From Aradus depressus (Eukaryota; Arthropoda; Insecta; Hemiptera; Aradidae), in the NCBI GenBank assembly GCA_963662175.1, contig OY759216.1:37837087-37901086 (forward strand): 64,000 bases of DNA. Reading direction: 5' to 3'. Positions 1-64,000 of the stretch are shown piece after piece; within the stretch, counting starts at the first letter, position 1, and each line of letters opens with the position of its first letter. Both the position numbers and the translations under genes were made by a program. Below the pieces are notes generated by a model. The model ran no database searches and had not been told where the DNA came from. It saw nothing but the letters and a program-made list of their open reading frames with translations.

Positions 1-254
1 GTACACTTGACAATGCTCTAACCAGCGAAATTTATTGTGTCTTTATATAAATATAGTGGGATTTTCGACTCGTTATAAGTGTTTTATTCAGTAGTATTTA
101 CAATGAACTTCCACAAGATCTCTGGCAAAAACATCTCTAATTTCATAAGCGTTCCGTTTTGCTAATTTTGGCACGGAACACTAAAAACCAATTTTATTTT
201 TTTTTAATTGTCTATTCCACAAAAAAATGTATATAAGAACTACTAATATATACT

Positions 255-527
255 ATAATATACAAAGACAAGTTTACTGAGTGCGAACAGTACATATAGG
301 GACATCAGATAAGGGAAATGGGTTGGAATTTCAACTAGCAAATCCCCGTGGTATATATACAGTTAGATATTTGTATGTTAGTTGAAATTCCAACAATTCC
401 ATTTGAACTAACATACAAATACCTAACTGTAAGCCACTGCGATTTTCTAGTTGAAATTTCAACTCCTCCCTTATCTACCTGATGTACTTTCGGTTCGTAC
501 TCAGCAAACATGTCTTAGTATATTTAT
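255..527. repeat. Fold-back MITE-like element
   Basis: The two halves are imperfect reverse complements: outer arms TTTACTGAGTGCGAAC / GTTCGTACTCAGCAAA and inner arms TTTGTATGTTAGTTGAA / GAACTAACATACAAA. No coding frame lies inside. It has the form of a non-autonomous DNA element of about 270 bp in AT-rich flanks; the target duplication is not clear. Confidence 0.7.
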
Positions 528-574
528 AACTAAACCTGTTAACCGGTAGTTTTTCAAAATGTCTCAGTTTCTCA

Positions 575-1135
575 ACTTGGATTTTTTTTTTTTTTGTCTT
601 TTATTTATAAAGAAGCAACTGTTGCTAGGGTGCAACAACCAGCATCTATGATGGTAGGTATGGATATGTTGGCGTGAATGGCATGTGAGAGGAAGGTCAC
701 CCAGTGGTAGGTCCTCGGGGCGAAAATTTATCTTAATTATTTGGACAAGAACAAAAAAAAAAAAAAAATAAAAAAATAAATAAAGAAAAAAAAAAATAAT
801 AAAGAAAAAGGAATTGAAAGACAATTTTGAGGGATGGGTAAGAAAGATGATGAAAGTAAAGGAAAATAATGTAAAAAATAAATAAATATTAAGAACGAAT
901 AGGATTTAAGGTGGCAATAAGTCGCGGTTCCATCTTCTCTTTAACCTTCGTGGGGGGTTTTGTGGTAAGTGTTGTGAAGATAAAGTACGTATTTCTGGGT
1001 TTGTATGTGTGTAAAGATTTTTAAAAAAACGTATGTAAGTAGTCTGTATTGTGTCGGGTACTGTGTGTATCATAAGATCGTTATGAAGTTTCCCATACAT
1101 AAACAACAGAACTTTATTTTAAATCTCATATAATT
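575..1135 (-). mobile_element. Jockey-like LINE, 3'-end fragment
   Basis: On the minus strand a short frame (906-1106) encodes RFFKNLYTHTNPEIRTLSS, followed by PRRLKRRWNRDLL, the usual C-terminus of Jockey-clade reverse transcriptase proteins (compare the copy at 18590-19190). It is followed on the minus strand by untranslated sequence and a poly(A) tail, seen as a T run at 581-595 on the plus strand. It is severely 5'-truncated. Confidence 0.65.
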
Positions 1136-1149
1136 TATTCTATTATTGT

Positions 1150-1278
1150 TAATGTTGTGACTCATGCTCAGGCTTTAACTACAATGTCATATCGCCTGCT
1201 CTTTCGTCGTTCTGGTAGACATGACCAGGTTTAGTTACCTAGGCTAACGAGTCTTTAACGTGTACCTAACATCGCTCG
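1150..1278 (-). mobile_element. SINE-A fragment
   Basis: The reverse complement matches the body of the SINE at 32653-32985, with shared blocks equivalent to GGGCATGAGTCA, AGGCGATATG and ACTCGTTAAAGAC. The tRNA-like head is absent. Confidence 0.65.
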
Positions 1279-1299
1279 TTTTTGAGCACAGTAGTGAGC

Positions 1300-2210
1300 A
1301 CGCTGAAGCCCTCTTGTTGTTAAGATTAAGATTTAAGCAGCCGTCTTACCTATTCTCTTTGATCTATTTGACTCGATTTGTATTTTTGTTATAAACGTTG
1401 GAAACCCGATATAACATTTCGTATCGATATATTAATTCTAGTTAGTAAAGTTATCGAGTTCACAGAAACAGAGTCATTTTAGGATTCAGAGGAGCGGAAA
1501 ACATGAAATTCCTGTTACAAATGAAGATTGAATTTTTGACCGGTTATATAATTACCGCCTGGGGCTATTCAGGTGGTCAAACCTAGAATTGTCGGCTCTC
1601 TTCGCTAATGCATTTGGGAGATTCGGTGCATCACCACGATTTGTCATTGTTCAATCAATTTTCATAAAAATGTTGATTAACCAATTATTATTAAAGATTT
1701 AACCGAGATCGGGACTCATTACCATCATATTTTGCTCTATAATTAGTTGAACTGCAAGTCTCTTGTAACGGCTATGCTGATTGATCGATAGACAGTTTTT
1801 TTTTGTTTTTTTTAAGGGGCAGTTCAACCCTGAAGGGTCATGGGTGCGCCATGCTACATTTGATTGAGTCTCCTGCTAGTCCAGGGAGAACAAGACAGAA
1901 TTTCCGTAGAGGCCCCCAGCCTGCGGCCCGACCCGACACGAGGGTCAGAGCAATGCACCCCCGGGCTACTCTCATGTCCGTAATATGCTATAGCATTAAC
2001 ATGGCTAGTGGTGGGATAGCTTGAGGACGAGGGTGTGCATGTGACTGAAACCGTCCACACCCTCCAAGCCTTGGACTCTTCAGTCCAGAGAGCCCGGTGG
2101 TGTCTCCCCCAGCGAGCCAGCGCACATCAGGGTACCAGAGGGCCCCAAGACCCCAAGACATTACATGTTTCGAACAACGCTACGAGAATATTAGGCAAAT
2201 AAAATTAATA
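1300..2210. other. No gene seen; unique AT-rich sequence then a GC-richer block
   Basis: From 1300 to about 1790 I see only AT-rich unique sequence. A T-rich run at 1797-1814 introduces a GC-richer block to about 2160 that has short open frames on both strands but no recognised domain. The T run followed by GC-rich sequence resembles the 3' end of a minus-strand retroelement. That is inference only. Confidence 0.4.
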
Positions 2211-2214
2211 ATAA

Positions 2215-2690
2215 TAAATAAAGGAGCCAAGAATTTGCAATAGCTAAAATTCGGATATGTAAAGTAAAGGAAGGTTCACAATAACTCTAATACGGAAATT
2301 TTGTTTAGGAATTGAATTAATTTGGACAGATTCTCTAGATGATCCCCCAAAAGAAGGGGCGGGGAGGAGGGCAGATTGGCCGCTGTTCGGTCCCGCTGAT
2401 AGGAGGGACACTCCACCAGAATATGAAAGACAGTGAGAGGCAGGTGGCAAGTCTCACAGAGGGGTGGAGGCTGGCCTGCCATGAGGTGGCCATGGGTCAG
2501 CCAAGTGTGCCCTAGCCGAAGGCGGCAGATCACTACCTCCTCGCGGCGTCTCCTAGTCTCCCACTCATCCAGAACAGTCTTTTTGACTGTTGGCTTTATG
2601 TCTGTCCACGGGATGGGCGCGGAGCTGCGTCCTTCTGGATCAGCAGCAGCTTTAGTTTCCACGTCTACCGCCTCATTGCCATGATAGACA
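2215..2690 (-). mobile_element. LINE C-terminal fragment (I/LOA/Jockey-type)
   Basis: A minus-strand frame (2276-2662, 128 codons) encodes EEVVICRLRLGHTWLTHGHL and then PPPLCETCHLPLTVFHILVECP. This is the zinc-knuckle tail after the RNase H region in many insect non-LTR retrotransposons. A short (TTA)n-like tail follows on the minus strand near 2205-2222. It is 5'-truncated and not a host gene. Confidence 0.8.
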
Positions 2691-3084
2691 CAGTTGATAG
2701 TTCCCGTAGGTGGCGACAGAATGTATTAGAGATGACTAATAATATTTGTTTGTAAAGAACTTTGAAGTTACGTTAATAGTTAATTGAAAGTAATTAATAG
2801 ATATTTGCAAGAAATATAATTGTATTGCGTGTTTATAAATTCATATTATCAACAAAATTGTCCACTTGCTATCCACACGCCTTGTTCATAACCTAAATGT
2901 TTCACCATGAAATTCAATTTATCCAATGTTTTGTATTTTCTATAATAATCTTCATATATTAATTATATCAATGTCAAAAAATACAAAACATTCCATTAAA
3001 AATTCACATTGTTTTCTCAGGCTTTAAAAAAAAATGTAGAAGTAAGCACATTAACACCTAGCAAGTTATTAATTTTTTTTTTGG

Positions 3085-3262
3085 AGGACATAGCCGTGCG
3101 GGCTAGAGCGTAAGGCATGGTCGCATGGTCTCACCATGGTTTGCGGGTTCGAATCCCGTCCGGGTGTGAGTTTTATTTCGTAGATAGAACTCCCTCCCGG
3201 GGTCATGGATGTTGTAAATAATTAGATCACACAGGACTAATATGCGTCGTACATAATGCCAA
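3085..3262 (+). mobile_element. SINE-B copy with tRNA-like head
   Basis: The head has a tRNA-like A box (TAGCCGTGCGGGCTAGAGCG) and the B box GGTTCGAATCC. It is followed by a body containing TAGAACTCCCTCCCGG and GACTAATATGCGTCGTACATAATGCC, then an A-rich tail. Inverted copies lie at 3735-3910 and 4780-4950. The unrelated body shows it is a SINE rather than a tRNA gene. Confidence 0.7.
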
Positions 3263-3734
3263 AAAAAAAAAATTATTTATTTAAAATTTAGGAGCTTGTT
3301 GCGCCCCCCACATGTTTTATTTATTTGTTTTATTATTTTCAATTAATTGATTAATTTTTTTTTATAGGTCTTTATTTATTTATAAATATATTACATATAT
3401 ACAAATAATTTGAAAATAAAAAAAATCTTATACCAAAGACGCCCTCTTGGTCAGATGACCGTCAGAGTTAATTGTTTAATTAAATCGATACCATTTATTT
3501 CTAAGTAATTTAAAAAAACATATGTTATAAAAAATACAATCAGTATATATTCATGTTTTTAGTGATTTGGTTCTCGTCAATAAAAAATATTTTAAAATCT
3601 ACAACAATTGATTAACTTTTGTAATCGCTAAAAGCTTAACTCAGAGAATAATTTTTATTAAATGTTTTATTAGTTAATCAATTATTTAAATTTTTTAGAA
3701 AGGTAAATATTTTTTTTTTTTTTTTTTTTTTTTT

Positions 3735-3910
3735 TGGGCTTTATGATCGGTGCATATTAGCCATGTCAATGTGTTTATATATAGTAGTTATTTACGACAT
3801 CCATGGCCCCGGGAGGGAGTTCTATCTACGAAATAAAACTCACTCCCGGACGGGATTCGAACCCGCAAACCATGGTGAGACCATACGACCAAAGCCCTAC
3901 ATGGCCCCCA
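3735..3910 (-). mobile_element. SINE-B copy
   Basis: This is the reverse complement of the 3085-3262 repeat: GGGATTCGAACCCGC B box at about 3850, the body block CCGGGAGGGAGTTCTATCTA, and a long T run (3711-3735) that is the A tail on the minus strand. Together with the 3085 copy it forms an inverted pair about 500 bp apart. Confidence 0.7.
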
Positions 3911-4779
3911 AGGTAAATATTAAATTTATTGTTATTAAAAATGTGTAAACTCTTTTTAAAATCATTAGTAAACTCACTCAATATATTTATCAATTTATTT
4001 ATTTTTAATGTAATTATTTAAATTAATTTTATTGTTTCTAATTATTATTAATTAATAAAAATTCACTTTATAATTACACGTACTTTAGACATGATCAAAA
4101 TGATGGTACAACACTTTCCTCTGATTAAATTCAACTAACCGACGTTAAACTATTTAATCCGAGATGGTGGAAAGTTCAAATACAGTAAGAGGTAGATATC
4201 CCCAGATTGGAGTTGAGACTGTCCAGAGGTCTGGTATACCAAGTAGGCTGGAGGTAAGTTAGTGCTCTCCTCTGGTCGTTACCACACACCCCCCTTTTCA
4301 CATTGTTCACCCCACCTCGCTCTGGGGCTTATCTCACTTCCCTCACAAAAATATAAATTATCCACATTATAATTAATCATTTTTATAGTACACTAGCTCG
4401 GCAAAACGGAGCCATTAAAACCCTATCTCTGTCCATTATGTTAGTAATTTCTTGGAAAGTACTGAAGCTATATAACTAAAACTTCAGTTAACTTAAAAGC
4501 TATTTAACTGAGCCCGTATCGTCAATCAAGTTCTATTCTCTTGTCTCGTGTGTGGGTTACAGGTAAGTCAATTGTTCAGGATAGAACCCTGGATGTCGAA
4601 CTTGGTTGCAAGAAGGAACAGAGGAGTGGTCACTAAGGGCGCCTGCACTTCTCAACTAACTCAGCCCTGAAGAGTGGCTTATGACAGTCATTTGCTGTAT
4701 AGGCTACGTCTCTCCTAAGTCTGTCGCTAGAGTACTATACGAGTTCTTTAGTTGTGAATTTGTTTTTAAATTTATATAT

Positions 4780-4955
4780 TGGCCTTACGTACGATGCATA
4801 TTAGCTATGTCTCTATAACGGTGTTATCTAGTTATTTACAACATCCATGGCCCCGAGAGGGAGTTATATCAACGAAATAAAACTCTTCCGGACAGGATTC
4901 CAACCTGCAAGGTGAGATCATGCGACCAATGTCCTCTAAACCATATCTATGGAGG
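4780..4955 (-). mobile_element. SINE-B copy, diverged
   Basis: Same family as 3735-3910 (GGCCTTACGTACGATGCATATTAG..., CCATGGCCCCGAGAGGGAGTT, CAAGGTGAGATCATGCGACC). The B box has several changes, so the copy is probably old. Confidence 0.6.
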
Positions 4956-5265
4956 AATTCTGCCAAAAAACAAAAAAAATGAAGGCTATGTATCAAATAA
5001 TGTTTTTGAATATGAAATACGATTTTTTGTTATGGTTATTTTATTTTTTTGAACAATGAGAAAAAAATTCCGTTTCCGAATAAAGGGTTTTCTATAACAT
5101 AAACTTTTGTATTCATAACATAAATTATTGTATTCAAGAAGTGGAGCAGGGATTGAAGGAATAAATTCCTTTGAGTTACACTCTTTTCACATTTTATATT
5201 CTTCAAATGTGCCATAATGCGTTTTGTATAATATGACTAATGTAATTTTTTTTTTTGTTTTTTAG

Positions 5266-5390
5266 AGCAAAATTTTGCGGCAGCGGACTCTAACAGTTCT
5301 ACCCCTACCAAGTCTTTCGTGCCTTGTAAGGTGTGCGGCGACAAGGCCTCAGGCTACCATTACGGAGTTACCTCCTGCGAGGGCTGCAAG
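5266..5390 (+). CDS. Eip78C: E78 exon with zinc finger 1
   Basis: The acceptor is a T-rich tract ending TTTTTTAG; the donor is AAG|GTAAAC. The exon starts with two bases of a split codon and encodes 41 residues: a serine/threonine-rich stretch (about 15 aa), then [18 protein letters not shown] and the first half of the P-box, ending CEGCK. The exon break between K and GFF is a common intron position in this receptor class. An AG two bases further on (5266-5267) is an alternative acceptor, but it would change the phase. Confidence 0.93.
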
Positions 5391-8300
5391 GTAAACAACG
5401 TTTTTTCGTATTTACTCCGCTAAAAAAATATTTTGGTATTTATTTTTGCGAATTTTCCAAGCTCATTGTGAACGTAATCCCCGCCCCCCCCCCCCCCTCC
5501 CCACTCCTATAAAAAAATTTATAAACTTACTGTATTGCAATGCTCAACAATTAAATACTGGATATTATTGAAGCAATTTTGGAAAGAAAAAAGAGATATT
5601 AATATTGCAAATCACTTTTTGAGAGGGCGCCAGTAGCTCGAGAGGTAGCATACTTGCCTTCTGAGCTCAAGATCACGGGTTCGAAACTCGACAGAAGCCC
5701 TTCCGAGCCTATACTCTAGCATTGTACACCTGGATGGACAACATTCAAAGGACAGCATGCTCAAGGTGGTTTCATCTCACAGATAAAAAAGCTAAGGGTC
5801 TTGGCCGGGTTTCGAACCCCGCGAGCTTGAGCTCAGAAGGGGCAACACGCCTACCTCTGACCTTCTGGGCCTTAAGTACTATCTGTAGCTTTCTGACTAG
5901 CAATAACTCCTAATACTTAAATAATGTAATAATAATTCTTGTTTAAAGATATCACCCCTACAGAATTGAGTCAGTGACCACTACAATTACAATATTTTAT
6001 CTGAAATTATACAAAATATTACATCATGCGTAAGGCTGTGTAAATTAATTTAAAAATAAATTCTTATTAGTAGGTACAAAACGAGAACAGAGAATAAAGA
6101 AATAAAATACGTTATTAAATACACAAAGTGTCTATTTTCTTCTTCAGCTGGTAATAGCTATTTGTAAAGGCTTATTATTTTCCTATTAGTCTACATATTA
6201 GATAGTTTCGTTTGCCAATTATCTCCGTTTGCTTTGGCTTGTAGTCGCAGGTAATACCCAATTAATGTAATAATAACAGTGTTTATAGTTTAAAGAGATC
6301 ACCCCTATTTAATTGAAGTGGCCATTACAATTACAATACGTAACATCATGCACAAGACTATATAAATTAAATAAAGAAATTAAAAATAAATCATTGTGAA
6401 CTAGGTACAAAACTAGAACGAGGATAAAGTCAAAAATCCGCCTAAAGTCCGTCAAAAAACTCCATTTATACTGCAGAGTTGGTAGCCATCGTAGAAGCAC
6501 TTGACTATGTAGTGACTACAGTCTACAGTCAGCCAGAGCTCCATTATCAAACGTGCGAGTGGAGGCCTCGGTGAACCACCTGATAGTGGGGATCCTGGAA
6601 CGTCTCCGAAATTTGTTCCAGAAAGGAAGAAGCATACGTCTCGCCTGGGTGAGGGCTCACTCGGGAATTGTTAATAATGAGATGGTCGACAGTTTGGCAA
6701 AGTCAGCTACTGAGTACCAGGAGGTAAGCTCTCTGTATAAAGTCCCTGTATAAAATCCCTGTAACTGACCTATATATGAACTTTAACCAAGATCTCAGAG
6801 CCGCTTGGCAAAGAGTATATGATGCGAGCGATAAGGGATTATTTTATAAGGCAGTCAATCTGCCACACCTGTCACGTGTAGGAATACTATGCTTGTTCGG
6901 AAAATCTTCTAGATCTCGAAGATTTGTTAAAAATCTCTGCAGTCAGATCAAATCATGCCCTTTGTCGTAAATATTTGCAAAGGATCGGCAAAAGTGAGAC
7001 TTCTTTCTGTGAGGACTGTGCAATGACCGAGGATCCAGAGCATATAATCATGTGTTGCAGTAAATATTCGTATGCAAGGACCAAATTTATAGATTAGGTA
7101 CGGAAGATCACAAAGAATACCCCTAGTTATATGGACCTGCTCAGGCTTCCCAATCTCCATTCCGATAATTTATATTCGTTTTTCCAGGAGATAGGCGTGG
7201 ATTTTTAAGTTTCACTTTTTAGAGAACTTTCAGATATAACATTTTTTTTTTTGAAGTTCAATTGAAGCTCAATGCTAAAGTCAAAAACAAAAGAAAAAAA
7301 AAGGCAAAAATAAAGAAATAAAATACACAGAGTATCTATCTTCTTCTTCAGCTGGTAATATCTAATTGTAATATTTTCTTAATGATCGATATATTTTTAA
7401 TATTTTAATATTGAAGGAAATCCAGGTTCTGTCGTGTAAATAAAAAACTCAGAATTTGGCCAACGTTTTGGAAACTATTTCCTTCTTCAGGTCTCATAAT
7501 AACTTGAGTGGATGAAGGTAATTGTTTATGTTTATACCAGACACAAATACTTACATCGTGTTTACTCCAGACACAAACACTTACCACACATATCCACTCA
7601 AGTCATTCTAAGACCCTAAAGAAGGAAATAAATAGTTTCAGAAACGTTGGTCAAACACTTATTATATTTGTTTTGTAGCCAATATCATAAGAAATATTTT
7701 TTGGCCAATGAAAACTTGGATCCTTTCTATATCTAAAATTTTAATTTTAATGCGAATTTTCGTTATGTACACCTGGATTAACAGCAACCGTTGTTATATA
7801 CTAGCGAAAAATTCATTATCATATTACCTTAATATATAAGGCCAAGACAAAAAAAATTTCATTATATAATTTTAAATTACATTTTCTCCATTATTTTTTT
7901 CTCTCTAATCAACCACTTATATAAGCTTTCCTCTTCTCCCCTCCTGCTTTTTTTTTTCTTGTTCTTATTTTTAACCAAAAAAATAAAAAGTGAAAAGACT
8001 GTAAAAAAATATCCTTATTTTTATATCATGTTACTTTCTAATGAAGTTCCCTTAAATAGAGTTAACAAAGGAAAAAAAATATATTAATAATAATTCTGAT
8101 ATTAATATATGCATTAATTTAAACAATCCTTTGATAATGAAGCCTGGATTCTTGCTTCTATTTCAGCTCCTTAATATACGAGATTCTAATGAAACACAAC
8201 TCCGTACATATTGTGTTTCATACTGACCTTTTTAAGTATTCTGTTGTTCTTTTATCTCATTATGTGAGTCGGTGAGATAAGAATGGCCTAAATGGCCTAA

Positions 8301-11300
8301 GGGAAAGTTCACTATAAAATTCGGATTAATTGAACTATTTTCAGTGCTACCTGCTTTGTAATCAACTTAATAAACTAGTTTCTACTCATAGAAATAAAAG
8401 ACGTTGTCTTCTCACTGTTTTACTTCTAACCAGAACCGGTTTTCAACGCAACAGCGTCATCATCATCAGTGGCACCTCTATGGTTGAATAAATATAAAAT
8501 ATAAATAATGAAAAGTAACTAATAAATCTTAAAGCATCAGAGTACAAAGTAACAAAAGCAAAAACAAAAAATTGTTTACCAGCCAAATAACTATTTATTT
8601 ACCTTATACCGACCTAAATTGGCTCTTCCCATCCTCTCGTCGGCAATATTTTCTAGGCTCCTTCCTCTATCAAACCATATCTTCCCAAAAGCCCTCCTAC
8701 ATCTTCCATATGCTCCAATTTAAATACCATATCCACCAGAAAGTCACTAGATTTCGTCCCTCTGATCTTTACCTCCCTTACCACAGGACAACAACCTACC
8801 ACAACTCCTTCCTTATCCAGGCTAACTCCCTCTGGAACTCTCTCCCTCTCCAGATTCGCCATGCTCCTACTCTCCTTTCATTTAAGTCCCTACTTTTCCA
8901 TTATCTCCTAACTCAGCAAACCTCTGATTCCTAAGGCTGGCTCCTATGAGATAGTTCTCTCACTCCACTGACAGATTGTCACTCTTCTGTTTCATCAGTC
9001 CAGTTTTTTTACAATTCCTATATAAATCATTATTGTTATCATGTTTCACATTATTATTCATATTAGTTTTTCTATATATTTTTTTTTCTCTTCATTATTT
9101 TTTCACTATTTTATTATATTGTTTTACTCATTGCCTGTTTTACTATTTATTCCTAGAGACTATTTTCTTTTATTTTTATTCTTCTCAACTGGATGATACT
9201 TGTATACTCTTGTTTATTTTTTATGTTATTATTCTTAGGGGATGTATGTCCCAGAATAAAGATTATTTTTCTTTTCATTTCATTTACAATATATCTCCTA
9301 TAGGACGACTACTTCTCTTAGTCTGAAACTAATCTCACACACCAGGTAGGTCAGCCAGGAGAAGGGAGTTGTTTATCTCTACGTTTTTGTTAAGACTATT
9401 TGTATTCTCATTTAAAGAAAGCTGGAACTCCAAGCCTTCTAAGATATCCACACATCTTCCCTTCGTACCCTCATACAAGAATGCCACTCCATGGGTGACT
9501 AGTATGAGCCTCATTATAAAAATGAATAAAGAACTCAGAATTCCTTCTTTGTAGGTATTCCTTAGTCCGTTTGTGTAGTTTCCTTCCTGCCTGCCCAATG
9601 TATGTTGCATTGCAATCTCCACATTTTCTTCTTCTGCCATTTGGCAGAAAATCAATAGATCTCGTCCTTGCCGGGTTCTGGAAAATTGCGTGTCGATATA
9701 TATTCTATCAGGATTTATAATTTCCGTAAACACACATGATTTTTTTTTTTTCATTTTTGATTTAGAGAACTCGGTGAAATTCTGACCGATTACATAACTT
9801 TTCCTATACTTCGTGGAGGTGCTGAAGTAAAAAAAAAAACACATCCTGTACTATTCTGAAATCAATTAGAAATTGAAAACTAGAATTCCTGAAATAATAA
9901 GGATACAAAATGACTACAAAAATGATTAACCACACTCTGTGTAAAACATGCTTACAGAGTGTTTCATTACTACCCTGCTGAAACTAATTAGCATTAATGA
10001 AACCATGTCGAGGACTAAATGGCAGAGGACAGTAAAACAATGTCTTAATGGGCGAAACTACATTCCCATGTGTGAGGGCTCTGTCTTTATGTTTTCCTAT
10101 TTCCCCTGGGAGAATTTAAACGGTTTAATGTTATTTGTCGAGGCATTGAAATACTCAATGATAAGAAAAATGTTTAAATAACTTATTACTATTGATTGCA
10201 GGAGGTAGAAAGTATGGGAGGTATTGTTGATTTCCCTAATGTCAATTAGAAAATCCAATCTGGTATTCCAAAAGAAATGTTCTGTAATTCTGCTAAATTC
10301 TGCAAAAAGAAAAAAGCAACAAGTCACACCTCATCTTCTAAGTGTAGTGTCTTGAAATCTTTTTTTTTTTTTTTGTTAAAAACCATAATCAAAGCAACGT
10401 TTTAAAATAATTTTCAGCAAGATCTTGGATTTCAAAAGGCTCATTGTTGGAGAACCTTTAAAGACATTTATAATATGCTAACATGGTGATTGATCATTAG
10501 AAAAAAAACATTAAGGCGTAGTCAAGGTCCACGCCGTAGATTTTCCGTGAAAACGTCTTTGCGCCGTTTTTTCATTTTCTTTTCGATGCTGCCGTAGCTC
10601 TTGCATTTGCTCGGCACTAGACTTCTTAGGTTTTTCAAATTCCTTTTGATGCGAGCTTTCCTCTGATTTCCGTTTTCTAATTCCGCGCATTTTTACGATT
10701 CATATGAGACGACATCTTTAACTTTTTTGTAATTTTCAATTTAATACCGATTTTTACATATATTTCGGCGAATATTTTTATTGTTTCACTTTGAGTCCTA
10801 GTAGTGCTCCTCAAGCTCTTTACAATGACACCCGAATCAACGTCCTATCTAAACGCGTTATCACGCTACACTAATTTCTAATTTTAAGCAACGCTAATTC
10901 GCAACAATCATCCGCCGGCGCCCACACTAGCCCGATAACGTCACAGGCAAAACAAACACGTACAGACATGCTCTATCCATTGTGACCTCAACCGTTGTTA
11001 TCGCATTATTAGTCTCTTAGTTATTATCGATTGAAATCTGACGGTATTTTGTAACACAAGAATGTTTGACCGGCTATCACTGTACTTAACCAGCGAATAG
11101 ACGTTTTCACGTCAAAATTAGTAGTAAAAAGTAGTGTAGGCAGGCCGATTCTGGGGCAAATGGAGGGGAGGAGGAGGAGGAGATATGGAGGGTTAGAGCA
11201 GGCTGTGTTATCATAACCTGTCCCTGATAACCACAAGTAGAGGTTGCCTCATAGCGATCTGTTTTGATCTTTGCTCCTCCTTTAACCTTCCCCCTCCACC

Positions 11301-14300
11301 TCTAATAACCCTAGAATTGCCCTACATACAGATATAGACTTGTTTTTCTCCCTTAGTTTAACTTCGCTTCGGTTATTAGCGACAGGTTGGCCACCCTTTT
11401 CTAAACATCCATGGATATGTGATAAGAATATAATACATTTACATTTTGTAGACTTCGGGATTCGAACCCTGGTCCCCCGTTTCTCTGGAATCAAGAAATG
11501 TTACCCACTCTCCCACTTTGCCATCGGAAACAAAACTAGGGACTTGGTTGAATAGCTGTCCCTGATTATGGATGTGCCTGAAGCGGTGCCTGGTAGTCAG
11601 GGAGAGAAGCTGACAGTAATTACGATACAGGCTAAGGAAGGCAGCTCATCACTTAGCGACTAAAGTTGCCAGGATCCCTTTATCCCTTCTCTTTGTTATC
11701 ATACCATCCACACTCCTCATTATCCTCCCTTCCTTATCTGGAACGAGAGTCGAAAACTGAACTAGACAACTTGTCACACAAACTATACACTTCCAGGGTA
11801 CATCAAAGTGTGTATATTGATGTCAGGATTTTGTTCAAATTTGGGATACGTCAGTGAATCACCTGCAATGTACATCCCCAGCGGTTTTATTTTTAATGTT
11901 TTCCATATTTTAAAACGAAGAAGTTTTACACCTAGGGATCTAAGCATCCAGTGCTCTTAGCCCTTCCCTGGATGCCCTGGGTTTCCCTCTTATTTTGTTA
12001 CCTGTATTTTTATACTACCTAAACCAAGTCCTTCATGAAGTACTCAGTCTCCCAGTTTCTTTAATGAACCTGAGAATGCTCCCGTGGTCCAATCTTTATT
12101 TTAAGACATAACTGTACATGAAGGATAGGGAAAACCCCGTGGGGGCTGAAGGAAGGGTATCGTTTGGATTGTAAACTGGTTGAACTTCCATTTAGTATTT
12201 GTTAAGTTGTGGGTGAAGTTGGTAACAGTACCGAAAGTACTCCCATATACTTTGTGAAAGGGACAATATTTTTAAAAAACACTCGCTTGATTCACTCCAA
12301 ACCGAGAATTAATCGAATAATTGTTGGCTGAAACGAAAAGGTTGCTCTTTGAATGGAAAAAGGCGAAGTGCTGGTGTTAAAGTAGCCGTCGACAAGTCTC
12401 TAATGGCGGCCGGAGCCTTCCATTGTCTTCAGGAAATATATCGTGTCCTGGCCACTCTAGCCAACTACAATACCTTCGCTCCTGCCCCCTCTAAATCTTC
12501 CGATTCCTTCTGACTCCAGCTCTTTGTTATTTTCATCGAAGAAGACCGTAAACGAATGTTTTACTCTGTTTTTCCCTCTTCCAGTGTATTACTGGAAACT
12601 ACTGTTCTGAAGAGTTTGAAAGGCATATATGCGATATGCTAGCCGTATAACCGCTTAAAGTTCAATTATTTAACTATAATTTCACAAATTTGTACCCGGC
12701 CCCAATAGGGATCATGAAGATGCATTGAAAAACAGTTGTGGAGGATTTGGGCATTAAAGAAAGGAAAATCATCTTGGCTTGAGCAACTAGGTTGTTGATA
12801 AGAGGACAGGACAACAAAAGAAGAACAACGCTTCTTGACCAACCCCGAAAGACATTGAGGAAAGTGATCAGGAATCTAACAGAACACCCCTCAGTAAGGA
12901 AACACCTCTTTATAATGGATCTTGTTCCGGATGCATTCGGCAGAATATATGAAGTTGTGGAAGAAACCACGCTACACGTTCTGGGCAAATCCCATGAATA
13001 ATCTTCGATTAAGGTTTTCCTCAACTCAGATGAGTTTGCTTCGACAGGATCCTGCGCTTGGTTAAATAGGTAGGATAATATCTCATAGAAATAAAAGACG
13101 TCTTCCCATTGTTTTTTTTTTCAATCAGAAACGCTTTTGAAGCAACTGCGTCATCATCAGTGGCACGTCGCACCCGTACCGTGTGGAGTCTAATGACACT
13201 GTACGGGTGGGATGTGCCGCTAATGATGACACAGATGAGTTGAAAACCGGTTCTAGTTGAAAAAAAACAACAGTGGGAAGACAATGACATCTAATTCTAT
13301 GAGAAAGCTCTTCCTATAACATCCCAACTATCAGATATGAGGTAAGAAAGTGAAATACTGGCGAGGGGCTGTTATATGAGCCTTCAGGCTTTGGATAACA
13401 TGGATACGAAACCCACCCCTGCCATCAATCAATCTTTTGAGAAAAGAGGACTTAACGAGTTTATTATCTGTTGCTGTGGTCGGCTAGGAGCGACCACCAA
13501 CGTGCCTGCAGTTGTCCCCGACGCAGGGTCATTGTGCTTTCTTCTTTCTCCACCAGGAGGCGACAAATCGTCTGAACCCTGAGTAGCCAGTTTCTATCAC
13601 ATTTCTGTCCCGCGAAACAACTCCACTCTAGACTCTTCGTACCGCGGATATTCGAGGACCACATGTTCTGCGGCAATCAATCAATCTGTGTAACCACTTA
13701 CAAACATAATGTTCAATTATTTAATTTTTCGGGCATATTCAGCAGAAAAGGTTCTACTTGCTTACTAGCCTGACGATCGCCTACCTGTTGAAGCCCAAAA
13801 ATGAAAAAACATACATAAATGGAGCATCTTCCATTCGTATATGTTTCAGAACTACCTGAATGCCATATTCCCCTGTATTAAGGCTGGCTATGAATAAAGA
13901 TGGTACTGATTATCCATTTTGGATTCACAAAGAAGCGGAACTGAGCTGGGTCAGGGTATATTTGAGTAGCGGCTATTGTCCCCTTCTAGCTTGGAGAGAG
14001 ACCCTCTAGGTACACTCCTCCCACTTAATAATACATCTGAGCCACTTCAGTTTCTGCTTTAATGTAAACTCCCACTCTGCTTACCATTGTTATATAAATA
14101 CACTTTTCGGCTATTTAACACATTATATTGTGCCCTATAATGTTGTACAGGAATGCCCAGACCGAAACTCTGGCGTTATAAACTCCACATTTGCGTCAAA
14201 ATTATCTTTTAAGTAGTGTACAAAAGAGAAAATCCAATCCCTCGAAAAATTGTATTCTAAGCGAGCTTATATTTAGAGTAGAAGGGCGAATGACTTATGG

Positions 14301-17300
14301 ATAATAAAGCCCCCCGTCTTGCCTTCGCTACGCATGAGAGTTAAAAATTACCGAATGATCTTCGCCTATCCTGGTGTTACAAGTTTGCCAAACTTTTCGC
14401 CTCTAACGTTCAGGAAATGTCCGATGTTGGATAGTGTTATCATGGTCACCTTTAGACAATGTCCACTGTCACTTGTATCCAGATTGACAACGCTATTTAC
14501 GTGAGAGTCATTCTGTCCGACATGTTTAAATGGTTATTGTGACTCATGCCCGGGCTTTAACTGCTAGGTCTTATCGTCTACTACCAACCAGTGTCGCTAA
14601 GTTGGACACGAGTCCGACTCTACAGTGGGAGTCCTAAATGTTGCTTACCCAGGTTTAGTTATTTAAGTTGGGGGTCTTTAACGAGTACCTTACATCGCAC
14701 AGACAAAACCATCGCTTTACCTCTCACCCGAAGGACAGCGTTCTTTAGTCTCGGCCGGGTTTCGAACTCCCGATCTTAAGCTCAGTAGGCTAGCACACTA
14801 CCTCTGAGCTACCGACCAACTTCATCGGTCTCAGTGAATCGTTCTTACTTATGAAAGTTCCTCAATAAACTAACGAGAGATTTTCGTTATTCATTTGAGG
14901 CAGCTTAGCAACTTAGAGAAATTTAACGTACCTCCAAGAAGCTTCTGCATTCTCTTATTCCCGGAATATTGAGTTGATGTGAATACTTTGCTCAAAATCC
15001 AGACGATATAGAGAGAACGCGCATGCTGGTCGAATCGAAGCACTCGGCTTTAAATGTTTTCTCATTATGTAGTGTGTATATAGAGTGAGTGAACCTCGCT
15101 ATCCCCACCCCTTTGAGCTGACAGTAGTCCTTTGAACTCTATCCTGAACGGGTGGCGTAAGCAAGTTTTTTATTTTGTTACTCTATACCAGGGTAAGATA
15201 GAAAAGATGGAAAGATAACCAGTAAAATCAGCATCAGGGCTTTAAGATTTTACTGGTTATCTTTCCATATTTGTATTTGTTATGTATTCATAGATGTACC
15301 GCTGATGATGACGCTGTTACGTTGGACACCGGTTCTGATCGCAAATAAAACAGTGGGAAGATGACATCATCTGTTTCTATGAGTTTTCTCATTTGTTTAA
15401 GTTTTCACACATTAAAATGATTAAATTATTAATATTAAAAAATTAATTATATTTATTCTTCTATAAAAAGCACATTTCATTTAAAACAAATGAGTAAAAA
15501 AAAAAACACGACCATCAGCTGTTTTAGTGTGTGGAGAGTAGTGTCGAGGTTTGAGCAATGGGGACGGTCTGAGTGAAGATGGAAAGTGTTGTTTAGGCTT
15601 AAGTTGTAATGAACTAAATAGAAGTGAATTGACGGTGAAATTGATCCGCAAAGAAGGTGCTGTTGTTTGTTTATATGTACAGGATATATTCCCAGAAATA
15701 TATAACTTAAATTTAAAGAATGGCCAAAAAATATAAAACAGAAAAAAGATTGAAATAGTGTTAAGAATTTAGTTTTTAAGAGTTTTTCTTTTGATTTTTG
15801 TTTGTTTCAATGTTTAGTTTTTTTATTTTATAATATAGATGATTTAAAAATAATAAACCCAAACTATTTGTTCTCGTAAATTCTATTCTATTTATTTTCC
15901 CTGTTGGCCCAGTAAGACAATTTGAAAACCTTTGGATTAGATTTAAATATTTTTGCAAAATGGCATCTCTTCAGAAATCCAAATGAAAAGTTTGTTAATA
16001 AAAATCAAAAAAAAAAAAATCACGTGCACTTTCTTCAAAATTACGGTTTTGAACTTCTGATATTTTTTTAGGGCCCTTTTCGGGAATTACTGTAGAAATC
16101 AAATTAAATAGAAGACCAGTCATAAAATTTCTACAGGAGATGTGGTAATTTATTGTTTATTTAATTATTATTATTTCATTATTATTAATTTTACTTATAT
16201 TTTTTGATTTAATTAAATTTTACATTAACAATTTATTTTTACCACACACCATCAATAGGTGTCGTTCTTATAGAGTTCTGGAAACATATATAAAATTTCA
16301 TGTCGTATTCATCTATCGGGGGTTATCGTATTCAAAGATAAATACACACATAGGGGTACAGCAATTTTATTTTTCATTTTTGAAATCAGGGGGTCGGAAA
16401 ATATAAAATTTCGTTTAAAACGGAAATGTTTGGGAATTTTTGGTATGTACGTAAATAAATTTGAAGGACCCTTCTAATCATGAGCCATTTAATAGTGGAA
16501 TGTTTCATGAAAATATGGTGGTGGTTTTCGTAGGTCTTATAGACGAGGTGAACGATCATAAGCTAATTTCAGTTAAAAAGATGGTAAAAAGATATATTTT
16601 TGGAGCATTCAGGAAGCCGTTTAGCAAACATACAAGATAATTGTCCTTTAAAAGAGCTGTTAATGCTTTGAATAGCTGTGTATCAAACAAGAATTATAAT
16701 TAATATTTGATCCCACCAATGATGATAGTTGCCCTACTGTTTTATAATTTCCATTTTAATGTGTTTTCCATAATTCTATGAATCCCCCCACGGTGATGTC
16801 ACGATGTACTAATGCAATGTTGTAATAATGTCATTTCATTTGGATGTGATAGTGCTAGCTCACATTGGTTTACTAAAATACCTTACTATATGCTGTTTAG
16901 GATAGATACCCGCTTCTCCAATTACTGTTAACCGTTGAAGTTTTGGGCATTTTTAACTACTTAATAACTCACAATCAGAATGAAACTAAAAGTATTGAAT
17001 TAATAATCAAACATATTATTTTAACGCATAAACCGTGTACAAACACCAGCACACAACAGCTGATGCATCGACACCGACCTAAACTCGTAGTTGACTTGTA
17101 AGCTTGTGCCACTCACCCCCCTCTCCTTAGTGTTTCATGTTTGATTTTTTATGTCGAGGTCATTCCGATTCACTAGTCTCGCTAAACAAGTTTCACTTCG
17201 AAAATACATATTTCCAAAAGGAGCTTATACTTTCAGGAGCTAGAAACATATAACCCAGACAGATATATGTTAAAAAATACCGGTTCCTCTAATAACAGGG

Positions 17301-19577
17301 CGTCCATAATAAACAGAACGAACTACAAATTTCTCTCTGAGGTAGACATGTTAGCTCCCCAGCGTCTTGTCGTTTTTACACTTTCGACAAGCTGCAGAGA
17401 CCTTACTTGGCGCTTATTTGGTCCATAATTATAGTAGTTCCGTTGAAGCGACGTCAGTAACAGTTCCAAGGGTGTGTCAGTCTGTCATCCTGTGAGATGG
17501 AGATCCAGCTGTTATAAAGATCCCTGCTATCTGTCAGATATCAACCTCAGGATTAGTGTCACTTACCAACGTTTCCCTCCAATGAAAACTAGGCCACGGC
17601 TTCTGCTTCCATTCACAATCCTTGTCGTTTCCTTTTCGGATTTGTTTGAATTTAATATAATAACCCTTAAGACTTATCTGCTAAGAATATTTAATGAGTT
17701 TTAGATGGAATAAAAATTAATAAATAGAATCTATAAAACCCACTTAGCTGTCTCTATATCAGAAAATGTGGCTCAGTATGAAATATATAATAATAATAAT
17801 TTTATTGCCAAAGAAATTCCACAAAACGTCAAATTTTCCATTTTTACTTAAATTTAAAATTAATAAAATCATCTGAGTATATTATAAAAACGCTCTTTTT
17901 TTTAAAGTTCCTTTATATTTTTATTAAAGTCTTTATCACTCAAATGTCTTACTTCCTGTGACAAGCAGTTGAACAGATTGAGTCCCAGAAGGGTAGCTTA
18001 TGAACTATGGCCGTATTTCTGTATCTCAGCTTAGTCAAACCTCCGTGCAAACGGGATTCATTATGTTATTGCAGCAGGCCGATTTATTCAATAACAGCGA
18101 ATTGGCAAATTNNNNNNNNNNNNNNNNNNNNNNNNNNNNNNNNNNNNNNNNNNNNNNNNNNNNNNNNNNNNNNNNNNNNNNNNNNNNNNNNNNNNNNNNN
18201 NNNNNNNNNNNNNNNNNNNNNNNNNNNNNNNNNNNNNNNNNNNNNNNNNNNNNNNNNNNNNNNNNNNNNNNNNNNNNNNNNNNNNNNNNNNNNNNNNNNN
18301 NNNNNNNNNNNGGTCATAAATATAAGCAGTGTCTTGTAAATTGTACTTAGGCCCTCGTTGTAAAGTGGTTTCACTCTTCGTCCGATTTCGGCCTGATCAC
18401 ATCTAGGTTATCACATGTGACATCTTCATTTCAAATTTCACGTATTCGCACGATAACAGTACTTTCTTTTAGTATAGATATAAGAAAATAAATGAAAATG
18501 AATAAATAAATTATGAAAAATAAATTAGTATTAAAAAAATAATAGAGTAAAATACAGTTTTTATTTATAATTTAAATAATGATAGATACTTAGGACTCGT
18601 ATCTTGACAGACGACTGACATGGAGTAAACATGTTTCGCAGACTCGACAGAAAATGAAACGGCGATTTTGACTATTCAAAAGACTACTAGACAAGCGATC
18701 TCTACTTCGCTTTAACCACAAACTGGGTGTCTACAAGACCGTTATCAGACCCGTCTGGACATATGGCGTTAAGCTCTGGGGTTCAGCTAAGCCCTCACAC
18801 ACCAAAAGAATTCAAGCCATTCAAAATAAAATCCTCCGAACAATCACACAATGCCCTTACTACGTATCAAACATAACATTACATCATGACCTGAACATAC
18901 CATTCTTTCACGAAGTTAGACAACAATTATACACAAATTTGCACAACAAGTTCACGACACATCCAAACACACTGGTGGAAGCCATGTCGGTCCGGTCCTT
19001 GCCGGGTGGGCCTCCTCGGCGACTGAATCATCGTTGGCCGCGTGACATCCTGCCTGAGGAGGACCCCTGAGGAGGCGGTGGTGTTGTCCAGCCGTCTCAT
19101 CAAGAGACTCAAGTGGTGTTTCTGTTTTTCTTTTCTCATATTTCCTAGTTGTGATGTAGTTCATAGTTGGAAATAAACTAATAAAGGTGAAAAAAAAATA
19201 ATAATGATAAATAGTTTATGTCATTTTCTCGGCGATATTTCTGGACGTTCATACGTCCTTTTCTCGGGTACGAAATATAGAAATGGACAGTTATTAGGAT
19301 TTTTGAGTTGAGACTCTCCTCCACTCCTTTCCTTTCGACCGAATTCGCTAAAAATTAATAGGTATTGTCCTTATGGGGTTTTTAGTATAAATATGAACTT
19401 TGATGTCGATACAATTATTATACCGGCAGTCATTAGAGTTTTGGTGTTTAGCCTCCCCAAATCCCGCCCTTGCCTTTGACTAATTTCTCTGAAAATCAAT
19501 AGGTATCGTCCTTTTGGGTTTCTGGATATCCATATAAAATTTCATGGCAATACATTCATTCTATCGGGAATTATGTT

Positions 19578-19608
<31 letters not shown>

Positions 19609-22600
19609 AGTCGATTAGTTTAGGAGGGTGTGCGAAAACTTAATTGATTAACTCGTACTGGGGAATTACCGACGACTTTTTTTCAATGCAATATTTTAAT
19701 TTGAACTCGGAAAAATTATTTACTTTTTCAATATACTCCAGTCAACTTTTTGACCTTTGAATATATATTATACTTATCTTCATAAATATGCTTATTACCA
19801 TAAATTTCCTAGAAAAATACTAGGAAAGGCCGAAGAGAAAGCATATTATAAGTTTTGACAGAGGAACGCAAATTCTTATCACGTTTTATAAATTTAAATT
19901 TAACCTGTTCCTAACCCAAAAGCGTCAAAATTCTTAAGTTGGTAAGTTTTAATTACTTAAGGTTAGTAGGCAGGTATGGAGAGGAAGGTGTGCCTCTAAT
20001 TCAGGCCTTAAGATTAAACACAAGACCCCGGAAACCTCATAGATTATGCAAACTGGCAAAGCTCACCCGCTCACCCCTCTGAATTTTAACAAAGAGTTTA
20101 ACAAATATTGGATTAGCATCTATTATAATGAAACAGGAATGATCTAAAATAGTTTTATCTTCTTTCAAAAGTTTTTACTTTCTTACATCTATAGTATAAG
20201 TATGTATTGTAATCGAGCGAAAATTCTAGTTCGAGTTTACGCTTCAAGGTCCTCTGAATAAGTTTTGACTATTTTTGCGATGATGTCAGTGCGTGTGTGT
20301 GTCAGTCAACTCCCGATAGTATGATTGTATCGATACGTTACCCCATAAGGACGACACTAATTAATTTTCGGCGGAATTAACTGAAGGGGGATCAGAGAGG
20401 GTTCTACATTAAATATTGCATTTAAATTCAAAACCCCTACCACCTATGAATTTTCCGCGAAATTGACCGAAGGGAAGAGAGATCAGTGGAGGGGGGCTCG
20501 ACTCAAAATCCCCAATAACTGCCGATATAATGAGAGTATCAACACAAAATTTAATAAGAGGATTTAAAAGCCCAACTATAGTCAACTATTGATTTTTAGC
20601 GCACTATCGATGGGTTTTAGTGGAAGATCGAAAAATTAATTAATTCATCCTGGGGAAGTACAATGCCGGTGATTGCAGTGGAAAATGTTCTAACAATGAT
20701 ATTGAAAAAAAAATGAAAATTTTCTAACAATGATATTGAAAAAAAAATGAAAATTTTCTAACAATGATATTGAAAAAAAAAATGAAAATTTTCTAACAAT
20801 GATATTGAAAAAAAAATTGAAAACTTTATTATTATGCCTTCAGGGAAAATTGGGCAAAAGACAACTTCCACTTACAAAATTGAAATGTCGGATTTTCTCT
20901 TTACGCTAATGATATGATATCTATATTTGAAAATATCATCTAATTTAGTTGTATATTTTATTGTTTTGTTTTAGGGGTTCTTCAGGAGAAGCATCCAGAA
21001 GCAGATCGAGTACCGGTGTCTGAGGGACGGGAAGTGTCTCGTGATCAGACTGAACCGGAACCGATGTCAATACTGCCGCTTCAAGAAATGTCTCGCGGTC
21101 GGCATGTCCAGGGACTGTAAGTTCCCTTTTCTATCCATCTGAATACTAAAGTCTCTTTTTAAGTAGGAACTTGACAGTTGAGGGGTGAGATTCACCTATC
21201 CAGTTCAGTCGGTGTTGAATATACCAAAAAAACTGATGTTGAAACAATGAATCTTATTCCCTTTTGGCAATTCGAGATAAAGCTAGTTACATGATAAAAT
21301 TAAGCATTTTTTTTTCCAGTTTTTCGTACATATCTCATTATCTATTAATCATGCAAAAAAATTTTTACATATCAAAATCGAAGAACATAAAATTCTCTAT
21401 GAAAACGGTTCTACTTATGTTTTAGAGAAAGCAACCATTTTGAAGAAAATACAGCATGAAAATAATACTCCGAACGCGCTCCACTAACATGCCCCAAAAT
21501 TCGGTATTTCCTGTTTTTTGTCATTTTCTCTTAAACGACTATAGGAGAAGATAGAATATTCTGTCGATTTAGGACTCTTTTTAATTTTCTACGAAATATG
21601 AGCGACGTAGGAGTTTTGAAAAAAACTGCTGCTCACCTGGTTTTCTTAATTTTTACAAAAACATCGACATTCTCGCTAAACTTAATATACAAAATTAAAG
21701 AGCATACAATTTCCTAAAGGTGAAAGTTGTTGGTCTCTCCTAATTCAAGATGTCGAGAACTATTTAAAGGTGAAGGGTGTTTATTTCTACCTGAAAAAAC
21801 TCTGGATGTATTTATGTTTTAACTTTCTCAACTGAATTTTAGAAAAAATAATAGAAAATAAATAGTGGAATTGTTTATCTCTTCAATAGAGCGTCAATGT
21901 GTAAAGATCTTTCATTATGTATTAATCTATTATTTACAACTGTTTTATTTTTACTCAGCGGTGAGGTACGGACGAGTGCCGAAACGGTCGAGGGAGCGGA
22001 GTACTGGAGAGGAACGAGTATCAACAAGCGACTCTTCAGCAACACCCCCAGACCCAGAGACCTGTCCTATCTACGAACTGATTCTGTCTGTAGCCCAGGC
22101 ACACACCTCCAACTGCGACTACACTGAGGAGGCCACTCGACAGATCGTTCGAAAACCTTTACAGTCACCTGTAAGTATTCAGCATGTTTCTACAGTCAAG
22201 AAGACTATTGAGGGTGCAGGGGGGAGGAGCAAGTCTTGGACCAGAGTCTCTTCAGCAACATCAGAGACATGTCCTACCTATAAACTGCATATGCGTAAAT
22301 AATACTGCATCCTGCATTAGGTTTTGCTTTAAACATCAAAATAAGGCTTTTGTATCAACTTGTTTTTTTTTAATAATTTTCTATACTTACAATTGAGTGC
22401 AAAGTTCGAAAAAAATACGAAAATACCCGTTTTTTCCAGACGCTTGCATAATGTGTGAGAAAATTCTTAGTTTGAAATAATAATCTTCAAATTCAAGGTA
22501 GGATGAACGTCCTTGAAACTATTCTAAGTTAAAAATATATTAAATATTTTGTTGATGTTTATCATAATAAAACATAATATTGATTGATCATGAACTTAAA

Positions 22601-25600
22601 ACTTAAATTAACTGTGTTTGTGGGTAATCAAATGGTTTATGTAGTGTTATGTACAATGAATTATGTAAATTTAAAATATTTACATAGGAGAGTGGGTAAA
22701 TTGTTAGATAACCTCAACCAAGATAACCTCTGCAACCTCACTTTAAGGCTTGGTCCCCTGGTCCCAAGGGGCTTTAGGCTGTGTCGACTGACATGGGAGT
22801 GCCATCCAATGGGACATCTCATCCAGAGAGTACCTTCCAAATCCCTTTCCTCTTACCAATCCCATTTACACCAGCCAATATCCCTACACCACCCTAGGAT
22901 GAGGCTCAAGACAACAGCTAAGAAGGACTACATTCTAGGAGTTTTCTGACTAACAAGTTGCAGTATGCTTATAATAGTGTATTGCTGTGGAATTTGTCAT
23001 TACAGTTCACCTAACGAACTGTTCCCCAAATCCCTTTTGTATAACGCTTGACTCAAACGTAACAGGACAACTGTATGCACGAGTCTGGCCATACTTCGGA
23101 TAAGAGTCAACTAAAATGGTCAATCAATCAGTCAAGAGCCTTGGCCTCCTCCAAAATGGTACTACTGACAAAATAAAAAATATTAAATTGGCTTGGCCTT
23201 ATAAACATTTGAGCTCAAACTCCAAGTGTCTAGCTGTAAAGAGGCCTAGATACCTACACAGGCTCTGATGAAACCTGAAGATCTTGGAAACGGCATATCC
23301 GATAGCCATCAAACATGGCTAAGAACCATCTCACAAATACCACCTTTTGAAACTAAAAAACCGCTTTGAAATCGGTTCAGCCGTCTTGGAGCTACGATAC
23401 CATAGACAGACAGACACACATACAAAGGCTTCAAACTTATAGCACCCCTCCTTTTGCGTCGGGGGTTAAAAATATAAACTCTTGGCTGATTGAAGAGGAC
23501 AAATATTATTTGATAGCATATTTTGTAATATTTAATTCAATTAATTTTAGAACATTTGACATCTCTTCAATCTTCTTCTTCGATAAGAAGTCCCGTCACA
23601 TAGTATTCATCCTTCCATGAAAATATATTTGGCCTCGCGTAGCAATACTTAACAAACTCTCGAGTACCGAAAGTAACCCCCATATATTATATGGATATCA
23701 TGAAATAGACAATATTTTTAAAAAACATACTTTTTTCATTAAGCGTTTCACAATATCTCCTTGATTCAGTATTGTTATTTTTGTTTTGGTAGCCCTCACC
23801 GACGAACTGTGGTCCAGAAGTGGCTTCTTCCACAGCAGAGAGCCTTGAATCCCAGAGGATATGGCTGTGGCAGCAATTTGCCATCCATATCACACCCAGT
23901 GTTCAGAGGGTAGTCGAATTTGCCAAAAGGGTACCTGGTAAGTTTAATTTATTCTATTTGATTTACTGACAGTATTGATTGAATAAATGCACGTAGGATA
24001 AATGCACTGTCGCTCAGGTGCACTTAGTGAAGTGTCTACTTCCACCTCTTCCATGAAGGGCAGGATATTTTTGAAATTATTGCTTTACGAAATATATATA
24101 TATTAGGGTGGTCCTTAAACATACATTTTTTTTTTTGTAAGGCTGAATTTCAGTTTTTTGAGATCAAAAAACAAGAAAAACATGTTTTTCTTGTTTTTTT
24201 TTTCTCAAAAACCGAAATTCAGCCTTACAAAAAAAAATGTATGTTTAAGGACCACCCTAATATATATGAGGAGTTTGGAGCCAGAGCGGACCAACCCACA
24301 ATTTTTCGGAAAATGAGTTATTCATCCTGATGTTGGCATAGGTTCCCTTTTTTCAAAACCAGTGTGGATCACTTAGTTTCTTCACTTCAGTGATAGATAG
24401 CAGCACTTTAAGTTTAGTCCACAAGTATTTTGTCCATATATTTTCAAAGTCACAATGGATCATACGGCCTTCAAAAACTTTATAGAACACAAAAAGGGAT
24501 CACTCATCCAATACTATTCTAAAATTTCAAATATAAATAAATATTTGGGGCCCATTTATGGAGATAAACAAAATTTCAATTGTCATTTTCTTCCTGTTCA
24601 GTTTCAACCAGTTGGTCCGCTCTGGCTCCAAACTCCTCATATGGTATAGCGTCTATAAACACGATAACTCCCAATAAAATTAATGTATCGATACAATTTT
24701 TTATATGTGTATCCAAAATTCCACAAAGATGTCACCTATTGATTCTTATTCAAATCGGCCAAAGGGAAGGGGGGGGATTAGAGAGGCTTTAACACAATAA
24801 CCTCTATAACTGCCAAAGTAACAAATGGACCGAAACGAAATTTTATATATAAATACAAAACCCCATACATATCAAATTTCCAAGAGGTTGTGGATCAGAT
24901 AGGGATGTTTTCTCATACTTTGGTCTCTTTTTGGTTAAGATCAGCAGATTACTACAAATGGTCTGATTTCAGGTTTCTGCGAGTTAAGCCAAGACGACCA
25001 ACTGATCCTAATAAAGATCGGTTTCTTCGAACTGTGGCTGTCTCACGTCTCCAGACTCACCACCGACACCGCCTTTACCTTCGCTGATGGCACCTTCGTC
25101 ACTCGGCAGCAGATGGAGCTAATGTACGATGTAAGTATACTAAGTATCTTTAGAGAAGTAATTTATACCACAGTTCTATTGTGAAGTTTTTAAGGCAAAA
25201 TTACCTCTTGGATGAAGTCAAATTTAATTCCAACTGGATAATGTTTTCTATTGATTTGGTAAACTGATAATTGCGTTTGACATTTAAACTCAGCAAGATT
25301 AAGAATCAAAAAAATATTTGTAAGAGAAAATTAACGAAGTTGCACACATATAAGTAGGAAAATTCAAAAATAGGCTGCTCTATGCACATTTTATAATAAC
25401 TATTTGATAGAAAATAAAGTTTGCTGTACATAGAGACACTGATGCAATCAATTTCCACTGAACCTGTGCAATCTGCTTTATTATTAGGAAATGTAAAAGT
25501 CATGGCTAGATAGCAGCTCTGATTTATGTAATATTTATACCAGCACTTTGATGATAAATATTTAGCTAGTGTTTGTTGGAGATGGAATAACTTCAATATC

Positions 25601-28600
25601 TTTAATAAAAAACTGTGAATCGTTTTCAATTGAAAATTACTTGAATATATGAAGGGAATATTGGCATTGCAATAGAATCTATTTAATTGCTAGAAAAGTG
25701 CACAAGAAATGGAGAGTACACATAAACCAGAAACATTGTATATTAAACCGTTATTTTTTGTTTATTCATACTCATTGACTATAAATACTGTAAAATTAAC
25801 GTACGTTTATCATTTCCTTCAACCATAAACAGAGCTATATTAGAAATAATTTGACATTGCAAGTTTCAACAAGATACTTAACACTCTAGTTCATCTCTAA
25901 GAAGGGGAATGCTGACGCTAATTTCAGAGATATTATCATCCTTTATGCAGCCTCTCGTCCATGCCGGCCACAGAATAACATAATGTAACTGCCGGCCTTG
26001 TAATAGACTAAAAACAGCTAATGGCCGCAGGGTCAGACTTAATTGCTATGTTCATCATCAGATGAAAGTTGTTTTTCTGGAGATTATGTCTGTTTGAGTC
26101 TAATCATCATCTTCATATTCTTGGAGTTTCATTATGTCTGATAAAATAAAAATAAAAGATTTAACAAAATGTACATTCAAACAATCAGAATGTACATGTT
26201 TCCAAAAATAAATATTGGACGCTATTCTCATAGGATCACGGATTATTCTTGATATGTAAGTAAATATAACAGAAAAATAAGAGAAAACCCCCTTCATTTT
26301 CTTCCACTGAGCTACCGGCACCCTCGTTAAGTGCTAGTTTATTTATGTATTCTGTTACCCCTACTTACAAGTTGTGATTTCAATTATGAATTTTTACTCA
26401 TCTAAGTTACGTTATAAAGTGATTTCTTTGTTTCCCTGCCAATGCCTTTATAATTATATTTATTTAAGGAAATATTAAACTTTTGTTTCTCTAATAGATG
26501 TTTTTTTTTTTTATGCTAAGCCCACCTTTGACATTTCAGCCATCCGGTGTCCTGCAGTCCAATACAGTAACGCCTTATACTTATCGTGGGACATGTTACC
26601 CTGGTCCAACGTAAAGCAGCGCAGAGCAGGTCGGAAGGTGTCCCCCGTCTTTTCCCCTTCGTTGTAGAATGGGCATATCGGAGAGTCGGCCACTCCTATC
26701 CTCTTCAAATGTTACTGGAGGCAGTCGTGTCCTGTGAGCATTCTGAAGTTCGCCACCGCCACCCTCCTAGAGCTCCGCTATCCGGTGTTTTTCCTCCCAA
26801 ACTCTTGCCAGTAACTACCTTCATCTGGTGTTCCCTCAATAGATTTTTGTAAACCTTATCAATCTGCTTATTTGCAGTATTCAGGTTGGTGGAGGTGGTT
26901 GGCTGTTCCATCTGGGATCCTTCTTCAGCCTCGTCGTTACCTGAGATCCATTGCAGTATTATGGTCTTCCCCTTTTCAAGGAGAGCACTGGTCCTACGCC
27001 TGTAAAACAGCACATTCAGCGAAGTGTGCTGGTCAGCTTCCGGTTTAGTGAGGGACTTGATTGCGGCCTGCGAGTCAATCAGGAGAGCAAACTTCTCCTT
27101 TGGGTTATCCTTGATATATTCGAGAGCTAGCAATATTGCTGAATCCTCTCCATCAAAATGATTCGCCCCCGTGCCTATTGCACGGCTTACTGGTAGTTTC
27201 TGGAGTATACCCCTGCGCCGGCATTTCTAATGGCCGAATCAGCTGAGCCATCTGTGTAGATATGTACCTACTTCTCAATGGGATACCGTTCTTCTCCCGT
27301 AGCCATGGCAGCAGCTCTAAGTTCGTGCGGTAACGTCATTTCCTAATCAATGTTTAACTATTTTCGTATTAGGGTTCTTCGTTCATGTAGTATATCATCT
27401 TACCTGTACCGCATATCATCAAATGTTAGAGCCACAGAATAACTTAATTAGAAAGATCCTCCCTAAAAATTAAAAGGGTGCTTACACATGGATTTATTCA
27501 TGACCATTACTTCTAATAGCACTAATGCAAAAAGCTTCAGTTTATGCACTTAGTACTTAGTTGATTAAGAATTTTTAGAATATCCCCTCATCTTCAATCT
27601 CAGTCTGCTTATCTTTTTCAATTCATTTAACTTACTTTACTTCAAGCATGTTAATGTTTCTTTTACAGTTTTTATTTTATTTTATTATTTTTTTCAAACT
27701 AATTGTTTGCAGTTTATTTTTCATGTGTGGTTTATCATTCCAGACGGAGTTCGTGGGATCGCTGTTCCACTTCACGAGTTGCTTCAACTCGCTCCTCCTG
27801 GGAGACACCGAGCTGGGTCTCTTCTCCGGCATAGTTCTTCTGTCCAGTGACCGGCCTGGGGTCACAGACATCAAGGCAGTCGAGCACCATCGAGATAAAC
27901 TTGTCGAAGCACTCAAACTACAGGTCCTTTTTCTAGCTTTCATTTATTTTACTAATTCTTCTAAAACTCTACCGATGATATATTTGAAGTTGGCGGAATC
28001 GAAGATGTGAGACGGATCTAAGGAAGGGATGTGCGTGTGGCTATTTACCAGTCACCTCAAAGTGTACCAACTCCACAAGTTTAGCTTATGGCCCTACAGT
28101 TATCGATTTTTTATGTAAATTTTGGGGATCTTAAAGGTAGTAATCAAGCAAACGCGCAAAAAAATGGATTTAAAATTGACATTTTAGGACGGTTTCCGGC
28201 ATATATCTCGCAAACGGAGCTATTTTCGAAAAAAAATATTTCCTATAAAATGTGCCTCTTAGTTTTCTCTACAACGTTTGTTTTAAAAGATCTTGATTAG
28301 GTCACAAATATAAGCAGTGACTTGTAAAACGTATTTAGGCCCCAAAGTTAAGTTGTTTCAATTTTCGTCCAGCTTCTGCCGAAGCTCAAACTAATCATAG
28401 AAATAAAATATGTTGTCTTCCCACTGTTTTATTTTTGACCAGAACCGGGTTTCAATACAAGAGCGTCATCATCAGTGGTACATCTATGATAGAATAAATA
28501 TAATATACAAATAATGAAAAGTACATAGTAACAAAATAAAAACTTACTTACCCCATCAACACAACGTAGCGGTTAAAAGCCAACTGGCATAGCTTAAAGG

Positions 28601-29482
28601 GGTGGGGATAGCAAGTTACATACAAAAACATTCATTCAAATATACATAATAACTATAAAAACAAATCTCTACATAATAGTTAAATAAATGTCTCTGCAAT
28701 AGTGTAAAATTCACCATACAGCCAAAGGAATTTTTTTTCATAAAATATAATAAATACAATTTTTAAAAAAAATATTATCACAGAGTTAAAAAATAAAATA
28801 CACATAATGAATAGCTATATAACAACCAGCCAAAAAAAAAAAAAGTTTCATAATATATCTGCTACAGGATAGCTACTTCCCTTAGTATGCCAGTTACCTA
28901 ACCGCTACGCTGTGTAGGTGGTTTAAGTAAGTTTTTATTGTGTTACTCTGTACCCTGATGCTTTAAGATTTATACTTTTCATTATTTGTATATTATATTT
29001 ATACTATTATAGATGTACCACTGAGGATGACACTGTTGCGTTGCAATCCGGTTCTGGTCAAAAATATAACAGTAGGATTCTCTCTTTTATTTCTATGAGA
29101 AATCTCATCCCATATCTTACTATCGCATATAATCAGAACTAAGTTAGCATATGTGACTTTTTAGTTTCGAATTTCAAGTCCATAGATCCTTGCTATGGGA
29201 TGTATTATCAGTCCTACAAGCAATAAATAAATTTGCATTTTATATATGTTTATACTTTTTATTCAAATAATATATATTTCTGTGTATTGTGTGCAGATGA
29301 GCCGGAGTGGTGGAGGCGTGGAAGCAAGCTCCGTCATGTCCAAACTGCCCGAGCTGAAGGCGCTCGGTGCCAAGCACGCCCTCATGTTGGACTGGTTCAG
29401 GCTCAACTGGGACAAACTAAGGCTTCCTCCACTCTTTGCCGAAATTTTCGACATTCCAAAGTGTGAAGAGGATCTACAGTGA
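5266..29482 (+). CDS. Eip78C: Nuclear receptor E78 (Eip78C, NR1E), seven exons, 5' incomplete
   Basis: Ligand-type nuclear receptor acting as a nuclear transcription factor in the ecdysone response; E78 is known as an early-late ecdysone gene related to E75 and vertebrate REV-ERB. Exons 5266-5390, 20975-21116, 21959-22170, 23793-23937, 24973-25130, 27744-27923 and 29297-29482 join in one frame to 381 residues plus stop; every junction has AG/GT borders and matching phases. Two C4 zinc fingers lie at about residues 20-86: finger 1 CKVC...CEGC, P-box CEGCKGFFRRS, D-box CLRDGKC, then CQYCRFKKC. The T-box region [13 protein letters not shown] follows. The ligand-binding domain runs from about residue 165 to 381 and has the signature [14 protein letters not shown] and a terminal AF-2 helix [11 protein letters not shown]. 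The first visible exon opens in mid-codon, so at least one upstream coding exon is missing, probably outside the window. E75 was considered, but the [18 protein letters not shown] stretch is E78-type. Confidence 0.95.
5625..5870. mobile_element. Two tRNA-like SINE heads facing each other
   Basis: At 5628-5700 (+) there is an A-box-like TAGCTCGAGAGGTAGC and a B box GGTTCGAAACTC. At 5805-5870 the reverse complement of the same head appears (GGGTTTCGAACCCCG ... CTACCTCTGA). Both resemble the SINE-A head at 32653. They are separated by about 110 bp of unrelated sequence and form an inverted pair. Confidence 0.55.
6465..7205 (+). mobile_element. LINE fragment with decayed RNase H domain
   Basis: The plus strand encodes pieces of RNase [11 protein letters not shown] at about 6475, then [20 protein letters not shown] at about 6629-6688. 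The downstream tail includes [19 protein letters not shown] (6790-6850) and [18 protein letters not shown] at about 7009. Frame changes and stops between the pieces show a dead copy of an RNase H-bearing non-LTR retrotransposon (I/R1/LOA type). Confidence 0.8.
8381..8530 (-). mobile_element. Penelope-like element terminal repeat
   Basis: The reverse complement reads ...CCACTGATGATGATGACGCTGTTGCGTTGAAAACC..., continuing into GGTTCTGGTTAG and CAGTGAGAAGACAACGTC. The same motif recurs at 13080-13305, 15290-15390, 28397-28515 and 28960-29095. It includes a hammerhead-ribozyme-like core (CTGATGA...GAAA), as known for Penelope-like element ends. The GIY-YIG remnant at 9330-9845 is in the same orientation. 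Confidence 0.6.
8570..9285 (+). mobile_element. CR1/L2-like LINE 3' fragment inserted in Penelope-like debris
   Basis: A 120-codon frame (8572-8934) encodes [20 protein letters not shown], followed by [20 protein letters not shown] and FKSLL. This is the standard C-terminus of CR1/L2/Jockey-type reverse transcriptase proteins. About 340 bp of T-rich 3' sequence follows. The flanks (8381-8530 and 9290-9845) both look Penelope-like, so this LINE probably landed in an older element. Confidence 0.75.
9290..9845 (-). pseudogene. Penelope-like GIY-YIG endonuclease remnant
   Basis: On the minus strand near 9620-9560 one frame reads [20 protein letters not shown], the Cys-x2-Cys plus GIY-YIG signature that ends Penelope-like retroelement proteins. 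The long open frame over 9335-9844 is mostly a different frame, and the true frame is broken by shifts and stops further on (region corresponding to [13 protein letters not shown]). This is a dead copy of the element's C-terminal endonuclease. Confidence 0.75.
10511..10690 (-). CDS. Small lysine-rich ORF, possible transposon gene start
   Basis: A 59-codon frame from ATG at 10690 to TAA at 10511 encodes a highly charged peptide: [20 protein letters not shown], then [20 protein letters not shown] and a Thr-rich end. The [15 protein letters not shown] segment resembles basic helices at the N-terminus of several insect transposon proteins (Helitron- or piggyBac-associated, from memory). The region 10690-10980 upstream is GC-richer than its surroundings. 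I do not recognise a family with confidence; it may be a first exon or a relic. Confidence 0.35.
   Translation of the reverse strand: MRGIRKRKSEESSHQKEFEKPKKSSAEQMQELRQHRKENEKTAQRRFHGKSTAWTLTTP
11450..11535 (-). mobile_element. tRNA-like SINE head
   Basis: On the minus strand a GGCAAAGTGGGAGAGTGGGT A-box-like start and GGGTTCGAATCCCG B box are spaced as in a tRNA. The acceptor stem does not pair, and nearby sequence is repeat-like. I call it a tRNA-derived SINE head rather than a functional tRNA. Confidence 0.5.
11925..12100. repeat. Interspersed repeat E, copy 1
   Basis: About 170 bp here, from TTTTACACCTAGGGATCTAAGC to CTGAGAATGCTCCCGTGG, match 47605-47780 with roughly 85% identity by eye, including AACCAAGTCCTTCATGAAGT and CAGTCTCCCAGTTTC. 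There is no coding content. The element class is unknown. Confidence 0.6.
12785..13010 (+). mobile_element. LINE C-terminal fragment
   Basis: The frame 12792-13001 encodes [20 protein letters not shown], then [24 protein letters not shown]. This corresponds to the tail motif (gain-of-zinc region 'LTGH..R+HL..MG...D..CR.C...EET..H.L') of RNase H-bearing insect LINEs. The expected cysteines are mostly lost, so it is a decayed copy. Confidence 0.6.
13080..13305. repeat. Penelope-like terminal repeats in inverted head-to-head pair
   Basis: The left half reads ATAGAAATAAAAGACGTCTTCC...GCGTCATCATCAGTGGCAC. The right half is its reverse complement with changes (GTGCCGCTAATGATGACAC...AACCGGTTCTAGTT...GTGGGAAGACAATGAC). 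A CGTACCGTGTGGAG / TGTACGGGTG inner arm lies between them. Both halves belong to the repeat at 8381-8530, so this is a compact fold-back derivative. Confidence 0.6.
13460..13690 (-). mobile_element. LINE C-terminal fragment
   Basis: The minus strand at about 13665-13590 encodes [19 protein letters not shown] and then a stop, the 'E-H-V-x-x-E-C-P-R-Y' tail of RNase H-bearing LINEs (R1/LOA type) with the cysteine changed to tyrosine. It continues as decayed sequence to about 13460. Confidence 0.6.
14535..14822 (-). mobile_element. SINE-A copy
   Basis: The reverse complement of the 32653-32985 SINE: it begins GTGACTCATGCCCGGGCTTTAAC, continues through AGTCCTAAAT and TCTTTAACGAGTACC, and ends with the tRNA-like head (GGGTTTCGAACTCCCG B box; CTACCTCTGAGCTACCG A box). 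Confidence 0.7.
15090..15390 (+). mobile_element. Penelope-like terminal repeat with inserted hairpin
   Basis: 15090-15185 matches the sequence next to other Penelope-like ends (GCTATCCCCACCCCTTTGAGCTGACAG), and 15295-15385 carries the conserved end GCTGATGATGACGCTGTTAC...CCGGTTCTGATC. Between them a short inverted repeat, ATGGAAAGATAACCAGTAAAATC (15208-15230) and its exact complement at about 15247-15269, makes a hairpin with a 16-base loop. Confidence 0.6.
18112..18311. other. Assembly gap
   Basis: 200 consecutive N. Apparent frames across it are artefacts. Its round length suggests a placeholder of unknown true size. Confidence 0.99.
18590..19192 (+). mobile_element. Jockey-like LINE, 5'-truncated
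   Basis: The plus strand encodes [20 protein letters not shown] (after one shift), then [40 protein letters not shown] and [17 protein letters not shown]: the thumb and C-terminus of a Jockey-clade reverse transcriptase. An in-frame TGA near 18670 disables it. The 3' UTR ends in AATAAACTAATAAAGGTG and a poly(A) tail at about 19185-19198, so the 3' end is intact. Confidence 0.85.
19210..19720. repeat. Interspersed repeat D copy with (CA)n
   Basis: This family is built of diverged blocks: 'GATTTTCAGCCAAATCGACCAAAGGGAAGG', 'TCGATACATTCATT..ATCGG..GTTA' and 'ATAGGTGTCGTCCTTATGGGGTT', on either strand. Other copies are at 20205-20700, 24640-24850, 37624-38150, 39800-40835, 60545-61190 and 63780-64000. 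A perfect (CA)n run lies at about 19577-19604. It has no coding capacity and an unknown class. Confidence 0.6.
20205..20680. repeat. Interspersed repeat D copy
   Basis: Blocks GTTTTGACTATTTTTGCGATGATGTC..., CAACTCCCGATAGTATG, CCCCATAAGGACGACAC and AATTGACCGAAGGGAAGAG are shared with the other D copies. It ends TGGGGAAGTACAATGCCGGTG, the recurring family terminus. Confidence 0.55.
20681..20826. repeat. Tandem repeat, about 34 bp x 4
   Basis: The unit 'AAAATTTTCTAACAATGATATTG + A run' starts at about 20691, 20725, 20759 and 20794. Copies are nearly identical, differing mainly in A-run length. It lies about 150 bp upstream of the zinc-finger-2 exon. Confidence 0.85.
20975..21116 (+). CDS. Eip78C: E78 exon with zinc finger 2
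   Basis: The acceptor is TTGTTTTAG and the donor GGGACT|GTAAGT. The exon encodes [19 protein letters not shown] and continues through [17 protein letters not shown], completing the DNA-binding domain with C-x5-C-x9-C-x2-C spacing. It ends one base into a Ser codon that the next exon finishes. Confidence 0.95.
21959..22170 (+). CDS. Eip78C: E78 exon: T-box, hinge and start of ligand-binding region
   Basis: The acceptor is TTTTACTCAG and the donor CCT|GTAAGT. The first two bases complete Ser, followed by [14 protein letters not shown], the carboxy-terminal extension of the DNA-binding domain. A Ser/Thr-rich hinge follows, then helix-1-like residues around [14 protein letters not shown]. The 212 bp are 2 + 70 codons, fitting the neighbouring exons. 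Confidence 0.93.
22171..23792 (+). other. E78 intron; RTE-like 3' tail repeat at 23220-23470
   Basis: Bounded by GTAAGT and TAG. At 23220-23470 it holds a repeat ending GGTTCAGCCGTCTTGGAGCTACGATACC, ACAGACAGACACAC and TTTTGCGTCGGGGGTTAAAAA, a common 3' end of insect RTE/CR1-type non-LTR elements and their SINEs. The remainder shows nothing recognisable apart from a short repeated hinge-like coding echo just after the exon (22200-22290). Confidence 0.6.
23793..23937 (+). CDS. Eip78C: E78 exon: ligand-binding domain, helix 3 region
   Basis: The acceptor is TTTTGGTAG, a weak polypyrimidine tract; the donor is CCTG|GTAAGT. The encoded segment contains [20 protein letters not shown] and ends EFAKRVPG, the conserved helix 3 entry to the receptor signature. 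It ends in phase 1, and the final Gly codon is completed by the next exon. Confidence 0.92.
24094..24267. repeat. Near-perfect fold-back MITE in E78 intron
   Basis: About 83 bp arms are almost exact reverse complements: TATATATTAGGGTGGTCCTT ... GGCTGAATTTCAG on the left and CTGAAATT-type arm ... AAGGACCACCCTAATATATA on the right, with almost no loop. Arms begin AGGGTGGTCC beside TA/AT flanks, as in Tc1/mariner-type MITEs. It lies between two ligand-binding-domain exons. Confidence 0.85.
24640..24850. repeat. Interspersed repeat D copy
   Basis: CACGATAACTCCCAATAAAATTAATGTATCGATAC..., CACCTATTGATTCTTATTCAAATCGGCCAAAGGGAAGG and 'CAAATGGACCGAAACGAAATTTTATAT' match the D family. It ends about 100 bp before the ligand-binding signature exon. 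Confidence 0.55.
24973..25130 (+). CDS. Eip78C: E78 exon: ligand-binding domain signature, helices 4-6
   Basis: The acceptor is CTGATTTCAG and the donor GAT|GTAAGT. It encodes [19 protein letters not shown], the nuclear-receptor signature between helices 3 and 5, followed by LWLSHVSRL and the beta-turn region [13 protein letters not shown]. The 158 bp are 2 + 52 codons, in phase on both sides. Confidence 0.95.
25131..27743 (+). other. E78 intron; unique 5' part and LINE 3' part
   Basis: 25131-26510 is AT-rich and largely unique, with no frame I can support. 26511-27345 is a minus-strand LINE fragment described separately. 27350-27740 is AT-rich with a good polypyrimidine run into the acceptor at 27742-27743. 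Confidence 0.7.
26511..27345 (-). mobile_element. LINE fragment with RNase H domain, antisense to E78
   Basis: The minus strand encodes an RNase H segment ([20 protein letters not shown], then [10 protein letters not shown] near 26960-26930) and, further on, [20 protein letters not shown]. This is the zinc-knuckle-like tail of an RNase H-bearing non-LTR retrotransposon. The catalytic HSGI-type motif is degraded ([11 protein letters not shown]), and frame breaks separate the parts. Confidence 0.8.
27744..27923 (+). CDS. Eip78C: E78 exon: ligand-binding domain, helices 7-10 region
   Basis: The acceptor is TTATCATTCCAG. The donor CTACAG|GTCCTT is weak beyond GT. The 60 codons include [19 protein letters not shown] and a dimer-helix segment ending [13 protein letters not shown]. 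If the weak donor is skipped, translation would run on about 28 codons in the intron ([13 protein letters not shown]...) to a stop at 28008-28010. That product would lack helix 12. Confidence 0.92.
28397..29095. mobile_element. Penelope-like termini in inverted arrangement
   Basis: 28397-28580 carries the terminal repeat on minus (CCAGAACCGGGTTTCAATAC..., GCGTCATCATCAGTGG) and then CACAACGTAGCGGTTA. 28895-29095 carries TAACCGCTACGCTGTG and the same terminal repeat on plus (ACCACTGAGGATGACACTG, CCGGTTCTGGTC). The intervening 300 bp match sequence near 9290-9320 (ATATATCTCCTATAGGA-type). The whole is a fold-back derivative of a Penelope-like element, 200 bp before the last E78 exon. Confidence 0.6.
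29297..29482 (+). CDS. Eip78C: E78 last coding exon with AF-2 helix and stop
   Basis: The acceptor is TTGTGTGCAG. It encodes 61 residues: a serine/glycine-rich loop starting MSRSGGG, then helix 10/11 [16 protein letters not shown] and [11 protein letters not shown], and the C-terminal activation helix [11 protein letters not shown], ending KCEEDLQ and TGA. The short tail after helix 12 is typical of E78 as I recall it. The exon starts with ATG only by chance; the frame continues directly from the previous exon. Confidence 0.95.
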   Translation: MSRSGGGVEASSVMSKLPELKALGAKHALMLDWFRLNWDKLRLPPLFAEIFDIPKCEEDLQ

Positions 29483-29875
29483 ATTCAGGGTAACCATTAT
29501 ATTTTTATTGTCGAGTTCTGCAGATCCTGGGATTTCGAAAGAAAGCTCATTGGAAATTACTCTTTCTAGAAGTATCATGAATGTTGACTCAAATTTTCTC
29601 CAAGGACGTTCCACGCTTATTGACTTCCAATCCTCCAATGGACCTAGTTGTTAAATTGTAACTCATTTTAAATGTCTTTTGTCCGAAACATTTGTTGTTA
29701 CCTTTCATTGTTTCAAAATGGAATACCGATGTTTTAAAAGTCTCCCCCTCACTCAATCAAATTTATAAACAAAATGAACTAAAAGATCTGGAATTATAAG
29801 CTTTCAAATTACATATTCCATGAAACCATTAGAATATTTGCACAGAAATACCTTATTATAATTATATTAATAATT
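29483..29875 (+). other. E78 3' UTR, extent unknown
   Basis: The sequence after the E78 stop is unique and AT-rich and carries no open frame of note. I found no convincing polyadenylation site before the LINE that begins at about 29875. Unique AT-rich sequence with several AATAAA motifs (for example near 34258-34270) continues to about 35000. The transcript may therefore end either close by or several kilobases downstream. Confidence 0.4.
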
Positions 29876-30440
29876 TTTTTTTTTTTATGCCGTAAGACTA
29901 ATTGTAGTCCTATAAAGCCGGAGCGAGTATGTAGTAGTCTATTGATCTTATTACAATTCTATTTTTGATTTGGTAATAAATTTAATGAGTTTGTTAATGT
30001 TTTCTATGTTATTAATGTTAGCTATTGTTTGAAGAAATGCGTTTTCGTTGGATAGTAGTGTCTCATGTTGTCTCTGGTTGTCGTATTTTTTGCAGTTAGT
30101 GAAAATGTGGATTACGTCCTCAGTCTCATTGCAGTGTTCACAGCTGGGGGATGGTTTTATTTTGATTAGATGTAAGTATTTGTTTGTTCTGGCATGTCCG
30201 GTCCTCAGTCCTGTCAAGTATATGATTTGTTTAGTCGTCAGTGTCTTCCTGTGTGTGTGGAACCATGGCTTTGTCGTTATTGTCTTCTGTACTCTGTAGT
30301 GGTATTGTCCTTTGGTTTGGGATATGTCAGTATAGTTGGTTTGCCATTCCGTGAGTGTCTGGTGTTGTAGGATGGAAATTATTCTTGGTGCACTTTTGAG
30401 TGTGACTTGCTCATCTATAAAAATATATTTTTCATGAAAC
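29875..30440 (-). mobile_element. LINE C-terminal fragment, 3' end intact
   Basis: A minus-strand frame (29951-30217) encodes MTGLRTGHARTNKYLHLIKI and then CEHCNETEDVIHIFTNCKKY, the Cys-x2-Cys...His...Cys tail of non-LTR retrotransposons. A T run at 29873-29886 on the plus strand is its poly(A) tail. The upstream part (30220-30440) continues in other frames (RVQKTITTKPWF-type), showing decay. Confidence 0.8.
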
Positions 30441-32650
30441 TACTTATAACTATACTTTCTGGCAGGCTATGCCATTTTATAATAATTGCACACTTTTATG
30501 GGTATTATTTGATATGTATACATTATATTATATATGAGGTGTGTATCTGTTGACAGGAGCTGAGCTGCCTACAGTGCCACACGTCTCCACTCTCAGTCTG
30601 TTCCTCCCACTCACACAATCTCTTCTCTAATCTCTACATCCTTTCTTCTTGCTCAAAACTACGGCTCATGGCCCCTACTCTAGATACATATCATTATATT
30701 ATTATAGATCTACCAAGCTTTATCAACAAATTTTATGTTAACTCTTGCAATTTCGCAAAATCTTTAAACGAAAAAAAAAGTCTCGTCTATCTAATATGAC
30801 ATCCCTCGAAAATGATTCTTTGTACATATTATTGTAATTTTTTTTTTTTTAAATACAAGGAGCGAAAAATGTTATATTCTTTTGTTGTTATATACATATA
30901 TATACATATATAAATTTGATAAATATATTAGTTATATATTTTATTTTAATAATATATCCAGGATCACAATTATAAGGCTGACCAAATTCCTCCAAGACGG
31001 TACAAAATATGAATTATAATTAATTTGAAGAAGTAAGAATAAAAATATATTTTAAGCATTAATATATATATATAACGGACTCGCCTCCCTTTTAGAGTTG
31101 GGCAAATTTTTTTTTGCAATTAACAATTAAATTCAATTGTTAATCTTGAAAGTAGCAGTTAACAATTAATGAATTCAATTGTAAATATACTTTTGCAAAT
31201 TCAATTACTTTGTCGAATTACTAATCACAAAAACTGCAATTAATTCTAATTTTATTTCTCGAGAGCAACTCACAAATAACAGATTACATCAATAAAGAAG
31301 TACCAAAATACATGGACAAGTAGATAATAACAATTGTGAAAGTTTAAATATATATATATTTTTTTAAATCATCAAATTAAAAATAATTAAATGTCATAAA
31401 AGAATATAAACAATCAAACAATAACAACAAAAAATAAATTACAAATATAGTCAAATGAAAAAATTGTGTGTATATACTTATATCAATGACAGATTAAATC
31501 AATGAAAAAGTAACAGAATTCAAAGACAATTATCATAAACATTGTGGAAGTGGAAAAAAAAAAATTAATGCCAACTCTGCTCCCTAAAAACAAATCTGTC
31601 AAATTAAAAAAAAAAATCGATTTCCCGAACTTGAAGCAAAAAGTATGGTACTCTGTGAAAAACTGAAGTTACTTTCTCTAGGACTTAACCTGGTGAACAA
31701 AATTTGTTTTTGATAACATGTCTAGAATCCTTGAGAGTAATGAGCTTAAAAAAAATACCATGTCTTGCAACGTTTCGGAGGAATTAGGCCGAGTCATCAA
31801 ATTGGGAAAACCTGTATATTATATTTTAATTTTTAATCTTAATAGATGATTAATTAATGGTGACTTTAAGGGGTTCTTTTCTAAGCGAATGACCAACCGA
31901 TCCATATCAGGAAATTTTAAAAGTAATCTTATACATGTATCTAATCATATATAATGTGTTCAAAAGAAAATAAGATTAAAAAACTATTATTCTTTATTTT
32001 TTTCGACAAAGTATCTTTATAAAACATATTGACGTGAATGAAATTCCGTCGCCTGCTCACGTTTAGGTTGTGATTTTATCTAAAATGGAGAACCCGTCTG
32101 ATTAAATGTATCGAATCAATATACTGGGGAGTTTTAACGAGATAGGACCAGCTATTTCTTTGGTATCTGTAATGCATCTTCGAACTTTTTAAAATTTTAA
32201 AGTTAGTCTACTGTTTATTTCAGTACTGTTCGGAAAAAGTTCATATGAAAAGACGAAATTGGGGAAGAGGAAGACTGGTCGACATTTCGATCTAATCTCT
32301 AATCCAGGCAAATACGGAACGAGAGATTGGTCAATCAGTTGGGTAGTTAGCAGGCACCTCGAAGCGATATGTTGAGGGTTAGATCTGAAAATGTAGGTCT
32401 CATTTCAGCAATTTAACGCCACATATATCTTAAATCTCGTTACAAAAACAGGAAAAGTTCATACCGGAAGTTTTTCACCACCCACCCGTCAAACTACCTT
32501 TTGGAAGTCTGGTTGACTATCCCAACGGCAGAAACTTGGGAAGTCGAGACTTCATTGAAATGAAACTTCCAAATTGTATTGATCTAGAAACTCAGGGTTT
32601 CAAAACACAGGAATTTATGACCTTCCTATGAAACCTTTTCTTAACTGGGA
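30441..32650. other. No gene seen
   Basis: AT-rich sequence with (TA)n-like microsatellites (30890-30940, 31062-31075) and poorly organised AT repeats to 31610. A Penelope-like relic motif (GCAACGTTTCGGAGGAATT...GTCATCAAATTGGG) is seen at 31765-31810. Nothing codes convincingly. Confidence 0.5.
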
Positions 32651-32652
32651 GC

Positions 32653-32985
32653 AGAGGGCGCCGGTAGCTCAGTGGTATGCGTGCTTGACTTCTGAGCTCA
32701 AGGTCGTGGGTTCGTAGCCCGACCGAGGCTCTTAGTTTATTTTATCTGGGAGGTAAAATAAACTTAAGCACGCCGTCCTTCAGATGGGACGTTAAGCGAT
32801 GGTCCCGAGCCTGTACGATGTCAGGTACTCGTTAAAGACCCCTACCCTAGATGAATAAAAATTTAGGGTAGGCAAAATTTAGGACTCCCACAGTAGAGTC
32901 GGGCTCATGTCGCCCAGACTGACGAAAGATCACACTGGTAGTAGGCGATATGGCCTCGTAGTTAAAGCCCGGGCATGAGTCATAA
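32653..32985 (+). mobile_element. SINE-A, best full-length copy
   Basis: A tRNA-like head with A box TAGCTCAGTGGTATGCG and B box GGTTCGTAGCC is followed by GCCGTCCTTCAGATGGGACG, GTCCCGAGCCTGTACGATGT, CAGGTACTCGTTAAAGACCC, TAAATTTAGGACTCCC-type and GTAGGCGATATGG, ending AAGCCCGGGCATGAGTCATAA. At about 330 bp this is the reference for the family. Other copies: 1150-1278, 14535-14822, 33100-33395, 39120-39370, 43525-43800, 55335-55560 and 56250-56360. Confidence 0.8.
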
Positions 32986-33099
32986 AACCAACCAAACCTT
33001 AACTGGGAGGTAAAAAAAAACTTGAAAAAATACCGAAGAAAAAAGTCAAGAATGAACTTATTTCCTTAATTTCATACTACGAATGAGTTACAGAATTTT

Positions 33100-33395
33100 G
33101 AACGCTTTCGGTCGGTGTCACAGATGTAGCGTGATTGTCTATTGTGAGAAGGTCGTGGGTTCGACTCCACCCGGCACCCTCAACTTTCTTATTTGGGAGG
33201 TTAAAAGCAATCCGTCCTTCGGATGGGACATTCATTGGTCCCGAACCTGTACGATATCAGGTACTCGTTAAAGACCCCCTACTCTCGGTAAATAAACCTT
33301 GATTGGCAAAATTTAGGACTCCCATAAGTAGAGTCGGGCTCATTTCCACCAGTAGGAGATATGACCTTGTATCTAAAAGCCCGGGCATGAGACGT
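33100..33395 (+). mobile_element. SINE-A copy
   Basis: A second same-strand copy about 120 bp downstream of the first. The head is GGTCGGTGTCACAGATGTAGCG with B box GGTTCGACTCC. The body is shorter and lacks part of the GACGAAAGATC block. It ends GCCCGGGCATGAG. Confidence 0.75.
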
Positions 33396-33399
33396 AGTA

Positions 33400-36300
33400 A
33401 TTAACTAGATTAGATAATTTGGTTTTGACTTGTTGTTCAGCTGATTAATTTTCGGATGTAGTGATCAATGTAACCGCTGAAGTTATAGGAGACCTTCAGT
33501 ATAAAGAAAATTAGCGGAAAATTATATTTAACAGTTTTAAATGTCACCATTTTACCTGTTTTTCTACGTATTACAGGTTCCAAAAATAAAACAGCTGACC
33601 CTACCTCGTTTGGACACAACATTTTTGTCCATATCGATGATGATATATTTCACGGCAATACCCCATTTTGAATGTTTCAGTTTTTTTTTTGTTTGTTTTG
33701 TTTTATGGCATAATATGTATCTTTAATTATTTTCTAGCAAAATGGGTGCTCCACTTTTAAACTTCCTATTTATATAAATAAAATATTTTATGTGTTTATT
33801 GTGATATATGCCAAAAAAAAAATTAAAAAGAATAAAAAGGCATGAAAACATTCCTTAACACTGTTAGTGTAAATTTGTACAATCATAGTGTGATGGGCTT
33901 TTCTGTACTTAAAAAAAGAAAAGAGTACTTAGCAATTTTATGTTATTTGTTTTTTTTTTTCTATTTTCCCTTGTAACGGGAAAATTATTAGTGATATTTC
34001 TTAGGTACAAAAAAAAATCATTTTTTGTTTAAAAATTAAACTTTTATTCCATTGTTTTTTAACATCACAACTTGTAGTGTCGATTTGTTATATAAATATA
34101 ATTATGAAACAGCTTTTTTTTATTTTAGTGCAAAAAGAAATTATATAATATATTATTTTTTTGTTTTGTTTATTATGTATTTTTGTGAGTGCACATACAC
34201 TTTTGCTTTAGCTCTACCCCATGTGATAGAGATTTATTTCTCAGTTTTGTACAGTATAAATAAAATAAATATGGGGTTATTGTCGGTGTCTTAGAGTGTG
34301 TCTTGCCTTAGGAAAAAACATATTGGGCTCATTGAGTGCACATTTTTTTTTTTTTTTAAACCTTTTTAAATATTTTAAAAAATTATAATAATAAAAAACA
34401 TTTTAAAAAATCACCATAATTATATATACTGCAATTGTGCCAAATGCACGTAACCCATGCAATAATTAATAAGAGATGAACAATCAAAAGTCCTGATTCT
34501 AATACTCTTTAAAAATCTTAAGACTTGTTTTTTTAGACATCATCTATAAATGTGATTTATTGTTAGTTGTATATTGTATAAGTAAGTTTTTTTTATTTTT
34601 TATTTCTATTGGAATCAAATCTCATCTTTTATAAGTGTTTGTGTATTTAAAAAAAATAATAATAAAAATAATACAATCAATGCTCTTTCTAAATGTAACC
34701 ACTTCTATTCCATTTATGTGTGATCTTTCTAATTGTGCAAAAATATACATATATATTTTTTAAATCTATTATTTTATGTAAAAAAAAATCAATTTTATTG
34801 CAATTTAGTGATACAAAGTAATAGTACATATTGTTCCTTTCACATATTGATATCATTCATAACATCATATATCTTTTTTGCAATAGATTCTTTTATATAT
34901 AAATGAATGTAGGGTGAATGTGAAGTCCATGATAGAGGTTATTCGCGAAAACGGATCTAGTTTCTATTCGTAAAATCGTAAATCTTGATGGAGGCTGTTT
35001 TTAGATTTGATGTTTATTTTTCGGATTGTTTGAGGAGATTCTTAATTCATATATCATATATTATTCCAGCATCACTTCTCCCATTTATTTTTTGCCTTCT
35101 CAAAAGGGGAGGGGGGGTCTTCCCGAAATGTCTATATTGGCTAGTTGCTAAAAAATCAAAAACATAAATGAAAGAAGAATATAGCTGCTGGAAAGTATAT
35201 AATTGTAAATTCAAAATCTTACACCAACCTAAATTTATATATTTATTTTCATGTAATTTTACTTCGTGTGTTAAAATAAAAAATATTTCTTTCAAAAATT
35301 GTCCGCTGGTTTTCATATTTCAATAACTATTGAAACCCGTTCTTAATAATAAAATTTAGCAATTAAATAATGATTCTGAAATATACTTTTCTCTACCCTG
35401 CCTTGTAAGAAAACGTGTACTTAAGAATACAATATTATGGCTATGTTATAAATATGACAGTTCAAGAATGAAATATTTGGAAAAATATATATAACTAAAA
35501 TATAATATATTAGTAAACATGTTATGTGACTACTACGTAATAATATTAAGACGTTATGGCAATAAAAAATGTAGATACAATTTATATAAAAAATAAATAT
35601 TCAAGTATACCGTAAATAATGAATAATCGGGTTGGTAACACTGATGAAGTAGTTACGTACCCAACACTTTTAGTACTTGCTTGGCAACGCTGGATCTACT
35701 ATAAGTATTATTTTAATTATCTGTGAGAATTCTTAGAAATCAATAAAAAAAATTAAACAAACTTCGTTTTTTGAAATATTGTCTATTCCATAAGAAATGT
35801 AACAGTTAAAACTACCCGTTTCGGAACTACATCATCGTCAACTTTCAGCTAGGACATTGCCGTGTGGTTCGTTTTGAAATGTCTTCCCTTCTTTTCAATG
35901 ACATTGGTAAAACTAAAATTATTACATTCTCACTAATTTATCCATGATATTCATGAAATAATGTTTGTGTATAACAAAATGATTACTGATAGTATGGGAA
36001 CATTAATAAAATTTAAACCAGAAGTATTATTTGTTATATTTAAAATAACTAAGAGAATAAGAATGGAGATGTAAAGTATAACAAAATGAAGATAAAAATT
36101 AATTAGTGATAATATATATATTTAATGATAATAATTGTATTAACCTATATTTTCTTTTAGTTTTAAAGAAAAAAAAAAAAACTTCTAATTTTGTTTGTAT
36201 GAATGTTCTCACTTTGTCAGTAATCGTTTCGTTGTATTCACAAACATTACTTCACGCATATCACTTATAGGTAAGTTAGTTTATTTTGTTAGTATGTAAT

Positions 36301-37620
36301 AATTTAAGTTTTACCGTGTTGTTTAAGGATGCAAAGATATTTCAGAACAAACAAACTCCTAATTGTAAAAACACGAGGATTTCTGTCTCCAAACCCCTTC
36401 ATACCTACCTGATGTATTATTTGAACTTCAAACTTCACTTAGTGTATAACTAAACCTGACGATGGTGTACTGCCAAATCACGTACAGAATATCTCAAAAA
36501 AAAAAAAAAATTATATTATAAATGTTTACAAAATGTCCGCCTTTCTCAAATTAGATGTTAGGACCTTATATTCACCCTGCATTTATTTCTTAAAGTAGCT
36601 AGCTATATTATTGTTTATTTCTTGTTGAATAGTAATATAATTATTTTATATATACATAATTAAAAACATAAAATACTAACTTGACACTAACACGCACATG
36701 ACACTACTTTGATACGATAGTCGCTCTGAAATCAACTTAAAACTACTAAATCAATGGTTGTGATCACTTTTAGAATAATTGTGTAAATTTATAAATCAAA
36801 GAGAATGAATGCGCACTTCTGATAATCACTTTTTAAATACAATAAAAAATATGTTTAAATCAATTTTCCATTACTGTTTTTTATAAAAGTTTATTTATTG
36901 TTAATTTATATATTGATAAAATCAATTTTGTATTAGATTTAAGAAAAAAATAATACTAAAAGAATTTTTTTAAGCTTCTCGAATTCAAGTTAAATTATTA
37001 TTATAATCTATGACTGTTATTATGTTTGGATTCTTTTTGAATAAAAAAAAATAAAAAAATGAATGTACAAATTTAGGTAGATGTACTGAAGCTTACAAAA
37101 AAAATGCACTCTTATTTTACTGTGTATACTCTTCATTTAGATGTAAGCTTAAAAAAAATGATAAAAGAAAGCCCTTGGTTCTCTTTGCGTTATTGAATAT
37201 AGCAAATAACACAAAATGTTTAGTATTTAAATATTTCCACTGCCTTGATGCTCTTAACTGAGTTTATTTGTATACTGTAGCTTTATTATAGATAATCCAC
37301 CCTATCAGAAAATTATAGATTTAAGTTATTAGAAAATTTATATATAAATATTTATTATTATTTGACAAATGGACTCATCAATTTGTACCAATGACTATAT
37401 TTTCTTATTTTCGTTCTTTATCGCCAAACTCTTTCGGAAGGATGGGTATATTATTATTTAAATAATTATAATTTCATTTTTTTATCTATACGCATTTTGT
37501 TTACGATCTTGTTTATAACCGACTGTAGCTAATAATGAACACTATAATATTGGTATAGAAATTATGTTCTACCAAATTACAAATCTATTCACTCATTTAC
37601 GTAGTACACTTCGTTGTATT
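33400..37620. other. No gene seen; AT-rich, mostly unique
   Basis: I find no domain-bearing frame on either strand in this 4.2 kb. There are many AATAAA motifs (for example 34258-34270, 35270-35280) and TGTAAATA-like motifs, so some could belong to a long E78 3' UTR. A Penelope-like relic (CCGTTTCGGAACTACATCATCGTC) lies at about 35817-35840. Confidence 0.5.
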
Positions 37621-37623
37621 TTG

Positions 37624-38150
37624 TTTTTAACTTCCCCAGCTATATAACAAGTTAGATGTTGAGTTTTTAACTTCCCCAGCTATATAACAAGTTAGATGTT
37701 GAGTTTTTAACTTCCCCAGCTATATAAAAAGTTAGATGTTTAGTTTTAACTGGATTTTCAAGATCTCTGTCCCCTTCTTTCCGTCAGTGTGGGTCTGTAA
37801 AAATGGTAACTCCCAATAGAATATTGTCATGAAATTTTATAAGGGTAACCTGGATAAGGACGACACACTGATTTTCAGCCAAATCGGTCCAAGGAAAGGG
37901 GGGATCAACACAAAAACCCAATAACCACCAAAGTAGTGAACATATCAAAACGAAATTTTATATGTAAATTGAAAACCTCATATGGAAGACACATATGAAT
38001 TTTCAGTCAAATCGACCAAAGGGAATATATTTTTGATTTTCAACTAAATCGGTAAATTGGTTTCAGAGGGATAGCAAAAAACTTAGTTAATTAGTTTGTA
38101 CTGGGGAGATAAATTGTCGGTAAGTCACCAACGATTTTAATGAGTTCTAT
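37624..38150. repeat. Three 40-bp tandem repeats heading a repeat D copy
   Basis: The unit TTTTTAACTTCCCCAGCTAT + ATAACAAGTTAGATGTTGAG occurs three times with a 40 bp period (starts 37624, 37664 and 37704), the third with small changes. A D-family body follows to GGGGAGATAAATTGTCGGT. The repeat unit is the inverted family terminus (CTGGGGAAGTAAA). Confidence 0.8.
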
Positions 38151-39119
38151 TTAGATTGCGCCCTAAGTTGGAGGTTTGGAGACAAATTATTTAGTTATTT
38201 TGACAATTTTTCATTTTATTTAAAGAGAACAATAACATTTTCTGTGACTCTTAAGAGTACAATCAAATTCTTAATTCAATAGTTAAGATTCCTTCTTTTT
38301 GATCTTCATTACCGTTGAATAAATTTAGAAAGAATCTTTGTATCCTGGTTTAGTTTTAGTGTTATTATTTCTTAAATAACTTCTTTGTGTGATATTAATC
38401 AAGATCGTTTACAAATGAGTTAAAATAAAGCACATTACAATATCTAAATATAATTGTCTCACTACAGAAGATACCCATACAGTTTTCTAATCCCAAAACA
38501 TAGTACAAAACACACAAATGCATTTAACATTTAATATATATATGTGGATCACATAGATGTGAAAAGCACTAGTGCCCTTATTTCCTGAACAGGCCTAAAA
38601 TGGATCCTTTTATTATTATTATTATTTGATAATTACATTTGTTTTTTTAAATATAGTTTTTACAAATAATTTATAATTCTTTTATGTACTTAATATTATA
38701 AAAAGAATAAAAGAAATATATTAAACTGTTATTAGTTAATACGTGGAAAAGGCTTTAAAATATCTGTATTTATTTAGAGAAAACATTTTTTACTTAAAAT
38801 GACAGGTATTGTCATTTTGTTTTTGTTATTTTATTTTATTTGATTATTTTTTTTTTTAGATTTAAATTTTATTATAAAATTTGCTTTAGATATTTTTTAT
38901 TCTAGTTACTTGTAATGTATATAATATATATTTTTTATTTTGTAGGCACTACCCATTGATTTCTTCAAAAAGGTGTTGTAATTTATATGATTTTTTAGAA
39001 AGACATTGCCAGAATAAATGGGGCTGGTTATATGGCATTTGTGTTTAATTTTATTATTATTTTTTTTGTTTTTATCCATGTCCTTTCCAAACAAATCCTC
39101 TTAAAAATAGTTAGATATT

Positions 39120-39372
39120 ATGAATCATGTCCGGGCTTTAACTACAAGGTCATATCGCCTACTACCAGAACGCTCTTTTGTCACTCTGGTGGACATGGGC
39201 CCGACTCTACTATGGGAGTCCTAAATTTTGCCTACTCTAAATTTTTATTCATCTAGGATAGGGGTCTTTAACGAGAACGTGATATCGTACAGGCTCGGGA
39301 CCATCGCTTAACGTCTCATCCAAAGGACGGCGTGCTTAAGTTTATTTTCCCTCCCAGACAAAATAAAATAAG
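39120..39372 (-). mobile_element. SINE-A copy, head lost
   Basis: The reverse complement of 32653-32985: TGAATCATGTCCGGGCTTTAAC, CATATCGCCTACTACCAG, GGAGTCCTAAATTTTGCC, GGGGTCTTTAACGAG and CGGGACCATCGCTTAACGTC. The tRNA-like head is missing at its right end. Confidence 0.75.
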
Positions 39373-39799
39373 GGCCTCATATTAATACATTATTGTCGTC
39401 TCTATTTAAGATAATGGAGATGATATACCGTCGCCTGAGTTATATTCGAGTACTTCATACGATATGAAGTTAACCGATCCAAAATCGCTATAAAAATCGG
39501 ACCCAGGGGAAAGAAAAAGTTACAAATCATATTTTAGGATAGTTTATTACAATAATATCTTTGGATGAGTCCGCCTAGAATTTGAGCTATTAAATAGATA
39601 ACTACTTTTTAAAAAAATAATGAATCGGGAATCCATTTGTTTCAACATTTTTATTATGTATTTGTTCTATCTCTAGTTTTCTCATTTTTACCCCTAATCA
39701 TGGAATTGTTTTAATGATTAAGTTTATCTTTATCTGTATAACAGCAATGTAATTATCTTGAGGGTACTAGGAACTGTGGATGTTACTATCCCAGTTACA

Positions 39800-40835
39800 C
39801 ATATTATAGTTATGTAATCGGTTAAAAATTATATGCGAAGTTTTCAACCGAATTTCATGTTTTCCGCCCTCCAAATTTCGAATATGAAAAAAAAATCTGG
39901 CTGTCTGTGAACACAATAACTCCAGATATAATGAATGTATGGAGACGTAATTTTGTATGTGAATACAAAACCCTCTAACGACGATGACGATTATCAGCCA
40001 AATCGACCAAAGGGAAGGTGGAGATTAGAAGGAAGCTTAACACAAAAACTCTTTTAACTACCGATGGATCGAATATATCGATACGAGTTTTATATGAGTG
40101 ACCTGAATCCCGTAAGGACAACACCTATCGATTTTCAGACAAAGAGAAGGGGAATCTAGTTACATGCAGAGGCTATATAGCCCATGAAGATTAAAGTAAC
40201 TGGGAAATTCGATAAATAGATATCCCAAACGCATTACTTTAATGGAAACTAAGATTCAAAAATCTACATAACAAAAAGTCGCAGGTGATTCACTGGCAAT
40301 GAACTTCCCCATTACGAATTAATTAACTGAGTTTTTGCTCTCCCTCCAAAACCAATATACCTTTTGGATTAATAATAGTTGACTAATTAATACAAGGACT
40401 TCTCAATCTCATACTAAATTTTGTGTCAACATATTCATTACATCGGCATATATTAGGGTTTTTGAGTTGAGCCCCTCCCCTGATCCGCTTTTCTTCGGCC
40501 GATTGCACTGAAAAACAACAGGTGACGTCTTTATGGGGATCTGAATTTAAATATAAAATTTAATGTCGATGCATTCATTACATCGGCGTATTTGGATTTT
40601 TCACTTGAGTTCCCTCTTCTGATTTCTCTCTTTTCTTCAGCGTATTTCGTAGAAAATTAATAATAATATAATAAGTAATAATAATTCTCTTTGACTTAGT
40701 TGGCTGGTCGTTCTTAGGGGCTTCTGGGAACACATAAAATTTCGTGTTGATAAATTCATTTTATGGGGAGTTATCGTGCTCACAAACGGACAGGTTATGT
40801 TTTACTTCGTATAGCTGGAGAAGTAAAATCAGAAA
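39800..40835. repeat. Interspersed repeat D, long composite copy
   Basis: Several D blocks occur in succession on both strands: AATCGACCAAAGGGAAGGTG, CCGTAAGGACAACACCTATC, TGTCAACATATTCATTACATCGG (twice). It ends TTTTACTTCGTATAGCTGGA and GAAGTAAAA. The terminal TTTTACTTC / GAAGTAAAA are themselves inverted, suggesting an element boundary. Confidence 0.55.
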
Positions 40836-41619
40836 CAGATATATTGAAAATGAAGAGTTTGTGAGGATTCAGAGAGTCCACGAAATGTTGAAACAGAAAA
40901 ATGGGATGAAATACTATTGAAAACAAACGAATTATACAATACAAAAGTTAAACAAGTTCTTTGTTTTTATTTATTTTATAAGCTTAATACTATATCGACA
41001 CAGATCGCAGAAATGTATTCTGACATTACGAAACCTCCAATAATTTTTTTTTTTTTTTTAATATTTTACTCGACGAATACAAGAAATACTTCCGTGTGGT
41101 AGATGGATGATACAAACAAGATCTCTCTCCCTGAATAATAGATATGTATTTACGATACTGCTCATACCATCATAAAATAAATGCATGCTTTAATACATTC
41201 TTTAATAATATATTTATTAGCAAATGAATGGAATCCCCAAAATGATCAAAATCCCTGGCATACAAATCTATAACGAATTATTCACTCATACATGTATGTG
41301 CTTGTAATAAAATTAACTTTTAATGCTTTTTTTCTTCATAAATAAAATTATACTTTAATATTAATTTAATTGCTCAGAATTTACTAAATAATTCATTATT
41401 ATTAAATCGATTCTCCAACCCTAAAGTTGCCTGTATCTTCAGTGAGGTTATAACAGGTTACAAAACTCTAAATCCGTTGAAATATGAAGTTGTGACTTTC
41501 ATTTTGTTTGATTGATTAATATAACTCGAGATTATTATCATTTTTAATCAAATCATTCTGATCTAGAAAATTTCAGTAGATCTCCATTTATAGAAAGATA
41601 ATTGTTTATTCCTTTTGTT

Positions 41620-41778
41620 ATGTCCAGAAAAGGTAAGAAGTGGTCACCCGAAGAAATAAATAGATTTCTGGAAGAATACGAGAAACATCCTTCTTTATGG
41701 GATCGAAACTCTTGTTTATACAGAAGCAAAAGTAAAAGGGAAGAGAGTTTGAAATATATTGCCGAAGCAATGTCAAAG
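41620..41778 (+). CDS. MADF paralogue 1, exon 1
   Basis: It starts ATG TCC AGA and ends GCAATGTCAAAG|GTTTTT in phase 0. The 53 codons encode the first MADF helices: W8, FLEEYEKHPSLWD and REESLKYIAEAM. The donor GTTTTT is weak, but the same break occurs in paralogue 2 (AAG|GTTTAT). Confidence 0.88.
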
Positions 41779-44700
41779 GTTTTTATTTTTATGTTATTTG
41801 TTTTTTTCAATTCGTGAGCTCATTGAAAAGGGATTTTACATGGGGTATTCCGCGCCAAGAATATACAAATCTCATTTAAGATCCCTATCCTAAATAAGTA
41901 TATGAAGATGGCTGATGTAGTGAGAAGTGATTATTTCACAGGTTGTCAAATAAAATGTAGTATGACCTCTCACAGATTTTTCGTTCCTTTTATTTTTTCT
42001 GCGTAACTTCATCACAACAGTAAAGTGCCTACGTTGAGCGAGAAGAGCAAAAAAAAAAGAATCTGAGAGGTCATACTCGACCGAGTAACATTTACATTAG
42101 GGTTTTTTTTGGCTACTCCGAACCATAAGAAGTCTTATTATAGTAAATAGCAAACAAAAACATACAAGATACTATGTTTTTAGGGCATTTTTGCAAAAAA
42201 TCTACTTTAATTGTAAATTATATAAATAAACAAATACGTAGTGAAGTCCGGGTAAAAACGTAGTAAAATAACTAACTATAATTGTAAAAATGAAGTATTG
42301 CTGCAATGATTATTATATGGTTTAATATTTCTTGTAGGGTACTACTACATTATTATATCAAAATTTCAAAAAATTTATGAAACAAGTTGCCGATTTGTAT
42401 ATTTATGGTATAGAATAGCCGATACATATTTTACGTTTTGCCAAGAGTAGTTAGCGTATCTGACTTGGCTCGGTCGTTTCTAGACAAACGCTGTCATGTG
42501 ATCTTATCTTTTATTTAAATTACAAAGTCATGTTTGCTCTTCTCGCTCAAAGTTGGCACTTTACTCTTGTGATGAAGCTATGCAGAAAAAATAAAAGGAA
42601 CGAAAAACAAAAGTAAATTAACAGTTCGCTGCTGGTAGGAGTAGTCTCACCAAAACATTATTAAGAGATATTATGCCCTGTACCGCATTTTTGTCTTTGA
42701 AAATTAAACCATTTTTACAAAGTTATTTCAACAGTTTTCCTGCCGTTATCTTAACAGTGTTTGACGATTCTCCTTGGAGTCTTATATACTACGTCAATGT
42801 TAATTTGACCCTCTAATCATTGTTAATGAATTCTTAATTTTATTTTTAGGTGATTCCTGATATCAATTTAGATGTTGTAAAGGAAAAAATAAAAACCCTT
42901 CGAAATACGTACACTACAGAGAGGACCAGAGTGTTGAAATCGTTGGACAACTCATCTTCATCAGTCAGGGCCGGATACAGGCCTACCTTGGAGTGGTACG
43001 ACACTGCAGACAGGTTCTGGAGGGAGATTGTGGAGCCTCGGACCTCTAGAGTCAACCAGGTAATTTTAGTTCAATGATATTTGTATACTGAGCATGAGAT
43101 TCCGCGCAGCCATGTTGTCATCTGTTAGGCAAGGGACGCACACAGTCAGAATGGCCTCAATAGGATCTTGATGGCTTGTGGCTCGTCCTTCGGGTTGGCC
43201 ATTGACACATCGACTCGTTACTCTAGAATTATTGTATTGGTAACAAGAATTGAGTTTTCCCTCTAAACACAGAAGGCGGGCTACGTTGAGATATGCCTTT
43301 CTAATGCTGATCCATCGAACGAACAAGGTTTCACTATAGGCGCAGAACTCTTCATATCCATAATATCCGACAAGTAGTCAAAATATTTTTAAAAATGCCT
43401 TACTAAACAAATAAATCAATTTTGAACCTGTTTGTTAAACAACCTTTATTTCCTTTAAAAGGTTCTCAAATTGTCTTTTGTGTTCTAAATTCAAAATTTC
43501 TATCTTGTTTGTGGTTTCGTTTATTTTTGTGACTTATGTCCTGACTTCGTTTCGTTGACAAGAGCCCGACTCTACAGTGAGGTCCTAAACTTTGTCTACT
43601 CAGGTTCAGTTACATAGGGGTAGAGGTGTTTTTAACGAGTACGTAACATTGCACAAGCTCGGGACAATCGCTCAACGTCCCGTCCGGAACTCGGCCGGGT
43701 TTCGAACCCGTGCTCTGGAGCACAGTAAGTATGGTTTTGAAGGTTAAGCACTCCTCCATAACCTATTTCGGGTCCCGAGCCTTTGCGATGTCAGGTACTC
43801 GTTAAAGACACCCCTTTACCCTAGGATAAATAGTTAATCCTATCGAAAATTGGTTCTTATTAATTTCCAGGAGTCAATATGCCCTCGAACAAAGTTATAG
43901 CACCCCATATGATGAACAATAAATTTCCATAGAAAGTAGTTTAAAGTAATGGTTATTATGTTTTTACTTTTAGGATAGTTCATTGGACATGACCCAGGAT
44001 CCCTTGCAAGAAGCTAAGAGAGAAACATCTTTCTGCAACGTCTCGTTACGCAGTCCCAGCAGTTTATATGGAGCTGACCGCTCCTTCGGTAATGTTCTAT
44101 TGTATTTATGTCTGTATGTAATAGTTAAAGGGGTTAAATGTGAAAATTTACTGGCTACATTTAGTTTGAAATTCAGTATTCCAATTTATAATTTAAGCTT
44201 CCAAGCTTGAATATATGCGAAAACCTAGGTTTATCTTTTTTCGACTGGGCTATCTTCCCTGAAAGCTATCATTTCCCAGTAATGTACACTTTTCTTCTCA
44301 TAGCTGGCTGCTGAGTTTGGTAAGGCCTTCCTCTTTGGAACTGGGCTAAAAAGGCATTAACACTGCCTAAGGAGATATTGTCTAAAAGATTCAATACATT
44401 TCCGTTGAATTGGTTAGACTATGCACGAGTATGGTTCTACTGGTTCGAGTTTGCCATAACAAGACCGAAACAAGTAATGAATGGAACCTGTAGTAAAATT
44501 CTGGACTATTTATTGCTTGCGAAAATCCGAGCTCGAGTTTTCAACGGAATTCGCGCTTTAAGGTCTTCTGAACACGTTTTGACCATTTTCACGATGATGT
44601 CTGTATGTATGTGTTAGGAACTTTGTGAGCGTTCTAACTCCGTAAAGTTCTCAAATTGCGAATCTCAAATCACCGATTAGTAGCAATTAACTTGAACTAT

Positions 44701-46657
44701 GAGATGATTATTTTGGGGCCTAAGTACATTTTACAAGATACCGCTTATAATTATGACCTAATCAAAAGTCAAGGCCGCCCGGCTTTCGAAATAGTAACCG
44801 CAAAACCGTCCTAAAATGACATCTTCAAACCTATTTTTCCAGACGTTTGCTCGATTTATGCGAAAACAGTTAATCATATCGAAAACTTCGATTCGTTCCT
44901 TATTCAATTTACAACCATCCTCAAATTTGAGATCGGATCAGCACGACCAAAGTTATAGCGCCCCAAAAAATTACTGAAAAATATATAAAATTAAGAAAAA
45001 TAAAAATATATTTGATGTGGCCGTTGCAAGACTTCCTTATACCAACCACTTTTGCACACATTACTCTCGCTCTCGCAAATTCATTTTATACTGGCATTAG
45101 TATAAGGTTTGAACGACGGTTATAATATGAGTAGGGAAGAAAAGGGCATTCTGGGCCCACGATAATCCGCAAGATGGCGGCGTCCCCCACCCCAGCCCGA
45201 CCTCGCCTCCGCCCGGCATGGCCTTGCCCCCACTCCAGCCTTGCCCCTCGCCCCGACCTCGTCCCCCGCCCCAGCATGGCCCCAGGGCCGTGTCCCCTCC
45301 CCATGCCCCCATTATTCCTTTTGGTTTTCGATATCGAAAGAACTAGAAGTATCTTATAGCTTTTTATTTTCATAGTAATAATACATATCCCAGATTAGAG
45401 CGTGTTAAGGTACTTAGAATGTTATTCAAGGCTCTAAGCTGAAACCCTTTATAACTCCAAAAAGTTATTTAAAATAAACATTTTTTTGCAGTCGCTTTCT
45501 CCGAGCCATGCATCAATTGCGCAGCATACCGTTGTGTGGTCTGCGGCCGGTGCGCAGACAACGTACCCCTTCATATGCTGTCGCCAACAAGTGTCCACAT
45601 TATCTGCAAAGAAGAGGACGAAACAATTTTACAATTTTATGACAATTTAAAATGTTCGCTATGCGAAAATAATTTAACTGAAATCCACCCAGATATTGTA
45701 AACTGGTGCCGCAAATGCGATGCCGAGTTAGGCAAAATACTCACAGACCGAGCTCTAAAAGAAAATTATGTAATATTACTATGAAAATAAAAAGCTATAA
45801 GATACTTCTAGTTCTTTCGACATCGAAAACCAAAAGAAATAATGGGGGCATGGGGAGGGGGCACGGCCATGCCGGGCGGAGGCGAGGCCGGGCTGGGGTG
45901 GGGGACGCCGCCATCTTGCGAATTATCGTGGGCCCAGAATGCCCTTTTCATCCCTACTAATATGATTATAAGCTTTCTAGTATATCGGACACAGATCGCA
46001 AAAATGTAGTAAGAAAGTTACTGTTGTCATACCTTTCTGTGGAGACCGTCGTCACTGGCTGCTGGTCGAGTACTGTGGGCGAGCGCTTTCGATGTGAAGA
46101 CATCATCTTCAAGCCACTGTTAATGTTGTACTGTGCTGTAGTACAACATTAACAGTGGCTTGAAGATGATGTTTTCACATCGAAAGAGCTTGCCCATAGT
46201 ACTCAACCAGCAGCCAGTAACGACTGTTTCCGAAAGGTATGACAACAGTAACATATTTACTGGCGGAACTAACCCCTTGGTAAGAAAGTCCTATTATGGC
46301 CACATATATTTTACTGTTTTGTCCATTTATATTATTGTATTTGTTATTATTTCCTTAGTTTCAGATTGTACACCGAGTAAACAACCAAGGGTTAATGAGA
46401 GGACTCCAATGAAACGTAAAATACACTACGAAGATGAGGAAGAAGACACATGTGATAAAAATGTAAATGAATTGACTCAAGAAAAAATTCGATTGTTGAA
46501 ATTGGAAGAAGACCTAATCAAGAGGAAGTATCAAACGGAATTGGCGTACATGAAAGAGGAACATGACCTGAGGATGGAGTTTCTGGCCAGAAAGGAAGAG
46601 CTTCAGTATAAGATACTTGAAGCAGAACTTCTGCTAAAACAGAGGCAGCTTCAGTAA
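41620..46657 (+). CDS. MADF-domain protein, paralogue 1 (four exons, 258 aa)
   Basis: A probable nuclear DNA-binding protein of the MADF (Adf1-like) group. Exons 41620-41778, 42850-43059, 43974-44088 and 46365-46657 sum to 777 bp with matching phases and AG/GT borders. The N-terminal domain (about residues 8-120) has the MADF pattern: a Trp at the start (KKWSPEEINRFLEEYEKHPS), LWD, Tyr-Arg-Ser, then VVKEKIKTLRNTYTTERTR and a late aromatic block EWYDTADRFW. Exon 3 is Ser-rich (RSPSSLYGADRS). Exon 4 has an acidic/basic stretch and a long charged coiled coil (about 195-258) ending QRQLQ. All splice sites are mirrored in paralogue 2 at 49601-55059. Such genes can derive from Harbinger-type Myb/MADF accessory genes; which applies here is unknown. 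Intron 3 carries a transposon with a competing terminal exon. I chose ATG 41620 because it aligns with 49601. Confidence 0.88.
41779..42849. repeat. Intron 1 of MADF paralogue 1 with an inverted-repeat element
   Basis: Arms at 41977-42050 and 42533-42607 are reverse complements (TTTTTCGTTCCTTTTATTTTTTCTGC... and ...GCAGAAAAAATAAAAGGAACGAAAAA; GAGCGAGAAGAGCAAA inside), about 90% identical. The left flank (AAGATGGCTGATGTAGTGAGAAG) recurs at 47021-47044. No frame lies between the arms. It is a probable non-autonomous DNA element. Confidence 0.65.
42850..43059 (+). CDS. MADF paralogue 1, exon 2
   Basis: The acceptor is TATTTTTAG and the donor AACCAG|GTAATT. The 70 codons complete the MADF domain: VIPDINLDVVKEKIKTLRNT, a Ser-rich loop, then RPTLEWYDTADRFWREI. 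The loop is eight codons longer than in paralogue 2. Confidence 0.9.
43525..43810. mobile_element. SINE-A pieces in intron 2
   Basis: 43525-43715 (minus) shows GACTTATGTCC...ACTTCG, TGGACAAGAGCCCGACTCTACAGTG-type, ACGAGTACGTAACATTGCAC and the head GGGTTTCGAACCCGTG. 43770-43810 shows a plus-strand body piece (CGGGTCCCGAGCCTTTGCGATGTCAGGTACTCGTTAAAGAC). These are two overlapping or rearranged copies. Confidence 0.6.
43974..44088 (+). CDS. MADF paralogue 1, exon 3
   Basis: The acceptor is TACTTTTAG and the donor CCTTCG|GTAATG. The 115 bp are 38 codons plus one base, ending in phase 1: DSSLDMTQDPLQEAKRETSF, then LRSPSSLYGADRSF. The length and both phases equal those of paralogue 2's exon 3. Confidence 0.88.
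44500..44995. repeat. Interspersed repeat in intron 3 (family F)
   Basis: Blocks GGGGCCTAAGTACATTTTACAAG and ATAATTATGACCTAATCAAAAG reappear, inverted and diverged, at 28290-28345 and 18311-18350 (GGTCACAAATATAAGCAGTG, TTGTAAA...TTTAGGCCC). The start (AAATCCGAGCTCGAGTTTTC, CTTTAAGGTCTTCTGAACACG) matches 20220-20290. Non-coding. Confidence 0.5.
45124..45964 (+). mobile_element. 829-bp DNA transposon with long GC-rich TIRs inside MADF intron 3
   Basis: The element spans 45130-45958 and is flanked by the 6-bp direct repeat AATATG (45124-45129 and 45959-45964). The left arm 45130-45380 and right arm 45774-45958 are about 97% identical reverse complements; the left arm has a 66-bp GC-rich insertion. 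Arms start AGTAGGGA and include GGGCATTCTGGGCCCACG and CGCAAGATGGCGGCG. They are GC-rich, almost CpG-island-like, in an AT-rich locus. The 393-bp core holds a splice acceptor and a cysteine-rich exon. No transposase is present, so the element is non-autonomous. I cannot assign the superfamily; a 6-bp duplication is unusual. It is absent from intron 3 of paralogue 2. Confidence 0.88.
45492..45784 (+). CDS. Transposon-borne cysteine-rich terminal exon
   Basis: A strong acceptor (CATTTTTTTGCAG|TC) is followed by an open frame of two bases plus 97 codons ending in TGA at 45782-45784. The stop lies inside the right inverted repeat and is followed almost at once by AATAAA (45786-45791). The peptide has paired cysteines suggesting zinc binding: C-x2-C-x4-C-x2-C-x2-C (CINCAAYRCVVCGRC), then CSLC near 45655 and CRKC near 45712. 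The acceptor phase fits MADF exon 3, so splicing 44088 to 45492 would give an in-frame MADF fusion of the same total length. It could instead be the last exon of the parent element's own gene. I do not recognise the family. Confidence 0.55.
46017..46252. repeat. Long fold-back repeat just upstream of MADF exon 4
   Basis: Arms 46017-46132 and 46140-46252 are about 90% identical reverse complements with a 7-base loop (inner arm CAAGCCACTGTTAATGTTGTACT; outer arm GTTACTGTTGTCATACCTTTC). It ends about 110 bp before the exon 4 acceptor and would form a long hairpin in the pre-mRNA. Confidence 0.85.
46365..46657 (+). CDS. MADF paralogue 1, exon 4 (native last exon)
   Basis: The acceptor TAGTTTCAG is followed by two bases and 97 codons. 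DCTPSKQPRVNERTPMKRK is followed by an acidic patch and a charged helix: RKYQTELAYMKEEHDLRMEF, LARKEELQYKILEAELLLKQ, RQLQ and TAA. Its coiled-coil end is nearly identical to paralogue 2, supporting selection on both. Confidence 0.88.
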
Positions 46658-46788
46658 CCATTCTACTTTCCTCTTTACTAATTTTATTTTGAATTAACAG
46701 ATTACCCGGCGGTGCCTGGTTGTAACTTTGTGTTGTATTACTTGACCTGAAGTTGACTATGTGCCATGCACAACAAACCCTCCCTTTC

Positions 46789-46946
46789 TGTTGGTTAATT
46801 CCGGCATTTCTTCCAGAGGTGTCGTCTTATTTCTTCCGATAATATTTCGGGACTCTTACAAGTCCCTTCTTCTAAATAAAGTCCCGAAATATTGTCGGAA
46901 AAAATAAGAAGACACCTCTGGAAGAAATGCCGAAATTAACCAACAA
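46789..46946. repeat. Fold-back MITE-like repeat
   Basis: Arms 46789-46854 and 46880-46946 (TTGGTTAATTCCGGCATTTC, TTCCAGAGGTGTC, AATATTTCGGGACT) are about 92% identical reverse complements with a 25-base loop. It lies about 130 bp after the stop of MADF paralogue 1, perhaps within its 3' UTR. Confidence 0.8.
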
Positions 46947-47604
46947 TGTAAAAACCCAGAGAAGTTTAAGAAACACCTCCTTTTCTCCTCAACAAATATA
47001 ATATGCAATTTAATGTGAAGATGGCTGATGTATTGAGAAGTAATTATATCAAGGATTTCAAAATAAAACAGTAATCTGACCTGTCACAGATTTAATTATT
47101 TTGTGCAAAGCCGGCTTTGGAGGTTGCCCTCATCATTAGACTATCTAATAATTTTTTTTTTAATCCCAACAATTTTAAAAGATGATGAGTAAATAAAGTA
47201 AAATAAAAAAAAACTTGTGACTTCAGATGGGAAGTAGCAATAAAATATCTGTCATATCCATGATATTTTAAATTGTTAATTTTTGCTTAGTTTTTTGAGG
47301 TTGAGGAATAATATTCTTAAATTGAGACCAGTTTAATGTTCACGTGAAGGAGTTTTGTAAACAAATAAATATTGGCCTCAGGTCTCCAAAACATATATTT
47401 ATTTCCGTTATCGTTTCGCCTCTCAAGGCATTATCAAAACTTTTATGTTAAATATACTATTTAAACTGATTTTTTTATATATAACCAGTAACGTTTTAAT
47501 TGATTGTCCTCCAGCTCGAAATTTTGATATTCCGTTGGAACCGTTCTTATATGGATGCTACATGTGAAATATCATGAAAATCCAATCAACGGATATATAT
47601 ATGG

Positions 47605-47785
47605 GGTAGTGTTTTACACCTAGGGACCTAAGCATCTAATGCTCTTATCCCATCCCTGGAAGCGATGGGCTTTCACCTTACTTGTTTATACTACCTCTAG
47701 GTTTAGAAACCAAGTCCTTCATGAAGTACCCAGTCTCCCAGTTTCCTTAATGAACGTGAGAATGCTCCCGTGATAATCAACAGAA
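47605..47785. repeat. Interspersed repeat E, copy 2
   Basis: Matches 11925-12100 (ACACCTAGGGACCTAAGCAT, AAACCAAGTCCTTCATGAAG, CAGTCTCCCAGTTTCCTTAATGAACGTGAGAATGCTCCCGTG-type end). It is followed by AACAGAAGCTAGCAGTAATTT, which parallels GAGAAGCTGACAGTAATTACG at 11605. The family may therefore be longer and internally rearranged between copies. Confidence 0.6.
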
Positions 47786-47805
47786 GCTAGCAGTAATTTT
47801 ATGTT

Positions 47806-47806
<1 letters not shown>

Positions 47807-47837
<31 letters not shown>
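47807..47837. repeat. Poly(C) run, 31 bases
   Basis: An uninterrupted C homopolymer next to repeat E. A shorter C-rich run (about 5487-5502) lies in the first E78 intron. Exact length is unreliable from most sequencing chemistries. Confidence 0.9.
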
Positions 47838-47840
<3 letters not shown>

Positions 47841-48389
47841 CCTTCCTTTCCCGTTTAAAATTTTGGAATTTATTAATTGAGAACTTGACATTGTGACAAT
47901 CCTAGCCTTTTCACAAATATGCTGCATCCTTTTATTATATTGATTTCTTTTTTGAAGTTATTGTAATTTAATTGATGATTTGTAGTTCTATGAACAAACA
48001 ATTTAAAAACATTATTCATTATAAAAACTTCAAACTGAACACAGAGTGGTTTTAAGTTGTTAAGAATTATTTTTGAAATAACATCCTTTCCATCTCCATA
48101 TATCAATATATGTAAGGAAAAATTAATTAGTTTTCAATTCTGATTATATTTTAGTTTTCTCTTCACTTGTATATTGTTACAACAATCTTATTAAACTGTA
48201 TTTAATTTTTATAGCGCTGAATACGATTTAACAGAAATATTGTAAAGAAAGCGTATTATTTTGTAATGTTTTTATTGTATTGAAATATGTATATTTTTAT
48301 TAATATTAAATGTTTTTATTTGTATTTATTTTTTCATTCACCAATCCATGTTTCCACATTAGGATCATCAGTCATTTTTCAGGGAAAAG

Positions 48390-49115
48390 GAGTAGGATAG
48401 TGACGTATTTCGAGAACCGAAAATATTTGGTTCAGGGTTACACTTTTTTCAAGAACCGATACCCAGATCGAGTCCAGAACCGTAGATTCAGTTCCGGGTC
48501 TGGAACCGTGGATCGGAGTACGGATTGATAAAAAATATATTCTGGTTGGAAAATTATAGAATATAGGTGTTATCTTTGTGGACCTATTCTTTATATTTTG
48601 AAAAACACATTAATACAGGAATATTCCCACTGTATAGTCGAGATCATATCTACCAGAGTTACGTGAGAGCTCACTGGTAGTGGGCTTTCGAGAATCGACT
48701 ATGTTCCAGGTATCAGTTTTTTCAAGAACAGCCGGTTCCTGGTCCAGAACTGTGACCTAGTTCCGAGTCTAGAACTTTGGACCCGAATGCCGATATCATG
48801 ATGGTCTATCATAAGTAAAGATGAAAAAAAATATTCTGCTTGGTCCTAACTTAGATTGCCGAAGCAGAAATATAGGTAGTCATTGTGGCTCCAATTCCTT
48901 ATATTTTCTGATAAACATATTAATACGGCAATGTCAGTAGAGTGGCTCCAACCAGATACAATGATAGGCTACCTTAAGTAAAGATAAAACATATATTCTG
49001 GTAGGTCCTAACATATTGCCGAACGAGAAATATAGAATATAGGTTGTCCTTGTGGCACCGATTCCTTATATTTTTTGAAAAACACATTTACACAGTAATG
49101 TCTGTAGATAGGCTT
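48390..49115. repeat. Diverged tandem repeats
   Basis: A block containing 'ATATTCTGGTTGG...GAAATATAGAATATAGG...TTGTGGC..CATTCCTTATATTTT.GAAAAACACATTAATAC' recurs at about 48530, 48830 and 48985. A 'GAACCG..AGTCCAGAACCG...GTTCCGGGTCTGGAACC' block recurs at 48415-48510 and 48700-48785. Non-coding. Confidence 0.65.
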
Positions 49116-49600
49116 CAGAAGATACTATGATAAGCCACCACAAAAAAAGTTAAAAAATGTATTGTGGTTAGCTGATGAAGAAATAAAAAATATTTGTGGT
49201 CCTTAATAGGGGATTATACAGATTCTATCGAGAAACAATAATTCAAGTAGCCCCCCCTCCTACAATACCACTCAGAAATTCATAAAATCATATAATTGTT
49301 GCAACATCTTTGTCTTCATCCTATTTCCTTTTAATTTATTTCTTTCTTACCAAAATATTTCTGAGTTAGCAAATTAATATTACAAAATGATTGCTCGTTA
49401 AATCGATTCTCATAGGGAAATATAGTCCCATAGTATCTTCCCCCCGACTAGAACAGGTTACAAACCATATATGTTTGAATTTGAGTGTAGTCCATTTTCG
49501 TAAGTCTTGTATTTAATTAATGTTGCTGTAGGAATTATAATAATTTTTAATTGATCTGAGTCTAGAATATTTAAATAGATATTCATTTATGAGTCACATC

Positions 49601-49759
49601 ATGTTCAGAAAATATAAAGAGTGGTTACCCGATGAAACAATCAGGTTTCTGGAAGAATATGAGAATCACCCTTCCTTATGGGACAGCAAGAATAGTTTGT
49701 ACAGAAGCGAAAATAAAAGGGAAGAGAGTTTGAAATCTATTGTGAAAGCAATGTCAAAG
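49601..49759 (+). CDS. MADF paralogue 2, exon 1
   Basis: 53 codons, ending AAG|GTTTAT in phase 0. The WLPDETIRFLEEYENHPSLW core and REESLKSIVKAM match paralogue 1 exon 1. Confidence 0.87.
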
Positions 49760-52700
49760 GTTTATATATATTTTTTTTCTCTCAATGTTAACTCGTTATT
49801 CTGAATATTACGACAGTATGCATTGTTTCTTCTTATAACGTAGTCTCATAATAGTAGTCTAGTCGAGTTGTCAAGCTGATAATGTTTAAATGAGATAATT
49901 GGCTCCCTAGGTTGTAATTGCGACCTTCGTTATTTCTTAGTAAATAATTTAAAAATGTATAGGAATTATGACTAGTTAATCGGTTGCCCGGGAACTTAAA
50001 ACTTGTGTTTTATTACTTTACTTAAAACTGATTGCATGCGGCGCCCGGGCAAATGATAAAAAGTTTCTTCCCTTCAATTGAGACATATATTTTTGAATGT
50101 CTTCGAAATTATCTGGTATTTTTAAAAAATGGGCTCCCCTACTCTTTCAAATTTACATTTTTGAATTAGCCTCGTTGAATCATGTGATAAGGGTGAATTT
50201 AGGAGTTACCTCTTTTTAGGAATTTTTGAAAGTGTGTCTGTATTTTTCCTGCGAGAAAGGTTAGCTGCAAAGGCCTGTTTTAGATATCAGGAGGTTAAAT
50301 CAAAAAAAATGTTTGTATTTCTAAAATTCTCTTGCAAATAAGGCTGATAGCATGTACTATGTATCTATATTTATTTGGCTGTATTTACCGTGGAATTAAT
50401 CCACTTCTCAAATGTACCACGGTCATCAGACTGACCGTTTCGAAGATGTTAGCCCATACCCTGGCTTATGGTCTGCAGTGATTGGTCTCTTCGAAAGAGG
50501 CACTACGGCTTGAAGGCTGCCACTGTGAGGACAGATAGACGAAGATACACCAAGGTTCTCCTGAAGGCTGATGGCCGGATGGCAGTCAGGAAGGGCAAGA
50601 GAGTGGTGTAGGCACGTCATCTACTTGGGCTTACATTTATCTCAATTTCCAAATGACTTGAAAATATTAATAATTTTTTTTACTACTCATCTTGACAGTA
50701 TTTGATGTTGAAAACTATCCTCTTTGAAATCTTGTTATATATACCATTGTCAAGGGTGGTTGAAAGTCATAATTGCCCACCCATTATAATCGAATTTTCC
50801 TTATCTTTTCAGTTGATGCCTGGTATCAATTTATATGTTGTAAAGGAGAAAATAACATCTCTTCAAAAAGCGTACAACAAAGAGAGGTCCAAGTACGAAT
50901 ACTCCTCGTCAGCCAGTTATGGCTACAGACCTACTTTGGAGTGGTACGACACTGCAGACAGGTTCTGGAGGGAGCATCGAACCCCTAGGGTGAACCAGGT
51001 ATTTATAGTACAATAATCTGTCCACCAGCCGCCACGAAATTGGCCAGAATTTGGGGCCGATCTTGTTGTCATATGTAAGGCAAGCGACGGTCTTCCCCAA
51101 GAAGTATAAACAGCGTTGGAGGGGGATCCAGAGCCCCTCTGGATAACGCAATTTTTGAATTTGAATAACACAAATTGATATTTATAGAAAGAATCACAAT
51201 TAATGAAAGCTTGAGCAATGGACATCATTAATGTGCTCGCGAAAATTCTTTTTCCATTTAATGTAAGATCCTCCAAAAATGATGATGACTATCGCATCAT
51301 AACATCAATATTTATTAGGAAAGTTCCGATGTGTTTAACTATAATGGCATAATGTGTGTATACAATCAGATTTTATTAGTTTATAATCGATCCTAGAGAC
51401 ACATGCCCACCTACATAGTCATATAAACAAGCTAAGAGTTCGGTTAGCAGGAAAGAAAGGACACGGATTTAGAGAAATATGAGTTCTCTCCTGCGATTAG
51501 TTGTCAGCTGTGTTCTTTGTGGGAGAGGGATGACGTGGTCCAATTTCTAATAGGCAGCCCCTATTCTGATAAAGGTGCATATCCACCAAAAAAACATTTT
51601 CCCCAAATGTTTGCAATCGAATGTTTACATTTTGTTATGTTATCAATCCGATTAGAAAACAGTTTTCAAAATGATACCGAGAACAAAACTTATTGCTAGT
51701 GCCGCATTTATACTTATGTCTGCTTTAATAGAAAAAGAGAATATTAAAAAGAAAAAAAAAAGAAAACAGATCTTGGGTATCCAATTTTTTAAAAACTAGA
51801 AATTCAATGCAACAACTAACTGACATAAGAACAAGTGATAGGAGTGATTCATTCAAAAAATGTTGCCGAATGTCATCAGAAAATTTTGAATTCTTAACTT
51901 TACTAATCGGCCCAATAATTTGTAAACAGGATACAAAGGTACAGTATTATAACATATATTTTGCTATTTCACACCCTACTTCATGTTTTTTTATTTTGTT
52001 GTAATGGAACTTATTTGCTTGCCATAGTTCTGGCTTTAGTTTGTAAAACTCAATTAATTCTAAACCTTTTTTTGTTGTCCCACTCCATAAATGTTGTTGA
52101 TTCAGGATTTAAAAATTAGATGAGACCTAGTAAATGATAATATATAAATTCATTAAAGAAAAAATGTGAATTAATAAACGTTGATTAAAACAATTTATCA
52201 ATTCAACACATCAAACTTCAAAGACCGTCTCCACTGAACGCATACAAAAAATTTATTTTGATGTACCGACCCCAGTTGGAACACGAACAGATAGTTGCAG
52301 TTTGCGTGTGTGCGTGTCTCCATCAAACAAGTATACGAGTTTGCAAACATTCACAAACGTTTTGTGCGCTTGGTGGTTACGCACCTTTAGAGATAAATAC
52401 CTGAAGAGCTATTTGGGAGATGTTACGATAGATTTCTCTCAATAACAGACATATTTCCACAATTTGCTAATAGTTCAGATGAACAAAGCTCGATGAAATA
52501 TATTTGTTTGTTCTGCAAAGTTTGGATTAAGGGAAAATCTATATATACTAATGTTTACCTACTGATTGTTTTATTTAATTGAACTTTTATCAATATCAGT
52601 ATTGTATTTTTTTTTTGTGTTTTTGTTTTTAGAATCAAGTTATTATATTTTATTTTAGTAAGAAGGAATCACTCATATTGTTATGTTACTTAACGTTATC

Positions 52701-55059
52701 TGCTTTGTTTTAATTTAGTTCTTATTATTGAGTCTTTGTTTTTCTTCACCATATTAACATGTAAACAAGGACAAAATATAATTAAAAAAGAGAAAAATAA
52801 GGTTTTTTTTTAAGAATGCGTATCTTCAAAAAATAAGTAAATAAATCAAATTCAGTTTGGATTTATTTTAATCGGAGCTGATGCTATAAATTTATTTGAT
52901 AAAGCAGACATAGTTCTGTGATACGTTCTGATTAATGTATTTATTTATACTTTTAGGATAGTACATGGGACATCAATCAGGATTCAGTACAAGAAGCTGA
53001 GGAAGACACATCTTCCTGCGATATCTGGGTGCGCAGTCCCAGCAGTTTATATGGGGCTGACCGCTCCTATGGTAAAGTTCCATAGTATATCTATCTGTAT
53101 GTAATAGTGAAAGATGAAGATTTTAAACATTTAAAATCCTGAATTTTGATTGCTCGCTACATATTTCCTTAACATTCATATTTCAATGTGTATTTTAGGC
53201 TTGCAAAGGTGAAGATAAGGATTTAAGCCAAAAAAAATTGTGTAGAAAATTGAATCTTATGATTGACCCCCCAAACGAGATATTTGTCCAATGAAGAAAT
53301 GTTCCTCTTGAAATTTGCTAACATCGTTTTGAATTCAGATTTGAGATAGGACCGAAGCGAACAATATTATAGCGCACTAATTAATGTAGAATGGTGATGT
53401 TGACCCACAACTTGGGTTCCACTCAACTTTTTAATTTCAAACATTTGTCAAGCCATTTCAAATTTCATTAATATCAGATCAAAGCCATGTCCGCTTCACA
53501 CAAACTTTTCTACTAAATTTTTGTAAATATCTCTTGAAATATTTTTTATAACAAAAGATTCCTGTAAGGGGCAGAGCATCTCAAAATACATAATTTATTT
53601 GCAACATTTTTCACAGGCCAACTGGTTTTAAAAAAAAAATTCATATCACATGCAATAATTTTCATGCTGGTATGTATCTCTCGATTTATTTCATGTCATG
53701 GACGATTTAAACGTTTTGAGAGACACCGCCCTTCCTTTATGTGTATCTAAATTGTTTTGAATAAACCAAAAATCATTATTCGTATACATTCTCATAAATA
53801 AAATATAAATTAACAAATGAACACACTATACATTTAAAAAATGTGCACAAATACTAATGGTCTCATCAAATAGGCTATTAAGTCACAAAATCATCAGCCT
53901 TTGTTAATTCTTATTTTGATTTATATAAAAAAATATTAGATACTGAGAATTAAAGGTGTCTCCAGAAGAGTTTAACGTTTCGATCGACTTGAAATTAATT
54001 GGTAGATATATAGCTGCATAAAAACTAGGTGTGCAATACATTCTGCTGTTTGCAAAAACTGAGCTGAGTCAGGCATATCTGTATAAAAAACTCAGTTAAT
54101 GTTTTAATAATTATCAGTAACTTCTCACCTTGTATGTTCTTTATGAATATATTAATGCTTTAAATAGATTTCAATTGAATTCAATGGATTTTTTTCTAGC
54201 CTTTTTGTGGACAACAGCAGCTGTTTTTGCACAAAATTCTTTTTACTATGTGTTCTTTGTATGTTGAATCGTTTACGAAAAAAAAGTCGAAGTTTGTACG
54301 TTAGAACACTGAAAAAAACGGCTCAAAAAAAGTGGTGTCCGATGGTAAACCGAAAAGGGCTTCGCCCGGATTTTTACATTTGAAATCGAAAAATTCTATT
54401 TTGCGCGAGAATTTTCTCTCAATTGATTTCAATGGGGATTTCGTTTTTCGGTGATTATTCCTCCGTGTTATGTTCGATTTCAGATTTTTTTTAGTAGTAA
54501 ACCATCGTCACTGTCCACTACCATCGTGGCAAATTTCAATGTGATCGGTAAAGGGGTTTAGGAGGAGTACGAGTACAACGAAATACATGAGTCGTCTAAG
54601 AGCTTCGTAAACTCAGCACAATTACTACATTACTTGAAAATCTTTTTACACAACAAAAAATAAATCTCATATTATGTAAAAGACTGTTTTATGGATAAAC
54701 AGTTTGTCCTACTAAAAAATGAATTTATGTATTCTAATATAATATTTCTTGTTGATGTGTTTAAAGTCTAGCAATAAGCAGATTGCCGATTTTTTATTAT
54801 TTATTTATTTTTAGATTGTTCATCGAGTAAACAAACAAGAATTAGCGGGAGGACTTCGAAGAAACGGAAAATTGATTTTGAGGATGAGGAAGAAGACAGT
54901 TGTGAAGATGAATTGGCCGAAGAAGATCTTATCAAAAAAAAGTTAGCCTACATGAAAGAGGAACACAAGCGGAAGATGAAGTTTCTGGCCAGAAAGGAAG
55001 AACTTCAATGTAAAGTACTTGAAGCCGAACTTCAACTGAAACAAAGGCAGCTTCAGTAA
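49601..55059 (+). CDS. MADF-domain protein, paralogue 2 (four exons, 234 aa)
   Basis: A tandem duplicate of 41620-46657. Exons 49601-49759, 50813-50998, 52957-53071 and 54815-55059 total 705 bp in one frame. The protein has the N-terminal MADF domain (RKYKEWLPDETIRFLEEYEN, LWD, VVKEKITSLQKAY, EWYDTADRFWREH), a Ser-rich middle (RSPSSLYGADRSYG), a basic/acidic patch (SKKRKIDFEDEEEDS) and a coiled coil ending LQLKQRQLQ. It is shorter than paralogue 1 by deletions in the exon 2 loop and the exon 4 helix. An in-frame ATG at 49589 adds four residues; 49601 aligns with the other copy. It has no internal stops. Intron 3 (53072-54814) lacks the transposon found in paralogue 1. Confidence 0.88.
50813..50998 (+). 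CDS. MADF paralogue 2, exon 2
   Basis: The acceptor is ATCTTTTCAG and the donor AACCAG|GTATTT; 62 codons. PGINLYVVKEKITSLQKAYN and RPTLEWYDTADRFWREHRTP close the MADF domain. Confidence 0.9.
52957..53071 (+). CDS. MADF paralogue 2, exon 3
   Basis: The acceptor is TACTTTTAG and the donor CTATG|GTAAAG. It has 38 codons plus one base: DSTWDINQDSVQEAEEDTSS and VRSPSSLYGADRSY. Length and phases are the same as in paralogue 1. Confidence 0.87.
54815..55059 (+). CDS. MADF paralogue 2, exon 4
   Basis: The acceptor is TTATTTTTAG; two bases plus 81 codons to TAA. DCSSSKQTRISGRTSKKRKI, an acidic run, then the helix KLAYMKEEHKRKMKFLARKE and LQLKQRQLQ. Confidence 0.87.
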
Positions 55060-56619
55060 CCATTGTACCTTGAGTGTTACTCATTGGGGAGGCAATTCAG
55101 AGACCAAATATGCTCTGTGTGTCTCGTTTAGTTGTATTGGTCCAAACAAGGGTTGTGTCGAATACTTTAATGTGGTAAAATGAATAAAAACAAATTAATT
55201 TTTTATATTGTCAAATTCAACAAAAATACATGGTGTACACAATGGATGTATATATTTTTTTTAATATTTAAAAAGTTATATTCGTTCATGATGTATGTTT
55301 AGACACACTTAGTTTTTAGTGACATAGGTTAGGTTTTATGATGTTGCATGCCCGGGCTTTAACAACGAGGTCATATCGCCTACTACCAGAGCGCTCTTTC
55401 GTCACTGGTGGACATGAGCCCGACTCTATTGTGGGAGTCCTAAATTTTGCCTACCCTTTTTATTTTTATTCACCTAGGGCATGTTTAACGAAGATGCCTG
55501 ACATCGTACAGGCTCGTGATCATCGCTTAACGTCCCATCCAAAGTGATATATCTTTACTTAAGTGTCGGGTATATAAACTCATGGATAATGTATATATGT
55601 TAATACAGGCCCTGAAGAAGGCACACTCAGTGGCGAAAGCTTACTTGGCAGAAATTCTAAGAGTTTGTTTTATCGACCACAAACCTGACCTACCCCCTTC
55701 TTTTTTGGTTGCATATTCTGATGGGATATATGGGGCTCGCTTCCTTAAATTTCAGGGGATTGATCCATCTCTCAAATGTGTACATTCAAAATCTATCGTT
55801 CGGAACACTATTTTAATCTATACACATTTAAAATAAGTACGTTATAAATCCATTCACGAAGAGGCTGCCTCACCAGCTATACAAAGAAATAATAAAAAGC
55901 CATCTCGAAAGGCTAATATTTATAAAAAAAAAAAAGAGCAGATTGCGGCAAAAAGCTCGAGAGATATGGGCCGGGACCCTTCGAATTGTAAGCAGCGAAA
56001 CTTAATTTAAATGATCTGTAAACTGAGGACAAGATTTGAGCATTCCGAATGAGTATATCTCAAACTAACTCAACCGGGGACGTGAAGGGCCCAAGAAAAA
56101 TATATTAATTATTTTAATCAAATAAGAGCTAGCTAACTGATAATAGGTTGTCAACAGTGAATAACATGTAATTATGAATATTTATCCTAGTTTATCATTT
56201 TCACAGTATACATTTGAATTAAGACTTACTATTTGTATATATTAATTTAAAACGCCGTCATTCCAATAGGTCGTTAAGCGATGGTCCCGAGCCTATACTG
56301 AATAAAAATGTAGGGTAGGCAAAATTTTGGACTCGTAGTTAAAGCTCGGGCATGATTCACAATAACTATTAATTTAAAAATAAGCAAATTTTTATTTTTG
56401 CTACAAAATGTATGTTGGTCATCCCAAGGACCTGAGCCAAAAGAGAATAATTTATATAACCTATGTATATTTTCTCAATGTAAGCTTCTTATTGAATTAA
56501 ATATATGAAATCATGACATTATTTTCTCAATGTAAGCTTCTTATTGAATTAAATATATAAAATCATGACATGTCTTCGTTTCCAAACTTATAAATTACAT
56601 ATATATTTAAAAATAAAAC
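55060..56619. other. Between MADF paralogue 2 and WDR18: SINEs and tandem repeat
   Basis: 55335-55560 is a SINE-A copy (minus): CATGCCCGGGCTTTAACAAC, TCATATCGCCTACTACCAGA, CGGGCTCGTGATCATCGCTTAACGTCCCATCC-type. 56250-56360 is a SINE-A body fragment (plus). 55600-55640 (CCTGAAGAAGGCACACTCAGTGGCGAAAGC) looks like a retroelement-end relic. 56469-56570 is a two-copy, 52-bp tandem repeat in the WDR18 3' flank. I see no further gene. Confidence 0.6.
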
Positions 56620-57906
56620 TTAATCCTCACGAACACGCTTTTTGCTCTTTTTCTTATTTTTTTTATTTACTAAAATATCTGTATCTATTGGTTTTTTTTC
56701 CAGTATTCTTTCAACAGCAAACTTATACAAGAGATGATTTGTTCTTTTGAGTATGTCTTGTGAACGCTCATTATTACCTGTTTTCAACCTAACACTAACT
56801 GCAGTCTGTACTGGCGCAGCATTTTCCAAACACACTAAATCCTGAGAGTGAATCACTTCGATATAAGGCTCTTCATCTTCGCTTACATTGGCTGGATTGA
56901 CAAAATCGTGAATAAGTGCTCTGGGTCGAAAATCAGGACCTAAGACATTCTTAGATAAAAAAGGAATATACAAAATATTGGTAACAGGTCCTTTCTGTGA
57001 TATTGTTCTCAAACAGCTTCTACTAGCGATACTCCAAATTTTAATGGATTCGTCGAGAGATCCCGATACTAAATGTTCACAGTCAATCATACAAGCTAGT
57101 GAGGTTACACTTTTCTCATGTTCGACAAAAGATGCATTTCTTTCGTCCTGTTGAAGATGATATTCTACCGTCCGAGGTGGCGACGTTAATGAAAATTCAT
57201 GTATTCCACCTTCCGTGGTTCCAATGTAGATATTGGTTTCTGTAGGAGACAAAGTGACACATGATAGCTTCACATAAAACACTAAAGAGAGTAACTTTTC
57301 TCCAGTTACTAAGTCGAAGATCTTTACAGTCATATCATCAGATACTGAATACAAACGGGCATTAATCCCAACAGATACGAACAAGTCAGTAACAGGTAAT
57401 CCATGCTCTGCAAATGCAAATAAAGGTTCTGGGTCTTTCTCTTTCACAGAAAACACTTGGACATCCCAGACTGTAACAAGACCGTCTTCCCCGCCGCAGC
57501 ACAGTAAGTTACCATCACATGTAAATTTCATCACTGTCACAGGCTGAAAATGTCGAGATGCAATACCCAATAATTTTCCAGTACAAGCTTGGTACAAGTG
57601 CACTTTTTCACTGATTGACACAGCTATGTGAACACACTCTGGGCTAAATGCAATGGTATGTATCTTACCAGGTGTTATAAGTCGTTTGTTTTCTGGATGT
57701 TGCTTATTAAAGGCCCAAACATGTATAAGTGGTTTGGCTCGCTCACATGTGAGTATGTAACCTCCACTAGAAGTTAGTCCATGAAAGTTGGCAAACCCTC
57801 CGCCACGGTATTTGCTGATCAATGTTCCATTGTTTGCGTCCCAAATACTCACTGTGCAAATTTCATCTTTTTGAGTCGTGCAGATCAAAGCGTCAAAAAA
57901 CTCCAT
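56620..57906 (-). CDS. WDR18: WDR18 homologue, WD-repeat subunit of the Rix1/PELP1 complex
   Basis: WDR18 (yeast Ipi3) works in the nucleus/nucleolus with PELP1-TEX10-LAS1L in ITS2 processing and 60S pre-ribosome maturation. The 428-residue frame starts ATGGAGTTTTTTGACGC and has no introns; length matches the family (about 430). WD blades end at VSIWDA (near 23), IHVWAF (near 65), VHLYQA (near 105), VTVWDV (near 150), VKIFDL (near 198) and IKIWSI (near 290). Family features include YRGGG, IASRHFQPV (compare ILSRHYQ), HGLPVTDLF, KGPVTN and LGPDFRPRAL. The C-terminus is a lysine-rich nuclear-localisation-like tail (KKNKKKSKKRVRED). No disabling change is seen. Single-exon structure could mean a retrocopy or intron loss. 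The start lies about 315 bp from a transposon end at 58222. Confidence 0.94.
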   Translation of the reverse strand: MEFFDALICTTQKDEICTVSIWDANNGTLISKYRGGGFANFHGLTSSGGYILTCERAKPLIHVWAFNKQHPENKRLITPGKIHTIAFSPECVHIAVSISEKVHLYQACTGKLLGIASRHFQPVTVMKFTCDGNLLCCGGEDGLVTVWDVQVFSVKEKDPEPLFAFAEHGLPVTDLFVSVGINARLYSVSDDMTVKIFDLVTGEKLLSLVFYVKLSCVTLSPTETNIYIGTTEGGIHEFSLTSPPRTVEYHLQQDERNASFVEHEKSVTSLACMIDCEHLVSGSLDESIKIWSIASRSCLRTISQKGPVTNILYIPFLSKNVLGPDFRPRALIHDFVNPANVSEDEEPYIEVIHSQDLVCLENAAPVQTAVSVRLKTGNNERSQDILKRTNHLLYKFAVERILEKKPIDTDILVNKKNKKKSKKRVRED

Positions 57907-58221
57907 TTCACTAAAAAATATTCAAACTGCTAACCCATACCAAAATATAACCGTATCGCGGTGTAACCTCAGCAGATAACTATCGATTGATATAACATGT
58001 CGATTGTAACGTAATTAATTTAGGCTTCAAAATTTGTATAAACTGTCTTAAGAACTGTATTTTTCAACTTGGATTTTATTCAATATTTACAGAATATATT
58101 GTTCATTATATTTAAGATTTTTGTTCTCCCCCGCTCTTATTGACATCCCCAAGAGTTAGAAATATGTATAATAACACTTTACAATGAAATTAATTGTACA
58201 TACTCTTTTTTAAATACAAAT
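57907..58221 (-). promoter_or_regulatory. Presumed WDR18 promoter and 5' UTR
   Basis: The 315 bp between the WDR18 start codon and the transposon terminus is the only unique upstream sequence left to the gene. No TATA box or initiator can be assigned with confidence. Confidence 0.35.
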
Positions 58222-58253
58222 GAAGACTACAGGGGAAAAACGAGGTATCTCGA
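58222..58253. repeat. Left terminal inverted repeat
   Basis: An exact 32-bp reverse complement of 60072-60103. Just inside, the ends differ by a one-base indel before a T run. Confidence 0.92.
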
Positions 58254-58443
58254 TTTTTTCAAAATGTTCAGGAGAGCAATTTTTCTGGGAGAAACGCAAT
58301 AACCCTTAATTGGGGTGGTATAAAAAACTAATAAAATTACTTTGGTCTCCTGATGTAACATACAATACAATTGTGCTGTAGTATTATTCAAAAATATATT
58401 CTTCTTTGATAAAAACTAGTTCAAACTTCCAAAGGTACCTTTG

Positions 58444-58494
58444 TACTGGGGAAAAACGAGGTAGAACACTCTTCTACCTCGTTATTCCCCAGTA
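58444..58494. repeat. Subterminal hairpin made of the TIR core motif
   Basis: 58444-58464 (TACTGGGGAAAAACGAGGTAG) and 58474-58494 are reverse complements with one mismatch and a 9-base spacer. The motif is the GGGGAAAAACGAGGTA core of the TIR, so this may be an internal transposase-binding site. Confidence 0.85.
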
Positions 58495-58823
58495 CTTTGC
58501 TCTTCTCAGTTGCAAGGTTCCTGCTTGTTCTTTTCAAAGTTCAATATTGAACGATTATTTTAAACAGGAACTTGGATCACATCGACATAAAAAAGTCTCA
58601 GTTTGTGAAATGTAACAGTCTCTTTGAAAAAAAAGTGCAGTAAGTAAGAAACTCACAAAAATGCTGAAAATAAAAATGAAACTCACTGTTGAAAAAATAA
58701 ACGTTAATATAATTATGGTACAGTAGGTCAAAAACTCACTAAAATGCTAAAACTAAAAATGAAACTCAATGTTGAACAAATAAATGTTAATACAATTATG
58801 GTTCTTGTTACTTAGGTAAATCA

Positions 58824-58933
58824 TTAGTTGGTCTTGACCTTCAATTTGTCATAATACTGGTGTGCTGAAGCATCACAAAATTGTTTCAAGTGTTGGAGGT
58901 CGTCGAATTTCTCTTTTGATATCCGTAGTGTAC
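58824..58933 (-). CDS. Transposon gene, exon 2
   Basis: The acceptor TGCTTACAG opens 110 bp coding for TLRISKEKFDDLQHLKQFCD and then ASAHQYYDKLKVKTN, with TAA at 58824-58826. Too short for usual frame scans; found by following the exon 1 donor. The IS-x-x-K-x-x-DL-x-x-L...YY-x-x-L spacing is the family's C-terminal signature as I recall it. Confidence 0.75.
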
Positions 58934-59747
58934 CTGTAAGCAACCAGCTCATTATGCTTTATATTATATTAGATAATATTATTAACAAGTATATTAAGTT
59001 TATGGATGCTTCCTAATAACATATCTTTCTGGGAAGAGTGTAGCTACACTTACCTTTGTATGCTCGAGGTGGAAAGTGAAATTGGTCATGACGCAGTAGT
59101 GAAGTGGTAGCTCTTGTTGGTGTCACATTAGCAGTTGTTGTTTTGTTACCCGGTCTTTTCCTTCTTTTTGTAGTTCTTTTAGGATTGGGAATGACAATAG
59201 AACTGACGAACATCCCATTGTACGTGTCACGATGAAAAATGAGCCTGGGGTGATCAATTTCGATCTTTAGTTCCCTGATTGCTCTTGTCTTCATGCTCAT
59301 TGGGGCTTTTTTGTCGTAAATCATTGAGAGGAAATCTGTCCAATTTCTCACTAGATATCGCTTGACTTTTTGTACATGAAATGGTCTTGGATTAGTTCGA
59401 GCATGTTTGAATATTTCATTCCAATCATTAGGAACATTAATGGTTGCCTTCTGGTCAATCCTGCTGATCACGGGGACCATGCTAATCAGTCCTGTAAGGT
59501 GGGCACTTTGCGAATTCCAATCATCCAAGCAGTTGAAAGACCTAATGATTTCTTTCCTTTGATCTTCATCAACATTGTCAAAACATTTGAGACGAACACA
59601 CTTACAGCTATCTCCGGTTTGATGACTCTGAGCTCGGAGTTTCTTCGCCACATCTCGAATACGCCCAGTCTTCACACGTTTTTTAGTTGTTTTCACATTA
59701 CAATCACCCTCTTCACACTCTACATCACTAGAAGATAAATTTTCCAT
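58824..59747 (-). CDS. Transposon-borne two-exon gene, 267 aa, uncharacterised insect multi-copy family
   Basis: Exon 1 is 59054-59747 and exon 2 is 58824-58933 on minus. The donor is ACAAAG|GTAAGT and the acceptor TTGCTTACAG|GT; 694 + 110 = 804 bp, exactly 268 codons with the split Gly codon restored. Features: acidic N-terminus with C11 and C16; a basic segment TKKRVKTGRIRDVAKKLRAQ; a Cys cluster at 48-55 (SCKCVRLKCFDNV); a region rich in W and H (ARTNPRPFHVQKVKRYLVRN, about 115-134); a basic linker KRTTKRRKRPG; and a C-terminal block FPPRAYKG-TLRISKEKFDDL...HQYYDKL. The Cys cluster and the C-terminal block resemble, from memory, the two ends of large multi-copy insect proteins annotated DUF7869. 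The catalytic-looking middle is mostly missing, so this is probably an internally shortened derivative. Function unknown. Confidence 0.75.
59054..59747 (-). CDS. Transposon gene, exon 1
   Basis: ATG at 59747; 231 codons plus one base to the consensus donor AAAG|GTAAGT. Reading through the donor adds only 13 residues (KCSYTLPRKICY...) before a stop, so the unspliced form would lose the conserved C-terminal block. Confidence 0.78.
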
Positions 59748-59900
59748 TTCGGTTCACGCACTACCGAATACAGAATGCAAATACTGGTACAGAAAGCCGC
59801 GCTATCAACAGATAACATGGGAGACTGAAAAACTGTGAAACACAGAAAAGAAATTCAAACCAGCTGCCGAGCGGTAAGAAGAGTGGGAAGCCCAAGGTTA

Positions 59901-60026
59901 CCTCGTTCTTCCCCTGTAGCGCTCTGATAAACTCGTTCTTCCCCTGTACACGTTTTTTCACTCGCATTTTTCAAGCGTTTAGACTCGTTTTTCCCCAGTT
60001 TTGAGCTCACCATCGTATTCCCCATC
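59901..60026. repeat. Subterminal direct repeats of the TIR core motif
   Basis: CCTCGTTCTTCCCCTGTAG (59901-59919), CTCGTTCTTCCCCTGTACA (59932-59950), CTCGTTTTTCCCCAGTT (59984-60000) and a shorter TCGTATTCCCCAT (about 60014-60026) are spaced 31-52 bp apart between the gene's start and the right TIR. They probably bind the mobilising transposase and could also influence the gene's promoter. Confidence 0.85.
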
Positions 60027-60071
60027 AAAAAATCTATAAGGTACCGTTTTTATCTCACTTACCCAAAAAAT

Positions 60072-60103
60072 TCGAGATACCTCGTTTTTCCCCTGTAGTC
60101 TTC
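60072..60103. repeat. Right terminal inverted repeat
   Basis: Pairs exactly with 58222-58253; followed by AAAT, which repeats the base quartet preceding the left end. Confidence 0.92.
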
Positions 60104-60544
60104 AAATATATAGGCTGCTCTGAAATAATTGTGAGCCAACTATTTGTCAGTTCGTTTTTGTGACCCTTGCATGGGCTTCAACTAAGATGTCATATCGCCG
60201 AATATGTTGACGAACCTGAAATGAAATAGAAAAACTTACCAACCCTGACCCAAACTCCCGAAATACAATTTGATGGCGTCGACCGTTCATGTGCCACTAG
60301 ATGAAGTTTTTTATTTTGTGGAAAAACAAACATGAATTGACTGGTCCTGAGTCGGGGAAGAAATACCATTCAATGACTTTTTATACATATCGGCGCCAGC
60401 TCCTGACCAGAAATAACAAGGGTAAGTAGAGACCAGTTCTATGTTTATTTCTCGGTTGGTAGTGCTTCGGCGGATGTAGTTCTTACTTGTTAATTATTAC
60501 TAAGTGAATAAGAAAAACATTAAATTATTCAATAATTTATAAGA

Positions 60545-61190
60545 ATTTCCCGACTCTTTTAAATATGGTAAATATAAAAGAAAAAGTGATCGGAGTATCA
60601 CCGGCAATGTACTTCTCCATAAATTAAGTTTTCGCTCTCTCTCCAATACAAATGGATCATTTGGGTTAAAAATCAATAGTTGACTTATATAAGGGCTTCT
60701 GAATCCTCATACTAAATTTTGTGTCGATACATCGACAATTATTAGATTTTCTATGTCGACCCCCTCTCCTCTAATTCCCCTCTTCCCCCGTTTGGTTGAA
60801 AATCAAATCGCGTCGCCTTTATGGGATTCTGGATGCATATATAAAATGTGGTGCCGATGTATTCATTCTATCAAGAGTTATCGTGTTCACTGGTACACCT
60901 ACACAGCCACAGCAATTTTTCTTCATTTTTGATTGGATTTTCATAACTGTCGATGCAGGTAGGCTCGACTCAAATATCCTAATAATTGTTAATGCAATGA
61001 ATCTATCGACACAAAATTTAGTATGCAGATTCAGAAGCCGCACAGTCAACTTATGATTTTTACGCAGATGTTTGATTAATTTTGGAGGGAGAGGGAAAAG
61101 TTAACTGATTAATTTTTGCTGGGAAAGTACATTGCCGGTGATTCATCGATGACTTTTACTTCATATGTCGGGGAAAGTAAAAATAATAAT
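60545..61190. repeat. Interspersed repeat D copy
   Basis: GATCGGAGTATCACCGGCAATGTACTTC, ATCAATAGTTGACTTATA, TGTGTCGATACATCGACAATTATTAG, GGTTGAAAATCAAATCGCGTCGCC and the ending TTTTACTTCATATGTCGGGG plus AAAGTAAAA are D-family blocks. The inverted TTTTACTTC/AAAGTAAAA ending is shared with the 39800-40835 copy. Confidence 0.55.
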
Positions 61191-61194
61191 AGAT

Positions 61195-61680
61195 TATTCA
61201 AATTGAATTGTTTAAACATCTCCAGTCCCCTGAAGAACCACTAGATGGTGCTGAGATCGGGGGTTACCTGAGCGCTGTCTATCCCATGTGGACAATATCA
61301 ACATTCAGTAGTCGTTTGGCAACGGTTCGTGTTGTATCTGTATCGTGGTCGGACGAAGTGTGTCGTAACTTGTGTTTTGTGGACAGTGTCTTTCAAAATA
61401 GCTCTCCTCCCACTCGGACAAAGTATCAGGTCAATATTCTCATTGATATTACAAAATCTTATGTATACATACAATAATAAAGTTTGAATTATTTTACTTT
61501 TCTCTATTTTGTATATTAGGATCTTGTTTACATCAAGTTTGATCTATAACATTTTTTGAGGGTATCAATAGTTTTGCTTTTATGAAATTTGAATTCAAAT
61601 TGTCATTATTGATTGATACTGTCAATTGTGATTATCCTTTATTATTGGTATTGTTTGTTTACATCTGCAGATTATGTATA
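61195..61680. other. No gene seen
   Basis: A short open stretch (61208-61477) shows no domain I recognise; the rest is AT-rich. It may be unique sequence between two repeats. Confidence 0.4.
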
Positions 61681-63560
61681 GTAATAGGAGTGTATATCAG
61701 TTAGTAGGAAAAGATAATTACGTTTTTGTATAAGTGAGAACATTTTCATTATTAGTGTTATTATGTTTAGTGTCATTTGAAAATGTCCTTGTAAATAACT
61801 CATTGTTTTTGAGCAAATGTCCACGTATGAGTTAAACCCTCATCAAAATTTATTGTTCAGTAGATTTTGCTATTTAAAAGCTCTTATCACGTTATTGAAA
61901 AAATATACCATGTTAACGTCTGTAGGTAATTGTTGACAATTGACAAATGGTCTTTATTTATGTAGGAAATGAGTGGAATAATATATTATAAACTTTTGTT
62001 GAATTATCAAGCATAGGAGGTAATTGGTATCCTTCAGGACCTTCTTGAAAATGCTAAAATATACTAAAATTTGGTGTGAGTAGATTTCAGGCTTATTTTG
62101 CTACTTGTTTTATATAAACAATTTAAGTAAAATCAACTATTTATTTGGGTATTAGATACCTAAATTTTCTAATAGGTAACACGCATAAAAACTAATTTTA
62201 GGTTCTCTTGGAGTGACTTGCTAGCCTTCAGATCAAGGTGTTCAAATCCTGACGGCAGATTCACATTCCTATCTGTAGATAGCCCGTCGCTGTTAACTAT
62301 TTAGTTCTTAACAATTACCTACAGTCATTACCATTGTCCATTTTTGTAAATGACGTAACAATGAGTTTTAAATAACAAAATCTACTAAACAATAAATCCT
62401 GAAAAAGACTTAACTCACTTTCAGTAAATTTTGCTATTTAAAACTCATTGTCACTTTTTTATGTAGGAAATGAGTTGAATAATATATTATAAACTTTTGT
62501 CGAATAATCAAGCATAGGAGGTAATTGGTGGAATTGCTATCCTTCAGGACCTTCTGGAAAATGCTAATATATACTAAAATTTGGTGTGAGTAGATTGTAG
62601 GATTATTTTGTTACTTGTTGTATATAAAAAATATTATTATACAAAGTTTTTATATTTCGTTATTGAAGAAATAATCATGTTTATAACTAGGTAGTTGTTA
62701 ACATTGACTAATTGACCTAGTTATGTAGGAAATGTATTGAATTATAAATTAGACATTTTTGTTGTATCAAAGCATAGGAGACAAGGGCGGATCCAGGATA
62801 TTTATCAGGAGAGGGGTAAAATTTCATTGATTCAAGTTTTGGAAGGGTGAAGGACAAGGGGGCTAATATTTTGGGTGGTTTGATGAAGCGCATGAAATAA
62901 TAATCAATACTGAAATATTATTATAATAGTAACAGGTTGTGGGTAGTCTGTAAACGAATGACGTCATTAAAGTATGTGCGCAAGAGGTCCTTCGCACTAG
63001 GACGTCTTTCCCAATTTAACGTTTATATTTCTTTATCCTTAACGAAACTTACTTATAAGCCTCTGCGCTAGGGGCTTAGGGGGTGAAAGCAGATTTACCC
63101 TCTCACCCCCCTCTTGTATCCGCCACTGGGAGACACTTGGTGGTTTTCGTCAGTAGATTTTAAAGTTATTTGGATCCATGTTTCATAGGAAAAAATTTAG
63201 TAAAACCAGCGATTAGTTTTGGTATTATAGAATTAATAAATTTTCTAATATCACGCTTATGTGATGATGTAAACATAATTTACATTCCTGTCTGTAAATA
63301 GCCCATCGCCAATAACTCAATTTGTTAACAATTACCTACAGTCGTAAACATGAACCATTTTTACAAAAACGTGACAATAAAAGATTTTAAATGCCAAAAT
63401 CTACTAAACAATAGTTTTAAAAAAGTTTAACAGTCACGAGAATAAATTTGCTGAAAAATAAGACATTATTTACAAGGACATTATCAATTGACAAAATATA
63501 ATAACACTAAGATTGGAAATGTTCTCATTTTGTATTGTATAAAAAGGTAATTGATTACCT
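61680..63560. mobile_element. Fold-back element with internal direct repeats
   Basis: Outer ends are inverted: TTTTTGTATAAGTGAGAACATTTTC (about 61723) against GAAATGTTCTCATTTTGTATTGTATAAAAAG (about 63518). Inside, a block starting ATGTAGGAAATGAGTGGAATAATATATTATAAACTTTTGTTGAAT-type with AGCATAGGAGGTAATTGGT recurs at 61960, 62460 and 62725. A block with AACAATTACCTACAGTC and AAATCTACTAAACAATA recurs at 62310-62400 and 63320-63410, and inverted at 61840-61870. Non-coding, rearranged. Confidence 0.6.
62788..63128. mobile_element. Small TIR element nested in the 61680-63560 repeat
   Basis: The left end is CAAGGGCGGATCCAGG and the right end CTTGTATCCGCCACTG (reverse complement CAGTGGCGGATACAAG). 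GGAGA is present on both flanks. The sister repeat at about 62515 reads AGCATAGGAGGTAATTGG without the insert, giving a paralogous empty site. It is a MITE-sized element with hAT/Transib-like termini, but a 5-bp duplication. Non-coding. Confidence 0.7.
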
Positions 63561-63779
63561 TTCGCTACTAACTCATATATTTCACGCATATTACGCTGTT
63601 CGACCTACCTACGCCAATGAATTGATGATTTTTGTTATTATTCATTAATGACTCGGAAATGGTTAGGCATTTGTAAAATAAGTTATGTTACACCTGTAGA
63701 ATATTTCACTTTAAATTTCTAATTTTGTAATCATTTTAATTAATTTATTTTGTTTACTTTATTTTTACTAATTATTTAG

Positions 63780-64000
63780 CGTTTTACTTCACCAGTTGTA
63801 GTATAGGGTAAATTTTGTCGGTCATGTACGGAATCGACATGAAATTTTATATTGAAATTCGAGTCACCACATAAGGTCGATAACGTAATTTGCCGAAGGG
63901 AAGGAATTAGAGATGAGGGCTCAACTCAAATACCCTAACAACTGACGATGGAGTTCCCATGTAAGTCAAGTATTGATTGGTTGTCAAAACATGTGTGGTA
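63780..64000. repeat. Interspersed repeat D, cut by window end
   Basis: It begins TTTTACTTCACCAGTTGTAG and continues CATGAAATTTTATATTGAAATTC, TTTGCCGAAGGGAAGGAATTAGAG and CCTAACAACTGACGATGGAG, all D-type blocks. It runs off the right edge. Confidence 0.5.

What the first reader, a model, noticed from the sequence alone, without database searches (positions are those of the whole stretch)
45124..45964. A transposon carrying a ready-made terminal exon sits in phase inside a MADF gene
The 829-bp element (AATATG duplication, about 97% identical inverted arms) contains a strong 3' splice site, 97 open codons with paired cysteines, a stop and AATAAA. Its acceptor needs a phase-1 donor, which is what MADF exon 3 (44088) supplies: G + TC gives Val, then the Cys-rich peptide. 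The host's own exon 4 has the same phase and, by chance, the same coding length (293 bp). Splicing into the element would replace the coiled coil with a zinc-binding-like tail and end the transcript early: a natural gene trap that makes a fusion protein instead of just breaking the gene. The phase match has a one-in-three chance of being accidental.
Basis: partly seen in the sequence, partly recalled or inferred. Interest (0 to 1): 0.88.

Follow-up and report, generated by a model that had tools for sequence, protein, structure and literature searches.

The report
Deleted Maverick transposon inside MADF intron
The element is a shrunken leftover of a virus-like Maverick transposon in an intron of an animal gene; it does carry a working-looking splice site and an open reading frame in phase with the gene, but the fit looks accidental and nothing yet shows that the fusion protein is made.

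Summary
The anatomy is confirmed: 829-bp element, 6-bp duplication AATATG, arms 96.3% identical where aligned, acceptor at 45490-45491, 293-nt exon with stop, AATAAA at 45786, in phase with MADF exon 3. The interpretation changes. Relatives in the same genome are ends of Maverick/Polinton elements (integrase, PolB, 6-bp duplications, AGTAGGG ends). The "ready-made exon" is a deletion product. Its acceptor is the last intron of a dUTPase gene whose introns sit where those of the presumed host dUTPase gene sit, so it looks captured from an animal. Its coding part is a separate, conserved Cys-rich Maverick gene that lost its start codon. In the ten parental loci where the acceptor was read it is phase 0; a deletion seen only here makes it phase 1. 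A separate dUTPase/Cys fusion on C6 keeps the other frame. The window peptide has lost 11 codons, gained one and changed a Thr found in 13 of 13 other copies, though all eight invariant cysteines remain. In a predicted hairpin the poly(A) signal is paired. Splicing into it is possible; design or selection is unsupported; RNA could not be tested. New variant of a known kind.

The parts
45124..45129 (.). target-site duplication AATATG, left copy
   Evidence: three other copies in the genome also have 6-bp duplications (CCCAGG, TTTTAC, AGTATT)
45130..45385 (+). left terminal inverted arm, starts AGTAGGG
   Evidence: matches the ends of Maverick elements on C14, C4, C7 and C1
45386..45409 (+). last 24 nt of the penultimate exon of a Maverick dUTPase gene, joined to the arm by a large deletion (4-base CATA shared at the join)
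   Evidence: the same exon in L011 matches Pfam dUTPase at 5.8e-13
45410..45491 (+). complete last intron of the dUTPase gene (GT...AG), source of the strong acceptor
   Evidence: same intron in the ten related loci where it was read (L009, L011, L012, L014, L016; L018, L019, L020, L022, L024); the script printed nothing for L023, and L021 and L027 were not tried
45492..45501 (+). first 10 nt of the dUTPase last exon; the rest and the intergenic stretch (about 185 nt) deleted
45502..45784 (+). Cys-rich Maverick reading frame without its start codon, with a net 33-nt loss near 45538 and a 3-nt gain; TGA at 45782-45784
45767..45958 (+). right terminal inverted arm, 64 bp shorter than the left
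45786..45791 (+). AATAAA inside the right arm, fully paired with 45363-45368 in the predicted fold of the whole intron
45959..45964 (.). target-site duplication AATATG, right copy
41620..41778 (+). host MADF gene exon 1
42850..43059 (+). host MADF gene exon 2
43974..44088 (+). host MADF gene exon 3, phase-1 donor
   Evidence: constrained between paralogues (dN/dS 0.17)

Best explanation
The element is a non-autonomous, internally deleted Maverick/Polinton that integrated with a 6-bp duplication into intron 3 of a host MADF gene. Internal deletions turned two neighbouring Maverick genes into one stretch that looks like a terminal exon: the last intron of a dUTPase gene (itself apparently taken from an animal with its introns) gives the acceptor, a separate small Cys-rich gene gives the reading frame, and the terminal repeat gives the AATAAA. 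In the MADF transcript the splicing machinery can in principle choose this acceptor instead of exon 4. Most likely it does so rarely: the two arms flank it as a long hairpin that pairs the poly(A) signal, and the normal exon 4 is intact. When chosen, the product would be a MADF protein with a Cys-rich tail. Shown: anatomy, origin, deletions, phase. Inferred: low use, no selected function.
For: Related copies form ends of larger elements: C14:1993892-2012543 and C4:5730827-5746269 have this arm at both ends and matching 6-bp duplications. The other end of the C14 element carries an rve integrase (3.2e-14), next to a weak chromodomain match (0.18, below cut-off); a like frame is visible in the C4 element (not scanned). 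The C14 element also carries a PolB frame 60% identical over 494 residues to a locus that matches DNA_pol_B_2 at 6.1e-33. Five close parents align with the window core apart from two internal deletions, one 3-nt insertion and a few substitutions. The acceptor is phase 0 in the ten loci where it was read. The Cys gene looks to be under purifying selection among Maverick copies: dN/dS 0.06-0.19 in 8 of 9 pairs, the ninth undefined, several with saturated dS. The window against its two nearest copies gives 0.41 and 0.32, junction codons included. In 13 of 13 other copies aligned the Thr that is Ile in the window is kept, and none has the 11-codon loss. Hairpin.
Against: Both indels in the window reading frame are multiples of three, which chance gives in 1 of 9. 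All eight cysteines invariant in the seven-sequence alignment survive, and the lost loop is also shortened in a relative (L027). Against two distant relatives the window peptide gives dN/dS 0.09 and undefined, which mostly reflects the older history. Pfam found nothing in the parent PolB frame itself, so that identification rests on its 60% identical relative. Capsid, ATPase and protease genes were not looked for. No RNA data: the rate of use is a guess.
Confidence: 0.82

Rival explanations
1. Active alternative terminal exon: a real fraction of MADF transcripts splice 44088 to 45492 and end in the element, giving a regulated MADF protein with a zinc-binding-like tail (host-transposon fusion by exon capture).
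For: The acceptor comes with a complete dUTPase intron found in the ten parental loci where it was read; phase, stop and AATAAA all fit; two in-frame indels and eight retained invariant cysteines.
Against: Only three substitutions assignable to the window branch in the aligned coding part outside the joins, two of them amino-acid changes, one at a site identical in 13 of 13 other copies: neutral-looking, but few. Poly(A) signal paired in the predicted hairpin. No RNA evidence.
Confidence: 0.1
2. Gene-trap family: the element is one of many transposons built to land in introns and supply a terminal exon, so copies should show sense orientation and phase-1 bias.
For: Only the phase match of this copy.
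Against: Only the window matched the whole element among the 34 candidates scored. The other short derivative recognised, 1400 bp on C1 with duplication AGTATT, carries pieces from the other end of the element and no such exon. A second dUTPase/Cys fusion on C6 is in the other frame (phase 0).
Confidence: 0.02
3. RNA-level role instead of protein: the long inverted arms inside the MADF intron make a hairpin that yields small RNAs against the Mavericks, and the open frame is a bystander.
For: Very stable hairpin, z-score -27; in the fold of the whole intron 186 of 264 left-side bases pair with the right arm; many Mavericks in this genome as possible targets.
Against: Any transposon with long arms folds this way; no small-RNA data.
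Confidence: 0.06

Closest known systems
Maverick/Polinton elements (vertebrate set, PMC8097293; section 7 and passages read)
   Same: 6-bp target duplications, terminal repeats of hundreds of bp, ends of the AGT...ACT type, integrase and PolB in the parents, parent size about 15 and 19 kb
   Different: Ends read AGTAGGG rather than (AGT)2; parents carry a dUTPase with introns, while that paper reports no introns in intact elements; the window copy is a gene-poor deletion product
Host-transposase fusion genes by exon capture (Cosby et al. 2021 as described in PMC12062965, passages seen)
   Same: Transposon in a host intron, sense orientation, transposon acceptor and coding stretch in phase with a host DNA-binding domain
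   Different: No transcript known here; the captured part is not a transposase but a Cys-rich Maverick protein; the exon is a deletion chimaera; no conservation shown
Mavericks carrying cellular cargo genes in nematodes (Widen, as described in PMC10680173, one passage seen)
   Same: Maverick with a gene of cellular origin as cargo
   Different: Here the cargo is a dUTPase that kept its introns, and its last acceptor has become a potential host-gene trap

Membership tests
Maverick/Polinton (deletion derivative of) | 6-bp target-site duplication | tested here: met
   4 of 5 end pairs of this repeat family examined, the window included, have identical 6-bp flanks; the fifth pair (C14, 9312 and 9323 kb) does not and is probably not one element. 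A more distant pair on C5 was looked at but not counted
Maverick/Polinton (deletion derivative of) | long terminal inverted repeats | tested here: met
   256 and 192 bp in the window; 258-301 bp in the C14 and C4 parents
Maverick/Polinton (deletion derivative of) | terminal motif AGT or AG repeated | tested here: inconclusive
   AGTAGGG: first AGT present, second only in part
Maverick/Polinton (deletion derivative of) | retroviral-type integrase in the parents | tested here: met
   rve 3.2e-14 near the repeat of the C14 parent
Maverick/Polinton (deletion derivative of) | family B DNA polymerase in the parents | tested here: met
   frame in L041, C14 parent, 60% identical over 494 residues to a DNA_pol_B_2 locus; direct Pfam scans of that frame gave no family
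Maverick/Polinton (deletion derivative of) | capsid, ATPase, protease genes in the parents | not tested
   the middle of the parents was left unread
Host-transposon fusion gene | spliced fusion transcript | not testable with these tools
   no RNA data at hand
Host-transposon fusion gene | fusion frame under purifying selection | tested here: inconclusive
   three substitutions assignable to the window branch outside the joins, two of them amino-acid changes; too few to tell
MITE family | many similar short copies | tested here: not met
   one copy of this form among the 34 scored candidates and the 150 scored of 492; such counts are lower bounds

The most novel reading that the evidence does not exclude
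Mavericks of this genome captured a cellular, intron-containing dUTPase next to a small Cys-rich gene at the element's end. Because the two genes lie about 0.2 kb apart, deletions repeatedly collapse them into single fusion exons with a tried acceptor and a poly(A) site (window in phase 1, C6 in phase 0). Such derivatives are natural 3' gene traps, and in the window one has landed in phase in a DNA-binding-domain gene and makes a MADF/Cys-rich fusion protein.
Probability: 0.1. Interest if true: 0.75.

Novelty: new variant of a known kind. Interest (0 to 1): 0.42.

Why it matters
Host genes sometimes gain domains by splicing into a transposon. This locus shows how such an exon can arise before any selection: a captured cellular acceptor, a viral-type coding stretch and a poly(A) signal brought together by deletion. 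It also indicates that Mavericks can carry a spliced cellular gene, while the vertebrate survey seen here reports intronless genes, and it points to a conserved, unnamed Cys-rich Maverick gene.

Tried and rejected
Rejected: ready-made exon of a transposon family (one copy found; phase 0 in the parents read). Rejected: paired cysteines as a chance open frame (a real gene by its dN/dS between copies). Considered: the 33-nt loss as an ancestral variant; none of 13 other copies aligned has it, though L027 has a smaller gap in the same loop, and match lengths suggest that some decayed subtelomeric copies also have gaps there. No relatives of the Cys-rich protein in the large protein collection (one sequence as query), IMG/VR or PDB; Pfam gave only weak matches below cut-off, several of them zinc ribbons. 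Literature: the listings for Polinton with dUTPase showed no title on a Polinton dUTPase; passages of two of those papers were seen. Further listings; passages also of PMC2836005. No claim of absence from print goes beyond these. Counting non-autonomous copies in phase-1 introns is not possible with one copy. The species was not identified; that it is an animal is my inference. No structure prediction was run.

Full report
What is there. The window lies in a 698-Mb genome, contig C3. The element covers 45130-45958 and is flanked by AATATG on both sides. Its arms are 256 and 192 bp; 183 aligned bases agree and 7 differ, with 68 gapped positions. The host gene is intact: four exons, 258 residues, a MADF domain at 6.4e-12. 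A tandem paralogue in the window has the same four-exon structure and phases, and the pair is constrained (dN/dS 0.29 overall, 0.39 in exons 1-3, 0.17 in exon 4).

Where it comes from. A search of the same genome with the element gave 92 matches from 34 candidates, all scored. They show the arm at both ends of much larger elements: C14:1993892-2012543 with duplication CCCAGG and C4:5730827-5746269 with TTTTAC. A 1400-bp derivative on C1 has AGTATT. Of five end pairs of this family examined, the window included, four have identical 6-bp flanks; the fifth, on C14 at 9312 and 9323 kb, does not and is probably not one element. One end of the C14 parent holds an integrase frame (rve 3.2e-14). A PolB frame from the same parent is 60% identical over 494 residues to a C7 locus that matches DNA_pol_B_2 at 6.1e-33, though Pfam reported no family for the parent frame itself. 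Size, ends, duplications, integrase and PolB make the parents Mavericks (compare PMC8097293). I left the middle of the parents unread.

How the exon arose. Aligned with five close parents, the window core is the same sequence minus two internal stretches, plus 3 nt and a few substitutions; a third, large deletion brought it next to the left arm. That large deletion joins the arm directly to the penultimate exon of a dUTPase gene, sharing CATA at the join. Next, the first 10 nt of the dUTPase last exon are joined to codon 4 of a separate small gene, which removes that gene's start codon. Last, a net 33 nt are missing inside the small gene, with two filler bases. The strong acceptor is the end of the dUTPase gene's last intron; two dUTPase exons of L011 match Pfam at 5.8e-13 and 2.3e-6, and the final dUTPase motif (my translation of the sequence: RGNKGFGSTDL) follows the acceptor. 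In the ten related loci where it was read, this acceptor is phase 0 (five, five; the script printed nothing for L023, and L021 and L027 were not tried). The window's phase-1 frame therefore does not come from the parents; it was made by the second deletion.

A captured cellular gene. The presumed host dUTPase gene lies at about C9:9562358-9563438, with a last exon further downstream. The Maverick gene has introns at the same places: the second in phase 1 between DVG and AGV, and the third in phase 0 six residues before the RG of the last motif. The first matches at its acceptor and phase, but the host donor was not located. The simplest reading is capture of an animal dUTPase gene as DNA, introns included; the source species is not determined. 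Split dUTPase exons lie within 1.2 kb upstream of the Cys-rich gene in 19 of 52 hits chosen by hand from the 150 scored.

The Cys-rich gene. Seven aligned members share eight invariant cysteines. Among Maverick copies nine pairs were compared: dN/dS is 0.06 to 0.19 in eight and undefined in one, with saturated dS in several. So it looks like a real, constrained gene of unknown role; only weak Pfam matches below cut-off were found, several of them zinc ribbons, and no relatives in the other collections searched. The window copy keeps the eight cysteines but has the 11-codon loss, one extra codon and Ile at a Thr kept in 13 of 13 other copies. Against its two nearest copies its dN/dS is 0.41 and 0.32, junction codons included; against two distant ones 0.09 and undefined. 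Outside the joins three substitutions can be assigned to its branch, two of them amino-acid changes: what one expects without constraint, but too few for a test.

A second fusion. On C6 (L038) another, distant copy has its dUTPase last exon joined to the Cys-rich gene in one open frame, in the dUTPase's own phase 0. The two genes seem to have been collapsed at least twice, with different frames. That argues for deletion-prone neighbours rather than for a device tuned to phase-1 introns.

How it would work. In the MADF transcript, donor 44088 could join 45492 instead of 46365. The predicted fold of the element has an energy of -463.9 kcal/mol against a shuffle mean of -230.1; in the fold of the whole intron 186 of 264 left-side bases pair with the right arm and the AATAAA is fully paired with 45363-45368. 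The acceptor lies in the loop region, in part within small local stems. I expect mostly normal splicing to exon 4 with some leakage into the element, and poor cleavage at its poly(A) site. This is inference; no RNA data were available.

Verdict. It is a new variant of a known kind: a Maverick deletion derivative that could act as a trapped terminal exon. The most novel reading, a living MADF/Cys-rich fusion from a recurrent fusion-exon source, has a probability of about 0.1.

Noticed in passing
G000 contig ends, e.g. C1:137846-691689, C6:47679394-47808944, C9:32258-476048; L028, L029, L030: A decayed piece of the same Cys-rich gene recurs every 50-80 kb or so near many contig ends, mostly forward at starts and reverse at ends, with a few exceptions in strand and place. 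Three 4-kb samples from C1, C6 and C9 are 99.85-99.95% identical and also hold a gag-like frame and a PolB scrap, named by eye: looks like a long subtelomeric tandem repeat shared by chromosomes. rRNA content was not tested.
   Followed up: partly
G000, e.g. C6:46493786/46502943, C2:28046147/28055636, C1:5570814/5579999, C13:36744918/36751956: Many long open PolB frames (up to 1356 aa), a good number in outward inverted pairs 7-10 kb apart (91 of 608 candidates scored); Cys-gene copies of about 49% identity show the same pairing. Suggests Maverick-like elements whose PolB lies inside very long terminal repeats.
   Followed up: no
G000:C14 (16.4 Mb): This small contig holds 18 of the 52 selected Cys-gene hits and many PolB hits; possibly a sex or B chromosome, untested.
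   Followed up: no
G000:C14:7026404-7066048 (L026, L032): Tandem array with a period near 1120 bp whose units contain a stretch 77-80% like the tip of this terminal repeat.
   Followed up: partly
L038, C6:23184698-23185483: dUTPase last exon fused in one open frame with the Cys-rich gene in a distant copy.
   Followed up: partly
L033, L034 and 18 further rows: Twenty dUTPase matches with an intronless 144-residue frame scattered over the contigs, probably a second mobile family; the two read have the same protein.
   Followed up: no
window 46072-46200: Another inverted repeat in the same MADF intron: arms of 61 nt, 93% complementary, 7 nt apart.
   Followed up: no
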